DNA of 56,693 bases from Oscillospiraceae bacterium (GTDB lineage Bacteria; Bacillota; Clostridia; Oscillospirales; Ruminococcaceae). The notes under the pieces are model-generated. The model was given only the letters and a program-made list of their open reading frames with translations, was not told the origin of the DNA and ran no database searches. A program made the translations under genes and the position numbers. Where the stretch lies: the NCBI GenBank assembly GCA_031253495.1, contig JAIRWC010000045.1, positions 1-56,693 on the forward strand, read 5' to 3'. This document shows positions 1 to 56,693 of the stretch, piece by piece; within the stretch, counting starts at the first letter, position 1, and the number at the start of each line of letters is the position of its first letter.

Positions 1-66
1 ACCCGACTCCGCACCCGACTCCGCACCCGACTCCGCACCCGACTCCGCACCCGACTCCGCACCCGA
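1..66 (+). repeat. 12-bp coding tandem repeat at window edge
   Basis: The unit ACCCGACTCCGC is repeated perfectly five times and then continues into half a unit. It is cut by the left window edge, so the true copy number is unknown. In the reading frame of the prepilin peptidase tail it encodes the tetrapeptide Pro-Asp-Ser-Ala repeated. A 12-bp unit keeps the frame whatever the copy number. There are no spacers, so it is not a CRISPR. Confidence 0.95.
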
Positions 67-196
67 CGACAACGCCGCTTTAAATTCGCCGAATTTTACC
101 GTAATCCGCTTCGGTCCGTTTCTCGCGCTCGGAATCGCCGCGGCTTACATATGCGGCGATGCCATCATAAATTGGTATTTGTCTTTTTTGTCATAA
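2..196 (+). CDS. Prepilin peptidase (A24 family), C-terminal part only
   Basis: This is the last 64 codons of a gene that begins outside the window. It opens with five Pro-Asp-Ser-Ala repeats, then a short linker, then a hydrophobic end containing IRFGPFLALGIAAAYICG and finishing INWYLSFLS. The xPFGPFLALGA-type segment followed by a final membrane helix is the typical C-terminus of type IV prepilin peptidases (PilD/GspO), the membrane aspartyl proteases that cut and methylate pilin leaders. The catalytic aspartates lie upstream and cannot be checked. The convergent genes to the right are type IV pilus assembly genes, which fits. The Pro/Asp/Ser/Ala repeat sits just before the last helices, where a cytoplasmic loop would be expected, and is unusual for the family. 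Confidence 0.72.
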   Translation, partial: PDSAPDSAPDSAPDSAPDSAPDDNAALNSPNFTVIRFGPFLALGIAAAYICGDAIINWYLSFLS

Positions 197-208
197 GGTT
201 TCGCACTC

Positions 209-253
209 AAACATACCGCCGCGCTTTCCGAACAGAGCGGCGGTATGTTTTTT
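209..253 (+). terminator. Rho-independent terminator after prepilin peptidase
   Basis: A perfect 14-bp inverted repeat (AAACATACCGCCGC at 209-222, its complement at 237-250) with a 14-nt loop runs into a T tract at 248-253. It lies between convergent genes and best fits termination of the rightward prepilin peptidase gene. It may also serve the leftward pil operon. Confidence 0.85.
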
Positions 254-268
254 AACGGCGTAAGCGTT

Positions 269-1207
269 TTACTTTTGCTTGATTTTCGCTTCGTCAAGCT
301 CGTCCATACGCTGAACGCAGAGGAAAGATATTTCAACCGTGCATTTTTTCAACGGATCGTACTTTCTGTCCGGAGGTCTGGCCTCGCCTTCCGAGACGGT
401 AACGGAGACTCCGTCCGATGCCGTTTCCGCGTCCATATCGAGGACGTCGAACTTCACGCTTTTGATGTACGCCGCCTTATCCGAATTCAAGAGATACATC
501 CCAATCGCCTCGACTTCGGGTTTCGTAAGGTTTATTTCAAACGTAATCGTCTGAACCGCCACCGTTTCGGAATAATTCGTAAGAAATTCCCACATGGTTT
601 GCACCAACAGCGGCTTTAGACCGTTTTTCCGCGTTTCTTCGTAAAATTCCAGCGCATCCTCTTTGGACATATACGGCATCATCGAGATTAACACGTCAAT
701 GTTGTCGATGTCCCCGACATTCCCTTCCGCGTTTTCGCCGGTGTCGTAAATGGACGTGTCGACCTTGGACTTATCCTTTATGGGATACGCCACGTCGGGA
801 GGATAAAACAAAGACGAAGAGAGCGGTTCCGTCGACAGACCGGTAATCTTCATATTATTCGTGTCCAGTTCCAACGCTTTGCTGTCAAACGGGTCTTTGA
901 CCCCCTCGTTCAAAATCCTGCGAAGTTCCCTGTCCGCCTCATACTCGTTCATTTCTTCGTAAAACGACTCCGCCGTAACCCGCCCCACCTTATAGGCTTC
1001 CAGTATGCTGTCGTTAAGCGCGTTTTCCGCAGCGTCGTTCAATTCGGCCTCGAGTTCCGACAATTCCACCTTCTTTGTTTCCAGCGCCGACTTGTTGACG
1101 TTAATTTTTTTGTATTCGGGGAGCAGGAATATAAACACCCCCGTCGCCAAAATAACTATTACGATAACCACATAAAGCGCTATCTGCTCGTTTTTGCTCA
1201 ATACCAT
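269..1207 (-). CDS. PilO-like type IV pilus inner-membrane protein
   Basis: The 312-aa product has a short cytoplasmic start, one transmembrane helix (about residues 10-30) and then a charged helical stretch rich in Lys/Glu (about 33-65) before a mixed globular domain. One N-terminal helix, a coiled coil and a ferredoxin-like periplasmic domain is the PilO/PilN architecture of the alignment subcomplex that couples the motor to the pilus machinery. It follows the PilM-PilN fusion by 37 bp and is last in the leftward operon. The start has a good AAAGGGG ribosome site. Assignment rests on context and topology rather than a diagnostic motif; a degenerate PilN/PilO paralogue is equally possible. 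Confidence 0.55.
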   Translation of the reverse strand: MVLSKNEQIALYVVIVIVILATGVFIFLLPEYKKINVNKSALETKKVELSELEAELNDAAENALNDSILEAYKVGRVTAESFYEEMNEYEADRELRRILNEGVKDPFDSKALELDTNNMKITGLSTEPLSSSLFYPPDVAYPIKDKSKVDTSIYDTGENAEGNVGDIDNIDVLISMMPYMSKEDALEFYEETRKNGLKPLLVQTMWEFLTNYSETVAVQTITFEINLTKPEVEAIGMYLLNSDKAAYIKSVKFDVLDMDAETASDGVSVTVSEGEARPPDRKYDPLKKCTVEISFLCVQRMDELDEAKIKQK

Positions 1208-1244
1208 ATTTTTAAACCCCTTTCAGAATGATTGCGGAAATCCC

Positions 1245-2993
1245 TTAGTGCTTCAACCAACCCGGCTGTTCTCTTACAATCGGGCCGTCGGGCTTGTATT
1301 CGTACAGCTTGCCGTTTTCATAAACGTGCCCGCCTTTAACCCTTATGGTAATCTCAAACTTAATGAACCCGCCGTCTTCCTCCCACGTCAGTTCCCGCCA
1401 GCCGTAACGCGGCGAGTTGGTAACGCGTTCGCGCACCCTGTTTTCTTCGTTGATTTCATCCTCGTTTGAAATGCCGTATTTTTCCCAAGGGAATCTGTTG
1501 TTGTTGCTTTCCCAGTCGTACAGCCTGACGAGTATCGATTCGTCGGCTTCTTTATAAAGCACGGTCTCATAACCCTTGTAGTCAATGCCTTCAAAGAATC
1601 CGCCTTGTTCCAAAGCCTCCGCCAAATCCGAGGGATAGGCGTTATCCAAGCAGTACAGGGTATACTTTAGGCTGTAACCGCTGAATTCAAAGTCATAAAT
1701 GGGCAGCGTCCGTTTGTTTTCGCCGTCTATTTTCCGTATCGCCTCAAACAGCTTTTCGTCTATTTGGGGCAGCACGGTCTTCGGCATATAGTCGAACAAG
1801 TCTTTCGCCGTCATAACGGAGTATTTGTAATCCGAAAAGTTCGCCAAAACGGTTCTCTTCGCTTCCATCCTTTGCCTGCGTATTTCAAAATCGGGGTCTT
1901 CTATTTTTTTCTGAACCGCCTCGATTTCTTCCGTGAGGCTTTTGTTCTGGTCGTCAATCCACACGCGCACGCCGAAAACCACACCGACGGCTACGGCGGC
2001 GACCAACAGCACTTTTAACGGGAACATGTTGGCGCTTCTCTTCGACGTAACCGCCTTTGACTTAAGCAGGTTGATGTGTTCGTAATCGGGGTTGACTTTA
2101 TAGAACGCGCCGATTGCGTTGGCGTATCTGGAGAAGTCAACCTCGCAGAATTTGACTATGTTATTCGGCATGGCGAGAACGTGGGCCGGGATGTTAAATG
2201 ACTGGATGGCGTTGGAAAGGGTTACGAAATCCTTTATTATGCCGTAGAACATAATCTGCTTAAGCGGCCTCGAATCGGACCTTTGCCCGATAAACTGAAT
2301 CATGCGGAACAGGTTGTCGAAAACCGCTATGTTTATATAGTCGGGATTGTTGTCGTAATCCGCCGGGTCAATCTTTACGTAGCGGGAAAGCGCCACCTGA
2401 CCGTTTTCGTAGAGGTTGATGTTGATAAAGTCCACGTCCACTTGAATACACAAGAAAGGCATGACCTCTTTCAGCTTCGGCGTGTTCAAAATCAGGCGGG
2501 TTATACAGTTATTGCTTATGTTGATTTGCTTCAGCTTCATCCCGAGTTGGCTGAACAACCCCTGATATCCGTCGACCATCCTCTGCGGGCAGGCGGTGGC
2601 CATAACCTTAAGCATGGCCCTGCGGTCGCCGTCGACGCTTTCCCCGACTATCGAATACGAGATGTTATAATCGCTGGCTATACCCATTTGCGCGATAATC
2701 ATCCCCTCAATCGCGGCTGAATTTTTCAGCGTTTTGGGTTTGGGTATCTCCAATTCTTTGTACAAAATCGAGCTGGAGTTGATGCAAACCGTAATCTCCT
2801 TGTCGGAAATCCTCTTCGCCTCTAACATGTCCGTGATTTCGCCGGCTACAAGCGGAATGTTGGTAATGTAACCGTTAACGATGCTCCCCTCGGGAACGTC
2901 GCGCGTTTCAACGTCGTTTACGCGGATTTTACTCCCCGCAAGCGAACCTCTGACTAACTTCAGTTGTTTGTCGGTAATGTCAATTGATAACAT
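1245..2993 (-). CDS. PilM-PilN fusion, type IV pilus assembly
   Basis: The 582-aa product combines two normally separate proteins. Residues 1 to about 310 resemble PilM, the actin-like cytoplasmic ATP-binding protein: it starts MLSIDITDKQLKLVRG, a variant of the usual DIG phosphate-binding start. Near residue 325 comes INLLKSK, matching the INLLP motif at the cytoplasmic N-terminus of PilN. A transmembrane helix (LKVLLVAAVAVGVVFG) and a Lys/Glu-rich coiled coil and periplasmic domain follow. PilN's N-terminus docks into a groove of PilM, so a fusion would tether the pair permanently. The ribosome site AGAGGTG supports the start. The gene lies between pilC and the PilO-like gene. Confidence 0.72.
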   Translation of the reverse strand: MLSIDITDKQLKLVRGSLAGSKIRVNDVETRDVPEGSIVNGYITNIPLVAGEITDMLEAKRISDKEITVCINSSSILYKELEIPKPKTLKNSAAIEGMIIAQMGIASDYNISYSIVGESVDGDRRAMLKVMATACPQRMVDGYQGLFSQLGMKLKQINISNNCITRLILNTPKLKEVMPFLCIQVDVDFININLYENGQVALSRYVKIDPADYDNNPDYINIAVFDNLFRMIQFIGQRSDSRPLKQIMFYGIIKDFVTLSNAIQSFNIPAHVLAMPNNIVKFCEVDFSRYANAIGAFYKVNPDYEHINLLKSKAVTSKRSANMFPLKVLLVAAVAVGVVFGVRVWIDDQNKSLTEEIEAVQKKIEDPDFEIRRQRMEAKRTVLANFSDYKYSVMTAKDLFDYMPKTVLPQIDEKLFEAIRKIDGENKRTLPIYDFEFSGYSLKYTLYCLDNAYPSDLAEALEQGGFFEGIDYKGYETVLYKEADESILVRLYDWESNNNRFPWEKYGISNEDEINEENRVRERVTNSPRYGWRELTWEEDGGFIKFEITIRVKGGHVYENGKLYEYKPDGPIVREQPGWLKH

Positions 2994-3036
2994 ACGGCAC
3001 CTCTATTCTTAATTTTTATTAGACCTCGGTTCGCTT

Positions 3037-4233
3037 TTAATTGCCCAAACCGCCCATCGAACCGTAAATCAGCGGGAATATTCCGGCGAGAACCAACGCC
3101 ACCGCCCCGCCCAACAGGATTATCATAAGCGGCTCAAGCATATTTACGAGACCGGTAATGGCGGCGTCGGATTCCTCATCGTAATAATCCGCCGTCTTTG
3201 CCAGGATGGAATCAAGGCTCCCCGATTCTTCGCCGACGACGACCATCGCCGTAAATATGGGGTTGAACACGTTAATCCTGATTAACGCCTGCGAGAGCGG
3301 TTCCCCCCGCTTTACGTTCTCCACGACCTCTTTGAAACGCTCGATTATATACGAGTTGCCGAGCGTTTGGACGGATTTTTCTATACATTCGACCATTTGC
3401 AGACCCGACGCGAAAAGGTTTGCCATGGTCCTCGCGAAACGCGCCGTGTAGATAGTGGTCAAAAGTTCGCCCGCCTTCGGTATTTTCAGTATAAACAAGT
3501 CGATTTTAAACCTGATATTGGGCGTTTTCAGCGCGACCCGCCCCACGACAATCAACATCGCGACGACCCCGATAATCAAATACCAGTACGTCGTCATAAA
3601 GGTGCTGATGCCCATCAAAGCCGCCGATAATTTCGGGATATCCTCCGCGTTTTCAAACAGACCCATAAACATCGGGAAAATAAACGTAAACAGACCCACG
3701 ACGATAAACACCATCAAGACCGCAAGGATAATCGGATACATCATCGCGCCCTTGATTTTGTTGTTGGTCTTGTTTTCTTTGGCGTAATGGTCGGCGACCC
3801 TGGTCATAATCATGTCGAGGTTACCCGAAGCCTCGCCCGCGGCGACCATGCTCAAAAACAAATTCGGGAAACTGCCGGGCTTCGACGCCAACGCTTCCGA
3901 CAAAGAGCGCCCCGTCTGCACCTGCTCGTAAATTTCGGTAAGGAGCGCCTTCGCCTTTTTGTTTTTCTCCTGCGTAACCATTATGTGCAACGCGCGAACG
4001 ATGCTGATACCGGCCACCAACATCGAACTTAACTGGCGGCACAGGAACGCCAGCGTTTTTGTCTTGTACTTAAAAGTAACCTGCTGGGCTTTTTCCAGCC
4101 GTTCCTTATAAGACGTACAGAAAAGCTGACGGGTTTTCAGCTTTTCTATTAACTCGTGATGATCCGCGGCAATTTCTTTGCCTCTGGAAATGTTTCCGTT
4201 CACGTCGGTAGCCACATACGAATAAACAGCCAC
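3037..4233 (-). CDS. pilC: PilC/GspF-type pilus inner-membrane platform protein
   Basis: The 398-aa length is normal for the T2SSF family. It has a short N-terminal domain (MAVYSYVATDVNGN, with the YxYxAxDxxG start common in PilC) and two tandem F domains, each ending in membrane helices. The paired motifs MVAAGEASGNLD and MVVVGEESGSLD are the family's duplicated GExSG hallmarks. The protein is the integral-membrane platform on which the assembly and retraction ATPases act. Translation starts at GTG behind GGAGG. It is first in the leftward pil operon and has its own promoter. No PilB, PilT or pilin gene is visible; they probably lie outside the window. Confidence 0.92.
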   Translation of the reverse strand: MAVYSYVATDVNGNISRGKEIAADHHELIEKLKTRQLFCTSYKERLEKAQQVTFKYKTKTLAFLCRQLSSMLVAGISIVRALHIMVTQEKNKKAKALLTEIYEQVQTGRSLSEALASKPGSFPNLFLSMVAAGEASGNLDMIMTRVADHYAKENKTNNKIKGAMMYPIILAVLMVFIVVGLFTFIFPMFMGLFENAEDIPKLSAALMGISTFMTTYWYLIIGVVAMLIVVGRVALKTPNIRFKIDLFILKIPKAGELLTTIYTARFARTMANLFASGLQMVECIEKSVQTLGNSYIIERFKEVVENVKRGEPLSQALIRINVFNPIFTAMVVVGEESGSLDSILAKTADYYDEESDAAITGLVNMLEPLMIILLGGAVALVLAGIFPLIYGSMGGLGN

Positions 4234-4272
4234 GAGCGAGTCCTCCGTTTCTTGTGTTATTTTACGGGTTAA

Positions 4273-4284
4273 TACCCGCGGGTA
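4273..4284. promoter_or_regulatory. GC-rich palindrome in pil operon leader
   Basis: TACCCGCGGGTA is a perfect 12-bp palindrome just downstream of the expected transcription start of the pil operon. It could be an operator or an RNA hairpin in the leader. No T tract follows, so it is not a clear terminator. Confidence 0.3.
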
Positions 4285-4299
4285 ATTTCACATATTATC

Positions 4300-4328
4300 A
4301 TTATAGCACACCGACGCTGTTATTTCAA
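4300..4328 (-). promoter_or_regulatory. Sigma-A-type promoter for pilC operon
   Basis: Read leftwards, TTGAAA and TATAAT are separated by 17 bp, with TGC directly before the -10 box (extended -10). It lies about 70 bp upstream of the pilC GTG and would drive pilC, pilMN and the PilO-like gene. Confidence 0.8.
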
Positions 4329-4373
4329 CATAAAAAAATATAAAAACTTTTTGCGTTTTTTTGTGCATTATGA

Positions 4374-5951
4374 CTAATTAGTAATCCCAAAACGCCTCAC
4401 GTCGGGTAATTCGTCGAGGCAAACGGTGAGTTCATGGTTATAAAACCTATCCAGCCCGTCTTTGATTTCCTCGAGAACCGCGCCGTTTTCGTCGATAACG
4501 TAATCCCCCCGGTAAAGCGACCAGAACAGCCACCGCGCGTTATCCCTCGCGAAAGCGTCGACGGCGGGCGGACCGCCGCTTTCCGAAACGGCGGCGGGCT
4601 TTTTCGCCGTCGCGGTTCCCGCGGGGGAACCGTAATCCTCCGTATACCCGAACCTGACCGCTTCGGAGCCGCGGACTCCCCCGGAGGGGGCGTACGCGAT
4701 TTCCCCTATTATATCGACGTAACCGTCGCCGGGGTAATATTCATAGCCGCCGCCGCTCCAAACCCAGATAAGGTTATCCAATCCGTGATAATACGTCATC
4801 CTTTCAAAAAGCAACCGCCAAAGCCAGACATAATTCTCCCCGCCGGAAGCGCCCCACCAATAAAGGCGGCTCCCCCCGTCCGGAACGGGCTGCCACAGCA
4901 CGGGAATATCCTTTTGAGCCAAGCGCGCCAGCGTCGCCGCCATATCGTCGACGTCGCGGATAAGCAGCGCGCAGGAAACCGGGATTTTCCCCGTTTCAAC
5001 CGCTTCGCTTAACTCTTCCGCGCCCATGCGGGAGACGTTTGTTTCGGTAACGGCGTTTTCAAGGGAAAAGCCGTTTTTATCCGCGTAATACCTCCCCGAT
5101 TCGTCCGGGGCGTACCACGACCAAGTAAAAAACACTATGCCGCCTTTTTCGCTCCACTCCTCCGCCAGCTCGATTTCCTTGTTCTCGTCTTTGTCCGCCC
5201 CCCCGTAGCCGTAGGAATAATTCGCCAAATCCCCGCACCTTACGGCGGGTTTCCGCCCCGTCGCGTCCGAAACGGCTTCAATCTCCGCGTCGGTGTTAAC
5301 CGTGCAATACTGCCCCGTCAATACCCTGTCGCCGAAACAGGCGGCGAGGTAATCAAAGACGCAAGCCGCCGAAAGGCTCGGTTCAAGGGCGCAGAGTTTC
5401 GGAACCGTCTTGTACCTTTCGCCCGATACGGCCTTTGAGTTTTCCGCGCTCACGCTTTCGATTTTTACCGCCCCGCGCAAAGCCGTAAAGGTCAGCTCGG
5501 TCTTCCCGCCGGGCAGATATATATAATCCATGAAGAACGTTTCATACTCGTAGAAATTATCCGTATAATAAGCCCCGAATGTTTCCCCGGCGGTGGAAAG
5601 CGCCACCGCCGCGCCGTTACCGGACGAATCCGCGTCCGTCGTCAGCGCCCTTATCCCGATACGGTAATGCTGCGCCGTTATCAATTCGACCTCGAATGAA
5701 AAGCTGTCGCCCTTTTCGATTAATCGGGGGGAATCCGGGGTATATTCCGAGTAATACTCTTTTTTGATTAAATCGTATTTTTTCTGTTTATATTTGTTGG
5801 TTACGGCTTCCCGCGCGGGTTCGCGCGTTTTGTCCTTTTCCGGCGCGATAACGGCGGCGGGTTTCTCGGGATAGCGGATTTGGGCGCACCCCGTAAAAAG
5901 GAGCAAAACGGCGGCCGCCGCCGCGATTGCCTTAAAATGTTTGATTTTCAT
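4374..5951 (-). CDS. GH26-like lipoprotein with altered acid/base site
   Basis: The 525-aa product has a lipoprotein signal (lipobox LFTGC, Cys22), a beta-sandwich-like region (about 60-170) resembling carbohydrate-binding modules, then a TIM-barrel region like GH26 beta-mannanases. Family landmarks are FFTWSW (275-279), WQPVPDGGSRLYWWG (353-367), LIWVWS (394-399) and KPAAVSESGG (451-460), whose Glu457 fits the nucleophile. In the family the acid/base segment reads RPLHEMNGxWFWWG; here the His-Glu pair is Pro357-Asp358, so the general acid is Asp or absent. The enzyme may be slow, retuned or a surface glycan-binding pseudoenzyme. It diverges from dapL with an AAAGGCGG ribosome site. Family membership is recognised from motifs, not a search. 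Confidence 0.7.
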   Translation of the reverse strand: MKIKHFKAIAAAAAVLLLFTGCAQIRYPEKPAAVIAPEKDKTREPAREAVTNKYKQKKYDLIKKEYYSEYTPDSPRLIEKGDSFSFEVELITAQHYRIGIRALTTDADSSGNGAAVALSTAGETFGAYYTDNFYEYETFFMDYIYLPGGKTELTFTALRGAVKIESVSAENSKAVSGERYKTVPKLCALEPSLSAACVFDYLAACFGDRVLTGQYCTVNTDAEIEAVSDATGRKPAVRCGDLANYSYGYGGADKDENKEIELAEEWSEKGGIVFFTWSWYAPDESGRYYADKNGFSLENAVTETNVSRMGAEELSEAVETGKIPVSCALLIRDVDDMAATLARLAQKDIPVLWQPVPDGGSRLYWWGASGGENYVWLWRLLFERMTYYHGLDNLIWVWSGGGYEYYPGDGYVDIIGEIAYAPSGGVRGSEAVRFGYTEDYGSPAGTATAKKPAAVSESGGPPAVDAFARDNARWLFWSLYRGDYVIDENGAVLEEIKDGLDRFYNHELTVCLDELPDVRRFGITN

Positions 5952-5963
5952 TCAAAAACCGCC

Positions 5964-5992
5964 TTTACATCGGGTAATCGGTGTGCTATAAT
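5964..5992 (+). promoter_or_regulatory. Promoter for dapL
   Basis: TTTACA and TATAAT are separated by 17 bp, with TGC directly before the -10 box, ending 32 bp upstream of the dapL ATG. Confidence 0.8.
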
Positions 5993-6024
5993 AGATAAAA
6001 ACATACGCTGAAAGGAAAATTTTT

Positions 6025-7224
6025 ATGGCAAGGATGAACGGGAATTTCCTCAATCTGAAAGAAAACTATCTCTTTATCGAAATCAGCAGGCGGGTGGGGG
6101 AGTTTGCCCGGCAAAACCCCGGTTCGCGCTTAATCCGCATGGGGATAGGCGACGTTACCCTCCCCCTCGCTCCCGCCGTCGTCGAAGCGGGAAAGAAGGC
6201 CTTTGACGAAATGGGGGTTAAAAGCACGTTTCGCGGTTATGAAGATTCCGGGCGGGGCTACGATTTTTTGAGGGAAGCCGTTTCCGGATACTATAAGGGG
6301 TTCGGCGCCGACATCCCCCCCGACGAGATTTACATAAGCGACGGCGCGAAGTCAGACAGCGGGAATATAGGCGACATTTTCAGCGCGGACTGCGCCGTAA
6401 CCGTTACCGACCCCGCCTATCCGGTTTATGTGGATTCAAACGTCATGGGCGGCAGGGACATAACATACGCCTCTTCCGACGAAAGCAACGGCTTCGCCGC
6501 CGCGCCCGACCTTTCCGTGAAAACCGACGTCATTTACCTTTGCTCCCCGAATAATCCCACCGGCTCCGCCTACACCTTCGACCAACTTAAAAAGTGGGTG
6601 GATTACGCGGTTATGAACAAGGCCGTAATCGTCTATGACGCGGCGTATGAAGCGTTCGTCACGGAAAAGGACAAACCGAGGAGCATAATGCTTATCGAAG
6701 GCGCGCGGAAATGCGCCGTTGAAATTTGCTCGTTATCGAAAACGGCGGGGTTCACCGGAACGCGGTGCGGTTACGCCGTGATACCGAAAGAGCTTGTTTT
6801 GTCCGCGCCGAACGGGGAGGAAAAACCGTTTTATAAGCTATGGGAACGAAGGCAGGGCAGCAAATTCAACGGCGTGTCCTACCCCGTTCAAAGAGCCGCC
6901 GAAGCCGTTTTCTCGCCGGCGGGGCTGCGCCAAACGAGGGAAGCCGTCGATTATTACCTCGGCAACGCCGGAATTATGGCAAAAACACTTTCGGAACTCG
7001 GCGTTCCTTTCACAGGCGGGACAAATTCGCCCTACGTATGGTTCAAATGCCCGAACAACACGGACAGTTGGGAATTTTTCGACGAGGCGCTTCATAAAAT
7101 CAACGTCGTCGGAACGCCGGGCGCGGGTTTCGGGAAAAACGGCGCGAATTGGTTCAGGCTAACCGCTTTCAACACCCGCGAAAACACGTTGGAAGCGATG
7201 AAAAGACTGAAAGAATTATTTTAA
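6025..7224 (+). CDS. dapL: LL-diaminopimelate aminotransferase
   Basis: DapL converts tetrahydrodipicolinate and glutamate directly to LL-diaminopimelate, the shortcut route to lysine and peptidoglycan precursors used by many Clostridia. The 399-aa protein is a full-length fold-type I aminotransferase: MGIGDVTLPLAP near the N-terminus is the family signature, CSPNNPTG (173-180) holds the substrate-binding Asn, YDAAYEAF carries the PLP-contacting Asp/Tyr, and SLSKTAGFTG (236-245) holds the Schiff-base Lys239. GTRCGY supplies the phosphate-binding Arg. It is monocistronic, with its own promoter and an AAAGG ribosome site. Its stop overlaps the convergent FtsA-like gene's stop by 4 bp. Confidence 0.93.
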   Translation: MARMNGNFLNLKENYLFIEISRRVGEFARQNPGSRLIRMGIGDVTLPLAPAVVEAGKKAFDEMGVKSTFRGYEDSGRGYDFLREAVSGYYKGFGADIPPDEIYISDGAKSDSGNIGDIFSADCAVTVTDPAYPVYVDSNVMGGRDITYASSDESNGFAAAPDLSVKTDVIYLCSPNNPTGSAYTFDQLKKWVDYAVMNKAVIVYDAAYEAFVTEKDKPRSIMLIEGARKCAVEICSLSKTAGFTGTRCGYAVIPKELVLSAPNGEEKPFYKLWERRQGSKFNGVSYPVQRAAEAVFSPAGLRQTREAVDYYLGNAGIMAKTLSELGVPFTGGTNSPYVWFKCPNNTDSWEFFDEALHKINVVGTPGAGFGKNGANWFRLTAFNTRENTLEAMKRLKELF

Positions 7225-9299
7225 AGGTTTTTTGCGTCGTCTTCGGACCATTTCAATTCCGCCGTGTCCCCGTTCTTAATCTCGCTGTTGAAATTCGCGG
7301 TGTCGTCGTTTATCAGCATGACGTACTCCCCTTTCGGATTGTCGAAATCCAACCGGGAATAATTGAGCAGTTCCAAAAACGTGTGAGGGAGTTTATCGGG
7401 GTTCGGCGGCAAAGTAACGCTCTCCCCGTTGAACGTTATGCTTATCTCGCCCCAAACGGAGCGGTCGCCGTCGTTTTTTTCCTCGCCCACGAAAATCGGC
7501 GCGTTTTCTGGGACGGCGACGCCGGTTTCGATTATATCCCCGTCCGAAAGCAGATAATCGCCGTCTTGCGCGCGCCCGTTGACGGCGGCCGTTTCGGCGG
7601 CGCCGAAATGCGCGAGCAGGTCGTCTAACGTCAAAACGCCGTAGGTTTCTATTTCGTCGAGGTTTTGTATCGAATAATCGTCGCCGACGGTTTTTCCGTT
7701 GACTTTTATCTCGGGTCCTATCGGAAATTCGCCGCCGTTGAAAATTACTTTCCCTTTGTTGTATTTCGCGGCGTCGATAACGTCGCGGATTAGGGCTTTC
7801 GCGTTTTCGCCGCAAACCGCCGGGGTGAAATCGACCTTGTCCCCGCCCGTAACCCGCGCGCTTAACGAAACGGGGTTTCCGCCGAGCAGAACGCGCGCCG
7901 GCTCGAAGCCGCCGCCCCTTTTCGTCCTGCGGGAGCCGTTAAGCGAATAGGTGAGGTTATGCCCGGAACGCCCCAGTATTTCGGCGGACTTAAACCCCGC
8001 CACGGTAAGCAGTTCAAACACGGTGATTTTGTTCGTGTCGAAGATGCGTATGCTCCTGTCGTTGAGGGTTATGACCGAAAAGTCATAGCCCTTGTTCATC
8101 ACCCCGGTAACGCCTATTCCGAGCGGGGTAACAAATTCCGCGCCCATAAGCCGCCCGCCGGTGTCGATGTTCTTTAAGTTTTCGTGGCTCCCGAGCGCCA
8201 CCCTTTCGAGGGGGAGCGACAGCTTTTCCGAAACGGTTTCGGGCAGACCTTTGACAAGGCTTCCGCCGCCGATTAAAAACACGGCGGCGGGCGGACCGCC
8301 GTTCGCCTCGATAATATTGGCGCAAATCGTGTCGGCGAGAACGTCGACGCTCGGCTCGATTTTCTCCGCGAACTCGTCGGGGGTGATTTTCCGCTCAATC
8401 CCGAAGATATCGCGGTATGAACATTCCTCGCCGCCGCAGCACTTTTGCTTTATTGTTTCGGCGGTATTGAAATCCACAAAATAGGCTTTGATGATTTCCT
8501 CGGTAATCTCGTCGCCCGCCGTCGTAGCCATGGCGTAGGCGACAATGCTCCCGTCCCGCGAAACGGCGATGTCGGAGGTTCCCGCGCCGATATCGACCAA
8601 AGCTATGTTAATCAGCCTTATCTCCTGCGGAATAATCGCGTTCATGGCGGCAATCGGCTCCAGCGTAAGGCTTGACACCGCAATGGAGTTCATATCCATC
8701 ACGGAATACAGCCCTTCGACCACCACGTTCGGCAGGAAAGTGGCTATCAGCTCGACCGCGGCCTTTATCCCCTTGTGCCCCTCCAAATTAAGCATTTTAT
8801 AATCGTCGAGCATATAGCTGATTATCGAATATCCCACGCAGTAATAAGGGGTGTTCACGCCTTTTTCGGCTGACAATTCCTCCGACGCCTTTTGGATTGT
8901 CTCGATTTCCATTGATTTTATCATATCAAAGGTAATCGACTCGGTTTCCGCCAAATCGAAGTCCATGGAAACCCGCCGCGTTTTCAGCGCGCGCCCCGCC
9001 GCGGCTATGGAAACGCGTTCAAGTTTGACGCCCGCCCGTTCCTGAAGCTGTTCCTTCACCCTCGCGACAATGCGGGAAACCTGTCGAATGTCCTCAATCT
9101 GCCCGTCAATCATCGCCCTTTTGGGGTGCGGTTCCACAACGAAATCAATTACGTTGAACACGTCGTCTTTTTGTTCCCCGATAATCCCGACGACGGTTCT
9201 CGTTCCTATATCGAGGGCGAAAACCGCGTCGCCCTGCGGCTTCAGCCCGACGTTTCCGCCCGTGTTTTCGGCGTTTTTGTTTTCCGGATTTTTTTGCAT
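7221..9299 (-). CDS. Long FtsA-like actin-fold ATPase
   Basis: The 692-aa product has an actin/HSP70-fold ATPase core (about residues 25-420): FALDIGTRTVVGIIG is the phosphate-1 loop, LVDIGAGTSDIAV the phosphate-2 loop and VFLIGGGSLVKGLPE the adenosine motif, all matching FtsA/PilM. Residues 50-120 resemble the FtsA 1C domain. About 270 further residues follow, with little resemblance to known domains and no obvious amphipathic C-terminal membrane helix. Clostridia carry such long FtsA-type proteins outside the ftsAZ locus; their job is unclear. A role with division, shape or the pilus locus is possible. No ftsZ is near. The core fold call is firm, the function is not. Confidence 0.72.
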   Translation of the reverse strand: MQKNPENKNAENTGGNVGLKPQGDAVFALDIGTRTVVGIIGEQKDDVFNVIDFVVEPHPKRAMIDGQIEDIRQVSRIVARVKEQLQERAGVKLERVSIAAAGRALKTRRVSMDFDLAETESITFDMIKSMEIETIQKASEELSAEKGVNTPYYCVGYSIISYMLDDYKMLNLEGHKGIKAAVELIATFLPNVVVEGLYSVMDMNSIAVSSLTLEPIAAMNAIIPQEIRLINIALVDIGAGTSDIAVSRDGSIVAYAMATTAGDEITEEIIKAYFVDFNTAETIKQKCCGGEECSYRDIFGIERKITPDEFAEKIEPSVDVLADTICANIIEANGGPPAAVFLIGGGSLVKGLPETVSEKLSLPLERVALGSHENLKNIDTGGRLMGAEFVTPLGIGVTGVMNKGYDFSVITLNDRSIRIFDTNKITVFELLTVAGFKSAEILGRSGHNLTYSLNGSRRTKRGGGFEPARVLLGGNPVSLSARVTGGDKVDFTPAVCGENAKALIRDVIDAAKYNKGKVIFNGGEFPIGPEIKVNGKTVGDDYSIQNLDEIETYGVLTLDDLLAHFGAAETAAVNGRAQDGDYLLSDGDIIETGVAVPENAPIFVGEEKNDGDRSVWGEISITFNGESVTLPPNPDKLPHTFLELLNYSRLDFDNPKGEYVMLINDDTANFNSEIKNGDTAELKWSEDDAKNL

Positions 9300-9366
9300 A
9301 AACCCTGTCCCCTTTCCCCTTGAGAGTTTTTGTTTTAAAAGGGTTTCCGGCGCGGGGGGAAATCTC

Positions 9367-9774
9367 CTACGTTATCAGTTTGTCAAACGTCTGCTTTTTT
9401 AACATTCCGCAAATCTCGTCCGTGATTTCCCCGAAAACCTTTCTGTACGCGCAGGGCAAGCCGTCCCCGCAAGAACAGTCGTACCCCTCGCCCAAGCAGC
9501 GGCTGAACCGTATTTTCCCCTCCGTTATCTCGGCCACGTCGTAAATCGAAAGCTCTTTCGGCTCGCGAACAAGCTCGTACCCGCCGTGAACGCCCTTATA
9601 CGATTTTGCCACGCCGCCCGCCACTAACTTCCGCAGAATTTTCAAGGCGAACCTGCCCGGAACGTTGGTTTTGTCGGAAATTTCAACCGCGCTTAACCGT
9701 TCGCCGTCTTTTTTCGCCTTAGCCAGCGCGTCCGCTATCCGTATGGCGTAATCGGTTTCCAAATTGATGTGCAT
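9367..9774 (-). CDS. Rrf2-family regulator, probable Fe-S sensor
   Basis: The 135-aa product has a winged helix (MHINLETDYAIRIADALA, then a helix-turn-helix around SAVEISDKTNVPGRFALKIL and the wing VHGGYELVREP), typical of Rrf2/IscR. The C-terminal half has four cysteines in RCLGEGYDCSCGDGLPC, a spacing able to hold a [2Fe-2S] or [4Fe-4S] cluster as in IscR, NsrR or RsrR. No iscS/iscU partners lie beside it, so its regulon cannot be read from context. It lies 29 bp downstream of rpoD and may be cotranscribed. The ribosome site is AAAGGA. Confidence 0.85.
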   Translation of the reverse strand: MHINLETDYAIRIADALAKAKKDGERLSAVEISDKTNVPGRFALKILRKLVAGGVAKSYKGVHGGYELVREPKELSIYDVAEITEGKIRFSRCLGEGYDCSCGDGLPCAYRKVFGEITDEICGMLKKQTFDKLIT

Positions 9775-9803
9775 AACATTCCTTTCGGCGCGGCGGGCAT
9801 CGT

Positions 9804-10892
9804 TTAAGAATCCAAAAAATCCCTCAGCTTCCTGCTTCTCGACGGATGCCTTAATTTCCTCAGCGCCTTCGCCTCAATTTGCCTTATCCGTTCCCGCGTT
9901 ACGTTAAACTCCCGCCCCACTTCCTCCAAAGTGCGCTGTCTGCCGTCCGTCAGCCCGAAACGCAGGCGCAACACTTTTTCTTCTCTGTCGGTGAGCGTTC
10001 CCAAAACGTCGGACAGCTGCTCCTTTAAAAGCGTGTGGGACGCCGCCTCCGCGGGGGCGGGCGCCTCGTCGTCGGGAATAAAATCCCCAAGGTGCGAATC
10101 CTCCTCCTCGCCAATCGGCGTTTCCAATGAAACGGGGTCTTGCGCTATCCGTATAATCTCCCTTACGCGGTCGATGGGCATGTTCAACTCCCTCGCGATT
10201 TCCTCGGCGGTGGGCTCATGCCCGTTTTTATGGAGAAGCTGCGAAGAAATCTTCTTGACCTTGGTGATGGTTTCGACCATATGCACGGGAATCCTGATTG
10301 TTCTGGCTTGGTCGGCTATGGCCCGGGTAATGGCCTGCCTTATCCACCAAGTGGCGTAGGTCGAGAACTTGAACCCTTTCGTGTAATCGAACTTTTCGAC
10401 CGCTTTGATTAAACCGAGGTTCCCCTCTTGGATAAGGTCGAGGAACTGCATCCCCCTGCCCACGTATTTCTTCGCCACGGAAACGACGAGGCGCAAATTC
10501 GCTTCCGAAAGCCGCCTGCGCGCGTAGGCGTCGCCCTGAAGCATACGCGAGGCCAACTCGATTTCCTCTTCGGCGGACAAAAGCGGGACCCGCCCTATCT
10601 CTTTCAAGTAAATCTTAACGGGGTCGTCGATTGAAACGCCCTCGGTTGACAGCGCCAAATCAAGGTCGTCGTCCGACGTGAAATCCAGCGCCGAATCCAA
10701 ATCCGCGTCGGTGGCGTAATCGTCGACGATTTCGATATTAAAACTTTCAAAATCCTCGTAGAGCTTGTCTATCTGCTCGACGTTAAACTCCAAATCCTCA
10801 AGAACGTCGGTAATTTCCTTGGTTGTCAGCTTACCCGACGACTTCCCTTGGTCGAGCAAGCCGTCAAGCACGCCTTTCGCGCCTTCGTTCAT
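9804..10892 (-). CDS. rpoD: Primary sigma factor RpoD/SigA
   Basis: The 362-aa protein is the housekeeping sigma-70 factor. An N-terminal region-1.1-like helical domain (about 10-55) and an acidic linker lead into region 1.2 ([16 protein letters not shown]). Region 2 follows with [20 protein letters not shown] and the -10-melting [14 protein letters not shown], then region 3, and region 4 ends with the helix-turn-helix [20 protein letters not shown]. It sits 29 bp after dnaG with a GGGGGG-type ribosome site, in the dgt-dnaG-rpoD order common in Clostridia. The TTGACA/TATAAT promoters with 17-bp spacers seen throughout the window are what this factor should read. Confidence 0.97.
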
Positions 10893-10921
10893 TATAGCCC
10901 CCCCTTTTTCTTAACGTGCCG

Positions 10922-12688
10922 TTAAATTCCGGCAAACTTTTCCCTTTTTAATTTTTCGGCGTATTCCAACGCTTCCTCGTTGCTCATTTCATCCGCGCTT
11001 TTTTTGTTTTTCAGCCTTTTAAAATCCGTCAAGACCTTTATATAATCGCTCAAACGCTCGTCGGTGAAAGGCAAAACGGAATTTTCAACCCTTATGCTTT
11101 CGATTCTGCCCGTTTCCTCCGCCGAAAATTCGCTCCCGAGAGACGACGCGTCCGCGGACCGCCGTTTATTCAGCCTCAGTATAAGCGTTTCAAACAGTCT
11201 GCGGTTAAAGGCGGTGGGGAAATCCTCCGGCGTGAGGTTCCTCAAAATAACGGGGAGTTTGTCCGGCGAATGGAGGAGGAAAGCGATTATCCCCCTTTCC
11301 GCCTTTTCCTCGCCCGGAAACTTGTCCGCGTCGGGGTTGACGGTGTCGCGCTTTACCGCCGGGCGGAGGAGTTCCCGCCTTTCTTCGTTCCGCTTCGCGC
11401 GGTTCTTGGACTTGACGGCCCGCTCGACCGCGTCTTCCACGCCGGCGGAAGTTACCTCGCAATCCCGCGCCAATTCGGAAATATACACCATCCTGTCCAA
11501 ACGGTTATCCACGCCGGCAAGCAGATTAACCGCTTTTTTAAGATAATCCGCCCGCCCTTCGGGGGTGTCCGCCCCCGCCGATTTTTTCAGCCTGTCGAGT
11601 TCAAAGCCAATCGCCGAACCCGATTCTTCCGCCAGCGCCGCGAAGCTCGCCCCTCCGAACCGCCTCACATAATCGTCGGGGTCTTTCGCCCCGTTCATTC
11701 GCAGCACGCGGGCGTTAATCCCCTCCCTGCCGAACAGGTTAATCGCCTTAACCGTCGCTTTTTGACCCGCCGCGTCGGAATCATAGGCGAGAACCACCTC
11801 GCCGCAATAATTCCGCAGCAGCCGCGCCTGTTCCGGCGTAACCGCCGTGCCCAGCGTCGCGACGGCGTTGTCGAACCCCGCCTGATTGAGCGTTATGACG
11901 TCTATATTCCCCTCGCATAAAAGCATATAGCTTTTCTTTGAATTTTTCGCGAAATTCAGCGAGAACAGGTTCTCCCTCTTCCGGAACACCGGGGTTTCCG
12001 ACGAGTTGAGATATTTTGGACCATCCTCTTCCCTCTCGGAAAGCCTTCTGCCGGAAAAACCCACCACGTTCCCCATTCTGTCGATTATCGGGAACATTAC
12101 CCTGTTTCTGAACTTGTCGTACAATCCCCTTTGCCCTTGCGTCAAAAGGGAAGCCTCGACCAAACCGGCGTCGTCATATCCTTTATAATTCATGTGGGAC
12201 TTGAGCGAATCCCACCGATTGGCGGCGTATCCCAGACCGTATTTCCTCACCGTGTTGGCCGTCAGCCCCCGGTTAAGCAGATATTCCAACCCCGCCCTGC
12301 CGTTCTCGGACAAAAGCGCGTCGCGGAAAAACCGCGCCGCTTCCCTGTTCATTTCGAGAATCTTCGAGCGTTTGAACAGCTCCTCGTTCCCGCCCCCGTC
12401 GGGCATAGCCAAACCCGAACGGTCTGCGAGCAACCGGACCGCCCCTATGTAATCAAGGTTTTCGGTCAGCCGCGTAAAGGTGATAATATCGCCGCCCGAA
12501 CCGCACCCGAAACAGTAAAAACTTTGGCTGTCGGTATAAATATGGCAAGACGGCGTTTTTTCCGAATGGAACGGGCACAGGCAAACGAAGTCCCGCCCGG
12601 CTTTTTTTAATTGCGAGTAAGCGCCCATAGCGGAAACGATGTCGTTCGACTGCTTTAAACGGTCAAGAAATTCTTCGGGTAAAGTCAT
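10922..12688 (-). CDS. dnaG: DNA primase DnaG
   Basis: DnaG makes RNA primers for replication. The 588-aa product starts MTLPEEFLDRLKQ. A longer in-frame start exists at 12802 but adds 38 basic residues that run into dgt; the 12688 ATG has a GGGGGAGAG ribosome site and the usual family start. The CHC2 zinc finger is seen as CLCPFHSEKTPSCHIY and SFYCFGCGSGGD. The TOPRIM domain has LLCEGNIDVITL and VVLAYDSDAAGQKA, with the metal-binding Glu and DxD. A C-terminal helicase-binding domain follows. It lies 20 bp after dgt and 29 bp before rpoD. Confidence 0.96.
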   Translation of the reverse strand: MTLPEEFLDRLKQSNDIVSAMGAYSQLKKAGRDFVCLCPFHSEKTPSCHIYTDSQSFYCFGCGSGGDIITFTRLTENLDYIGAVRLLADRSGLAMPDGGGNEELFKRSKILEMNREAARFFRDALLSENGRAGLEYLLNRGLTANTVRKYGLGYAANRWDSLKSHMNYKGYDDAGLVEASLLTQGQRGLYDKFRNRVMFPIIDRMGNVVGFSGRRLSEREEDGPKYLNSSETPVFRKRENLFSLNFAKNSKKSYMLLCEGNIDVITLNQAGFDNAVATLGTAVTPEQARLLRNYCGEVVLAYDSDAAGQKATVKAINLFGREGINARVLRMNGAKDPDDYVRRFGGASFAALAEESGSAIGFELDRLKKSAGADTPEGRADYLKKAVNLLAGVDNRLDRMVYISELARDCEVTSAGVEDAVERAVKSKNRAKRNEERRELLRPAVKRDTVNPDADKFPGEEKAERGIIAFLLHSPDKLPVILRNLTPEDFPTAFNRRLFETLILRLNKRRSADASSLGSEFSAEETGRIESIRVENSVLPFTDERLSDYIKVLTDFKRLKNKKSADEMSNEEALEYAEKLKREKFAGI

Positions 12689-12708
12689 AAAAATTTTCTC
12701 TCCCCCGA

Positions 12709-13713
12709 TTACCCGTCGACGGACCGCCACGCTTTCGGAACGCACAGTTCGGTGAACCTGTCCACGGCGTAATCGTCCGTCATCCCGGAAATATAATCGC
12801 ACGCCGCCCGTTCGGTCCCGTAAACCCGCGCCAGCTCACGGTAAAGTTTGGGCATATTTTCGGGTTTTTTCTTATAGTAACCGTACAAAAACTCGATTAC
12901 GAGAGCCACCTTTTCCTTTTCGGCATTGATGGCGTCGTTGAAATACACCTTTTCAAACATGAAATCCCTGAGTTCGTCATGCGCCTTTCGCGTTCGCTCG
13001 TCATACCGGATAACGTCGCCGCTGTTGTTTATAATCGAAACGATGAGCGAGGTTATGCGCTTGCTCTTACTGTCGCCGAGAACGGCCACGGCCCCTTCCG
13101 GCAGGTCTTTCGGATTTAAAACGCCGCCACGCGCGGCGTCTTCGATATCGTGGTTGATATAAGCGATTTTATCAGACAGGCGCACGACGTCGCCTTCCAA
13201 CGTCCGCGCTTTCATTTTGCCGGAATGGTTGAGAATCCCGTCGCGGACTTCACGGGTTAAATTCAGCCCCCGCCCGTCCCGCTCAATGACCTCGACGACC
13301 CTCACGCTTTGTTCGTAATGCCTGAACCCGCCGGAATACAACGAGTCAAGGACGCGCTCCCCCTCGTGCCCGAACGGCGTATGCCCCAAATCGTGCCCCA
13401 ACGCTATGGCCTCGGTCAAATCCTCGTTCAGCTTCAACGCCCTCGACACGGTTCGCGCGATTTGCGCCACCTCAAGGGTGTGGGTGAGCCGCGTACGGTA
13501 ATGCTCCGACTTGGGGAACAAGAACACCTGCGTTTTATGCTTCAGCCGCCTGAACGCCGAACAATGGATTATCCTGTCGCGGTCGCGCTGGAAATCCGTG
13601 CGAACGGGACATTCCGGCTCGGCGACGTCCCGCCCCTCGCAGTCGGCGCTTTTGCGCGCGTATTTTGAAAGCGCGCGGGTTTCGTTTTCCGTCGTGATTT
13701 CGCGAACAGTCAT
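12709..13713 (-). CDS. dgt: dGTP triphosphohydrolase
   Basis: The 334-aa HD-domain enzyme hydrolyses dGTP (or dNTPs) to deoxynucleoside and triphosphate. The start region with CSAFRRLKHKTQVF is diagnostic of dGTPases. Metal ligands are seen in TRLTHTLEVAQIA and LGHDLGHTPFGHEGE, and the later Asp in LSDKIAYINHDIEDA. It has the shorter length of the Clostridia/Bacillus-type enzyme. It is the first gene of the dgt-dnaG-rpoD run, 47 bp after yigZ. The ribosome site is GGAAAGG. Confidence 0.93.
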   Translation of the reverse strand: MTVREITTENETRALSKYARKSADCEGRDVAEPECPVRTDFQRDRDRIIHCSAFRRLKHKTQVFLFPKSEHYRTRLTHTLEVAQIARTVSRALKLNEDLTEAIALGHDLGHTPFGHEGERVLDSLYSGGFRHYEQSVRVVEVIERDGRGLNLTREVRDGILNHSGKMKARTLEGDVVRLSDKIAYINHDIEDAARGGVLNPKDLPEGAVAVLGDSKSKRITSLIVSIINNSGDVIRYDERTRKAHDELRDFMFEKVYFNDAINAEKEKVALVIEFLYGYYKKKPENMPKLYRELARVYGTERAACDYISGMTDDYAVDRFTELCVPKAWRSVDG

Positions 13714-13760
13714 GTCAAACCTTTCCGACTAATATATACAAAAAACGGCTCGTTTTACCT

Positions 13761-14390
13761 TTATTTTTTTAAAAAATCAACGTTTTCGCCAAAATTACAA
13801 TAGCCTTTTTGTATGATTTCCACAATATCAGAATATTCCGCGAAAACGTCCGCGTCTTCTTCGGGGAAGGTAACGATGATTTCGACGGTATCGGCAAAAC
13901 TTTCGCCCGTCACCATTCCGCCGCGTTCGGCGATTAAAGCGGCAATCCTGCCATATCGGGCGTAATCGGGGCGAACGCGCAAAGTCCGCGATTTTCTCAT
14001 AACGCAAACGCCGGCCGCCTTAACGGCTTCCGCCGCCGCTTTCCCGTAGGCGCGGCTCAATCCCGAAGCGCCGAGCAATATCCCGCCGAAGTAGCGCGTT
14101 ACGACGCAGACGACGTCAAAAAGCCCTTCTTTCCGCAGAACTTCAAAAATGGGCGTCCCCGCCGTTTTGCCCGGCTCCCCGTCGTCGCCGCGGCGTGAAA
14201 CGCCGTTTTCCCTGAGAATGTACGCGTAGCAGTTATGCCGCGCTTTCTTGTGGGTCAAACGTATGCCGGAAATGAACGCCGCCGCCTCGCCCTCCGTCTT
14301 AACGGGGGCGATTGAAGCGATAAATTCCGATTTTTTCTCGGTAAAACAGGCTTTTGAAAACTTCGCGACTGTTTTATAGCTGTCATCCAT
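13761..14390 (-). CDS. YigZ/IMPACT family protein
   Basis: The product (209 aa from MDDSYKTVAKFSK) is a full-length YigZ-family protein. The N-terminal IMPACT domain has KKSEFIASI, THKKARHNCYAYIL and RGDDGEPGKTAGTPI, and VTRYFGGILLGASGLSRAYG is the family signature. The C-terminal domain is an elongation-factor-V-like fold. The biochemical role is unsettled; family members are linked to translation and nucleic-acid binding. An upstream ATG at 14417 would add nine residues but lies inside the stem of the rpmE terminator, so the later start is preferred, although no clear ribosome site precedes it. Confidence 0.85.
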   Translation of the reverse strand: MDDSYKTVAKFSKACFTEKKSEFIASIAPVKTEGEAAAFISGIRLTHKKARHNCYAYILRENGVSRRGDDGEPGKTAGTPIFEVLRKEGLFDVVCVVTRYFGGILLGASGLSRAYGKAAAEAVKAAGVCVMRKSRTLRVRPDYARYGRIAALIAERGGMVTGESFADTVEIIVTFPEEDADVFAEYSDIVEIIQKGYCNFGENVDFLKK

Positions 14391-14423
14391 AAGAAACACA
14401 GGGCGCGATGTCGTCATCGCGCC
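14391..14423 (-). terminator. Rho-independent terminator after rpmE
   Basis: A perfect 9-bp inverted repeat (GGCGCGATG at 14402-14410, complement at 14415-14423, loop TCGT) is followed, read leftwards, by the T-rich tail CTGTGTTTCTT. It lies 8 bp after the rpmE stop and directly before the preferred yigZ start, so read-through would be needed to express yigZ from the ribosomal promoter. Confidence 0.75.
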
Positions 14424-14430
14424 GCCTGAA

Positions 14431-14634
14431 TTATTGCGTTAACCCGAACTTCTTGTTGAACTTCGTAACCCTGCCGCCGCTGTCGACCAACTTTTGCTTC
14501 CCGGTGTAAAACGGGTGGCATTTCGAACAAATTTCAACCTTGATTTCGCTCTTGGTGGAACGGGTTTCGATTACCTCGCCGCAAGCGCACTTTATGACGG
14601 CCGCCTCATATTTCGGGTGAATCCCGTCTTTCAT
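14431..14634 (-). CDS. rpmE: 50S ribosomal protein L31, zinc-binding form
   Basis: The 67-aa product starts [20 protein letters not shown], the standard L31 start. A longer reading from 14685 is rejected because the 14634 ATG has an AAAGGAG ribosome site. CACGE and [13 protein letters not shown] hold the CxC and CxxC cysteines of the zinc-containing (C+) paralogue, and [10 protein letters not shown] is the family C-terminus. It sits 16 bp after rpmB and is followed by a terminator. Confidence 0.96.
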
Positions 14635-14650
14635 ACAACCGTTCTCCTTT

Positions 14651-14899
14651 CTAAACTTTTGCCGCCGCGTCAATAATTTCCGCAACCGGCGCGCCGGCGC
14701 CCTTCAAATCGAAAACGCTTCTTTGCACTTTCCCGGAACGCAGACACCTCGTACAGGAGCGAACCCTGCAAGGCGCGCCGTCCACGATTGCCCTGACTTT
14801 CTGCACGTTGGGCTTGAAAGTTCTGTTGGTTCTCCTGTGCGAGTGCGAAAGTTTAATTCCGAAAGCGACGCCCTTGCCGCAAATATCGCATTTCGCCAC
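14651..14899 (-). CDS. rpmB: 50S ribosomal protein L28
   Basis: The 82-aa product begins [14 protein letters not shown] from a GTG codon with an AAGGGGG ribosome site 8 bp upstream. Longer readings cross the promoter and are rejected. CDICGK and [14 protein letters not shown] give four cysteines (zinc-binding form). [19 protein letters not shown] is the conserved L28 core. It is first in a two-gene ribosomal operon with rpmE, behind a strong promoter. Confidence 0.95.
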
Positions 14900-14956
14900 G
14901 GTTACACCCCCTTGTCGTAATAAGGAAATATCGCCCCTCACGGGCGCACTGTCTGC

Positions 14957-14985
14957 AGTATAACAAATATTTCCGGCAAAGTCAA
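14957..14985 (-). promoter_or_regulatory. Promoter for rpmB-rpmE
   Basis: Read leftwards, TTGACT and TATACT are separated by 17 bp. The leader is about 50 nt long and contains a small GC hairpin (GCGCCC...GGGGCG) before the ribosome site. Confidence 0.85.
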
Positions 14986-15050
14986 GCGTTTTTTCAAAAT
15001 TTGTGAAATTCGCAAATCGCAAACGTTCAACCGTTCCCCGGGAGGCGCTT

Positions 15051-16457
15051 TCACGTTTTTTCTTTTCTGCACGCCGTCTCGAACCAGAACCGGCTCCCCG
15101 CGCCGACCCTGCTTTCCGCTCCGTACCGGAATCCGTGAAGCTCCAGCACGTTCTTGACTATCGAAAGCCCCAGACCCGTCCCCATGACGGCGCGCCTGTG
15201 ATTGGCGGAATTATCCGCCTTATAGTACCTTTCCCATATATAAGGCAGCTGTTCCGGCTCTATGCCTTTTCCGCTGTCGCTCACCTCGAACCGGGCGGCG
15301 CTTTCGCTTACCGAAAACATACGGACCGTTACCGCGCGGTCGTCCCCCGTGAAGTTCAAAGCGTTGTTAATAAGGTTATACACGACCTGCTCCAATTTGG
15401 TAATATCGGCGGTTATGAATATGCCTTCCTCAATTTCCGACGTTATGTCATAATCGCCGCCAAGGTAAGAAAAACGCGAGATTATCCCCGCCAAACGCTC
15501 CGAGAAGTTAAACTCGCCCAAGGACAGCGCCGCGACACCGCTTTGCAGTTTGGACAGGTCGAGGATATCGGTAACGAGGGCGTTTAAGCGGTCGCTTTCG
15601 TCGACTATGACCTCAAGGTGTTTTTCACGCTTTTCGGGGATATTTCCCGATATATCGCGAATCATCTCGGCGTACGCCTTTATCATGGTAAGCGGGGTTT
15701 TTAAGTCGTGCGAAACGTTCGCCAGCAAATCCTTGCGGAGGGTTTCGGTCTTGGCGATTTCGGCGGAAGCCCTGTTCAGGTTTTCTTTCAAAAGGCGGAT
15801 TTCCGTCGGGTCGGAACGGTCGATTTCCACATGGAACTCGCCAGTCGTCAGTTTGTCCGCCGAACGAAAAATCCCGACGACGGGATTTGAAATGCGCGAA
15901 ACGATAAACGCGGAAAAAAGCGCGGAAACGAACAAAAGCACCGCCGCGTTGATAAAGAACTGGCTTTGCGCCATGGAAGCGGTGTTTCCCACGGGTTCAA
16001 GGTAACTGAAAATCAATATGTAACCCTTGACGTTCCGTGGGGTGCCGGCGTAGGTCAAATAGAGCATGGCGCGCTTCCCGTCGTCTGTGAATCGTTCGGA
16101 AATGCCGCCGCGCCTGACGATTTCGTCCGATAATTCGTCGAATATATACGAGTCAAGGATACCGCCCACCCCCGCGAGCGCCCTGTCGTAATAAGTTATC
16201 TCCACGCCGTCGCGGCGTATCAAAACATACGAGCCTTGCTTGGCCGCGGCGTTTTCGACGACGCTTGAAAAATTCGGGCTGTCCCATCCGTGTTTTATCG
16301 TTTCGGCGGTTTTGACGACCTCCCTCGCTTTTATGGTGGCGAACATCGCGGGGAACAGCCAAGTTTGACCCGCGAAAAGGAAAAGCAGCATGGCCGCCGT
16401 AAAAACGAGGAACAATCCGTATACCTTTACGCGCAAACTCTGAAAAAATCTTTTCAT
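15051..16457 (-). CDS. Membrane sensor histidine kinase
   Basis: The 468-aa protein has transmembrane helices at about 12-38 and 168-188 flanking an extracytoplasmic sensor of about 130 residues, then HAMP (about 188-240). The HisKA motif NVSHDLKTPLTMIK holds the phospho-acceptor His250. The HATPase domain has the N-box VVYNLINNALNF, the G1 box VSDSGKGIEPEQ and the G2 box GTGLGLSIVKNVL. The ligand is unknown. It lies 35 bp after its response regulator and probably shares its transcript. No obvious target operon is adjacent. Confidence 0.93.
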   Translation of the reverse strand: MKRFFQSLRVKVYGLFLVFTAAMLLFLFAGQTWLFPAMFATIKAREVVKTAETIKHGWDSPNFSSVVENAAAKQGSYVLIRRDGVEITYYDRALAGVGGILDSYIFDELSDEIVRRGGISERFTDDGKRAMLYLTYAGTPRNVKGYILIFSYLEPVGNTASMAQSQFFINAAVLLFVSALFSAFIVSRISNPVVGIFRSADKLTTGEFHVEIDRSDPTEIRLLKENLNRASAEIAKTETLRKDLLANVSHDLKTPLTMIKAYAEMIRDISGNIPEKREKHLEVIVDESDRLNALVTDILDLSKLQSGVAALSLGEFNFSERLAGIISRFSYLGGDYDITSEIEEGIFITADITKLEQVVYNLINNALNFTGDDRAVTVRMFSVSESAARFEVSDSGKGIEPEQLPYIWERYYKADNSANHRRAVMGTGLGLSIVKNVLELHGFRYGAESRVGAGSRFWFETACRKEKT

Positions 16458-16492
16458 TGAAATTCAAAAAACCTCGAATTTTCGGGCGGCGG

Positions 16493-17173
16493 TTACTCAA
16501 GCTCGTCCGGCTCGAATTTATACCCCATTCCCCTGAGCGTAACGATAAACCTTCTGTATTCGCCCAGATTGGTTCTGAGCATTTTTATATGGGTGTCAAT
16601 CGTCCTGTCGTCCCCGAAAAAATAATATCCCCACACGTCCTCCAGCAGTTTTGTCCGCGTAAGGGCGATATTTTTGTTCCTCGCCAAATAGAACAAAAGT
16701 TCGTATTCTTTCGGCGTGAGGTTGACCTTAACGCCGTCAATCTTCACGTCGCGCGAGGTGAAATTGATTTCAAGCCCGCCGAAGACGGCGGTTTCGCCGG
16801 TGGCGACGGACACGGTGTTGCGCTTGATAATCGCGTTCACCCGCGCCAACACCTCTTTCGGGGAGAACGGCTTGACCACATAATCGTCCGCGCCCGTCTC
16901 AAAACCGAACAGTTTGTCGTATTCCTCGCCCCTCGCGGAGAGCATAAGCACGGGGGTGTCAACCGCCTTGCGAATTTCCTTGCAGGCGGAAAAGCCGTCC
17001 AGCTTGGGCATCATCACGTCAAGTATAATAATGTCGAAATCCCCCGATTTACCAAGCTCGACCGCCTGCATCCCGTCCACCGCCTCGGTAACCTCGTGCC
17101 CTTCAAATTCCGCGTACTCGCGGAGAACTTCGCGGATTTTCTGCTCGTCGTCGGCGATTAAAATTTTATACAC
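16493..17173 (-). CDS. OmpR-family response regulator
   Basis: The 226-aa product has a receiver domain (acidic pocket Asp8/Asp9, phospho-acceptor Asp52 in IIILDVMMPKLDG, Lys in VVKPFSPKEV) and a winged-helix DNA-binding domain (LTPKEYELLFYLARNKN, then RTIDTHIKMLRTNLG). It is the partner of the histidine kinase that follows. The start is GTG behind GGAGGG. A terminator-like hairpin lies directly ahead of that ribosome site, which suggests attenuation or read-through control. Confidence 0.94.
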   Translation of the reverse strand: MYKILIADDEQKIREVLREYAEFEGHEVTEAVDGMQAVELGKSGDFDIIILDVMMPKLDGFSACKEIRKAVDTPVLMLSARGEEYDKLFGFETGADDYVVKPFSPKEVLARVNAIIKRNTVSVATGETAVFGGLEINFTSRDVKIDGVKVNLTPKEYELLFYLARNKNIALTRTKLLEDVWGYYFFGDDRTIDTHIKMLRTNLGEYRRFIVTLRGMGYKFEPDELE

Positions 17174-17188
17174 GTCCGTCCCTCCTTC

Positions 17189-17224
17189 AAAAAAATCCGT
17201 TCAGCGCGTGTTAAGCCGCTGAAC
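17189..17224 (-). terminator. Terminator-like hairpin ahead of response regulator
   Basis: Read leftwards, GTTCAGCG and CGCTGAAC form a perfect 8-bp stem (17199-17224) followed within two bases by seven Ts (17189-17195). These run straight into the GAAGGAGGG ribosome site of the response regulator. As it sits between promoter and gene it looks like an attenuator. Confidence 0.6.
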
Positions 17225-17305
17225 GTCCGTTAATGAAATGAAATGAAATTATAAACGAATCATGGGAGAGGATATTATGAAAAACTCATAATAAACTTGC
17301 GCTCC

Positions 17306-17334
17306 ATTGTAGCACACAAATATGACGGTATTGT
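17306..17334 (-). promoter_or_regulatory. Possible extended -10 promoter for two-component operon
   Basis: Read leftwards, TGCTACAAT is a good extended -10 box. The -35 position (ACAATA) is poor. The leader would be about 125 nt and include a 7-bp inverted repeat (ATTATGA/TCATAAT around 17274-17292), four ATTTC-type repeats and the terminator-like hairpin. Confidence 0.45.
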
Positions 17335-17361
17335 GAAAATTTAATGAAAATATCGGGTTAA

Positions 17362-18093
17362 TTATTCCTCGCGCACCACTTCGTTCAAGAACAGGCGGAC
17401 GGGATTGAAGCGTTCGGAAATATATTCGGTGTAATCGGTGGCGAGCCCGAATTCCGGTTTTTCCCTAACCAGCGGGAACGACAGCCTGACGACGGCGGCG
17501 TTGTCGTCCTTGTGAAATTCAAAAACGGCGTTATGCCATTCGGCGGTTTTACGGGACATGGCGAGCCCCAACCCGGAGCGCTCGAACAACGCGCCGCTCT
17601 TCTCAAAATCGCGGCTGACCGCGTTTTCTATCGTGATTACCGCGTAATTGCCGGAATTTTCCGACGAAACGAACACGGCGCTGTCCTTGGGCGAATAAAA
17701 CAGCGCGTTTTGAAGCAGGTTCATAAAAACGACGGTGAACGCCTTTTCGTCTATTTTGATGCCGCCGCCGCTGTTATTTCGAATAACGAGCCTGCGCCCG
17801 GCGGGTTCGAGAATTTTTTCACATTCGCCCGTTATGCCGGCGATAAGCGCCGACGAGTTTACGACGCGGGGATTTTCACGGTACGGGTTTTCCTCGCAGA
17901 CATAAGCGAGGTTGATGTTCTGGGCGAGCAATCCGGACGCGTTAAAAACCAGCGACGAAACGACGCCGTTTTCGGCGGAATCGGGCATAATCCGCTCGAG
18001 AACCGATATCGCGCCGATTAAGCGGTTGATGTAAACGCGGGCGTGCTTAACCGCCGCGTCAATTTGCTCCTTAGATACCGCGTAATCGTCCAT
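17362..18093 (-). CDS. Soluble HATPase-domain protein (kinase-like)
   Basis: The 243-aa product has no membrane segment. An N-terminal helical region (about 8-75, one His at 17) leads into a histidine-kinase-type ATPase domain with the N-box VFMNLLQNALFYSP and the G2 box RSGLGLAMSRKTAEW. The usual G1 box (DxGxG) is not recognisable between them, and no standard HisKA H-box is seen. It could be a kinase with a divergent dimerisation domain, or an ATP-binding pseudokinase. It is last in the apbE operon, 7 bp after the Gx-transporter gene. A C-terminal tail of about 45 residues is unassigned. Confidence 0.75.
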   Translation of the reverse strand: MDDYAVSKEQIDAAVKHARVYINRLIGAISVLERIMPDSAENGVVSSLVFNASGLLAQNINLAYVCEENPYRENPRVVNSSALIAGITGECEKILEPAGRRLVIRNNSGGGIKIDEKAFTVVFMNLLQNALFYSPKDSAVFVSSENSGNYAVITIENAVSRDFEKSGALFERSGLGLAMSRKTAEWHNAVFEFHKDDNAAVVRLSFPLVREKPEFGLATDYTEYISERFNPVRLFLNEVVREE

Positions 18094-18100
18094 AATTCAA

Positions 18101-18610
18101 TTATCCGCCCTTTATCCTGTTTAATATCAGCGCGGCGGTAAACCCGGTAAGCAACCCCGAGGCTATCCCGCCCAAAATAAGTATCGGAAGATAGAGCAAC
18201 ACGCTGAGGCTTCCGTAAACGGCGGCGGCGGCGGCGAGCTGACCCAAATTGTGCGCCGTAGCGCCCGCGACGCCGGCGACGGGGATAAGCGCGCCCTTGA
18301 ACGCCCGCCTGAACAGCAACATCGCGGTGACCGCCGCCACCCCCCCCGTGAAGCTGAACAGCAACGCGAAGACGCCGCCGGTCACGAAAGCGGACAACAA
18401 CACCCGCGCGGTTACGACCGCGAAAACGTCCGCGCCGCTAAATTCCAAACCGCCGCTTTTCCAATACAGGATAAAAAGCGTAACGGCGTTCGCCAAACCC
18501 GGCTTTATTCCGGGAAAGGGCGAGAGCGGCGGTATTTGCGCCTCAATCACGAACAGGCACAGGGAAACGGCGGTGAACAGCGCCAATACGGCAAGTTTGC
18601 GCGTTTTCAT
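18101..18610 (-). CDS. Gx transporter family membrane protein
   Basis: The 169-aa product has about five hydrophobic helices and resembles the Gx transporter family, often labelled heptaprenyl diphosphate synthase component I, an S-component-like fold. IPPLSPFPGIKPGLANAVTL and AGVAGATAHNLGQL are recognisable family stretches. The start used is the ATG at 18610, which overlaps the preceding gene by 4 bp (ATGA). A longer in-frame reading to 18718 adds an Arg-rich tail that lies within the NusG-II gene and is rejected. Relatives (EetB) sit in flavin-based electron transfer loci beside ApbE-type FMN transferases, as here. Substrate is unknown. Confidence 0.85.
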   Translation of the reverse strand: MKTRKLAVLALFTAVSLCLFVIEAQIPPLSPFPGIKPGLANAVTLFILYWKSGGLEFSGADVFAVVTARVLLSAFVTGGVFALLFSFTGGVAAVTAMLLFRRAFKGALIPVAGVAGATAHNLGQLAAAAAVYGSLSVLLYLPILILGGIASGLLTGFTAALILNRIKGG

Positions 18611-18978
18611 CGCGTGACCCCGTCCAAATCGCGGGCGTCGTCCTCTATACGGATTTCGAGGCGGTTGGGCAGGCAGACGACGGGAACCGCCCCGCTGACG
18701 AAGCCCGTTTTTACGCACAGCTTATCCGGGCAGTCGGCGCGGGTAACGCCGATTTCGCCTTTGCGGACTTCGATTACGTTGGCGTCTTCCACGTTTATTT
18801 CATAAGGCGCGGTTATCCGCGAGAGGTAAACCGTATAAACCGGCTCGCCGTTCTTGTAAATCCGCGCCACCGGTTCGTCGAATTCCACGCCGCCAATCCA
18901 AACCCACGCGATTAGCGAAACGGCCGCGACCGCCGCTATAACCGCGGCCGCCCCGACGACCCGCTTATCAATCTTCAT
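18607..18978 (-). CDS. NusG domain II-containing membrane-anchored protein
   Basis: The 123-aa product has one N-terminal transmembrane helix (about 7-28) and then a beta-rich NusG-domain-II-like domain outside the membrane. A conserved cysteine cluster is visible as ADCPDKLCVKTG and VVCLPNRLEI; two or three of these cysteines are typical of this small family. It overlaps apbE upstream by 11 bp and the Gx gene downstream by 4 bp, so the three are translationally coupled. Family members recur with ApbE and Gx proteins and are thought to work in flavin or quinone-linked electron transfer; the exact role is unknown. Confidence 0.85.
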   Translation of the reverse strand: MKIDKRVVGAAAVIAAVAAVSLIAWVWIGGVEFDEPVARIYKNGEPVYTVYLSRITAPYEINVEDANVIEVRKGEIGVTRADCPDKLCVKTGFVSGAVPVVCLPNRLEIRIEDDARDLDGVTR

Positions 18979-19954
18979 AATAATACCCGCCTGTCGGAAT
19001 AACCTCGCCGCCGTCGGTTATCAAAACCGCGCCGGGAACGCGTTCCCTCGCGAACTCCTCACCTTTTACGATAATCGCGGTGGCGAACGCGTCGGCATAC
19101 GCGCCGGAACCAAGCGGCGCCGTAACGGTCGCGGAAACTATCCCCGAACGGGCGGGATAACCCGTCTTCGGGTCGAGGATATGGTGATACCGCCTGCCGT
19201 CTTGTTCAAAGAAACGCTGATAAGTTCCGCTCGTCATTATCGCGGCGCGCGCCTTTTCCCGGGGGATTTCAAGCGTCATGACAATCCCGTCGGCGTCGTC
19301 GGGGTCGGCTATGCCGATACGCCAGGCGTTTTTGTTCGGCGGCGTTCCGGCGAGCGCCATATCACCGCCCAAATCCGCAATTACCGAGGCGCCCCCCATA
19401 TCGAGCAAAAGCTGTTCGGCGGCGTATCCCTTGACAATCCCGCCCAAATGAATCCTGATATGGCCGTTAAGGAACGCGACTTCGCTGTTTTCCTCGTCAA
19501 GGACGACGTTTTCATAACCGACGTAAGGCAGCAGCGCCTCGATTTCCTCTTGCGCGGGGACGCGCGGGCTGTCGCCGTCGACGCCCCACAAGTCTATAAG
19601 CGCGCCGAGCGTTATATCGAACGCCCCGTCGGTTTCCGCGCCGCAACGCAAACCCTCTTTTATCAGCGAAAACAGTTCATCGCTTACCTTGACCGATTCC
19701 CCGGAGGGGGCGGCGGCGTTAAGCCGGCTCAACTCGCTTTCGGGGTCGGTGTACGAAAAGATTTTCTCGATTTCATAAAGCCGACGGAAAGCCGCGTCAA
19801 GCGCGTCGGCGGAATTTTTTGAATCGCCGTAAACCGTTATGTTTACGATGGTCCCCATAACGTATTCCGTTCGCGATACTTTGGGTTCCGCGACGGAACA
19901 GGAGGTAATTTCCAAGATTAAAGCGGCACATAGTAAAGGCGTCAATTTCTTCAT
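18968..19954 (-). CDS. apbE: FAD:protein FMN transferase, lipoprotein
   Basis: ApbE attaches FMN covalently to Thr/Ser residues of exported flavoproteins. The 328-aa product has a lipoprotein signal (lipobox ITSC, Cys19) and is full length. MGTIVNITVYG is the conserved N-terminal motif, FDITLGALIDLWG and HLGGIVKGYAAEQ line the FAD site, and TSGTYQRFFEQDGRRYHHILDP-type sequence plus ADAFATAIIV complete the active site with metal-binding Asp/Thr. It leads the apbE/NusG-II/Gx/HATPase operon. No ribosome site is visible upstream of the ATG, which is odd; the mRNA may be nearly leaderless. No FMN-accepting target is in the window. Confidence 0.94.
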   Translation of the reverse strand: MKKLTPLLCAALILEITSCSVAEPKVSRTEYVMGTIVNITVYGDSKNSADALDAAFRRLYEIEKIFSYTDPESELSRLNAAAPSGESVKVSDELFSLIKEGLRCGAETDGAFDITLGALIDLWGVDGDSPRVPAQEEIEALLPYVGYENVVLDEENSEVAFLNGHIRIHLGGIVKGYAAEQLLLDMGGASVIADLGGDMALAGTPPNKNAWRIGIADPDDADGIVMTLEIPREKARAAIMTSGTYQRFFEQDGRRYHHILDPKTGYPARSGIVSATVTAPLGSGAYADAFATAIIVKGEEFARERVPGAVLITDGGEVIPTGGYYYED

Positions 19955-20051
19955 TTGATATCATATTACAATAAATTTCAAATATTTTCAATAGTTTTTT
20001 GATAAAAACGGCATATTTTTACAAAATAAACGTAAAACGGCTCAATTTGTC

Positions 20052-20081
20052 TTGACTTTTTTTGCCGATATATGGTACAAT
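20052..20081 (+). promoter_or_regulatory. Promoter for ruv operon
   Basis: TTGACT and TACAAT are separated by 18 bp, ending 24 bp before the ruvC start. Confidence 0.75.
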
Positions 20082-20105
20082 ACTCTATTATAGTCAAGGA
20101 AAGTT

Positions 20106-20648
20106 GTGCGTATGAGGATAATGGGGGTTGACCCCGGATACGCGACCGTCGGGTTCGGCATCGTCGAATACGCGAACGGGAAATTCGCGGCGGCGGGCTA
20201 CGGGGCGGTAACGACGAAGGCGGACGCGGCTTTTGAAACGAGGTTAGCGGAAATATACGCTGATTTATTCGGTATTATCGATAAATACAGACCCGAGTTT
20301 ATGGCGGTGGAACGGCTGTTCTTCACCACCAACCGAAAGACCGCCATCGACGTGGCGCAGGCGCGGGGAATAATACTTTTGGCGGCGGCGAACAAGGGCG
20401 TGGAAATCGCCGAATACACGCCGCTTCAAGTAAAACAGGCGGTTACGGGATACGGGAAAGCCGTTAAAAAGCAGGTGCAGGAGATGACTGCGAGGATTTT
20501 GAGCCTTTCCGAAATCCCGAAGCCCGACGACGTCGCGGACGCGCTCGCCGTCGCCGTGTGCCACGCCCATTCCTACAATTCGAGGATAAGCGATTTTAAG
20601 AAACGACGCGGAACGCGGCGCCCTTTCCGCTTTGAAACGGAGAAATAA
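20106..20648 (+). CDS. ruvC: Holliday junction resolvase RuvC
   Basis: RuvC cuts Holliday junctions during recombinational repair. The product is about 180 aa. RIMGVDPGYATVGFGI carries the first catalytic Asp, AVERLFF the catalytic Glu and KPDDVADALAVAVCHA the last two acidic residues. Start choice is open: GTG at 20106 is 5 bp from the AAGGA site, while ATG at 20112 gives the more usual MRIMGVDPG start. It heads a run with ruvA and ruvB, between which two TPR genes are inserted. Confidence 0.95.
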   Translation: MRMRIMGVDPGYATVGFGIVEYANGKFAAAGYGAVTTKADAAFETRLAEIYADLFGIIDKYRPEFMAVERLFFTTNRKTAIDVAQARGIILLAAANKGVEIAEYTPLQVKQAVTGYGKAVKKQVQEMTARILSLSEIPKPDDVADALAVAVCHAHSYNSRISDFKKRRGTRRPFRFETEK

Positions 20649-20677
20649 GGTTGAAAAATAAGAAAGGACGAATCACC

Positions 20678-20707
20678 ATGCCGCAATTTTCATTGAGTTT
20701 TGTGTAG
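20678..20707 (+). CDS. Nine-codon leader ORF before ruvA
   Basis: ATG with an AGAAAGGACG ribosome site 8 bp upstream opens a 9-aa frame (MPQFSLSFV) ending 11 bp before the ruvA ATG. The strong site and closeness suggest translational coupling or a leader peptide. It may be chance; no conservation data are available. Confidence 0.3.
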   Translation: MPQFSLSFV

Positions 20708-20718
20708 GGTGAGGCGGC

Positions 20719-21333
20719 ATGGTCATAAAGATGATATATTCCGTCAAAGGCGAACTGATACATAAAGAGCCGAACTTAGCGGTTATCGAGTGCGGCGGCG
20801 TGGGTTACGCCTGCCGAACGACCTCCGGTTCCTCAGACAGGCTGAAAATCGGGGAAGAAACCGCGCTGAAAACATATCTGTACGTCCGCGAGGACAGCGT
20901 CGAGCTGTTCGGGTTCGCCGACAATTCCGAGCTTAACTGTTTTAAAATGCTTATATCGGTTTCGGGGGTCGGTCCTAAAGCCGCGCTGTCGGTTCTGTCC
21001 GATATGTCGCCGCAAAGTTTCGCGCTTGCCGTCGCTTCGGACGACGCGAAAAGGCTTACCGGCGTTTCGGGTATCGGGATGAAAACGGCGCAAAGGATTA
21101 TACTTGAGCTTAAGGATAAGATAGACAAGCAAAAGAGTTTTACGGCTTCGGAATGGAACAGGTCGGCCGTCGCGGGTTATTCTCGCGAGGCGGGCGGCGA
21201 GGCGCTCGCCGCGTTAATGGTGCTGGGATTTTCGGCGGGGGAAGCGACCGCGGCTTTAAACGGCGTTCCCGAGGGGGCGGAAACGTCGGAGCGGGTTAAG
21301 CGGGCGTTGAAAAAACTGTCCGGAGGTGGTTGA
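20719..21333 (+). CDS. ruvA: Holliday junction DNA helicase subunit RuvA
   Basis: RuvA tetramers bind the junction and load RuvB. The 204-aa product is full length: an OB-fold start (MIYSVKGELIHKEPN), two helix-hairpin-helix motifs (ISVSGVGPKAALSVL and LTGVSGIGMKTAQRI) and a C-terminal domain III (EALAALMVLGFSAGEATAAL) that contacts RuvB. A second start four codons later (ATG at 20731) is possible. The stop is 1 bp from the next gene's GTG. Confidence 0.95.
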   Translation: MVIKMIYSVKGELIHKEPNLAVIECGGVGYACRTTSGSSDRLKIGEETALKTYLYVREDSVELFGFADNSELNCFKMLISVSGVGPKAALSVLSDMSPQSFALAVASDDAKRLTGVSGIGMKTAQRIILELKDKIDKQKSFTASEWNRSAVAGYSREAGGEALAALMVLGFSAGEATAALNGVPEGAETSERVKRALKKLSGGG

Positions 21334-21334
21334 G

Positions 21335-22087
21335 GTGCGGATATTCGGCGTCGAGTTTGACGGGAATACGTTTACGGAGCTGTTTTTTATATGGTGGTTC
21401 TGTTCGTTTTTGGTTTTATTCCCCGTTTTGCTTGTCATGGCGCGCGCCGCCAAACAAAGGGAGCGAAGAAACAGGATTGAAAGGCTTTTCGACGAAACCA
21501 GATTCGGCGCGGACGCGAAGGCGAAAAAGCGGTTTAGGAAAGCGTTGGGTCTGATTGTTTCCGACGACGTTAAGTTCGGGAAAGCGTCGAGGATATTCAA
21601 GCGGATTATGAATAAAACCGCCGACCCGCTTGACAGGGCCTATTGCGCGCAATGGTACGGGAAATGCAGGGAGGCGGGCGGCGACGAGTTTTACGCGGCG
21701 ACGTTCTATACCGAGGCGGTAAGGATAGCGCCGTCGGACGTTTTCGCTTTGAACAGGCTCGCGAATTATTACCACGACAAAGACTACGAAAAATCGGAGC
21801 GGTATTACAGGCAGTCGCTCGAATACGACCCGACGGAAACGCGCGTCTATTTCGGGCTGGGCAAGCTGTACAGCCGTAACGGCGAGCCGGAAAAGGCGAT
21901 TAAACAGTACGAGACGGCCATCGCCGTTAACAACGGCTATGTCGCGCCGATGGCGGAAGCGGCCATCGAATACGCGAAAAAGGGGGATAAAGAGAACTGC
22001 CTTAAATATTATCTCCTCGCGATGGCTAACGATTTATACGAATTTGACAAATTGGAGGAAGAGATAAAGTTATGCCTTTCGGATTAG
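21335..22087 (+). CDS. Membrane-anchored TPR protein, first of a pair
   Basis: The 250-aa product has one N-terminal transmembrane helix (about residues 15-40), a basic stretch (KQRERRNRIERL), then tetratricopeptide repeats. The clearest are AYCAQWYGKCREAGGDEFYA, FALNRLANYYHDKDYEKSE and VYFGLGKLYSRNGEPEKAI. GTG at 21335 is chosen because GGAGG lies 8-9 bp upstream; an earlier in-frame GTG at 21326 overlaps ruvA. It overlaps the next gene by 16 bp. The layout matches its neighbour, so the two are likely an ancient duplication. The partner bound by the repeats is unknown; the position inside the ruv operon gives no established function. Confidence 0.8.
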   Translation: MRIFGVEFDGNTFTELFFIWWFCSFLVLFPVLLVMARAAKQRERRNRIERLFDETRFGADAKAKKRFRKALGLIVSDDVKFGKASRIFKRIMNKTADPLDRAYCAQWYGKCREAGGDEFYAATFYTEAVRIAPSDVFALNRLANYYHDKDYEKSERYYRQSLEYDPTETRVYFGLGKLYSRNGEPEKAIKQYETAIAVNNGYVAPMAEAAIEYAKKGDKENCLKYYLLAMANDLYEFDKLEEEIKLCLSD

Positions 22088-22821
22088 CGGTCGCCATGAT
22101 ATTCGCGGCGGCGGTAATTTTGGTCATGTTCGCGTTCGTTTGTTCGCGCGCGGCGGAGGAGATACGGTTAAGGCGCGACGCCAAACTGAACATAGGCGAC
22201 CGCGTTTCGCTTAACCGCGATATGGGGGCGAAACTCGCGTATAAGGGCATCTGCGCCTTTTTCAAAAAAGAGTACGGGAAAGCCGCCAAACACCTTGAAA
22301 AAGCCGTAAAGTATTCGGCGAACCCGCAAAACAGCGCGTTTTGCTTGGATTGGATGGCAAAGTGCTACGACGCCCAGGAAAAATACGGCGATTCGCTTAA
22401 TTGCGGCATAAGGGCGGTTGAAATCGCGCCGACGAACGTCAAGGTTTTGTTCAACCTCGCCGACAGATACAGCCGCAGCGGGCGTTTTGAGAAAGCGGAA
22501 TATTATTATAAAAGCGTTCTGAAATATGAAAAGGATAACCCCGCCGCCCTTTTCATGCTCGGTGAAATCGACATGGGCCGCGGTTTTTACGACGAGGCGG
22601 AAGAACAGTTGAAACGGGTCTTGGAGCAAGACGCGGATTTTGCCCCCGCGGCGGCGGAGCTGTCGGTGCTTATGGCAATCAAGGGGAATTATCGGCAAAT
22701 GGGCGTTTACCGCGACCGGGCGGAAGCCGGCGAGTTCAAGGATATGAAAAGGTTGGAAAAAAGGCTGTGTTCGATAAGGGAAATGAATGCGCTTTTTTCA
22801 GGGGCGGAAAATGATTTTTAA
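22072..22821 (+). CDS. Membrane-anchored TPR protein, second of a pair
   Basis: The 249-aa product has an N-terminal transmembrane helix (about 4-26), a basic linker, then TPR units such as [59 protein letters not shown] and [20 protein letters not shown]. It shares topology and length with the preceding gene, overlaps it by 16 bp, and overlaps ruvB downstream by 11 bp, so ruvA to ruvB is one translationally coupled unit. TPR arrays bind proteins; the ligand is unknown. Confidence 0.8.
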
Positions 22822-23851
22822 CGGCAAAGGCGGCGAAAAAGACAGGCTCGTAAACCCGTGCGCCGGAATCGACGAATTCGACGCCGAATATTCGTTGCGC
22901 CCCAAAAACCTTTCGGAATACATCGGGCAGGATAAGGCGAAGGAAAACCTTTCGGTGTTTATCGAGGCGGCGAAAGCGAGGGGCGAGGAGCTTGACCACG
23001 TGCTTTTATACGGGTCGCCGGGGCTGGGCAAAACCACGCTCGCCATGATAATAGCCAACGAACTGGGGGTGAATATCCGCGTAACCTCGGGGCCCGCCGT
23101 CGAAAAACCCGGCGACTTGGCGGCGATACTCACGAATTTGCAAAACGGCGACGTGCTTTTCATAGACGAAATACACCGTCTTTCGCGGCAGGTCGAAGAG
23201 ATTCTCTACCCCGCCATGGAAGATTACGCTTTGGATATAATAATAGGGAAAGGGCCTTCCGCGCAGTCAATCAGGATAGATTTGCCGCGTTTCACGCTTG
23301 TGGGGGCGACGACGCGGGCGGGGCAGCTCACCAATCCCCTCCGCGACCGCTTCGGGGTAATCCAGCGGCTTGAGTTATACGACCGCCGGCATCTTTGCGA
23401 AATCATCATGCGCTCGTCGGTAATCCTCGCCATCCCCACCATGAAAGACGGCGCGGAGGAAATAGCCTGCCGCTCGCGCGGGACGCCGCGCATAGCCAAC
23501 CGTCTTTTGAAGCGCGTGCGCGACTTCGCCGAGGTGCTGGGCGACGGCAAAATCACGAAAGAGCTTGCCAATATCGCGCTTTCAAGGTTGGAAATAGACA
23601 AGCTGGGCTTGGACAGTTTGGACAGGCGTTATCTTGAAATTATGATAAAAGGGTTCGGCGGGGGGCCGGCGGGGCTTGACACGCTTTCCTCGGCGCTGGG
23701 GGAAGAGGCCGTAACCTTGGAGGACGTCTGCGAGCCTTTTTTAATGCAACTCGGTTTCGTGGCGAAAACCCCCCGCGGAAGAACCGCCACGGCCTTGGCC
23801 TATAAGCACTTGGGGATAACGCCGGCGGGGCAGCTGACGATAGACGCCTGA
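22811..23851 (+). CDS. ruvB: Holliday junction DNA helicase RuvB
   Basis: RuvB is the AAA+ motor that drives branch migration with RuvA. The 346-aa product starts at the ATG at 22811 behind AGGGGCGG; an earlier in-frame ATG lies inside the TPR gene. Walker A is [10 protein letters not shown], Walker [11 protein letters not shown], sensor 1 [20 protein letters not shown] and sensor 2 [19 protein letters not shown]. The C-terminal winged helix has [13 protein letters not shown]. Confidence 0.97.
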
Positions 23852-23920
23852 CGACGCGAGAGCGACGGGGCGGTTGCGTGAAATCCGGCGAATCAATAAG
23901 AATACTTGAGGAGAAGAATT

Positions 23921-25273
23921 ATGGACAGACTATTCGGAACAGACGGGGCGAGGGGCGTCGCGGTAACCGAGCTTACCTGCGAAACGGTCATGAACATAGG
24001 GAGAGCTTTCGCGGCGGTTCTGCTGAAAGGGGAAACCGTCAACTCGCCGCCCGCCGTTATCATCGGGAAAGACACGAGAATTTCCTCGGATATTATGGAG
24101 GCGGCCTTTGTCGCGGGCTTAACCTCGGCGGGCGCGGACGCCGTTTTGGTTGAAATCGTGCCGACGCCCGCCGTGGCGTATTTTGTGAGAAAATATGAAG
24201 CCGACGGCGGCGTTATGATTTCGGCGTCGCATAACCCCATTGAGTTTAACGGCATAAAGCTGTTTAATAAAGAAGGTTTGAAATTATCCGACGCCCTTGA
24301 GGACGAAATCGAGGCGCTCGTGAAAGCCCCCGGTTCGATAGCTTTGAAAAGCGGCGGTCAGGTAGGCAGGGTTTCCTCCCGCAGGAGCGCGATAAGCGAC
24401 TATAACTTCGATTTGCAGAGAATAGCGCATAAGACGTTAGACGGCATAAAGGTGCTCGTGGACTGCGCGAACGGGTGCGCCGGGGTGCCCGCGGCGGAGG
24501 TATTCGCGAATTTGGGGGCGGATTGCGCGCTTGTCAACAATTCTCCGAACGGCATGAACATAAACTTGAACTGCGGTTCGACGAACATGGAGGAATTTTC
24601 GCGCAAGGTGGTCGAAAACAGGTTCAACGTCGGTTTGGCGTTCGACGGCGACGCCGACAGGTGCCTCGCGGTGGACGAACAGGGCAATATCGTGGACGGG
24701 GATAAGATTATCGCCCTTCTCTCTTTGTTTATGAAACAAAGGGGTAAGCTGGCAAAAGATACCGCCGTCGTAACCGTTATGAGCAATTTGGGCTTTCATC
24801 GGTTTATGAAGAGCAACGGGCTGAATACCGTTCAGGTGCAGGTGGGAGACCGTAATGTAATTGAAAAAATGCTTGAGGAGGGGTATTCCATAGGCGGCGA
24901 ACAGTCGGGGCATATTATTTTCACGGAGCACGCCACCACCGGGGACGGCATGATTACCGCCATTAAATTGCTTTGTATGCTCAAGGAAAGGGCGACCCCG
25001 CTTTCCGCGCTCGCGGCGGCGATACCCGTTTTCCCGCAGGTTTTGAAGAACGTCGCGATAGCCCCCGGCAAAAAAGGCACGTGGGAAACCAATCCCCAAA
25101 TCACGGCGGCAATCAATGAAATCACGGCAATCGCGGGGAGCGACGCGCGCGTACTCGTCCGTGAATCCGGCACGGAACCGTTTTTACGGATTATGATAGA
25201 GGGCGGCGACATAACTGAAATTACGCAATGGGCGGATAAAATCCGCGCCGCCGCCGAAAAGGAATTGTCGTAA
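23921..25273 (+). CDS. glmM: Phosphoglucosamine mutase
   Basis: GlmM converts glucosamine-6-phosphate to glucosamine-1-phosphate for UDP-GlcNAc and cell wall synthesis. The 450-aa product starts MDRLFGTDGARG, behind GAGGAGAAG. An ATG 15 bp upstream is less likely. SASHNP (101-106) holds the phosphoserine Ser103, AFDGDADRCLAVD the metal-binding loop, GGEQSGHII the sugar-binding loop and RESGTEPFLRIM the phosphate-binding loop. It lies 69 bp after ruvB, read in the same direction. Confidence 0.96.
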   Translation: MDRLFGTDGARGVAVTELTCETVMNIGRAFAAVLLKGETVNSPPAVIIGKDTRISSDIMEAAFVAGLTSAGADAVLVEIVPTPAVAYFVRKYEADGGVMISASHNPIEFNGIKLFNKEGLKLSDALEDEIEALVKAPGSIALKSGGQVGRVSSRRSAISDYNFDLQRIAHKTLDGIKVLVDCANGCAGVPAAEVFANLGADCALVNNSPNGMNINLNCGSTNMEEFSRKVVENRFNVGLAFDGDADRCLAVDEQGNIVDGDKIIALLSLFMKQRGKLAKDTAVVTVMSNLGFHRFMKSNGLNTVQVQVGDRNVIEKMLEEGYSIGGEQSGHIIFTEHATTGDGMITAIKLLCMLKERATPLSALAAAIPVFPQVLKNVAIAPGKKGTWETNPQITAAINEITAIAGSDARVLVRESGTEPFLRIMIEGGDITEITQWADKIRAAAEKELS

Positions 25274-25277
25274 GGGC

Positions 25278-26144
25278 ATGAGGACAGCCGCGAACTGGCT
25301 TGATTATGAGCTTCTCGACGCCGACGCCGGCGAACGTTTGGAACGTTGGGGCGATTATACCTTAATCCGCCCCGACCCGCAAATTGTCTGGACGAGCCGG
25401 CGGCGCGGCGCGGACTGGGGCAAAACCGACGCCGTTTACATACGCTCCCGTTCGGGCGGCGGCGCGTGGGAATACCGCTCAAAACTCCCCGAAAGCTGGA
25501 ATGTGTCGTATAAAGGCTTGACGTTCAAAATAAAGCCGACGGGGTTCAAGCATACGGGGCTGTTCCCCGAACAGGCGGTAAACTGGGACTTGTGCGCCGA
25601 TTTGATAAGCGGGGCGGGACGCGAAATCAGCCTGCTTAACCTGTTCGCCTACACGGGCGGCGCGACGCTGGCTTGTCTTGAAGCGGGGGCGAGTGTCTGC
25701 CACATAGACGCGGTTAAGCCGATGGTGGGATGGGCAAAGGAAAACGCCGCGTTATCGGGGTTAAGCGGCAAACCCGTCCGGTGGATAACCGACGACGCCG
25801 TGAAGTTCTTGAATCGTGAAATCAGGCGCGGCAACAGATACGACGCCGTTATTCTCGACCCGCCGAGCTACGGGCGGGGAACGGGCGGCGAAATGTGGAA
25901 GTTCGGGGATTCAATCGACTCGCTTATGCGAAAATGCGCCGAGGTGTTATCGGAAAAGCCGCTGTTCGTTATGATGAACGGTTACGCGGCGGGGCTGTCG
26001 GCGGGGGCGGCGGCTTATCTGCTGAACGCGGCGTTCGGGAGCGGGTTTAAGGTTGCGGTCGAGGCGGACGAAATCGGATTGCCGGTAAAATCGTCGGGGC
26101 TTACCCTGCCGTGCGGATGCACGGCGGTCGCGAGGTTTTTATAA
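25278..26144 (+). CDS. Class I SAM-dependent methyltransferase (RlmI-like)
   Basis: The 288-aa product resembles the COG1092 rRNA/DNA cytosine methyltransferase group. LLNLFAYTGGATLACLEAGA is SAM motif I, CHIDAVKPMVGWAKENA motif II, and YDAVILDPPSYGRG motif IV with the DPPSY signature. The N-terminal part (GDYTLIRPDPQIVW, KHTGLFPEQAVNW) resembles the substrate-recognition side of the same group. No PUA domain is present, unlike RlmI. The likely substrate is RNA, target unknown. It starts 4 bp after glmM and its stop overlaps the next start (TAATG). Confidence 0.8.
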   Translation: MRTAANWLDYELLDADAGERLERWGDYTLIRPDPQIVWTSRRRGADWGKTDAVYIRSRSGGGAWEYRSKLPESWNVSYKGLTFKIKPTGFKHTGLFPEQAVNWDLCADLISGAGREISLLNLFAYTGGATLACLEAGASVCHIDAVKPMVGWAKENAALSGLSGKPVRWITDDAVKFLNREIRRGNRYDAVILDPPSYGRGTGGEMWKFGDSIDSLMRKCAEVLSEKPLFVMMNGYAAGLSAGAAAYLLNAAFGSGFKVAVEADEIGLPVKSSGLTLPCGCTAVARFL

Positions 26145-26554
26145 TGGGGAAAAAGAAAAAGAGCAAAGTCAAGGATAACGTAAAAATTAACAACACGGAA
26201 ATAAAGGATAAAGTCGTCTATGTCCTTGTAATCGTTTTGCCCATAGCTTTCCTTGTCGGCGGTTTCGCGCTTTTCGTGCGGATGAACGACGCGAAGTATA
26301 TTCCGGACGGGCAGTATGCCGCCGCCGAAAGGATTGTTAAAGACAAGGCGCTGACAGGCTTAACCTTTGAGGAATGCGCGAATGTTATCGGCTACGGCGG
26401 TTTGAAAGGGAAAAGCGGTTTGTGGATTTTCGCGGCGGGTCATAAAGAAAACCCCGACATGGCGGGGGACAACGTTATTTATTATGAAATTTGCGTATAT
26501 AACGACGGCGATAAAGCGACGAAAGCCGTTTTGAGGGAAGCGCGGGGGGATTAA
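26144..26554 (+). CDS. Single-pass membrane protein, function unknown
   Basis: The 136-aa product has a Lys-rich start (MGKKKKSKVKDNVKINN), one transmembrane helix (about 25-46) and a soluble domain of about 90 residues on the far side. I do not recognise the domain. LTGLTFEECANVIGYGGLKG resembles the small outer-face domains of bacterial lipoproteins of the SmpA type, but this is weak. The start overlaps the methyltransferase stop by one base. It lies 15 bp before ecfA1. Confidence 0.7.
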   Translation: MGKKKKSKVKDNVKINNTEIKDKVVYVLVIVLPIAFLVGGFALFVRMNDAKYIPDGQYAAAERIVKDKALTGLTFEECANVIGYGGLKGKSGLWIFAAGHKENPDMAGDNVIYYEICVYNDGDKATKAVLREARGD

Positions 26555-26569
26555 ATCGGGGGATGCTCA

Positions 26570-27442
26570 TTGAACGTCATTGAAGTTAAAAACCTTTACT
26601 TTGAATATAATTCTTATGACGAGCACGACAAAATCACGGGGAGCGCGCCCGTTTTGCGCGATATAAGCCTTGAAATCCCAAGCGGGCAGTTCGTGGCGGT
26701 GTTGGGGCATAACGGCAGCGGCAAATCGACGCTCGCCAAGCATTTCAACGGGATTTTAACCCCGTCGAAAGGTTTCGTTACGGTGGACGGAATAGACATC
26801 GCCGACGATTCCGCGCTGCAAAGGCTGCGGCAAACGGTGGGCATGGTGTTCCAGAACCCCGACAACCAAATAGTGGCGACAATCGTGGAAGAGGACGTGG
26901 CGTTCGCGCTGGAGAATTTGGGCGTTCCCCCCGCGGAAATCAGGGAAAGGATTGACCGCGCCCTGGAAACGGTGGATATGTCGCGTTTCGCCAAACACGC
27001 GCCGCATCAGCTTTCGGGCGGGCAGAAGCAAAGGGTGGCAATCGCGGGGGTAATAGCGATGTCGCCCAAGGTGCTGGTTCTCGACGAGCCTACGGCGATG
27101 CTCGACCCGAAAGGGCGCGGCGAAGTCGTGAGAACCGTGAAAAAACTCAACGCCGACGGGGCGACGATTGTCTATATAACCCATTATATGGAAGAAGCCG
27201 CCGAAGCCGACAGGGTAATTGTAATGGACGGCGGCAGGGTGATAATGGACGGAACCCCGAAAGAAATCTTCGCCGAGGTCGGGCGGCTTAAGTCGGTCGG
27301 GCTGGACGTCCCGCAGGTTACGGAACTGGCGCATGAATTAAGGAAAAACGGGGTCGATATCCCCGGCGACGTTATTACCGAGGAAGAATGTGCGGAACAC
27401 ATCGTAAAATTATTGGCGCGGGCAAATTATGACTGTTATTGA
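26570..27442 (+). CDS. ecfA1: ECF transporter ATPase EcfA1
   Basis: The 290-aa ATPase powers energy-coupling-factor vitamin and metal uptake. Walker A is GHNGSGKST, the Q-loop MVFQNPDNQIVA is the family's QNPDNQ mark, the signature is LSGGQKQRVAIA, Walker B VLVLDEPTAMLD, and the H-loop ITHYMEEA. The start is TTG behind GGGGG, an uncommon choice but the only one that fits. It overlaps ecfA2 by 14 bp. The T subunit gene that usually follows A1-A2 is missing here. Confidence 0.92.
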   Translation: MNVIEVKNLYFEYNSYDEHDKITGSAPVLRDISLEIPSGQFVAVLGHNGSGKSTLAKHFNGILTPSKGFVTVDGIDIADDSALQRLRQTVGMVFQNPDNQIVATIVEEDVAFALENLGVPPAEIRERIDRALETVDMSRFAKHAPHQLSGGQKQRVAIAGVIAMSPKVLVLDEPTAMLDPKGRGEVVRTVKKLNADGATIVYITHYMEEAAEADRVIVMDGGRVIMDGTPKEIFAEVGRLKSVGLDVPQVTELAHELRKNGVDIPGDVITEEECAEHIVKLLARANYDCY

Positions 27443-28280
27443 AACCAAGAACCTGACTTATAAATATTCGGTCGGAACGCCCTTTGAGGTTACGGCGGTG
27501 AAAGACGTCAGCTTTACCGTCGAAAAGGGCGATTTTATCGGAATAATAGGGCATACCGGCAGCGGGAAATCCACGCTTACCCGGCACCTCAACGGCTTAT
27601 TGAAACAGACGGGCGGGGAGGTTTGGATAAACGGGCGGGACATCCGCGCCAAAGGGGTGAACATTCGGGATATCCGGTTTGAGGTGGGGTTGGTGTTCCA
27701 GTATTCGGAGCATCAGCTTTTCGAGGAAACCGTGTTTAAGGACATATCGTTCGGACCGAAGAACATGGGTTTGTCCGAGGACGGGATTAAGGAGCGCGTT
27801 TTGCGCGCCGCCGAATATATGGGGGTTCACGAAAATTGGCTCTCCCGTTCGCCTTTCGACCTGTCCGGCGGGCAAAAACGCCGCGTGGCGCTCGCGGGCG
27901 TGATAGCGATGGAACCGCGTATCCTCATCCTTGACGAACCGGCGGCGGGGCTTGACCCGCGCGGGCGGGAAAAGGTGCTTAAATTCATCAGCGATTACCA
28001 TAAGAGCGCGGGAATAACAATCATCCTCGTTTCCCACTCGATGGAGGATATAGTCAGATACGCGGGCAAGGTTCTCGTAATGAACGACGGCGGGATTTTT
28101 TGTTATGAAAAAACCGACAAGGCGTTCTCCCGCGTTAAGGAAATCGCGGAAATCGGTCTGGGCGTTCCGCAAATAACGCGGCTCGCGGAACGGCTGCGCG
28201 AAAAAGGCGTGGATTTGGGAACCGACGTTTATACCGTCGAACGGGCCGTTGAAAGAATACTCGGGCTGATGCGAAAATAA
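27429..28280 (+). CDS. ecfA2: ECF transporter ATPase EcfA2
   Basis: The 283-aa product has Walker A GHTGSGKST, the Q-loop VFQYSEHQLFEETV (the EHQLFEETV stretch marks EcfA2), the signature LSGGQKRRVALA, Walker B ILILDEPAAGLD and the H-loop VSHSMEDI. It pairs with EcfA1 as a heterodimer. The gene ends at a dispersed repeat rather than at an ecfT gene, so the T component must be elsewhere or shared. Confidence 0.92.
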   Translation: MTVIETKNLTYKYSVGTPFEVTAVKDVSFTVEKGDFIGIIGHTGSGKSTLTRHLNGLLKQTGGEVWINGRDIRAKGVNIRDIRFEVGLVFQYSEHQLFEETVFKDISFGPKNMGLSEDGIKERVLRAAEYMGVHENWLSRSPFDLSGGQKRRVALAGVIAMEPRILILDEPAAGLDPRGREKVLKFISDYHKSAGITIILVSHSMEDIVRYAGKVLVMNDGGIFCYEKTDKAFSRVKEIAEIGLGVPQITRLAERLREKGVDLGTDVYTVERAVERILGLMRK

Positions 28281-28284
28281 CAAT

Positions 28285-28383
28285 ACTGTTCCTCGTTTAA
28301 TTGTATTAAATGAGAAACAAGGATTCCGCGCCCGCGGGCGCGGCGCAAACCCGATTCGCCGTTTTTAAACGGTGAGTAGTATA
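28285..28383 (+). repeat. Structured dispersed repeat, copy A
   Basis: About 99 bp between ecfA2 and uxaC resembles the 34491-34579 copy along most of its length. Three stem-loops can be drawn: CTCGTTTAA/TTAAATGAG, CCGCGCCC/GGGCGCGG, and CCGTTT/AAACGG. Differences between the copies include base changes that preserve pairing in the first two stems. This copy has an extra 11-12 nt before the third stem. Confidence 0.7.
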
Positions 28384-28395
28384 AGGAGCGTTGAT

Positions 28396-29808
28396 ATGAA
28401 GTCTTTTATCGGCGATGATTTTTTGTTGTCATCAAAAACCGCCGAAACCCTCTACCGCGAATACGCCGAAAAAGCGCCCGTTCTTGATTATCACTGCCAT
28501 GTCAGCCCGAAAGAAATCGCCGAAAATAAAGCCTACGACAACATTTCGCAAGTCTGGCTTTCGGGCGACCATTATAAGTGGCGCTTAATGCGGGCGAACG
28601 GCGTCGGGGAGAAGTATATAACCGGGGACGCCGCCGATTATGAAAAATTCCGCGCTTTCGCGGAGGTTTTGCCGCGCGCGGCGGGAAATCCCGTTTATCA
28701 CTGGGCGCACCTCGAGTTAAAGCGTTATTTCGGTTGCGGTCTTGCCCTTTCGCCTAAAACCGCCGGCGAAATATGGGAGTTGTGCAACGAAAAACTTCAA
28801 AACGGCTTTACGGCGAGGGAAATCATAAAAGCGTCGAACATCGCGGGAATCTGCACGACGGACGACCCCGCGGACACCCTTGAATGGCACGTTAAAATGA
28901 AAAACGAACCGGAATGGAACGTTAAAGTCCGCCCCGCGTTCCGTCCCGACAACGCGTTGAACGCGGAAAAACCTAATTTCCGCGAATATGTGGGGACCCT
29001 CGGAAAAGCGGCCGGTATCCCCATAGACACGCTTGACGACGTTTACGGCGCTTTGAAAACGCGAATGGATTTCTTCCACGAAAACGGCTGCCGCATATCC
29101 GACCACGGGCTTGACCGTATGTTCTGGCGCGAAAACGAGGAAACGGCGGGAAAGGCTTTCCTCAAAGCCATGAACGGCTCCGCGCTTTCTTCGGAGGAAA
29201 CCGAATGTTACAAAACCGCGCTCTTGCTGTTCTGCGGGAAAGAGTATCACAAGCGCGGGTGGGCGATGCAACTGCACTTTAACGTCATGCGCGACGTGAA
29301 TACCGCAATGTTCCGCTCGCTTGGGGCGAACACGGGTTTCGACTGCGTTTTCGCGCGTGACGGCGGCGTCGGATTAATACGTTTCCTTGACGCGCTTGCC
29401 GTTGAAAACCGGCTCCCGAAAACGGTTCTCTATTCCCTTGACCCGTCGGATAATATGCCCTTGGCTACCGCGGCGGGCTGTTTTCAAGGGGACGGGGTTA
29501 AATCGAAGGTTCAGCTCGGCGCGGCGTGGTGGTTCAACGATACGAAGGCGGGTATGGCGGAACAGCTTGCCGTTTTCGCGAACGCCGGCGTACTGGGAAA
29601 TTTCATAGGTATGACGACCGATTCGAGGAGTTTTTTAAGCTATACGCGCCATGAGTATTTTCGCAGGATTTTATGCGATACTTTGGGTAATTGGGCCGAA
29701 AACGGCGAGTACCCCGCCGATATTGAGGCGCTCGGCGAACTGACGCGCGACGTTTGTTATAACAACGCCGCACGGTATTTTTTCGGGGAACACGGCAATT
29801 CCGCATGA
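28396..29808 (+). CDS. uxaC: Glucuronate/uronate isomerase
   Basis: UxaC isomerises D-glucuronate to fructuronate (and galacturonate to tagaturonate), the first step of uronate breakdown. The 470-aa product is full length. LDYHCHVSP (30-38) holds the metal-binding HxH pair (His33, His35), GDHYKWRLMRANG and MQLHFNVMRDVN are conserved active-site segments, and GMTTDSRSFLSYTRHEYFRR is the C-terminal signature. The start at 28396 follows AAGGAG by 8 bp; an upstream reading overlaps the repeat. A GH115 alpha-glucuronidase in the same window could supply its substrate. The rest of the pathway (uxaB/uxuB, uxuA, kdgK) is not here. Confidence 0.94.
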   Translation: MKSFIGDDFLLSSKTAETLYREYAEKAPVLDYHCHVSPKEIAENKAYDNISQVWLSGDHYKWRLMRANGVGEKYITGDAADYEKFRAFAEVLPRAAGNPVYHWAHLELKRYFGCGLALSPKTAGEIWELCNEKLQNGFTAREIIKASNIAGICTTDDPADTLEWHVKMKNEPEWNVKVRPAFRPDNALNAEKPNFREYVGTLGKAAGIPIDTLDDVYGALKTRMDFFHENGCRISDHGLDRMFWRENEETAGKAFLKAMNGSALSSEETECYKTALLLFCGKEYHKRGWAMQLHFNVMRDVNTAMFRSLGANTGFDCVFARDGGVGLIRFLDALAVENRLPKTVLYSLDPSDNMPLATAAGCFQGDGVKSKVQLGAAWWFNDTKAGMAEQLAVFANAGVLGNFIGMTTDSRSFLSYTRHEYFRRILCDTLGNWAENGEYPADIEALGELTRDVCYNNAARYFFGEHGNSA

Positions 29809-29827
29809 AATGTTGAATTGCCGTATT

Positions 29828-29849
29828 AGACCTCCTCGGAAACCGTATC
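29828..29849 (+). repeat. Dispersed 22-bp motif, copy 1
   Basis: The 22-bp stretch beginning AGACCTCCTCGG and ending CCGTATC is matched at 20 of 22 positions by 55625-55646. Both copies are intergenic. Confidence 0.45.
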
Positions 29850-29883
29850 GCGGCGGCGCGCGGCGGAAACCCTTTTAAACAGG

Positions 29884-29912
29884 TTGACAATTTATACTAT
29901 TCATGGTATCAT
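29884..29912 (+). promoter_or_regulatory. Promoter for rubredoxin-like gene
   Basis: TTGACA and TATCAT are separated by 17 bp, ending 27 bp before the ATG at 29940. Confidence 0.8.
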
Positions 29913-29939
29913 CTTATAAAAAACAATGGGGGAACGGTT

Positions 29940-30392
29940 ATGAAAAAGTATACCTGTCCTATCTGCGGTTACGCGCATTCGGGGAATAAGGCGCCCGTGT
30001 TCTGCCCGCACTGCAAATGCCGCGGCGAGAAATTTGACGTTTCCGAAGAAAAAGAAACCATAGAGGAGCTGTTGTTCGGATTTTCCGAAACCGCCGAAGA
30101 ACCGGAGGAAGAAACGCCGCCGCCGGTCGCGCCCGGCGTTTTGGAGGACGATTCCGCCTTGTCTTCGCCGGAAGATTCCGAACCGCCGGAAACAAAGGAA
30201 ACGCCCAAGCCGCCGTTAAGCATGCCGGAAACCGGCTTTTCGGCGGAGTGCGCCGAAGCGGGCTTCCTTCTCTCTATGTCGTTGGCGGCGGAAAACGCCG
30301 GATGTTACGATTTCGCCGAAGCGTTGAGACGGGCGGCTTTGGGCAAAGCGAAAAAAGCGGCGGAAAACGTGTCGGCTTTGTTGGGTTTATGA
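29940..30392 (+). CDS. Rubredoxin-like protein with degenerate ferritin-like tail
   Basis: The 150-aa product begins with a rubredoxin-type knuckle pair (YTCPICGYAHSG at 4-15 and FCPHCKCRG at 22-30), able to bind one iron or zinc. A long acidic, Pro/Glu-rich linker follows (about 35-97). The tail, ECAEAGFLLSMSLAAENAG then YDFAEALRRAALGKAKKAA, looks like one helical hairpin of a rubrerythrin, but the usual iron-binding ExxH is replaced (GKAKKA). It may be a remnant or adaptor derived from reverse rubrerythrin, or an electron carrier. It has its own promoter and is monocistronic. Confidence 0.65.
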   Translation: MKKYTCPICGYAHSGNKAPVFCPHCKCRGEKFDVSEEKETIEELLFGFSETAEEPEEETPPPVAPGVLEDDSALSSPEDSEPPETKETPKPPLSMPETGFSAECAEAGFLLSMSLAAENAGCYDFAEALRRAALGKAKKAAENVSALLGL

Positions 30393-30413
30393 CGCCGGCA
30401 CAAATTGCGAGGA

Positions 30414-30437
30414 ACGGGCGGGAATTATTGCGCCCGT
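30414..30437 (+). terminator. GC-rich hairpin after rubredoxin-like gene
   Basis: ACGGGCG and CGCCCGT form a 7-bp stem with a 10-nt loop, 22 bp after the stop. No T tract follows, so termination is uncertain. Confidence 0.3.
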
Positions 30438-30463
30438 GAGTTGCGGGCGGCAAACAGAATTAC

Positions 30464-30549
30464 GGAGACGTAGCGAAGCGGTCATAACGCGGCGGTCTTG
30501 AAAACCGTTTGGGGGAAACCCCGCGGGGGTTCGAATCCCTCCGTCTCCG
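30464..30549 (+). tRNA. tRNA-Ser (anticodon UGA)
   Basis: The acceptor stem GGAGACG pairs with CGTCTCC and the discriminator is G. The D arm is GCG...CGC. The anticodon stem GCGGT/ACCGT encloses the loop CTTGAAA with anticodon TGA. A long variable arm (class II tRNA) is present, and the T arm has GTTCGAATC. CCA is not encoded. Total length is 86 nt. It reads UCN serine codons, mainly UCA. Confidence 0.96.
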
Positions 30550-30588
30550 GTTTCAATCGGGGTTTGCGGGTTTTCATTTTAAAAGATT

Positions 30589-31428
30589 CTATCTCCCTCT
30601 TTCGATGCTTTCTTTCCTTTCCCTGCCTTCTTTCAGCAATTCGCGGAGTTTTTCGGCGTCGCCGCTTTTAACCGCGTCGCGGTATTCGGCGAGACCGGCG
30701 ATAAGCCCGTCGATTTCCCCCGCCAAAAAATCGCGGTTTTCAACGAAAAGTTCGCTCCACATATCTTCGTTCAGCTTGGCGACGCGCGTCATATCCTTGT
30801 AGCTCCCCGCCGAAAAGCCTTTGTGCTCCGCGGCGGCGGGGCTTTTTATGTAAGCGCTTGAAACGACGTGCGCCAACTGCGATGTAAAAGCGATTATACG
30901 GTCGTGTTCTTCCGGCGTGGTGAAAACCACTTCCCCGAACCCCAGCCCCATAAAAAATTTTTTCGCCGCGTCAAGCGCGCCGATATCGATGCCGTCCGGC
31001 GGGGAAAGCAACATGGAGGCTTTATTGAACAGCGTGGGGCGCGAATGGCGGAACCCCCACGACTGCGTTCCCGCCATCGGGTGCCCGCCGATAAAGACAA
31101 ACCCGTTTTTGGCGGCGACGGGCGCGATTTGGGCGCAGATTCCGCGTTTAACGCCGCAACAGTCAACGACGACCGCTCCTTTTTTGAAACGCGCCGCGTT
31201 TCCTTTTATATAATCCGCGGCGGCGGACGGATAAACGGAGACGATTATAAAATCGCACTCCGATACGCTTTTTGAATCCAAATTACCGTCTACCGCGCCG
31301 AACAGCTTCGCCTCAAGGAACGCGCTTTGGGATATATCGCCGGCGAAAACCTTATGGGGCGTGTTTTCCTTTATCGCTTTGGCGAGCGAACCGCCGATTA
31401 ACCCCAGCCCGACTATGCCGACGTTCAT
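30589..31428 (-). CDS. tyrA: Prephenate dehydrogenase
   Basis: TyrA oxidises prephenate to 4-hydroxyphenylpyruvate, for tyrosine. The 279-aa product has an N-terminal Rossmann domain (VGIVGLGLIGGSLAKAI), the substrate motif GGHPMAGTQSWGF with the catalytic His, and SQLAHVVSSAYI. The helical C-terminal dimer domain is present, and no regulatory ACT domain is attached. It starts directly after the aroF stop, so the two form an operon at the entry to and tyrosine branch of aromatic synthesis. The gene ends 39 bp from the convergent tRNA-Ser. Confidence 0.93.
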   Translation of the reverse strand: MNVGIVGLGLIGGSLAKAIKENTPHKVFAGDISQSAFLEAKLFGAVDGNLDSKSVSECDFIIVSVYPSAAADYIKGNAARFKKGAVVVDCCGVKRGICAQIAPVAAKNGFVFIGGHPMAGTQSWGFRHSRPTLFNKASMLLSPPDGIDIGALDAAKKFFMGLGFGEVVFTTPEEHDRIIAFTSQLAHVVSSAYIKSPAAAEHKGFSAGSYKDMTRVAKLNEDMWSELFVENRDFLAGEIDGLIAGLAEYRDAVKSGDAEKLRELLKEGRERKESIERGR

Positions 31429-32436
31429 TCAGTTCTCCTTTGCCGCTTCCCTTATTCTGTTTACGCCCCTTACCGTTACGGCGAATTCTTCCGGCGTGAG
31501 GGATTGCGCCCCGTCGCAGAGCGCTTTTTGCGGGTCGTTATGCACCTCTATCATAACGCCGTCCGCGCCCGCCGCCGCCGCCGTGTACGATAAAGTCTTG
31601 ACAAAGCGCGAAATTCCGGCGGCGTGGGAAGGGTCCACAATTATCGGAAGGTGCGTGAGTTCCCGCAGTGCCGGCACGGCGGAAATGTCAAGGGTGTTGC
31701 GCGTGGCGGTTTCGAACGTGCGGATACCGCGCTCGCAGAGGATAACGCGCCCGTTGCCGCCCGCCATGATGTATTCCGCGCTCATAAGCAGTTCTTTCAG
31801 CGTGTTGGACAACCCCCTCTTCAAAAGGACAGGCTTTCGCGTTTTGCCGAGCGCTTTCAAAAGCTCCATATTCTGCATATTCCGCGCGCCCACCTGTATG
31901 ACGTCCACGTCGTCGAAAAGGGGGAGGTGCGATAAGTCCATGATTTCGGTAACTATCGGAAGCCCCGTGAGTTCTTTCGCTTCAAGCAAAAGCTCTATGC
32001 CGTCCCCGCGAAGCCCCTGGAAGTCGTAAGGCGACGTGCGGGGTTTGAACGCCCCGCCGCGCAGCAAATTCGCGCCCGCCGCTTTAACTTCCCCGGCTAT
32101 CGAGCAAATCTGCTCCTCGGATTCCACCGAGCAGGGCCCCGCGATAAAAGCGAAATTGCCGCCGCCGATTTTAACGTCCCCGATTTCAATTATCGAATCG
32201 TCGGGGTGGAATTTGCGGTTGGCGTTTTTATACGGTTCGGAAACGCGCGTAACGGTTTCGACGATGCTCAAACCTTTTATGAGGTCTATATCCACGTTGG
32301 AAACGTCGCCGATTAAACCCAACACGGTCCGAAACTGCCCTTCGCTCAAATGCGCGCTCAACCCCTGGCTTTTCACCCAGTTGACGAGGTTGTCAATCTG
32401 CGTTTTGTCAACGCCGTTTTTTAATACGATTATCAT
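31429..32436 (-). CDS. aroF: 3-deoxy-7-phosphoheptulonate synthase, AroF type
   Basis: The enzyme joins phosphoenolpyruvate and erythrose-4-phosphate, the first step of the shikimate pathway. The 335-aa product has an N-terminal ferredoxin-like regulatory domain (MIIVLKNGVDKTQID, about 1-70) as in the Thermotoga enzyme, then the DAHP synthase barrel: FIAGPCSVESEEQ, GGAFKPRTSPYDFQG, QVGARNMQN, VLLKRGLSNTL and VDPSHAAG. The start at 32436 matches the family; a longer in-frame reading reaches the promoter. In relatives tyrosine feedback acts through the N-terminal domain. tyrA follows with no gap. Confidence 0.95.
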   Translation of the reverse strand: MIIVLKNGVDKTQIDNLVNWVKSQGLSAHLSEGQFRTVLGLIGDVSNVDIDLIKGLSIVETVTRVSEPYKNANRKFHPDDSIIEIGDVKIGGGNFAFIAGPCSVESEEQICSIAGEVKAAGANLLRGGAFKPRTSPYDFQGLRGDGIELLLEAKELTGLPIVTEIMDLSHLPLFDDVDVIQVGARNMQNMELLKALGKTRKPVLLKRGLSNTLKELLMSAEYIMAGGNGRVILCERGIRTFETATRNTLDISAVPALRELTHLPIIVDPSHAAGISRFVKTLSYTAAAAGADGVMIEVHNDPQKALCDGAQSLTPEEFAVTVRGVNRIREAAKEN

Positions 32437-32498
32437 GTTGAAATTTACCCCGTAAAGCTGTTTTTCATTTTTTTTGGGAGCGCGTCCGCCCCTATAAC

Positions 32499-32527
32499 AA
32501 TTTACCACAGATTTATAAATCTGTCAA
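32499..32527 (-). promoter_or_regulatory. Promoter with palindromic operator for aroF-tyrA
   Basis: Read leftwards, TTGACA (overlapping the end of the DUF362 gene) and TAAATT are separated by 17 bp. The spacer holds most of the perfect 18-bp palindrome ACAGATTTATAAATCTGT (32507-32524). A symmetric site inside a promoter suggests a repressor operator. The -10 box is weak. Confidence 0.45.
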
Positions 32528-33574
32528 CCATTTTGCGATTTCCGCCGCCGACGGCGGACAGCCCTTAACGTAATTCTCAAAGCCCGACGCGCAGTCCCCG
32601 CAGCCCAATTTCCCGCTTTTTCCCCTGAACCCCTGCCCCACGCAAATTTTCCCGCCGCGGTAACGCCCCGCCCTGTTCAACGCGCTGATTAAAGCCGAAT
32701 AACACGCGGAACACGCCTTATCGCCGTCTATATGCGCCGAAAGCCGCCGCGCCAGCCCGCTCGGCTCGGGCGCGCTCGGCTTGTTATCCGCGTTCAACTC
32801 AATTACGGGCGTTTCGGAACCGTAAAGCCGCCCCACACCCAAATCGGAGGCTATCCCGATATAATCTATGTCCGCGGCGTCAAACCCGAGCAGCCCCGCG
32901 CAGTACGAATCCAATAAAACGGGGTCTTGCCCGCAGATAATCATATTCCGCGCGACGGGGTTGCCGCCCTCCTCGAACGTTAAATCGCCGCAAATTCCGT
33001 CAATCACGCAAAAAGACGTTTTAATCACGGCGTTCAGATAAGCTATGGGGCGGTGCAGACCCATGGCGTGGAAATTCCGTTTTTCACGGTCGGAAATACA
33101 GCCTTTCAGGTTTTTAAGGCAACAGGTCATCCGCGTTTGGCAGTGCGCTTTCAAAACGGGGACGTTTATCAGGAAATCCGTTTCCAAAGCTTTTTCGCAA
33201 ATCTCGAAGGTATAATTCCCAGCCTTGACTTTGCGGATTTTGTCGTCCTTAAGGTCGTACAGCCGCGCACCGTATTTTTCACTCAGTTTGTCGAAGCCGC
33301 AAACCCTGTAAACGCGCTTGGTGTCGTCGCCAACCCACGCGCTTTCGATGATTTCAATGTCAAAAACGCCTTTTTCCCGCAGGAAAATTATAATCCCCTC
33401 TACGATTTCCGGGTGGGTGGTCGCCCCCTCGGAAGGCGGGCGGGCAAGCACCATATTCGGTTTTACGGAAACGCGCGCGCCGGGCTTCACAAGTCCGCCG
33501 AGAGGGGAGGCGGCAAGCGCTTCAAGGGTTCCCTTGACGACGTCGCCGCTGTGGTTTACGATTATACCGCCCAT
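32513..33574 (-). CDS. DUF362-domain protein with C-terminal cysteines
   Basis: The 353-aa product has the DUF362 core (VSVKPNMVLARPPSEGATTHPE, VPVLKAHCQTRMTCCLKNLKG and GDPVLLD-like GQDPVLLDSYCAG). The C-terminal region has clustered cysteines (CSACYSAL, KICVGQGF, GCGDCASG, GCPPSA) that could bind an Fe-S cluster or zinc. The biochemical role of the family is not known; members often carry ferredoxin domains, here replaced by a non-standard Cys set. It starts behind AAAGGCGG. Its last codons form half of the palindrome in the aroF promoter. Confidence 0.85.
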   Translation of the reverse strand: MGGIIVNHSGDVVKGTLEALAASPLGGLVKPGARVSVKPNMVLARPPSEGATTHPEIVEGIIIFLREKGVFDIEIIESAWVGDDTKRVYRVCGFDKLSEKYGARLYDLKDDKIRKVKAGNYTFEICEKALETDFLINVPVLKAHCQTRMTCCLKNLKGCISDREKRNFHAMGLHRPIAYLNAVIKTSFCVIDGICGDLTFEEGGNPVARNMIICGQDPVLLDSYCAGLLGFDAADIDYIGIASDLGVGRLYGSETPVIELNADNKPSAPEPSGLARRLSAHIDGDKACSACYSALISALNRAGRYRGGKICVGQGFRGKSGKLGCGDCASGFENYVKGCPPSAAEIAKWLTDL

Positions 33575-33618
33575 GCTGTTTTATCCGCCTTTCCCGCGTT
33601 TCGGAAATTTTGGTCTTG

Positions 33619-34473
33619 TTATCTTTTATACGCCGTTTTCTGTTTGAATATAACGCCCAGCGTATTCGGCCCGCAATGGTTGGAAATCGCGCAGCCGGCC
33701 CTTGTTTCGATTATCTCGCCGAAAGCGGCGCGCTTTTCGACGGCTTGCCTCACCCTTTCAACCGTCTCGCGGGAACACATCGGGTGCGTGATGAAAACCC
33801 TCTTAAGGTTGATGTTGTCCGTATCGGATAAACGGTCTTTCACATACTCGTCAAGACATTCCTCAAAGTTTCCCCTGTACTTTTTTCCGACGCGCATAAA
33901 CCCGTCCGCCACTTCGATGCAAGGTTTAATCCCGAGAAGCCTCGAACCGATAAGCGACGCCAGCGAACAGCGCCCGCCCCTGTGCAGATAATCCAGCCTG
34001 TTAATCACGAAACTCGTGTTGATAAGAGAACGGTTTTCTTCTATATAACGGCAGATTTCCTCGCCGTCGCGGTTCGCCTCCGCCATAAGCGCGGCTTCGT
34101 ACACCAAATAGCCGCTGCCCGCGGAAAGGTTTCTTGAATCCGCCACGCGGACGTTCGGGAAATCCTCCGCGGCGATTTTCGCGTTTTGAAAGCAGGCGGA
34201 AAACCCCAAACCTATACATATTTGAACGACTTCGCCGTATTTTTTCGAGTATTCCTCAAACGTCTTTTGATAGTCGAACACGTTTACGGCGGCGGTTTTG
34301 CAAACCCGTTTTTCCTCGTCCGCCATTCTGAACACGTCGGCGGGCCGAATATCCACTCCGTCGCGAAATTCGTCCTCTCCCGAAATTATGGAAAGCGGCG
34401 TAAGCGTTATGTTATGCTTTTTAAGGATTTTCGGCGATAAATCGCAGGTGCTGTCGGCGATAATTTTAACCAT
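33619..34473 (-). CDS. DegV family fatty-acid-binding protein
   Basis: The 284-aa product is a full DegV protein. It opens VKIIADSTCDLSP and has VADSRNLSAGSGYLVYEAA and LDYLHRGGRCSLASLIGSRLLGIKP, the conserved lipid-binding landmarks. Relatives (FakB) bind fatty acids and deliver them to the kinase FakA. No fakA gene is visible here. The ribosome site is GAGGACG. Confidence 0.93.
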   Translation of the reverse strand: MVKIIADSTCDLSPKILKKHNITLTPLSIISGEDEFRDGVDIRPADVFRMADEEKRVCKTAAVNVFDYQKTFEEYSKKYGEVVQICIGLGFSACFQNAKIAAEDFPNVRVADSRNLSAGSGYLVYEAALMAEANRDGEEICRYIEENRSLINTSFVINRLDYLHRGGRCSLASLIGSRLLGIKPCIEVADGFMRVGKKYRGNFEECLDEYVKDRLSDTDNINLKRVFITHPMCSRETVERVRQAVEKRAAFGEIIETRAGCAISNHCGPNTLGVIFKQKTAYKR

Positions 34474-34490
34474 ATACGTTACGTCCTCGT

Positions 34491-34579
34491 ACCGTTTCCC
34501 GTTTAATCGCGTTAAATGAGAAACAGGGATTTTGCGCCTGTGGGCGCGGTGCGCCGTTTTTAAACGGTGAATCGTATTA
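34491..34579 (+). repeat. Structured dispersed repeat, copy B
   Basis: This copy matches the 28285-28383 element along its length. The stems are GTTTCCCGTTTAA/TTAAATGAGAAAC (imperfect), GCGCC/GGCGC and CCGTTT/AAACGG. It lies between degV and the chemoreceptor gene. Its last part (34560-34579) forms the 3' end of the chemoreceptor coding sequence, supplying its final residues and stop. Confidence 0.7.
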
Positions 34580-35846
34580 TCTTGAATTTGCCTATCGATT
34601 CCCGCAGTATCGCGGACTGCCTGCTCACCTCTCGGCTGTCGCGCGCGCTTTCGTCGGCCGTTTGGCTGTTTTTGCGGACGGATTCGTTTATTTTGTCTAT
34701 GGAACCGTTGACGTCGGCGATTATCGAAGCCTGCCTGTCGGACAAATCGGCGATTTTATCGGCTAGGTCCGCGCTTTCCGTGATGCTTTCCACGATTTTT
34801 CTGAACGATAGGGCTGTTTCGACCGCTATTTTTGAACCCAGCCGCGCCTTTTCGACCGAATCGCTTATCAGTTCGCCGGTATCGCTTGCCGCGCTTTGGC
34901 TTTTCGCCGCGAGAGAACGAATTTCCGACGCGACGACCGCGAAGCCTTTTCCGTGTTGACCGGCTCTCGCGGCTTCCACCCCCGCGTTGAGCGCCAGTAT
35001 GTTGGTTCTGAACGCTATGTCGTCGATAATCTTGATAACCTTGCTTATCGCGTCGCCGGATTTGTTAATCCGGTTAACCGCGCTTGTCATTTCCGCCATC
35101 TGCTCTTCGCCCTTTTCGGCGAGCGTTTTGATTGAACGGGATAAAGCGGCGGACCGCGCCGCCATTTCGGCGTTTTGGGAGGTTTGCCCCGCCACGTCGG
35201 CTACGGTAACGCTCAACGCGCGAACCGAATCCGCCTGTTCGGCGGCGCCGCCGGCGAGGGCGCGCGCCTCGGCGTCCATTCTGAAAGAGCCTTCCGCGAC
35301 GCTTTCCGAAGCAAAACGTATATCCGAAAACATACCGTTCAAACTGCCGACCATTGAAATCATCGCCTTGCCCACCGTGTCGTCTTTTGAACGGACGGTT
35401 ATATCGACCGTCAAATCGCCGCCCGCGACCGCGTTAAGGGATTTTATTTTTTCGCGGAACATCGCCAGCATATCGCCGACGGAACGGGAAATCTCCCCGA
35501 TTTCGTCTTTTCGGGCGTTAAGGACTTTGCTTTGCCTGTACGCGTAATCGTCCAAAAAAATATTGCCCGTTTCGGCTATGCCGGAAATGGCGTCCGCCAG
35601 AAACTTCAACGGTTTTGAGATATTCCCCGAAAGGATTAACCCGAAAATTATCAAAATTATCGGAAGAGAAACGGCGAAAGCGCATAATTCGGCAAAAAGG
35701 GCGTTCAGCGCGAAAACGGATTTTTCGGCGTCCGCGTTTTTGGCTGAAGAAACAAGCGACAGCGCGGTGATGGCGCCCCCGGCGCACATAACCGCCGCCG
35801 TTGCGAACAACAGCATTATTTTTGTTTTGATTCTCATTTTGTTCAT
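34560..35846 (-). CDS. Methyl-accepting chemotaxis protein lacking a ligand domain
   Basis: The 428-aa product has transmembrane helices at about 8-30 and 46-70 with only about 15 residues between them, so there is no extracellular sensor. A HAMP-like region and long coiled coil follow, with the CheA/CheW-binding tip [20 protein letters not shown] and [15 protein letters not shown]. The start at 35846 follows AAGGAG; a reading to 36155 runs antisense through the next promoter and is rejected. It may sense membrane state, internal signals or a partner protein. No other chemotaxis genes are adjacent. The last residues and stop are encoded by the dispersed repeat. Confidence 0.92.
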
Positions 35847-35870
35847 AAGAAAACGCTCCTTTTCAAAGAC

Positions 35871-35899
35871 AGTATAGCATAAAGTTAAAGGAAACACAA
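35871..35899 (-). promoter_or_regulatory. Promoter for chemoreceptor gene
   Basis: Read leftwards, TTGTGT and TATACT are separated by 17 bp with TGC before the -10 box, 25 bp from the ATG. Confidence 0.65.
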
Positions 35900-35941
35900 G
35901 CGTTTTTTTCGGGGCGGCTTCTTTCGCGCCGCGCAAAAGGG

Positions 35942-35970
35942 TTGACAAAAACGCTTCGGTATGGTATATA
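35942..35970 (+). promoter_or_regulatory. Promoter for Stn-like cluster
   Basis: TTGACA and TATATA are separated by 17 bp, 53 bp before the first gene of the three-gene operon. Confidence 0.75.
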
Positions 35971-36023
35971 TTTATATGTGTGTTATCTAAACAAAAGACC
36001 CGTTTGAAGCAAGGATTTTTATT

Positions 36024-36503
36024 ATGAACGACATTGATTTTACGTTGCTTGCCCCCCGCCTTGAAAAACACAAAGGGGAAGCGGGCTCGCTCATCGCGGT
36101 TTTGCAGGAAGCGCAGGAGTTGTACGGCTGGCTTTCGCCCGAACTGCTGGCTCACGTCGCCGAAGAAACGGGAATCCCCCCGGCGAAGGTTATGGGGGTC
36201 GCCACGTTTTACGCGCAGTTCCGCCTTAAGCCCGTCGGAAAAAATTTAATCCTGTTGTGCCAAGGGACGGCGTGCCACGTCAACGGTTCCGCCGAAATCG
36301 AAAAGGCGGTGCGCGATTATCTGGGGGTGGAAGAGGGGGAAATCACGCCCGACGGCTTGTTTACCTACAACAGCGTCGCCTGTTTGGGTTGTTGCAGCCT
36401 TTCCCCCGTTATGATGATAAACTCAAAGGCTTACGGCAATTTGACGGGAGCCAAAACGGTCGAGGTTCTCGAAAAAATAAAATCGGGGGTTGACGCGAAA
36501 TGA
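36024..36503 (+). CDS. NuoE/HydC-like [2Fe-2S] subunit, probable StnC
   Basis: The 159-aa product is a thioredoxin-fold [2Fe-2S] protein like NuoE and HydC. Cluster ligands are seen in [13 protein letters not shown] and [16 protein letters not shown], and the N-terminal helical domain has [19 protein letters not shown] and [11 protein letters not shown]. It passes electrons to or from the NuoF-like subunit encoded next, which it overlaps by 4 bp. Missing H-cluster genes argue against a bifurcating hydrogenase; the GltD-like third gene points to a Stn-type transhydrogenase. The ribosome site is AAGGA. Confidence 0.85.
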
Positions 36504-38215
36504 GAATAACCGTCGGGAAAGGCAGTTGCGGAATTGCCGCCGGCGCGGACGCCGTGTTTGATACGCTCAAGGGAAAAGCCCCTTGCCCCGTCGCGGTTAC
36601 GGGCTGTATCGGAACCTGCCACCTTGAGCCGATTGTGAGCGTGGACGACGGGGAAACGCTTCAAACCTACGTTAAGGTCGATGAAAAAGGCGCCGGCGAA
36701 ATTGTAAAAATGCTTAACGGGGAAGAGAACCGCGCCGCCGATTACAGGCGCGATTTGGATTGCGGCTCGAACCGGATAGCGCTCCGCAACTGCGGGATAA
36801 TCAATCCCGAAAGCATAGACGAGTACATCGCCAAAGACGGGTATGAAGCCGTGAAAAAGTGCTTTTCCATGTCGCCGGAGCAGGTTATAGAAGAGATAAA
36901 AATTTCGGGGTTGCGCGGGCGCGGGGGCGCGGGCTTCCCGACTTGGTTCAAATGGCGGGCGGCGCGGGATTCCGCGGGCGATAAAAAATACGTTATATGC
37001 AACGCCGACGAAGGCGACCCGGGCGCGTTCATGGACAGGGCGATAATCGAGGGCGACCCCCACGCGGTAATCGAGGGGATGATTGCCGCCGCTTTCGCAA
37101 TCGGAGCGGACGAGGGGATAGTCTATGTCCGCGCGGAATATCCCTTGGCGATTGTCCGACTGGGAAAAGCGCTGGAACAGGCGCGGAAAAAAGGCTTTTT
37201 GGGGGAAAACCCGTTCGGGAGCGATTTTAGTTTCGACATCAGCGTAAAAGCGGGGGCGGGCGCGTTCGTCTGCGGAGAGGAAACGGCTTTAATCGCCTCC
37301 CTCGAGGGGGAACGCGGGATGCCGAGGCTGAAACCGCCGTTCCCCGCGCAAAAAGGCTACCGGAAAAAGCCCAGCAACATCAACAACGTCGAAACCTACG
37401 CCAACGTCCCGTGGATTATACGAAACGGGGGAAAGGCGTTCGCGTCCATAGGAACCGAGGATTCAAAAGGCTCCAAAGTATTCGCGCTTACCGGGAAAAT
37501 CGCGAACGGCGGACTGGCGGAAGTCCCTATGGGGTGTACCGTGCGCGACGTGGTGTATAAGTTCGGGGGCGGCGTCAGGGGCGGAAAAGAGTTAAAAGCC
37601 GTTCAGCTTGGCGGTCCGTCGGGCGGGTGCATACCGAAGGGATTGACGGACGTCGAAATCGATTATAAAAGCCTTGCCGCCACCGGGGCGATTATGGGTT
37701 CCGGCGGCATGGTCGTCATGGATGAAGACACCTGTATGGTGGATATGGCGCGGTTTTTCCTTGACTTTACCTGCAAAGAAAGCTGCGGGAAATGCACCCA
37801 TTGCCGTATAGGGAACAAGCGTATGCTCGAAATTCTTGAACGGATTTGCGGCGGCGGCGGAAAAAACGGGGACATTGAGCTTTTAACCGAATTGGGCGAG
37901 GAAATAAAAGCGGGTTCCTTGTGCGCTTTGGGGCAGACCGCCCCGAACCCCGTCCTCACGACGATACGGTATTTCAGAAACGAATACGAAGAGCATATTA
38001 ACGAAAAAAGGTGCGCCGCCCGTCAATGCAAGCCGTTGCTGGCGTATTCCGTCGATAAGGAAAAGTGTATGGGTTGCGCGGTTTGCGCGAGGAAATGCCC
38101 CGGCGGCGCGATTGCCGGAACGGTTAGGTCGGCTCACTCCATCGACGCGGAAAAGTGCGTTAAATGCGGGAACTGCGCGGACGTCTGCAAATTCGGCGCG
38201 ATAAACGTTAAATAA
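36500..38215 (+). CDS. NuoF/HydB-like flavoprotein, probable StnB
   Basis: The 571-aa product has an N-terminal thioredoxin-like domain with partial cluster ligands (GKGSCGIAAGAD, VTGCIGTCHLEP). The NuoF core has the FMN/NADH motif GLRGRGGAGFPTWFKW, then CNADEGDPGAFMDR, GAGAFVCGEETALI and the [4Fe-4S] motif ESCGKCTHCRIGNKRM. A C-terminal pair of [4Fe-4S] ferredoxin motifs (CMGCAVCARKCP and CVKCGNCADVC) completes it. In HydABC, Nfn-like and Stn complexes this subunit binds NAD(H) and FMN and is the likely bifurcation site. It overlaps the NuoE-like gene by 4 bp. Confidence 0.88.
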   Translation: MRITVGKGSCGIAAGADAVFDTLKGKAPCPVAVTGCIGTCHLEPIVSVDDGETLQTYVKVDEKGAGEIVKMLNGEENRAADYRRDLDCGSNRIALRNCGIINPESIDEYIAKDGYEAVKKCFSMSPEQVIEEIKISGLRGRGGAGFPTWFKWRAARDSAGDKKYVICNADEGDPGAFMDRAIIEGDPHAVIEGMIAAAFAIGADEGIVYVRAEYPLAIVRLGKALEQARKKGFLGENPFGSDFSFDISVKAGAGAFVCGEETALIASLEGERGMPRLKPPFPAQKGYRKKPSNINNVETYANVPWIIRNGGKAFASIGTEDSKGSKVFALTGKIANGGLAEVPMGCTVRDVVYKFGGGVRGGKELKAVQLGGPSGGCIPKGLTDVEIDYKSLAATGAIMGSGGMVVMDEDTCMVDMARFFLDFTCKESCGKCTHCRIGNKRMLEILERICGGGGKNGDIELLTELGEEIKAGSLCALGQTAPNPVLTTIRYFRNEYEEHINEKRCAARQCKPLLAYSVDKEKCMGCAVCARKCPGGAIAGTVRSAHSIDAEKCVKCGNCADVCKFGAINVK

Positions 38216-38230
38216 AACGGGGAAGACGGT

Positions 38231-40297
38231 ATGGAAAAAATAAAACTGACCGTAAACGGCAAGGAAATCACCGCAGACGGCGGCAAATCAATCCTTGAAA
38301 TCGCGCGGGGCGCCGATATCGAAATCCCCGCGCTCTGCCACGACGGGCGAACGGAGGTTTACGGCTCGTGCGGGCTTTGCGCGGTTGAAATTGAGGGTGT
38401 TTCGCGCCTGTTTCGCGCTTGCTCGACTTACGCGGCGGACGGCATGGTCATAAAGACCGATACCGAGCGCGTTCGCAAAAACCGCAAGGTCGCGCTGGAA
38501 CTGCTTTTATCCGACCATACGGGTGACTGCAAGCCGCCCTGTTCCCTCGCCTGCCCCGCCGGAACGGACTGTCAGGGCTACGCGAGGCTGATAGCCGACG
38601 GCGATTATCGAGGGGCGTGGGATTTAATCCGCGAAAAAATACCGTTCCCCGCGTCAATCGGGCGGGTTTGCCCCCGCCCCTGCGAAGAAGCCTGCCGCCG
38701 CCAATTAGCGGAAGAGCCGATGGCGATTGCCGATTTAAAAAAATTCGCCGGCGATTATTTCGGCGCGGCTTCGCCCCCGCCGAAAAAGGCTTCGCCCCCT
38801 ACCGGGAAAAAAGCCGCCGTAATCGGCGGAGGTCCGGGCGGGCTTTCCGCGGCGTATTATCTGCGCTTGAAAGGGCACGACGTAACGGTTTTCGACATGA
38901 TGCCCGAAGCGGGGGGGATGTTGCGTTACGGAATACCCGAGTACAGGTTGCCCAAGGATATTTTGCGGCGGGAAACGGATTTGATTGTTCAAGCGGGCGT
39001 AAATATCAAGACCGGGGTTAAAGTGGGCAGGGACGTTACCCTCGGCGAATTGCGCGGGCAATACGACGCGGTAATCGTCGCGGTCGGCGCGTGGAACTCA
39101 ACTGGGTTAAGGTGTCCCGGCGAGGGGCTTGGCGGCGTAATCGGCGGCATCGACTTCCTTCGGGGCGTCGCGGAAAACAGACCCGTTTCAATCGGCGCGA
39201 AAATCGCGGTTATCGGCGGCGGAAACACCGCGATGGACGCCTGCAGAACCGCCAAGCGCTTAGGCGCGAAGGAAGTCTGCGTGGTTTATCGCCGCACCCG
39301 CGGGGAAATGCCCGCCGAAGAGCTTGAAATCGCCGAAGCCGAGGAAGAGGGGATAAATTTCCGATATTTGGCCGCCCCGGTCGAAGTTATCGGAGAAAAC
39401 GGCAAGGCAAAGGCAATCCGTCTGCAGATTATGGAACTCGGCGAGCCCGATAAAAGCGGTCGCCGCGCCCCCGTCCCCATACCGGGAAAAGAGGAAATTC
39501 TGCCGATTGATACGGTTATAAGCGCAATCGGGCAAAAACCGGATTTAAGCGGCTTCGAGGAAATAGAAAAAACGGGGCGGGGGACGGTTTTCGCCGACGA
39601 ACGGACGTTCGCCACCAATCTGACGGGCGTGTTCGCGGTGGGGGACGCCACCAACAAAGGGGCGGATATCGCCGTTTCCGCAATCGGCGAGGGCGGGAAA
39701 TGCGCCGAAATCGCGGACGCTTTCCTGTCGGGCGGCGATGTCTTTTTAAAAACCCCGTATTTGGTTAAATCCGAGAAAACCGCCGCCGATTTCGCCGACG
39801 TCGCGAAACGTCCGAGGGTTAAGCCGAAATATCGCCCCGCCGCTCAAAGGGCGCGGGATTTTAAGGAAATAAACGAGACCGTTTCCGAGGAGGAAGCGAG
39901 GAAAGAAGCGGCGCGCTGCCTTGAATGCGGATGCGGCGATTATTATGGCTGCAAGCTGATAAAATACGCCGGCGAATACGAGGTTCGACCCGAAAGGTTC
40001 GGCGGAACCGCCCGCCGCCATAAAGTCCCGGAGGACGACCACCCCGAAATTATCCGCAATCCTGAAAAGTGTATACTGTGCGGGCTGTGCGTTCGGATTT
40101 GCGACGAGGTCGAGGGGATAAGCGCGCTGGGATTCTGCGGAAGGGGGTTCGACACGGTGGTGAAGCCCGCTTTCGACAAGCGGCTGCGCGATACGGAATG
40201 TAATTCCTGCGGGAAATGCGCCGAGGCGTGCCCGACGGGGGCGATTATGGCGAAATCGGCGCTTTTTAATGGGCAATCTGCACAACACGATTTGTAA
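38231..40297 (+). CDS. NfnB/GltD-like Fe-S flavoprotein, probable StnA
   Basis: The 688-aa product has, in order: a [2Fe-2S] ferredoxin domain (ALCHDGRTEVYGSCGLCAVE), a NuoG-like His-Cys3 region (SDHTGDCKPPCSLACPAG), the GltD cysteine domain (GRVCPRPCEEACRR), an FAD-binding domain (AAVIGGGPGGLSAAYYL), an NADPH-binding domain (IAVIGGGNTAMDACRTA with VVYRRTRGEMPA), and a C-terminal [4Fe-4S] pair (CILCGLCVRICDEV, CNSCGKCAEACP). It should handle NADP(H) while the NuoF-like partner handles NAD(H). This set matches the Sporomusa-type Nfn (Stn) transhydrogenase from acetogens. A formate or other dehydrogenase partner cannot be excluded. Confidence 0.85.
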   Translation: MEKIKLTVNGKEITADGGKSILEIARGADIEIPALCHDGRTEVYGSCGLCAVEIEGVSRLFRACSTYAADGMVIKTDTERVRKNRKVALELLLSDHTGDCKPPCSLACPAGTDCQGYARLIADGDYRGAWDLIREKIPFPASIGRVCPRPCEEACRRQLAEEPMAIADLKKFAGDYFGAASPPPKKASPPTGKKAAVIGGGPGGLSAAYYLRLKGHDVTVFDMMPEAGGMLRYGIPEYRLPKDILRRETDLIVQAGVNIKTGVKVGRDVTLGELRGQYDAVIVAVGAWNSTGLRCPGEGLGGVIGGIDFLRGVAENRPVSIGAKIAVIGGGNTAMDACRTAKRLGAKEVCVVYRRTRGEMPAEELEIAEAEEEGINFRYLAAPVEVIGENGKAKAIRLQIMELGEPDKSGRRAPVPIPGKEEILPIDTVISAIGQKPDLSGFEEIEKTGRGTVFADERTFATNLTGVFAVGDATNKGADIAVSAIGEGGKCAEIADAFLSGGDVFLKTPYLVKSEKTAADFADVAKRPRVKPKYRPAAQRARDFKEINETVSEEEARKEAARCLECGCGDYYGCKLIKYAGEYEVRPERFGGTARRHKVPEDDHPEIIRNPEKCILCGLCVRICDEVEGISALGFCGRGFDTVVKPAFDKRLRDTECNSCGKCAEACPTGAIMAKSALFNGQSAQHDL

Positions 40298-40342
40298 CAT
40301 TCTACAAAAATTATTATATTTAAAAAAAATTACTATAACATA

Positions 40343-40371
40343 TTGACAAACGTTTTGATGTGTGGTATTAT
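40343..40371 (+). promoter_or_regulatory. Near-consensus promoter P1
   Basis: TTGACA and TATTAT are separated by exactly 17 bp. The first transcribed base should be near 40378. The downstream RNA meets a terminator at 40455-40486 before any good gene. Confidence 0.85.
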
Positions 40372-40377
40372 AAGGTT

Positions 40378-40487
40378 GATAAAAGCGATTGGCGTTTATT
40401 TTCTTCTTTTTGCGGTTGTCTCCTTTCTTTGTTCTACACATCTTATTTTTCTTCAGCCCCTCTTTTTCGGAAAGCGGGGCTTTTTCT
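40378..40487 (+). ncRNA. Putative pyrimidine-rich small RNA ahead of xer gene
   Basis: A promoter with near-consensus boxes and a strong intrinsic terminator bracket about 110 nt with no convincing reading frame. The RNA is mostly U and C. At 40419-40429 it reads TCTCCTTTCTT, complementary to the AAGAAAGGAGA type of ribosome site used by many genes here. A second C-rich loop lies in the terminator. This fits a small RNA that pairs with ribosome sites. It could instead be the attenuated leader of the recombinase gene, but that gene has its own promoter downstream. Confidence 0.5.
40455..40486 (+). terminator. Rho-independent terminator between P1 and P2
   Basis: AGCCCC and GGGGCT (with inner CTTT/AAAG pairing across TTCGG) form a stable hairpin followed by a T tract. 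Confidence 0.88.
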
Positions 40488-40515
40488 TGACAAAACGGGG
40501 GAACTCTGTTAAAAT
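40487..40515 (+). promoter_or_regulatory. Promoter P2 for xer recombinase
   Basis: TTGACA and TAAAAT are separated by 17 bp. The box begins directly after the preceding terminator's T tract and lies 23 bp from the ATG. Confidence 0.75.
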
Positions 40516-40538
40516 TCTTTTATGGCGGAGGTAACACT

Positions 40539-41564
40539 ATGTATGACAGAAGCGAAGCTCCCGCGTGCGTTAGGGAATTTCTCGATTATACCGCGACGAT
40601 AAAGGGGCGCTCGGAGAACACTGTCGTCAGTTATTTTCACGATTTGAAATATTTTTTAAGGTTTTTGAAAATCAAGCACGGCTTAACCCCGAAAAGCCCT
40701 TTCGAGGATATCGGGGTCGGGGATTTTCCGGACGGTATCATAAAAAACGTCGAGCTTGTCGATATTCTTGAGTTTCTGCATTTTTTATCGAGCGAACGGC
40801 GCAATTCCCCGAAAGCGCGGGCGCGCCGCGCCGTGGCGTTACGGCAGTTCTTCAAGTACCTTACCAACAATAAACAGTGGTTCGAGGTCAGCCCCGCGCA
40901 AAACCTTGAAATGCCGGGCGTAAAACCGCCGCTCCCAAAGCATTTGACGCTGGAGCAGGCGACCGAGCTGCTTTCCGTCTGCGGGGACGGCGGCGGTTGG
41001 ATGGGAGCGAGGGATTACTGTATTATGACGTTTTTCCTCAACTGCGGAATGAGGCTGAACGAACTGGTGGGGCTGGATTTGCACGATTATAAAAAGGAGA
41101 GGGAGCCAAGCGCCGAAGAGCGCACGGACTATATAAAGGTGTTGGGCAAAGGGAGCAAAGAGCGCATTATTTATCTTAACCCCGCCTGCATCGGGGCTTA
41201 TGAGGCTTATTTGACCGAACGCCAAAAACTCTGCGTTGAAAACGAGCGCGTCCGCTTTGAGAAGGCGATGTTTTTAAGCGGTCGATTCAAGCGCATATCG
41301 GCGCGCCGGGTCGAGCAGATTATCACGGAAAAGCTGAGGCTGTGCGGGCTGGACGGGCTGGGGTTCTCGGTGCATAAGCTAAGGCATACCGCCGCCACGC
41401 TTATGTACAAGAACGGCGTGGACGTCCGCGTTTTAAAAGACGTCCTCGGCCATGAAAACCTCGGCACGACGCAGATTTATACCCATGTGGTAAACGAGCA
41501 GATGAAGCGGGCGATTAACAATAACCCGCTTGCCGAGGTAAAAATCAAAAAAGAAGACGAATAA
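40539..41564 (+). CDS. xerC: Tyrosine recombinase XerC/XerD
   Basis: The 341-aa product is a Xer-type recombinase, which resolves chromosome dimers at dif together with FtsK, or acts in phage-like integration. The N-terminal SAM-like core-binding domain (about 10-110) and the catalytic domain are both present. Catalytic residues are Arg172 (NCGMRLNELVGL), Lys204 (GKGSKER), His279 and Arg282 (VHKLRHTAAT), His305 (LGHENLGTT) and Tyr314. Its length and single-gene setting fit a housekeeping Xer. XerC or XerD cannot be told apart here. The ribosome site is GGAGG. Confidence 0.93.
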   Translation: MYDRSEAPACVREFLDYTATIKGRSENTVVSYFHDLKYFLRFLKIKHGLTPKSPFEDIGVGDFPDGIIKNVELVDILEFLHFLSSERRNSPKARARRAVALRQFFKYLTNNKQWFEVSPAQNLEMPGVKPPLPKHLTLEQATELLSVCGDGGGWMGARDYCIMTFFLNCGMRLNELVGLDLHDYKKEREPSAEERTDYIKVLGKGSKERIIYLNPACIGAYEAYLTERQKLCVENERVRFEKAMFLSGRFKRISARRVEQIITEKLRLCGLDGLGFSVHKLRHTAATLMYKNGVDVRVLKDVLGHENLGTTQIYTHVVNEQMKRAINNNPLAEVKIKKEDE

Positions 41565-41570
41565 CACATC

Positions 41571-41598
41571 AAAATTCCTCTTTTTCAGGGGAATTTTT
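41571..41598 (+). terminator. Rho-independent terminator after xer gene
   Basis: AAAATTCCTC and GGGGAATTTTT form a hairpin (one G-T type pair) that runs into a T tract, 7 bp after the stop. Confidence 0.8.
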
Positions 41599-41669
41599 AT
41601 ACATATAGCATAAAAATCGTTCTCAATCGCGTATTTTTTTTGCCATGTTTACAGTAAAAAAAATACGTC

Positions 41670-41698
41670 TTGCATTATTCCCCGTTTTTTGATATAAT
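41670..41698 (+). promoter_or_regulatory. Promoter for pst operon
   Basis: TTGCAT and TATAAT are separated by 17 bp, 50 bp before the first pstB. GTTTACAG with an A-rich run lies just upstream of the -35 box and might be part of a PhoP site, but no clear direct repeat is visible. Confidence 0.75.
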
Positions 41699-41748
41699 TG
41701 CCTTGGGTAAATTTTTTGTAAAATTCGGACAAATCACAGGTAAGCATC

Positions 41749-42540
41749 ATGCCGAAACCTCCGGGAAAGTCTAAGCTGACGACCAGGGCGATAAATCTTT
41801 ATTACGGTAATTATCACGCTTTGGGGGATATTACGGTGGAAATACCGGAGTGTGCCGTTACGGCGGTTATCGGGCCGTCGGGGTGCGGCAAATCCTCTTT
41901 TTTACGTCTTTTTAACCGCATGAACGATTTAATCCCGACCGCCAGGGTGGAAGGCGAGGCTTTTATAGACGGCGCCCCCGTTTACGGGAAAGATTCGGAC
42001 GCCGTGTCGCTGAGGAAAAGGGTCGGCATGGTTTTTCAAAAGCCGAACGTTTTCCCGATGAGCATTTATGAGAACATCGTTATCGGACCCAGGCACCACG
42101 GCGTGAAAAACCGCGGCGAATTGGACGCCGTCGTCGAGAGGTGCCTTGCCCAAGTCGCGTTGTGGGACGAGTTGAAGGACGTCGGCATCAGGAACAAATC
42201 CGGATTGGAGCTTTCTTCGGGGCAGCGGCAGCGCTTATGTATCGCCCGCGCGCTCGCGGTTGACCCGGAGGTTATACTGATGGACGAATCCTGCAGCGCC
42301 CTCGACCCCGAGTCAACCATGAAAATCGAGGAGCTGATGGCGGATTTGGCTTGCCGGTATACCATTATAATTGTTACTCACAATATGGAGCAGGCGTTGA
42401 GGGTGTCCGATATGTCGGCGTTTTTTATGATTGACGGGGACAAAGTGGGGAGATTGGTTGAATACGCCCCCACCATCGATATGTTTTACGCCCCTAAAGA
42501 CAAGCGAACGGAAGATTACATCACGGGGCGGTTCGGATAG
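41749..42540 (+). CDS. pstB: Phosphate ABC transporter ATPase PstB, catalytic copy
   Basis: The 263-aa product powers PstCA phosphate uptake. Walker [10 protein letters not shown] (42-50) is intact, as are the Q-loop Gln97 ([13 protein letters not shown]), Walker B VILMDE with Glu180, and His211 (VTHNMEQA). The signature is LSSGQ (155-159) instead of LSGGQ, and Walker B continues Ser rather than Pro. It is first in the operon, before pstS, whereas pstB normally follows pstA. A second pstB closes the operon with the opposite set of changes, so the two probably form a heterodimer. Confidence 0.93.
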
Positions 42541-42549
42541 GGAGGTTTG

Positions 42550-43389
42550 ATGAAGGTGAAATTCCCCAAACGCGCCGCTTTCGTCATGCTGTCGGCGGTT
42601 ATCCCCGCGTTTATGTCCTCATGCGGCGGCAAAACGGGTATAAGCGTCGTCGTCGCGGGTTCGACGTCGGTTCAGCCTTACGTTGAAATGTTGGCGGAGG
42701 AATACGAACTCCTCTGTCCGGGAATAGTCGTCGATATTCAGGGCGGCGGCTCGTCGGCGGGGGTTACGGCTGTCGAAAGCCGCACCGCCGACGTCGGTAT
42801 GTCTTCCCGCGAGCTCAACGAAAAGGAGCGGGAATTGTGGTCGACGGTGATAGCGAAGGACGGTCTGGCGCTCATAGCGCATCCGGATAACCCCGTCGAT
42901 AACCTCGCCATCGGGCAAATCCGCGATATTTACTCCGGAAAAATCACGAACTGGAGGGAGTTGAACGGCGCGGACGCGAAGATACATATTATTTCACGGG
43001 AAGAGGGTTCCGGAACGAGGAGCGCTTTTGAAGATATGGTGATGGCGGGCGAGCCCGTAACCCCGAAAGCCATCGTGCAAAATTCCAACGGCGCGGTTAG
43101 GCTGTTGGTTTCAAACGACCCGAACGCCGTCGGGTTCATTTCCCTCGGTTTAATCGGGAACCAAGCGGGATTAAAACCGGTAAAGGCGCTGAAGTTAGAC
43201 GGCGTTTCACCCACGCGGGAGAACGTGATAAACGGCGGTTACAGCCTGTACAGACCGTTTTTGCTCGTCGCGGAAAGCGAACCCGAAGGGGCGGCAAAAC
43301 TTTTCGTGGACTTCATTCTTTCGGAGGAAGGGCAGCGGCTGCTGGTTGAAGAAGGGCTTGTGTCTGTTCGGGAAGGAACGGGTGAATGA
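42550..43389 (+). CDS. pstS: Phosphate-binding lipoprotein PstS
   Basis: The 279-aa product has a lipoprotein signal (lipobox MSSC, Cys25) and a PstS/SBP fold: VAGSTSVQPYVEMLAEEY and DIQGGGSSAGVTAV form the phosphate-binding loops, DVGMSSREL and REEGSGTRSAFE complete the site. It captures phosphate outside the membrane for PstCA. ATG at 42550 is used, behind GGAGG at 7 bp; a TTG one codon earlier is possible. Its stop overlaps the pstC start (ATGA). Confidence 0.94.
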   Translation: MKVKFPKRAAFVMLSAVIPAFMSSCGGKTGISVVVAGSTSVQPYVEMLAEEYELLCPGIVVDIQGGGSSAGVTAVESRTADVGMSSRELNEKERELWSTVIAKDGLALIAHPDNPVDNLAIGQIRDIYSGKITNWRELNGADAKIHIISREEGSGTRSAFEDMVMAGEPVTPKAIVQNSNGAVRLLVSNDPNAVGFISLGLIGNQAGLKPVKALKLDGVSPTRENVINGGYSLYRPFLLVAESEPEGAAKLFVDFILSEEGQRLLVEEGLVSVREGTGE

Positions 43390-44237
43390 GGAAGTTTAAA
43401 GAAAAATTATCCGAGCGGATATTTTTCGCGCTGGCTCTCTCCTCCATATCCGTGCTGGCGCTCATCACGCTGTTTATCTTCATAAAGGGCGTCCCCTTAA
43501 TCGCGGAGGTAGGCGCGTTTAAGTTTATTTTCGGGATGAGTTGGGCCCCCGGGAGGGGCGAGTTCGGGATTTTTCCTATGATAATAGGCTCGGTGTCGGT
43601 TACGCTCGGAGCGGCGGTCTTGGGAATCCCCGTCGGAATTTGCTGCAGTATCTTTATGGCCGAATTCGCCCCCGTCTGGATGAGGAACATATTCAGACCC
43701 GCCATACAGTTACTGGCGGGCATCCCTTCGGTGGTTTACGGTTTTTGGGGGTTGCTGTTCGTCGTCCCCGCGATACGGAATTACTTGGGCGGGCCGGGGC
43801 TCAGCATATTGGCGGGCTCCGTAATTCTCGCGATTATGATTTTGCCGACGATTATAAGTATTTCAGAGGTGTCGCTGCTCGCTTTGCCGCGTCATTATAA
43901 AGAGGGGGCGCTGGCGTTGGGCATGACCCATTGGCAGACAATCCGCTCCGTTCAGCTCCCGGCGGCGAAGTCGGGCATAGTAGCGGCGGTTATCTTGGGC
44001 ATAGGGCGCGCTATCGGCGAAACGATGGCGGTTATCATGGTACTGGGAAATTCCGTGGCCGTTCCGCAGTCGGTGCTCGACCCGGTAAGGACGCTGACCA
44101 CCAACATCGGCATAGAAATGGGATACGCGTCCGGCGGGCATCAGCAAGCCCTTTTCGCCACGGGGATAGTGCTGTTTGTCATTATCATGGCTTTAAACGT
44201 ATCCGCGCAGTATATCACCCGGAGGAAAATTAAGTGA
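43386..44237 (+). CDS. pstC: Phosphate permease PstC
   Basis: The 283-aa product has about six membrane helices and the PstC landmarks FGMSWAPGRGEFGIFPMIIG, AGIPSVVYGFWGL and the ATPase-coupling EAA loop region EGALALGMTHWQTIRSVQLP, followed by GRAIGETMAVIMVLGN. With PstA it forms the transmembrane channel. Its stop overlaps pstA's GTG by 4 bp. Confidence 0.94.
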   Translation: MRKFKEKLSERIFFALALSSISVLALITLFIFIKGVPLIAEVGAFKFIFGMSWAPGRGEFGIFPMIIGSVSVTLGAAVLGIPVGICCSIFMAEFAPVWMRNIFRPAIQLLAGIPSVVYGFWGLLFVVPAIRNYLGGPGLSILAGSVILAIMILPTIISISEVSLLALPRHYKEGALALGMTHWQTIRSVQLPAAKSGIVAAVILGIGRAIGETMAVIMVLGNSVAVPQSVLDPVRTLTTNIGIEMGYASGGHQQALFATGIVLFVIIMALNVSAQYITRRKIK

Positions 44238-45124
44238 AACCGACAAAGCCGCCCCCGCGCCGGTTTAATTTTCGCGGTTTTAAACCCCGCGAGATAAAAC
44301 CCCAAACCGTCGAGAAAATCGTCAAAGGCTTCGTCTGGTCGGTGGCGCTTATGGTAATCGCCGTCCTCATATCCATCGTCGTGTTTATACTTTATAAGGG
44401 GCTGCCTGTCATAAATTGGGGCTTTTTGACGGAAATCCCGCGTAAGATGGGGCGCGAGGGCGGTATTTCATCCGCGATTGCGGGAACCTTGCTTGTAACC
44501 GCCGTAGCCGTTTTTATCGCGATGCCATTCGGTATAGGAACGGCTTTTTATTTGGCGGAATATACCCGCGGCAACACCGTAACCCGCGTTATCCGGTTCA
44601 GCGCGGAATCGCTCGCCGGAATACCGTCTATCGTGTACGGGCTGTTCGGTTTTATATTTTTCGTTATGTACCTGAATTTGGGGTGGTCTGTCCTTTCGGG
44701 CGGGTTAACCCTCGCCATTATGATTTTGCCCACCATAATCCGCACGTCGGAAGAGGCTATACGTTCCGTTCCGAACACCTACCGCGAGGTCGGCTTTTCG
44801 TTGGGGGGAACCAAGTGGCAGACGATACGCGGGGCGGTCGCTCCGTCGGCGGTGCGCGGCATAGCCAACGGCGTCATTTTAAGCGTGGGCAGAAGCGTCG
44901 CCGAAACGGCGGCGGTGGTTTTAACCGCCGGTTCGGCTTTACGTATGCCCGCGTCCCTCTCTTCTCCCGCCCGAACCATGGCGGTGCATTTTTACATACT
45001 CGCGACGGAGGGAATCTCGATGGAGAACGCCTACGGAACGGCGGCGATTTTGATTATACTGATTTTCTTCATAAATATCGTCGCCAACACGCTTATTAAC
45101 AGATTTGTGGCGAAAGGGCGGTAA
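44234..45124 (+). CDS. pstA: Phosphate permease PstA
   Basis: The 296-aa product has an N-terminal Pro/Arg-rich tail (about 1-30), then about six helices with PstA marks: AGIPSIVYGLFGFIFFV, the coupling loop EVGFSLGGTKWQTIRGAVAP and GRSVAETAAVVLTAGSA. It pairs with PstC. Start is GTG in a 4-bp overlap with pstC. The second pstB starts 1 bp after its stop. Confidence 0.93.
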   Translation: MKPTKPPPRRFNFRGFKPREIKPQTVEKIVKGFVWSVALMVIAVLISIVVFILYKGLPVINWGFLTEIPRKMGREGGISSAIAGTLLVTAVAVFIAMPFGIGTAFYLAEYTRGNTVTRVIRFSAESLAGIPSIVYGLFGFIFFVMYLNLGWSVLSGGLTLAIMILPTIIRTSEEAIRSVPNTYREVGFSLGGTKWQTIRGAVAPSAVRGIANGVILSVGRSVAETAAVVLTAGSALRMPASLSSPARTMAVHFYILATEGISMENAYGTAAILIILIFFINIVANTLINRFVAKGR

Positions 45125-45125
45125 A

Positions 45126-45899
45126 ATGACGACTTCTTCCGATAAGATAGCCATAAAAGACTTTAATTTTTATTTTAACGAAAAACAGGTGATACACAAC
45201 CTTAACCTCGGCATACCGCCGAATAAGATATTCGCGGTTATCGGACCGGCGAACAGCGGGATTACGACGCTGTTGCGTTCGCTGAACCGCCTGTGCGACC
45301 TTTCGCATGAGGCGAGGCAGGAAGGCGAGATACTGTTGGACGGTCGGAATATCCGCGCGCCGGACGTAAGCGTGACGGAACTGCGCCGCAGGGTGGGTAT
45401 TGTTTTCGACGTGCCTACCCCGCTCCCCATGTCAATATTTGACAATGTGGCATACGGTCCCCGCTTAAACCGGAAAACCCGCGGGAAAAACAAAAGCGCG
45501 CTTTCCGGGATTGCGGAAGAGGCTTTGCGGCAGGCGGCGCTCTGGGACGAGGTTAAGGACAGGCTGAACGCCCCCGCCATGAGTCTGTCCGGCGGGCAGC
45601 AGCAGCGGTTGTGTTTGGCGCGCGTATTGGCTTTAAAGCCGGAGGTTATACTGCTTGACAGGCCGTGTTCCGGGCTTGACCCCATATCCACGGCCAAAAT
45701 CGAGGATTCGCTTATCGAACTGAAAAATCGGTTCACCATCGTCATTTCCCCGCATAACATACAGCAGGCGGGGCGCGTTTCCGACAGGATAGCGTTTATG
45801 CTTATGGGGCGCTTAATAGAGGAGGGCGCGAACGCCGACGTCTTTTCAAACCCGAAAGACCAAAGAACGAGCGATTATATCACGGGGAGATTTGGTTAA
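45126..45899 (+). CDS. Degenerate PstB paralogue, predicted non-catalytic
   Basis: The 257-aa product is clearly PstB-like along its length, including the family end [11 protein letters not shown], but its catalytic motifs are broken. Walker A reads GPANSGITT (40-48), with Ile46 for the essential Lys. The Q-loop Gln is Asp95 (GIVFDVPTPLPMS). After Walker B the catalytic Glu is Arg179 (VILLDRPCSGLD). The signature LSGGQ (154-158) and His210 are intact. The frame is open with no stops and normal codon use, so it is not a pseudogene. The intact LSGGQ would complete the live site of the first PstB, while its own dead site faces that protein's altered LSSGQ. Confidence 0.88.
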   Translation: MTTSSDKIAIKDFNFYFNEKQVIHNLNLGIPPNKIFAVIGPANSGITTLLRSLNRLCDLSHEARQEGEILLDGRNIRAPDVSVTELRRRVGIVFDVPTPLPMSIFDNVAYGPRLNRKTRGKNKSALSGIAEEALRQAALWDEVKDRLNAPAMSLSGGQQQRLCLARVLALKPEVILLDRPCSGLDPISTAKIEDSLIELKNRFTIVISPHNIQQAGRVSDRIAFMLMGRLIEEGANADVFSNPKDQRTSDYITGRFG

Positions 45900-45976
45900 A
45901 AAGATAATTTTTAAATATTTTTTAACATATTTTATACAAAATTGTCATTGTTTGTTATTATTTGCGAAAAAATCCG

Positions 45977-46005
45977 TTGACTTTTAACGGAATGTGTGCT
46001 ATAAT
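45977..46005 (+). promoter_or_regulatory. Promoter for GGDEF gene
   Basis: TTGACT and TATAAT are separated by 17 bp with TGC before the -10 box, 52 bp upstream of the ATG. Confidence 0.85.
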
Positions 46006-46057
46006 GCCGATAATTGAAAGCGTCGGTATAATTATTTGATGAACGGAGATTCCGGAA

Positions 46058-47578
46058 ATGGCAAAAAAAAGCAAAACCAAAGGGGCGGGCGCGCAAGATA
46101 AAGCCGCGGTTTCAACCTCTTCTTTCGGTGAAAAGCTGAAAAATTATTCCGTGCGAAAAAAGGTCAAATTCCTTGTCATAAGCGTGTGCGCTTTATCGGC
46201 GCTTATCGTTTGCCTGTCGGCGTTCGTCATATCGGCGGTGATGACGTCGAACTCGCTGAACGCGGCGAAAGCCCTCGGCAACAGGGCTGTCGCCGAATCG
46301 CAAAATTCGCTGAGCGAGCAGTCTAAGGTTCTGCTGGATGAAATCGCCGTCGAACAGGCGCGGATTTGCGCGGAACTTTTCGGCGATACGGAAGATTATA
46401 TGGACAACCTCCCCGACGTCTTGGCTTTTATAAGCGCGAAAAGCGTCGGGTTCACGTTCATTCTGGAGATTGACTCGGGCGAATACATAGCCCACCCCGA
46501 CGGCAATTTCGACGCGAAGAGCGTGGAGGATTTTATCGGCGCCTATAAAGAAAAGAAAATCAAGCGTATCACCAACCCCGTAACGGGGAAAAGCGAGGAG
46601 GTTTACGTCGCTTTTTCCGAGATAAAGCTCGCCGGCGCGGAGTACGCGTTGGGCGTCGCCATGACAAAATCCGAAATGATTTCGGAATACGGCGAGCTTG
46701 CCGAGAAAATAAAGGCGGGCATGATTGAGACCGATAAAGAGATAAAAGACATTTCAAACATGTTGACGGTCATCCTCCTCGGGGTGTCGGCGGGGTTGTC
46801 GGTCGCGGTAATAGTCCTGCTCGTCAAGAATTTGAACAAAATGGTGTCAATTCCGCTTTCCGGTTTGGTTTTCGACATTAAAAACAAGACCGAGGGAATA
46901 GACGAAATAAAAATCAGCAAGGAAACAAATAACGAGTTGCTCATACTTGAAAGCGCCCTATTCCAGCTGATTGACAGCCTGAAGGAAAATATGGAGGACG
47001 TTCTCCAGCTTAGCGGTCTTACCGAAAAGTTTGAAAACAGCGCGAATTTCGATATGCTTACGGGCGTTTTCAACCGCAGGCGGTTTTATGAGCTTGTTCA
47101 GCAACACGCCGTCATCGCCGCGAGGAAAAACGCCCCCACTTTCGTCATTATGCTTGATTTGGACCATTTTAAAAGGGTTAACGACACTTATGGGCACGCC
47201 GCGGGCGACGAGGTGCTTAAGACGATTGCGGGGAGGATAAAAGACACCGTGCGCCCCTCCGACCTTTTCGGAAGGTACGGCGGCGAAGAGTTTATCATGT
47301 TCATTTCCGTTTCCGACACGAGCAACGCGAACACTTTCGCGGAACGTATCCGCCTTAATATTGAATCGGCCCCCGTCGTTTTTGAAGATATATCCATCCC
47401 GGTAACGGCGAGTATGGGGTTGGCGCAGGTCGCTCCCGACACGGATTTTGACACGGCGCAAAAGAACGCCGACGCCGCGCTTTACAAAGCGAAAGAAAAC
47501 GGCAGAAACCGCGTTGAGATTTATTCGGAGGAAAATTTTAAGCAGGCGGACGAAGAACAAAGCGAGGGCGAGGCTTAG
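46058..47578 (+). CDS. Membrane diguanylate cyclase (GGDEF)
   Basis: The 506-aa product has a Lys-rich cytoplasmic start, transmembrane helices at about 37-62 and 238-258 around an extracellular domain of about 175 residues with a Cache-like FTFILEIDSGEYIAHPDG segment, a short coiled linker and a GGDEF domain. FDMLTGVFNRRRFYEL opens the domain, DLDHFKRVNDTYGHAAGDE is the metal and substrate site, and GGEEF (408-412) is the active-site loop. The inhibitory I-site RPSD (399-402) is intact, so product feedback is expected. It should make cyclic di-GMP in response to an external ligand. It stands alone behind its own promoter. Confidence 0.93.
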   Translation: MAKKSKTKGAGAQDKAAVSTSSFGEKLKNYSVRKKVKFLVISVCALSALIVCLSAFVISAVMTSNSLNAAKALGNRAVAESQNSLSEQSKVLLDEIAVEQARICAELFGDTEDYMDNLPDVLAFISAKSVGFTFILEIDSGEYIAHPDGNFDAKSVEDFIGAYKEKKIKRITNPVTGKSEEVYVAFSEIKLAGAEYALGVAMTKSEMISEYGELAEKIKAGMIETDKEIKDISNMLTVILLGVSAGLSVAVIVLLVKNLNKMVSIPLSGLVFDIKNKTEGIDEIKISKETNNELLILESALFQLIDSLKENMEDVLQLSGLTEKFENSANFDMLTGVFNRRRFYELVQQHAVIAARKNAPTFVIMLDLDHFKRVNDTYGHAAGDEVLKTIAGRIKDTVRPSDLFGRYGGEEFIMFISVSDTSNANTFAERIRLNIESAPVVFEDISIPVTASMGLAQVAPDTDFDTAQKNADAALYKAKENGRNRVEIYSEENFKQADEEQSEGEA

Positions 47579-47584
47579 TTCCTT

Positions 47585-48679
47585 TCACGCGTTAAACCTA
47601 AAAAACACGACGTCCCCGTCTTTCATAACGTACTCTTTGCCCTCCAGCCGGACGAGCCCTTTTTCTTTCGCCGCCGCCATATTGCCGCAAGCCGCCAGTT
47701 CGTCGAACGAAACAACCTCCGCCCTTATGAAGCCCCTTTCAAAATCGGTGTGGATTTTCCCCGCCGCTTTGGGGGCTTTTGTGCCGCGTTCGATTGTCCA
47801 TGCTCTCACCTCTTGCGGTCCCGCCGTAAGAAAAGAGATTAACCCCAGCAAACCGTAACCTTCGCGGATAACTCGGCTTAACCCCGATTCCGCCAGTCCC
47901 AGTTCCGCTAAAAAATCCTCTCTGTCGGCTTCGTCCATTTCGGCGATTTCCGCCTCCGTTTGGGCGCATATCGGCAGCAACCCGCTCTTTTCCGCCGCGG
48001 CGATTTCAGCTAAAACCGCGTAATTGTGGTTTTGTTTCGCGTCCGCCGTGAAATCCTTTTCAGAAAGGTTGCCCGCGTATATTACGGGTTTATTCGATAA
48101 AAGCGGCGTCGTTTTTATCATCGCGGCTTCGTCCGGGGCGAACGGGTAGCTCCGCGCCGAATGACCGTCCTCTAAATGCCCGATAAGCGATTCAATCAAA
48201 TCGGTTTCTTTTTTTAACGATTTATCGCCTTTCAGCATCTTTTTCGCCTTATCCAAACGCCGCGACAATATTTCCAAATCCGTGAAAATCAATTCTAAAT
48301 TAACGGTTTCGACGTCCCGCTTCGCGTTGACGGAACCGTCGACGTGGACGATGTTCCCGTCCTCGAAACAGCGTACGACGTGGATAATCGCGTCGGCCTC
48401 GCGAATATCCGCGAGAAACTTGTTCCCTAATCCCTCGCCTTTGGACGCGCCTTTGACAAGCCCCGCTATATCCATAAATTCCAGCGTCGCGGGGGTGAGT
48501 TTTTCGGGTTTGTACATTTCGCGCAATTTGTTCAGCCGCTCGTCGGGAACGGATACGACGCCGACGTTCGGCTCGATTGTGCAAAAGGGGTAATTCGCCG
48601 ATTCCGCGCCCGCCGACGTCAAGGCGTTGAACAGGGTGCTTTTCCCGACGTTGGGGAGTCCGACCATGCCTAATTTCAT
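47585..48679 (-). CDS. ychF: Redox-regulated ATPase YchF
   Basis: YchF is a universally conserved Obg-like P-loop ATPase that binds ribosomes and is linked to stress responses. The 364-aa product has Walker A GLPNVGKSTLF, the switch region LEFMDIAGLVKGASKGEGLG, ADAIIHVVRCF and the C-terminal TGS domain (GKIHTDFERGFIRAEVVSFD). Its stop is 6 bp from the convergent GGDEF gene. The ribosome site is GAGGAAA. Confidence 0.96.
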   Translation of the reverse strand: MKLGMVGLPNVGKSTLFNALTSAGAESANYPFCTIEPNVGVVSVPDERLNKLREMYKPEKLTPATLEFMDIAGLVKGASKGEGLGNKFLADIREADAIIHVVRCFEDGNIVHVDGSVNAKRDVETVNLELIFTDLEILSRRLDKAKKMLKGDKSLKKETDLIESLIGHLEDGHSARSYPFAPDEAAMIKTTPLLSNKPVIYAGNLSEKDFTADAKQNHNYAVLAEIAAAEKSGLLPICAQTEAEIAEMDEADREDFLAELGLAESGLSRVIREGYGLLGLISFLTAGPQEVRAWTIERGTKAPKAAGKIHTDFERGFIRAEVVSFDELAACGNMAAAKEKGLVRLEGKEYVMKDGDVVFFRFNA

Positions 48680-48715
48680 TTTACGTTTCCTCGTATAATA
48701 TAGTATATAACCGTT

Positions 48716-50170
48716 TTATTTTAAAAAGGGTTCCGCCGCGATAATTTTTTTCCCGTATTTATCGGATACGCGCCTTTCAAATTCGGTTAAGTCAAAGTCG
48801 GGCGGGGGCGGGATTAAGTCCTCGCCCGAAACGTTTATCCCGCATATTCTTTCAACCTTGAGCGTAACGATTTTATCATGCGTTTTTGAGTAACCGAGAA
48901 TATGGTACCTGTCTTTAATCAGCAAAAATTTATACGGGCTGAAGCGGTAGCCGCCGATACTGTTATCCGATTCCCTGTATTTGAAAGCGACTTGCCTGTT
49001 GTTTCGCATTGCCGTTTGAATAGTTTCCGCCGCGGCGCAAACGCCGCCGTTTCGCTTTTTTGAATATAACGCGGCGCAGACTAACGCCGTCAACGGCATT
49101 GTCAGAAGGATGCCGAGGCTGCCGATTAAAGCCTGCATAAACTCGACGACGACCAATTCCCTGTTTAACAGCTCCGTGAAAGAACCCGCGTAAACAATCA
49201 AAAGCAAAACCACGGACAACGAACTGCCGATATACGCGAGCACAAGCGTGTTTGTGGTCGCGCCCATTATGTCTTTTCCTATATTGACGCCGGACTTGAA
49301 TATGTCGGCGAACTTCAACCCCGGCGCCTGTTCCTTTATCTCCCAAAGCGCGGAAGCCATGGATACCGCGACGTCTATAACGGCCCCTACCGCCCCTATG
49401 ACAATTCCGGCGAATATAACCGCTTTTAAGTCAATCGGCGTCTTCGTGGGCAGGTACAGCAAAGAAAGCGATTCGCCGTCCAACATCCCCGTCAGCCCCG
49501 TTACGCTTCTCATAAAAAGCGTCAGGAGGCCGGCGGCGACAATACCGCCGAAACAACCCGCGACCGCGGCGAGCGATTTTATGTTTACGCCGTAAATAAT
49601 AAAAAGCGTAACGACTATCGAATATACGCACACAATAATCGACGATACATAGATGTTTTTCCCCGATAAGATTGAAGGTATGAACACGGCGAAAATCGCG
49701 GCGCAGGTAAAACCGAGCGAAAGTATGGCGTTCAATCCCTTAATCCTGCCGAAGAACAGCAGCAATACGATAAACGCCGCCCCCAAAATTATAATCTTGT
49801 CTATCTTGACGTACCCGCCGTAATGCCATTCTTCGCCCGCGTACAGCAAGATAACCTTATCCCCCGTATCCACCCTTTTATCGAAACTTGATATGTGGTT
49901 GCCGAAAATCTGCGTGGCGGTTAATGTTTCGCCTTTTTGAGCGCCTTTCGTAACCGTCGCCTCGAACGTTACCACCGTATCGCCCAATTCGGTGTAAGAC
50001 GTTCCCAGCACCCTGCCCACTTTGGTTTCGACGGTTAAGTGATAATATTCGTCGTAATTGATAACCATGCCATCAACGGCGATTTTATTGCCGGCGTAAA
50101 GGAACAACAAAGCGAACAGTATAATCGCGAAATAAATAATTATATTTAAAACGCGCTTGCTTACTTTCAT
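48716..50170 (-). CDS. YibE/F membrane protein fused to a WYL domain
   Basis: The 484-aa product has the YibE/F architecture over about 1-375: one N-terminal helix, an extracellular beta-rich domain (about 35-115), then about seven helices with conserved stretches such as GAVGAVIDVAVSMASALWEI and DIMGATTNTLVLAYIGSSL. From residue 381 a soluble domain follows: IQTAMRNNRQVAFKYRES, YRFSPYKFLLIKDRYHILGY and TLKVERICGINV match the WYL-domain pattern (helix, Tyr-rich strand, Pro, Tyr-x-x-x-Gly-Tyr, and terminal Arg-Ile). WYL domains usually regulate transcription factors or defence proteins by ligand binding. Such a fusion is not a YibE/F arrangement I know. The frame is continuous. Confidence 0.75.
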   Translation of the reverse strand: MKVSKRVLNIIIYFAIILFALLFLYAGNKIAVDGMVINYDEYYHLTVETKVGRVLGTSYTELGDTVVTFEATVTKGAQKGETLTATQIFGNHISSFDKRVDTGDKVILLYAGEEWHYGGYVKIDKIIILGAAFIVLLLFFGRIKGLNAILSLGFTCAAIFAVFIPSILSGKNIYVSSIIVCVYSIVVTLFIIYGVNIKSLAAVAGCFGGIVAAGLLTLFMRSVTGLTGMLDGESLSLLYLPTKTPIDLKAVIFAGIVIGAVGAVIDVAVSMASALWEIKEQAPGLKFADIFKSGVNIGKDIMGATTNTLVLAYIGSSLSVVLLLIVYAGSFTELLNRELVVVEFMQALIGSLGILLTMPLTALVCAALYSKKRNGGVCAAAETIQTAMRNNRQVAFKYRESDNSIGGYRFSPYKFLLIKDRYHILGYSKTHDKIVTLKVERICGINVSGEDLIPPPPDFDLTEFERRVSDKYGKKIIAAEPFLK

Positions 50171-50195
50171 AGCCTTATCCTTGCCTTTTTTGTTT

Positions 50196-53045
50196 TCATA
50201 CCGTTTCTTGTTTAATCGCGTTACGTATCATGAATGATTCCGGCGGTCCCAAGTACGACTTTAACGGCAATTCGCCCTTTTTGTAAATCAATACCCTTTC
50301 AAGCACCAAGCCCGCTTCCAACGCCCCTATTGTCAGTTCCCGAACGCCCGCCCCAAACCTGAATTCAGCGCGGCTCTTCCGAATGTTGTCCAAGACGCCT
50401 TGACACCATTCGGCGCAGGAGGGACTCCCCGCCCTGAAATCGCTCGGAATCGCGGTTATCACCCGCCGCCTGTTCTCGGAATTCTCGCAATCGTCGGCGG
50501 TAAGCGTAAACCGCAACGCGCGGTTGTTTTGCGCCGAGTTGGTCGGAACCGTCCACACCTCAACCGTGTAATCCCCGCTTTCCTCTATAAGAAACCTGTA
50601 GGTAAGCTCGGGGGCGTCGTCGGTTTCCGAAAAGTCGGCTGTCGTCGGAAATACCTTCATTCCGTAATTGTTCAACTCGACAAAGCCCGCGCCGTTCGCG
50701 TCTTTTTTGCCGCAGTACCCGTAGTATTCCATCGCCGTTACGCCGTTGTTTTGCAGAAACGTCGCCGGCGGCAGCTTCGTTAGGTCGGTTCTTTTTGCCT
50801 TGACCTCTACAGCCACCACCGTTTCCCCATCTTTGATAAGCAATCGCGCCGTTTGGGGTTCCGTCGGCAGGTTTTCCCGAACGCAGGTCAAAATTACCTC
50901 CTCTTGAAACTCAACCGCGCCTTTTGCCGCGCTTATTTCAAGCCAGCCGTAGTCGCCGTCCGCCTCAATTGTATAATCAAAACCGCCTGTTCCGTCGTTG
51001 GCGATTTCAAGCACAACTTCGTGATTGCCCTCGTAAAGAAAGTCGTGTACCTCGATTTTCATAGGCGCGCCGTAAGCCTTGCGGTAGATTTCCTCCCCGT
51101 CGGCGCGAGAAACCACCATTCGCGGCTTGTGGAACGGTTCGGTGAAAATCCTCAGCGGATACCTGCACCCGTCCTCGTTCCAGTCGGTAAAGCCTATGTG
51201 CTGTTCGAGTTCCATCCCCCGCCACTTGCCCCCGTTGAACCCCGCAAATTCCTCAGCTAAAACACGGTCTTTTTCTATGCACCTCGTCACAAGTTCGGCG
51301 TATTTGTCGGCGATTTTCTTGCCCTGCTTTGCGTAATGCGCGTTCTTGCCCGCGTACAGGTTCATCCTAAGCAGGTTGACGCTCGCTTTCGCGGGATAGT
51401 ACACCAAACTGTAATAGGCGTCTTTCTCGTTCCCCGAAAGCGCGGCGTAGACCGCCTCGTTGTTCCCCTCAACCATCTCGGCGCATATAAGCATTGTGTC
51501 CGCGTCGTTGTAGTGGCAAGGATGGTAGGTTTCGGCGTTTAACGCTTCGGGGCGGCGTGATGAGTTAATCCCCATGTAGCCTTGCAGAACCGCCGACATC
51601 TTCGCGCGGATTTCCGAGGAAACAGACGGGAATGTCTTTTTAAAGAAAAGCTCGCTCCAAACCCCAATGCTTCCCGTGTTGAGCGGGGTTTTTGTCCCCC
51701 ATTCCTCAAAGTTGTACGCCAATTCCATGAAATAACTGAGCGGGATTTCGTTGAACTTTAAGTCGCCGACGTTGACGACCCATACCTCCCTTACCCCGTA
51801 GTCGTAAGCCATACTCATCTGTTCCCACGTCCGCAAAAGCGACGTGGACGGTAGCCATTCATATGAAATCGGTCCCCCGTGATAGTCAAAGTGGTAGTAC
51901 ATTCCGAAACCGCCGACGCGCGAACGTATTTCCTCTGTCGGTAGCGTCCGCATAAACCCGAAGTTGTCTTCGCAGAGCATACATATTACCCCGTCAAGCC
52001 CCCCCCAGTCCTTTAACCCGCTTACTTCGGCGTTCCCGTAGAAGTATTCCTCCACTTCCTTGTACAAAGCTATCATTAGCGGGTTGCCGTCGGCGTGCTT
52101 CTCGATAAGCCCGCGCTGGTTCGCGATTATGTCCTTCAAAAGGTCGATGTTGTCCTTAAGCGACGAGTTTTCGCCAAGCATCGACGAGTCGCGTTCGCCG
52201 CGCATACCGATTGTAATAATCTTCTCGTATTTTCCGCTCCGTATAAGCGCGTCTTCCCAATACTTCAACAACCCGCCCTTGTTTACGTAGTAGTTCCATT
52301 CGTCGCCGTATTCGGAGTTTTCTCCCCTTGCCAAGTCCCATTCCTCGCTTGCCCTGAGGCAGGGTTCGTGGTGCGACGTGCCCATTACCACCCCGTAGAC
52401 ATCGGCTAACTCCTCGCTTAAGTTTCCCGGACCGTCAAGCGGGAACGAGCTTGTCCACATCGCGGGCCAGAGATAGTTGCCCTTTAGCCGCAGTAAAAGC
52501 TCGAAAACCCGTTCGTACATTTCGGCTGTGAACCCCCCGAACCGCGAAACCGCCCAGTTTCCGAAACAGGGCCATTCGTCGTTTATGAAAAAGCCGCGAT
52601 ACCTGACGCTCGGTTCCTTGGAAATCGTTTCTATGTCGCGGTTTATCGCGATTTCGCGCTTGACGGGTTTTACGTCCCCCCAGTAACAAAGCGGCGAAAC
52701 CCCGATGTATTCCGATAAGGCGAACATTCCGTAAATCGTCCCGCGCTTGTCGCTCCCGCAGATTAACAACCCGCCGCCGCCGAGGATTTTTATTTGGTAA
52801 ACCTCCCGCTTGCCCCGAATAGCCGACGGGTCGAATTCACCCTCGGCAATCAGCTTGTCCGTTATGCCGCTCCTCCCAAGCGTCGAGAAGATTATGTTCG
52901 TGGACGAACCTTCGCCGCTCGGTAACTCCGACGCTATTCGCGGGGCGGCGCCGCCAACTTCGGTAAAGTCGGCGGCTACCTTGCCCGCAATCCTTTTTAC
53001 TCCCTCGTAGCTTTCAGGTTCAACCGTGAATGTGAAGTTGTTCAT
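50196..53045 (-). CDS. GH115 xylan alpha-glucuronidase
   Basis: GH115 enzymes remove (4-O-methyl)glucuronic acid from internal and terminal positions of xylan. The 949-aa product is full length: an N-terminal Rossmann-like domain (DKRGTIYGMFALSEYIGVSP), the TIM barrel (RYRGFFINDEWPCFGNW, LLLRLKGNYLWPAMWTSSF, VMGTSHHEPCLRASEEWD) and C-terminal domains ending in a GH115-type beta-sandwich. No signal peptide is seen, so it may act inside the cell on imported oligosaccharides. With uxaC in this window it outlines glucuronoxylan use. The ribosome site is AAAGGA. Its last codons coincide with a fragment of the dispersed repeat. Confidence 0.92.
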   Translation of the reverse strand: MNNFTFTVEPESYEGVKRIAGKVAADFTEVGGAAPRIASELPSGEGSSTNIIFSTLGRSGITDKLIAEGEFDPSAIRGKREVYQIKILGGGGLLICGSDKRGTIYGMFALSEYIGVSPLCYWGDVKPVKREIAINRDIETISKEPSVRYRGFFINDEWPCFGNWAVSRFGGFTAEMYERVFELLLRLKGNYLWPAMWTSSFPLDGPGNLSEELADVYGVVMGTSHHEPCLRASEEWDLARGENSEYGDEWNYYVNKGGLLKYWEDALIRSGKYEKIITIGMRGERDSSMLGENSSLKDNIDLLKDIIANQRGLIEKHADGNPLMIALYKEVEEYFYGNAEVSGLKDWGGLDGVICMLCEDNFGFMRTLPTEEIRSRVGGFGMYYHFDYHGGPISYEWLPSTSLLRTWEQMSMAYDYGVREVWVVNVGDLKFNEIPLSYFMELAYNFEEWGTKTPLNTGSIGVWSELFFKKTFPSVSSEIRAKMSAVLQGYMGINSSRRPEALNAETYHPCHYNDADTMLICAEMVEGNNEAVYAALSGNEKDAYYSLVYYPAKASVNLLRMNLYAGKNAHYAKQGKKIADKYAELVTRCIEKDRVLAEEFAGFNGGKWRGMELEQHIGFTDWNEDGCRYPLRIFTEPFHKPRMVVSRADGEEIYRKAYGAPMKIEVHDFLYEGNHEVVLEIANDGTGGFDYTIEADGDYGWLEISAAKGAVEFQEEVILTCVRENLPTEPQTARLLIKDGETVVAVEVKAKRTDLTKLPPATFLQNNGVTAMEYYGYCGKKDANGAGFVELNNYGMKVFPTTADFSETDDAPELTYRFLIEESGDYTVEVWTVPTNSAQNNRALRFTLTADDCENSENRRRVITAIPSDFRAGSPSCAEWCQGVLDNIRKSRAEFRFGAGVRELTIGALEAGLVLERVLIYKKGELPLKSYLGPPESFMIRNAIKQETV
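50199..50223 (+). repeat. Dispersed repeat fragment, copy C, at GH115 gene end
   Basis: TACCGTTTCTTGTTTAATCG followed by CGTTA matches the first 25 bp of the 34491 copy at 23 positions. It overlaps the GH115 stop codon and final codons, encoding the C-terminal residues AIKQETV. The rest of the repeat is missing. Confidence 0.5.
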
Positions 53046-53060
53046 ATAACCGTTCCTTTC

Positions 53061-54395
53061 TCACCAATCCCTGACCAACAACGCGGCGCACTCCGCGTGG
53101 CGCGTCCTCGGGAACATATCGCACCCGCGAACCTTTACGGTTTTATAACCCATTTCCGCCAGCCTCGCGCAGTCCCGCGCCGCCGTCGCGGGATTGCAGG
53201 AAACCATGACGACGCGTTCCGGAAGCAAAGCCGCCGCGCTTTCAAGAACCTTGAGAGCGCAACCCTTACGCGCGGGGTCGATTATAACGGCGTCGGGGCG
53301 GATTTCCCGCGGGAAATCCGCCGCGTCCGAACAAATGAAGCGGGCGTTGGCGAAGCTGTTCATACGGGCGCTTAAAACGGCGTTATTAACCGCGCTTTCA
53401 ACAGACTCCACGCCGATAACCTCTTTCGCCTTATCCGCCAGCGATAACCCGATTGCGCCCGTTCCGCAGTATAAGTCCAGTATAACCTTGTTATCCGGTT
53501 CGGCGAAATCACGGATAACTTCGTACAGATTTTCGGCGGCGGGCGTGTTGACTTGATAAAACGAACGGGGGGAAACCGTGATTTTAACGCCGCGTATCGT
53601 ATCGGTAATATCGGGTTCGCCGACAAGCGTGATTTCCTCTCCGCCCAAAACGGCGTTGCCGCGCGCGGGGTTTACGTTAATTACGACACCATTCACGGCG
53701 GGAAATTTTTCCGCGATTTTCCGCGATAATTTATTCAGTTCCGGGACTTTGCGCCTTACGACGACCGTTACGTTTATTTGACCGCCATAATGCCCTTTTC
53801 TGACGCATATATGGCGGATAACGCCGGTATGCGCGGTCTCGTCGTAAGGCGGAAGTTTATTTTCGCGCATATACCCTATGATAAAATCGGCGACGCTTTT
53901 GAAAATATGGGGTTGCAGCCTGCAATTATCGCAAGGTATAATCCTATGGCTCCGCGCGGCGTAAAAGCCGTATACGGCGCCGCCCCCGGCGTCCCTGCCG
54001 ACGGGATACCGCGCCTTGTTGCGGTATCCCGCGGTATCGCCGCTTTTTATAATCGGCTGAAACTCCGGAGACAAACCGCCAATCCGCGTAAAAGCGTCGC
54101 GGATAAAGCCCTCTTTGGCTTTTAATTCCGCTTCATACGAAATATGCCGAAAATCACAGCCACCGCACTTGCCGAATACGGGGCAGTCGTTTTCCTCCCT
54201 GTCGGGCGAGGGTTTTACAATCCGCTCGATTTTTCCGTAGGCGGCGGATTTCATAACCTTAAGCAAACGAACCCTCAACTCGTCCCCGACTGCGGAAAAC
54301 GGCACGAACACCGCGATGTCGTCATGCTTCCCCACGCCGTTACCGTCGCTGCTTATCCCCGTAACCGTCAAATCGATAACGTCGTTTTTATTCAT
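53061..54395 (-). CDS. rlmD: 23S rRNA (uracil-C5) methyltransferase, RlmD/RumA type
   Basis: The 444-aa product methylates a uracil in 23S rRNA. An N-terminal TRAM domain (DLTVTGISSDGNGVGKHDDI, about 6-60) is followed by the [4Fe-4S] cysteines in CPVFGKCGGCDF. The SAM motif is VILDLYCGTGAIGLSLA, FYQVNTPAAENLYEV is conserved, and VVMVSCNPATAARDCARL holds the catalytic Cys. MNKNDVIDL at 54395 is taken as start because the longer reading lies in the next gene. It overlaps the upstream membrane-protein gene by 8 bp. RlmCD-type double specificity (as in B. subtilis) cannot be excluded. Confidence 0.92.
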   Translation of the reverse strand: MNKNDVIDLTVTGISSDGNGVGKHDDIAVFVPFSAVGDELRVRLLKVMKSAAYGKIERIVKPSPDREENDCPVFGKCGGCDFRHISYEAELKAKEGFIRDAFTRIGGLSPEFQPIIKSGDTAGYRNKARYPVGRDAGGGAVYGFYAARSHRIIPCDNCRLQPHIFKSVADFIIGYMRENKLPPYDETAHTGVIRHICVRKGHYGGQINVTVVVRRKVPELNKLSRKIAEKFPAVNGVVINVNPARGNAVLGGEEITLVGEPDITDTIRGVKITVSPRSFYQVNTPAAENLYEVIRDFAEPDNKVILDLYCGTGAIGLSLADKAKEVIGVESVESAVNNAVLSARMNSFANARFICSDAADFPREIRPDAVIIDPARKGCALKVLESAAALLPERVVMVSCNPATAARDCARLAEMGYKTVKVRGCDMFPRTRHAECAALLVRDW

Positions 54396-55248
54396 CGTCG
54401 AAGCCGTCGTTAAAGCTGTCGGCGGGATTGGCGGAACCGTTTTCGGGAATGAACAGGTCGTCGTATTCATATAGTTTGCCGGGGTTGGGGTTAACGGGGG
54501 GCGTATCCCCCCCGCCGATTGAAACCGAAAGCGGTTCCGTTCCGTCGACTACGGACAGGGAGCTGACCATTAAATGCTCGAACTCACCGTCGTTGAAGCG
54601 GGAAGCGGGGTTGTCCGGCTTGCTTTGCTTTTCGGCTCGCCGAAAGTCCTCCCGCGTTACGGAAATAAATCCCAATTCGCCTTTTCGCTCTTTTTCGAGC
54701 CTGTCTTTCTTAAACAGACACGCGAGAATGACAATCAAGGTTAAAGCAAGCGAAGCGATAACGTCGAACGCCCCCAACGGAATGACAAAGAACTTCGCCG
54801 CGGCCAACGGGGCAAGCGGGGGAATCCAAAACCCCAAATCGCACACGGTTAACGAAATGACGGCGTAAGCCGCAAGCGCGAACACGACAGCCAAAATTTT
54901 CAAGCCCCCGTAAGAAAGGGCGGCGTGCACAAGCGGGATGGGATTTAACAGGGCGAGCAGTATCAACGCCGTCCCCGCGCTCATCATTTTGTCGTATACG
55001 TCCCCGCGGTACAGCTCGCGGATTTTTTCGACGCGTATAATCCCCCCGGCGAATAACGCCTTTACGTCGCATAAGGGCTCGTCCGGCAAAACCGTTTCGC
55101 CTTCAAGCGATTCATCGAGAAAAACGGGTCTTTTCCCCTCCTCCGTATCCCGAAGCGTCGTTTGGGTCTTTAGCTTTTCAAAATCAAAACTGTCAAACCG
55201 CGAATCGTCGATAATGATTTTCTTCGGCTCTTTATTCTCGTCCGACAT
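54388..55248 (-). CDS. Multi-pass membrane protein, function unknown
   Basis: The 286-aa product has a charged N-terminal half-domain (about 1-85), a central block of four to five hydrophobic helices (about 88-180; ALILLALLNPIPLVHAAL, GGLKILAVVFALAAYAVI, FDVIASLALTLIVILACLF) and an acidic C-terminal tail. The tail carries a short repeat, NPASRFNDGEFE and NPADSFNDGFDDE, at its two ends. I do not recognise the family. It lies 5 bp after the next membrane-protein gene and overlaps rlmD, so the three form an operon. Confidence 0.7.
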   Translation of the reverse strand: MSDENKEPKKIIIDDSRFDSFDFEKLKTQTTLRDTEEGKRPVFLDESLEGETVLPDEPLCDVKALFAGGIIRVEKIRELYRGDVYDKMMSAGTALILLALLNPIPLVHAALSYGGLKILAVVFALAAYAVISLTVCDLGFWIPPLAPLAAAKFFVIPLGAFDVIASLALTLIVILACLFKKDRLEKERKGELGFISVTREDFRRAEKQSKPDNPASRFNDGEFEHLMVSSLSVVDGTEPLSVSIGGGDTPPVNPNPGKLYEYDDLFIPENGSANPADSFNDGFDDE

Positions 55249-55253
55249 TGAAG

Positions 55254-55604
55254 CTATTCCTCCTTATCTTTGCCGTTAACGGGCGGGCGCGGGCGGTTTT
55301 CCCAAGGGGGACCCTCCAACTCTTCGGGGCGCACTTGAATGTATCCCGTCACCCCGTCGTCGTCCTCTTCGTCTTTGCGTAAGCGTTCCGTTTCGCGCTT
55401 CGCTTCCCTTTCCGAGGCTTTCCCGTACATCCAAACCGAAAACGCCGCCCCCAAAACGATTATCGCCAGCGCGGCAAATAAGAGAACGCTCATTTTTGAC
55501 GCCAGTATGTAAACAAGCACGACGAACGCCGACAAGGCTATCCGCATAAGCATACGCACGGCTTTGTCGTCGGAAGTTAAAAAATCCCATATCTTATCCC
55601 ACAC
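55254..55604 (-). CDS. Small membrane protein, function unknown
   Basis: The 116-aa product has two hydrophobic helices (about 18-38 and 40-60) near the N-terminus, then a highly charged tail (KASEREAKRETERLRKDEED) and a Pro-rich end (GPPWENRPRPPVNGKDKEE). No family is recognised. It is first in the operon with the larger membrane protein and rlmD and has a consensus promoter 88 bp upstream. Confidence 0.65.
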   Translation of the reverse strand: MWDKIWDFLTSDDKAVRMLMRIALSAFVVLVYILASKMSVLLFAALAIIVLGAAFSVWMYGKASEREAKRETERLRKDEEDDDGVTGYIQVRPEELEGPPWENRPRPPVNGKDKEE

Positions 55605-55624
55605 CGTAATTCACCACCCGTAAC

Positions 55625-55646
55625 AGACTTCCTCGGAAACTGTATC
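55625..55646 (+). repeat. Dispersed 22-bp motif, copy 2
   Basis: This 22-bp stretch beginning AGACTTCCTCGG matches 29828-29849 at 20 of 22 positions. It lies in the leader of the small membrane-protein operon. Confidence 0.45.
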
Positions 55647-55691
55647 AAGGAGATGCCGCCGATATTTATTTTCGCGCCCCCCAACGCTTTA

Positions 55692-55720
55692 ATTATAATC
55701 GCAAAGGCGAACGATGTCAA
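55692..55720 (-). promoter_or_regulatory. Consensus promoter for membrane-protein/rlmD operon
   Basis: Read leftwards, TTGACA and TATAAT are separated by 17 bp, a perfect match to both boxes. Confidence 0.88.
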
Positions 55721-55806
55721 GCGTTAACGAAAAACATCGGCTTTTCGCCGGTCGGGATTTGTGCAATATATACAAAAAAGCGCCAAAACTATGTATATTA
55801 TACGAA

Positions 55807-55835
55807 TAGACATTCCCGTGAAAAAATGTTATAAT
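55807..55835 (+). promoter_or_regulatory. Promoter for secreted transglutaminase-like gene
   Basis: TAGACA and TATAAT are separated by 17 bp, 35 bp before the ATG. Confidence 0.75.
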
Positions 55836-55870
55836 AAGTGAGACTTTTGTGAAAGGTCGGTAACGTATCT

Positions 55871-56623
55871 ATGAAAAAGCGTATTTTAAGCACGTTCATG
55901 GCGTTCGTCATGATAATCGGCGTGGTTTTCGCGCCCGAGACCGGGTTCGCGCCGAACGCGGGGGCGGCTGAATTGAGCCTCGCGCAAAGAGAAAAAGCCG
56001 CGAATAAAGCCGCGGATAAAATCATCAAGACCATACCGAAGGGCGCGTCCGATTTTGAAAAAGTGCGGGTTTTGTACGATTATGTAATGAATGGAATTTC
56101 AGTAAGTAACGACTGGTTTGACGGTACCGGATACGACGGATTGGTAAATCGAGACAGTGGGTTGATAAGCGCGACGCGTGTTTTTGAGATTTTGCTTACC
56201 CGAGCCGGGATAAAGAACGTTGTAGTGAAGGATGATGATAATGCCTGGAACATGGTGTCGCTGAACGGTAAGCGGTGGTATCACTGCCGGGTCGGGTATA
56301 CTTTCCTTGTTTCTGACAAAGTGATGAAAGCACATGGTGAGTCTGGTGATTATAAATTGATGAAAGTTAGTTACAGCTACGTAGACCGTTATGGGCCGTG
56401 GTACAGCGACTTTGACTATCTTGCGACGTATGATCCTACGGGCAAAAAGGCGCCCGAGGCGGAATTCACGCTGGGTGTTCCAATTGGTAGCGTTGACATT
56501 TTAGGTTATGCGTTATATAATGAGCGATATCCGGAAGTTAAAAAATACGCATTTAAGGAAACTCTAATTACTTTAAAGGCAACCTCTAAAAACCCTCTTG
56601 ACCCGTTCGTCAAAATATGGTAG
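55871..56623 (+). CDS. Secreted transglutaminase-like protein lacking its triad
   Basis: The 250-aa product has a cleavable signal peptide (MKKRILSTFMAFVMIIGVVF, cleavage near AGA-A at about 33) and a transglutaminase-like region (about 60-170). KVRVLYDYVMNGI and RVFEILLTRAGIKNVVV match the family around the Cys helix, and DNAWNMVSLNGKRWYH matches the HAWN and WYHVD strands. The catalytic positions appear replaced: Cys by Leu98, His by Asn124 and Asp by Arg140. It may be a wall-binding or scaffolding pseudoenzyme. From about 56085 codon use changes (GTA, AGT, GGT, AT-rich), unlike the first third and all neighbours, suggesting recombination. Confidence 0.7.
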   Translation: MKKRILSTFMAFVMIIGVVFAPETGFAPNAGAAELSLAQREKAANKAADKIIKTIPKGASDFEKVRVLYDYVMNGISVSNDWFDGTGYDGLVNRDSGLISATRVFEILLTRAGIKNVVVKDDDNAWNMVSLNGKRWYHCRVGYTFLVSDKVMKAHGESGDYKLMKVSYSYVDRYGPWYSDFDYLATYDPTGKKAPEAEFTLGVPIGSVDILGYALYNERYPEVKKYAFKETLITLKATSKNPLDPFVKIW

Positions 56624-56643
56624 AATGAGTGGGGGTGAAAGAA

Positions 56644-56693
56644 ATGGGAAAGCAAATGATGATGTATGGGGCGGACACGCAACTTGAGCGATT
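56644..56693 (+). CDS. Start of an unidentified gene, cut by window end
   Basis: ATG with GGGGGTG 7 bp upstream opens a frame (MGKQMMMYGADTQLER) that runs off the window. An in-frame GTG at 56635 is an alternative start. It begins 20 bp after the transglutaminase-like gene and may be cotranscribed. Too little is visible to name it. Confidence 0.45.
   Translation, partial: MGKQMMMYGADTQLER

Follow-up and report, generated by a model that had tools for sequence, protein, structure and literature searches.

A pst operon with two unlike PstB genes

The window analysed here is the whole 56,693-nt stretch of contig JAIRWC010000045.1 (forward strand) from the assembly GCA_031253495.1 of an Oscillospiraceae bacterium. 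It carries five genes on the + strand in the order pstB1-pstS-pstC-pstA-pstB2 (41749-45899), such that two pstB genes, both with changed motifs, flank pstSCA. These are the genes and coordinates that an earlier note on this DNA had given, and the top NCBIfam family of each is a Pst family. The first gene, pstB1 (41749..42540), encodes an apparently live ABC ATPase with the degenerate signature LSSGQ, and is assigned as a PstB by TIGR00972 with a score only just above the cut-off (345.0 vs 343.2 bits). Next come pstS (42547..43389; TIGR02136, 220.6 bits, cut-off 206.6), encoding a phosphate-binding-type substrate-binding protein, and the permease genes pstC (43386..44237; TIGR02138, 295.9 bits, cut-off 196.45) and pstA (44234..45124; TIGR00974, 271.8 bits, cut-off 193.45). 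All three therefore pass the family cut-offs for the S, C and A components of a Pst importer, and most of the PstS sequence can be aligned with the solved phosphate-binding homologues 4gd5 and 4q8r.

The last gene, pstB2 (45126..45899), encodes a putative catalytically dead PstB in which LSGGQ is intact. TIGR00972 is its best family, although the score of 329.7 bits is below the curated cut-off of 343.2. Its best family and its fold are both those of PstB; we regard it as PstB-derived, though with this score it is not classified as a PstB equivalog. The AF2 model (pLDDT 90.6) predicts that PstB2 folds as a PstB, the nearest solved fold being E. coli PstB (9k3s/9k3x, TM 0.89-0.91).

Elsewhere in the same genome, on another contig, there is an ordinary intact pst operon. 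No phoU was found adjoining the operon in the window. Upstream lies a recombinase gene (40539-41564); at 1e-30 it matched nothing in the other stretches compared that carry the operon, and it is thus probably unrelated.

Complementary motif changes

In PstB1 the catalytic residues are all present: the Walker A Lys48 (41890..41892, + strand), the Q-loop Q97, D179, the catalytic Glu180 (42286..42288, + strand) and H211. The signature at residues 155-159 (42211..42225, + strand) has Ser at its third position. PstB2 is changed at the opposite places. Its Walker A reads GPANSGITT, with Ile for Lys at position 46 (45261..45263, + strand), Asp replaces the Q-loop Gln at position 95 (45408..45410, + strand), and Arg replaces the catalytic Glu at position 179 (45660..45662, + strand), while D178, H210 and the LSGGQ at residues 154-158 (45585..45599, + strand) are kept. 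Both sets of residues read as the earlier note had described them. Judged by sequence, the operon does not encode two competent ATP sites: one site lacks Lys, Gln and Glu, as well as an intact facing signature.

Reciprocal conservation across homologues

To follow these residues across homologues, a PstB tree was built without the motif columns and the classes were taken from the tree, the initial labels being BLAST bits over the whole protein. PstB1 and PstB2 form separate clades in this motif-free tree. Some rows were handled individually: the PstB1/PstB2 fusion L124/L188 was excluded from the trees and motif counts, L187, at first labelled ordinary, was manually reassigned to PstB1 ahead of tree building, the L257 PstB (G975) took its name from the PstB1 query, and the PstB2 query served to name five PstB2 rows that had no label. 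One row set was freed of rows shorter than 200 residues or with identical last 150 residues, and eight rows were removed from the tree as duplicate or short. With these names in place, the PstB1 set and the PstB2 set are each a clade containing nothing else; without L257, the PstB1 clade has 58 rows and a local support of 0.864.

Within these clades the pattern is reciprocal. All 59 PstB1 proteins keep Lys, Gln and Glu and none keeps the signature, position 3 being non-Gly in every one and GG absent throughout. Signatures are likewise degenerate in 53/53 distinct PstB1 proteins encoded in an operon, a set that overlaps the 59 of the tree. The 70 PstB2 proteins have without exception lost the Walker A Lys, the Gln (to Asp or Glu) and the Glu (to Arg), and all retain GGQ, with LSGGQQQR in 65/65. 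Among the ordinary PstB controls, which are mostly top-scoring matches from the order of this bacterium or from the same genomes and thus not a sample of all bacteria, Lys, Gln and Glu are kept in 123/123 and the signature in 122/123. The earlier note had proposed that the changes leave one composite site intact and the other degenerate from both subunits, and this holds for 59/59 PstB1 and 70/70 PstB2. The PstB1 signature change also accompanies the dead partner, as that note had expected of a true pair (59/59, vs 1/123 ordinary PstBs). The one exception, an ordinary-lineage PstB with LSRGQ and intact catalytic residues (L275), indicates that a change at signature position 3 need not by itself signal asymmetry.

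The same swap is seen in the entropy of the motifs. The signature core has 1.43 bits of entropy in PstB1, against 0.00 in PstB2 and 0.15 in ordinary PstBs, and the corresponding Walker A values are 0.12, 0.44 and 0.03 bits, which suggests that each motif is preserved where it is useful to the PstB1 ATP site. As in other ABC systems with a degenerate site, the changes in two unlike NBDs meet in a single composite site, and the NBD opposite the dead Walker A has an altered signature.

PstB2 is under purifying selection. Its dN/dS was 0.00-0.10 in 11/11 pairs, resembling PstC and PstA; in eight of these pairs dS exceeded 1 and the ratio is rough, and the remaining three, with dS below 1, gave 0.000, 0.012 and 0.101. 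For pstB1 the three usable pairs gave 0.063 (L098-L126), 0.037 (L139-L148) and 0.043 (L134-L148), the other eight of the 11 having been discarded because pstB1 was lacking at one or both loci and pstB2 had been picked up instead.

Distribution and locus organisation

A search by whole protein and profile, rather than by motif pattern, found PstB2 with the identical three losses in 23 genomes including the source, although the profiles do include the motif columns. In these genomes Arg occupies the catalytic position in 23/23 PstB2, and 17 of the 23 also have a PstB1 on that stretch, in each case with an altered signature. The 74 distinct PstB2 loci include 51 in which pstS, pstC and pstA separate pstB2 from an upstream pstB1 of the same strand. 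At some other loci the operon looks broken up. For example, L095 has pstB2-phoU with no pstA in the 2.6 kb upstream, and L092/G061 has pstA-pstB2 with no pstC upstream, the pstB1 and pstS genes being on another contig. The L124 fusion may be a misjoin.

The possibility of carriage by phages or other mobile elements was also considered. The PstB2 motif pattern had no match in viral contigs, and a profile-derived search of these contigs yielded two loci, each an ordinary PstB to the extent that it could be read (L094 is partial). Nor was the recombinase matched in the other operon stretches compared; such carriage was rejected.

By motif, 68 named genomes were found, which fall in Bacillota, Spirochaetota and Actinomycetota. 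Termite-type sample codes are attached to 67 of them, 59 being traceable to termites in print. Bacteria from termite guts, belonging to several phyla, thus appear to be the main carriers of the split design. We give an even chance to a single origin of a one-ATP-per-phosphate importer, followed by horizontal transfer among termite-gut Bacillota, spirochaetes and Coriobacteriia. A link to a wood diet is not claimed: none of 58 matches bearing the codes of an eight-termite study came from its two wood feeders, which supplied 26 of its 589 MAGs (P = 0.06, the share of those MAGs inside the searched collection being uncertain).

A putative one-site phosphate importer

Taken from the sequences, the strong inference is that the operon encodes a one-ATP-site phosphate importer. 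The model, which comprises the heterodimer, one-site hydrolysis, a salt bridge, phosphate as the substrate and the stoichiometry, builds on the gene content, residues, clades, reciprocal conservation, purifying selection, operon linkage and spread computed here. PstB1 and PstB2 would pair head to tail beneath the PstC/PstA channel. The single live site would be formed by the Walker A, Q-loop, Walker B and His of PstB1 together with the LSGGQ and D-loop of PstB2, and ATP would be bound and hydrolysed there alone. In the other site, the Lys-less Walker A, acidic Q-loop and Arg of PstB2 would face the drifted signature of PstB1, so that it would be dead on both sides and could serve as an immobile hinge, which a salt bridge from the Q-loop Asp/Glu to the Arg may stabilise. 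The cost would be one ATP per phosphate imported, not two. The reciprocal residue pattern is what would be predicted for an obligate heterodimer in which one composite site works and the other is dead, and a PstB1 homodimer would carry two defective sites because PstB1 has no intact signature. We therefore consider it likely that this is a Pst-type phosphate importer with obligately different PstB1 and PstB2, splitting ATP at one site.

An unlikely alternative is that the asymmetric complex is a phosphate transceptor, which hydrolyses ATP slowly and chiefly reports phosphate to PhoU/PhoR while the ordinary Pst imports. The presence of an ordinary PstB in 23 of 31 genomes examined, as well as in the source genome, leaves room for such a non-import role, phoU directly follows pstB2 at 31/74 loci, and the conformation of E. 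coli PstSCAB has been proposed to signal PhoR via PhoU (PMC5775613). However, no phoU was found beside the source operon, and by the Treponema operons a clostridial PhoU query, which could miss a divergent phoU, gave only weak matches (31-33% identity; L133, L211). Also, in nine genomes (7/31 of those examined, plus G016 and G006) no ordinary PstB was found beyond the pair members, which is weak evidence as the genomes are mostly drafts. The invariance of the PstB2 signature and the PstB1 catalytic residues is rather what a working ATPase would have.

A looser arrangement, in which PstB2 is a general asymmetric partner for any live PstB, the ordinary one included, is improbable. Two genomes, G781 and G991, have a pstSCA-pstB2 operon that lacks pstB1, and their remaining PstBs are all of the ordinary LSGGQ type, so PstB2 need not always have a degenerate partner; but G781 also has a second PstC/PstA pair, most loci carry a dedicated pstB1, and the uniform degeneration of in-operon PstB1 signatures would be unexpected unless the partner were a dead PstB2. 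It is more improbable still that PstB1 works as a homodimer, with PstB2 a leftover or an unrelated regulator. PstB1 does retain all catalytic residues, and L275 is a precedent for an altered signature, but no PstB1 has an intact one, and PstB2 is constrained by selection, with an LSGGQQQR that is invariant despite its own dead ATP site. Finally, the genomes are draft metagenome bins, in which a fusion such as L124 may arise by misassembly, and the earlier note had raised sequencing error as the concern. The PstB2 orthologues of close relatives also lack intact motifs, and the same losses are seen in 70 distinct PstB2 proteins, which come from several assemblies and phyla, with low dN/dS in every pair; an artefact or a pseudogene decaying in one genome was thus rejected, its likelihood being negligible.

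Comparison with known systems

PstB2 is closest in fold and sequence to the PstB of E. coli PstSCAB (9k3s, 9k3x), which has the same gene set S, C, A and B. E. coli PstB has been modelled as a homodimer, and mutants were made to lock the PstSCAB conformation (PMC5775613). The modelled homodimer has two equal ATP sites, whereas the present operon encodes two different PstBs and one of its sites is dead by sequence. Two PstBs from one pst operon are likewise encoded in E. faecalis and B. subtilis. Tandem pstB genes were already known in Firmicutes, and B. subtilis PstBA/PstBB has been modelled as a heterodimer (PMC11466899), but the E. faecalis pstB1 and pstB2 are adjacent and have intact motifs in both copies (PMC12096839), in contrast to the flanking genes and split motifs described here.

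One consensus and one degenerate site, with an altered partner signature, are also found in asymmetric ABC exporters and their kin (TAP, TM287/288, MRP1, CFTR, Pdr5 and ABCG5/G8). In Pdr5, for example, the Walker A Lys and the Glu are lost along with the signature, and in ABCG5/G8 the Walker A Lys is replaced by Arg (PMC7756269). These are exporters or channels, whereas the present system is a binding-protein-dependent importer with separate polypeptides, in which Glu becomes Arg alongside an acidic Q-loop residue.

RbsA and NupO are importers of ribose and nucleoside. They have one degenerate site, the second Walker A being without Lys, but their NBDs are fused in one chain and they are classed as type II importers, not Pst (PMC11466899). 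The peptide importer DppD/DppF likewise has two different NBD polypeptides, and in its model both subunits hydrolyse ATP (PMC12136057). The earlier note is thus to be corrected in that tandem pstB genes, a modelled Pst heterodimer and importers with one degenerate site were already known. A search of open-access journal papers, with excerpts of, among others, PMC7024585, PMC11481507, PMC9137090, PMC11707648 and PMC10684969, found no Pst system with complementary degeneration.

Implications

The acid and Arg replacement in the dead site provides a recognition mark for such subunits. The question of whether an ABC importer must hydrolyse ATP at both sites in each cycle has mostly been addressed with engineered mutants. 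Here nature would offer a conserved, separately encoded one-site form of a textbook importer, and the ordinary two-site Pst in many of the same cells would be a built-in control. If the proposed reading is true, these operons are a natural experiment on the need for two working ATP sites in an importer that depends on a binding protein. Nearly all of the named motif-found genomes, whatever their phylum, come from termite-type gut samples, which suggests that the phosphate or energy supply of this habitat favours the design; selection in the gut would then lie behind an importer that spends one ATP.

The asymmetric pst operon of the window

The gene calls place pstB1, pstS, pstC, pstA and pstB2 head to tail, in that order, at 41749-45899, and their best NCBIfam families are, respectively, PstB, PstS-family, PstC, PstA and PstB. 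PstB1 scores narrowly over the PstB family cut-off (345.0 vs 343.2 bits) and PstB2 below it (329.7 vs 343.2 bits). The source genome, of which the window is one entire contig, comprises 1.67 Mb in 45 contigs and is 98% complete; another of its contigs, C16, carries a further pst operon, of the ordinary type, whose PstB is intact. Immediately upstream of the asymmetric operon is a tyrosine recombinase gene (40539-41564; XerC/XerD family, under the curated cut-offs), for which no counterpart was found among the other pst operon stretches compared. Immediately 3' of pstB2, in the place occupied by phoU in many relatives, is a gene for a GGDEF diguanylate cyclase (46058-47578). Elsewhere in the window, two neighboring ABC ATPase genes (26633-28142) have weak matches to the PstB profile and are possibly an energy-coupling-factor pair.

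In ABC dimers, each ATP site is formed by the Walker motifs of one subunit and the signature of the other. In PstB1 the Lys of Walker A, the Gln of the Q-loop, the catalytic Glu and the His are all present, and its signature is LSSGQ. PstB2 has Ile for the Walker A Lys, Asp for the Q-loop Gln and Arg for the catalytic Glu; it retains LSGGQ as well as the Asp of Walker B and the His. Because the ATP sites are composite, these changes leave one site intact, while the other is degenerate on both of its sides.

Conservation of the PstB2 losses

Orthologues of PstB2 with 69-80% identity were found in seven relatives, that is, in 8 of 60 genomes searched (the window's and 59 relatives). All eight proteins have I, V or T for Lys, D or E for Gln and R for Glu, with LSGGQ kept; had the losses been a sequencing error, close relatives could have had intact motifs, and none does. 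A profile of the eight, run against 394 genomes of the order, matched 8 genomes at 427-495 bits, the window's included, the next-best match being an ordinary PstB at 351 bits. A broader profile identified PstB2 in 3 of 391 genomes of the class, in 4 of 188 from the order to which G781 (a PstB2 genome discussed below) belongs and in 4 of 398 from the phylum, each count including genomes found before; lower matches above threshold were intact ordinary PstBs (four in the class run, nine in the phylum run). All whole-protein and profile searches combined gave 23 distinct genomes, the window's included, and the three losses with LSGGQ are present in 23 of 23, in a sample that is not fully motif-blind, since the profiles include the motif columns, and for which no exact residue was demanded. 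The motif changes that the earlier note had read in the window are thus as it stated, and real.

A DNA pattern for DR[PSAT]CSGLDPIST was also scanned over 84,980 named species genomes, yielding 68 stretches, one of them the fusion L124 described below. This is a lower bound, because five of the 23 PstB2 genomes (G781, G975, G991, G1023 and G1101) carry DRPCAALDP, DRPCSALDP or DRPCASLDP, which the pattern misses. The Arg, Cys and Gly of this set were left out as evidence, because the pattern selects them by design.

Reciprocal degeneration in PstB1 and PstB2

For the tree, 252 PstB sequences were aligned and all columns of Walker A, the Q-loop, the signature, the Walker B/D-loop stretch and the H-loop taken out, leaving 211 columns. 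PstB1 and PstB2 formed separate clades of 59 and 70 rows, with local support of 0.998 and 0.993, respectively; the other 123 rows are ordinary PstBs. K, Q and E are kept in 59 of 59 PstB1 and the signature Gly-Gly in none, position 3 being P, A, L, V, S, M, T or I and position 4 Glu in seven; a recount of in-operon PstB1, overlapping these 59, found no Gly at position 3 in 53 of 53 distinct sequences. In PstB2, the signature is intact in 70/70 and K, Q and E are gone in 70/70, with Lys replaced by I (47), V (12), T (9), A (1) or L (1), Gln by D (45) or E (25), and Glu by R throughout. Ordinary PstBs keep K, Q and E in 123/123 and the signature in 122/123. The loss of Gly-Gly thus accompanies the dead partner, as the earlier note's sorting into one intact and one doubly degenerate site implied, in 59 of 59 PstB1 vs 1 of 123 ordinary PstBs with a changed signature. 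That sole exception, in L275 (G1101:C2; 1438-2232), has LSRGQ with intact catalytic residues, is followed by a pstC-like gene, and is an independent signature change in the ordinary lineage.

Column entropies, from an earlier set of 55 PstB1, 65 PstB2 and 73 ordinary sequences, follow the same division. For PstB1, PstB2 and ordinary PstB, respectively, they are 1.43, 0.00 and 0.15 bits in the signature core, 0.12, 0.44 and 0.03 bits in Walker A, and 0.90, 0.98 and 0.88 bits over the whole protein. The PstB2 D-loop is invariant SGLDPIST in this set, most of that stretch having been pre-selected by the DNA pattern. By these alignments, a motif is conserved if it would contribute to the ATP site of PstB1 and free to vary if it would contribute to that of PstB2. 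In 11 of 11 pairs, PstB2 dN/dS is 0.00-0.10, within the PstC and PstA range, these values being rough because dS exceeds 1 in eight pairs.

Operon linkage and exceptions

PstB2 was seen at 74 distinct loci. At 51 of them it is preceded by PstB1 on one contig and strand, with the genes arranged as B1, S, C/A, B2, and at 31 phoU lies directly 3' of PstB2. Twenty of the 23 loci without an upstream PstB1 have at most 3.2 kb of upstream sequence, too short to judge; the other three are in G781, G991 and G061. In G781 (L220, 7691-10999) and G991 (L258, 147-3538), pstSCA-pstB2 occurs without pstB1. Both genomes have live LSGGQ PstBs elsewhere, and G781 has a second PstC/PstA pair. These may be intermediate forms, in which the dead PstB2 would have preceded a dedicated PstB1. 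In G061, pstA-pstB2 lacks pstC upstream (L092, 5820-7666), with PstB1 and pstS on another contig (L233), and at locus L095 (957-1769, minus strand) pstB2-phoU has no pstA in the 2.6 kb upstream; in both cases the operon seems to have been broken up. In L221/L262 (G974, a lake bin) and L257 (G975), phoU lies between pstB1 and pstS, and PstB1 of G975 has DEPCSSLDP in place of DESCSALDP.

Some other arrangements were seen. In L124 (Lab288P3bin203; 2217-3038, minus strand), a PstB1-type N-terminal half (LSPGQ) is fused to a PstB2-type C-terminal half (DRPCSGLD), with phoU next and pstSCA absent; this is either a natural deletion between two homologues or an assembly misjoin. In L211 (G435, Treponema), from 5265 on a 106 kb contig, the asymmetric and ordinary pst operons adjoin on opposite strands. 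Two contigs that IMG/VR lists as viral (L093, L094) also carry PstB genes of the ordinary type.

Hosts and phyla

By record title, 58 of the 68 pattern stretches bear codes that a survey of eight higher termites gave to its samples (PMC7024585): Embiratermes 15, Labiotermes 14, Termes 12, Neocapritermes 11, Cornitermes 3 and Cubitermes 3. One more, Hm464, bears the code for a lower termite, Hodotermes mossambicus (PMC10684969). Eight have codes of the same style (Pal332, four times; Cyl330, Spi319, Co333 and Glo450) and are presumably also from termites; a literature search on four of these codes found no paper naming the host. The last, AlinenLipids, appears to be a lake sample. The termite link holds for the named genomes found by this pattern.

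Judged by record title, 55 of the 68 belong to Bacillota, nine to Spirochaetota (Treponema) and four to Actinomycetota (Coriobacteriia). Spirochaetota occupy two positions in the PstB2 tree, in which the four Actinomycetota cluster together, with support, among Bacillota. Mean identity between Treponema and Bacillota is 67.6% for PstB2 (408 pairs) vs 60.8% for ordinary PstB (36 pairs), an excess that favors horizontal transfer; seven of the nine Treponema contigs exceed 26 kb, and foreign contigs in bins are possible. Between Coriobacteriia and Bacillota there is no such excess to favor transfer (67.3%, 204 pairs, vs 69.6%, 36 pairs).

A heterodimeric phosphate importer?

The most likely reading is that PstB1 and PstB2 form a heterodimer beneath PstC/PstA with one hydrolytic site. 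The predicted PstB2 structure is a high-confidence nucleotide-binding domain (pLDDT 90.6 for the best of five models, 65-74 for the others), and its nearest solved counterpart is the PstB of E. coli PstSCAB (structures 9k3s and 9k3x). In the dead site, an acidic Q-loop residue and the Arg at the catalytic position accompany the Lys loss in 70/70 PstB2; the set is charge-balanced and may be joined by a salt bridge. The reciprocal conservation is as predicted if selection acts on a heterodimer in which a single site works, and a PstB1 homodimer could hardly account for it. The substrate is likely phosphate, since PstS aligns with solved phosphate-binding proteins.

A purely sensing role for the pair is another possibility. 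An ordinary PstB is also present in 23 of the 31 genomes examined, and in three genomes (G430, G443 and G444) PstB2 and an ordinary PstB were seen and PstB1 was not found, the PstB2 contigs being short. Of the eight examined genomes in which no ordinary PstB was seen, seven (G421, G426, G428, G440, G441, G446 and G448) show pair members only, and in G445 PstB2 is the only PstB seen; G016 and G006 also show pair members only. That the pair can be the sole Pst seen, in what are draft genomes, favors import over pure sensing.

Asymmetry is well documented in ABC exporters, and a similarly complete loss is seen in Pdr5 (PMC7756269). Among importers, a single degenerate site occurs in RbsA and NupO, within a fused protein (PMC11466899). 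Tandem pstB genes are also known; in E. faecalis both copies are intact, and PMC12096839 states that no study had been published on what such paralogues each contribute relative to one another. We found no Pst system with complementary degeneration in the open-access literature searched. Asymmetric ABC sites themselves being already known, the complementary degeneration described here is, within that literature, new for Pst, and a new form of a known asymmetry.
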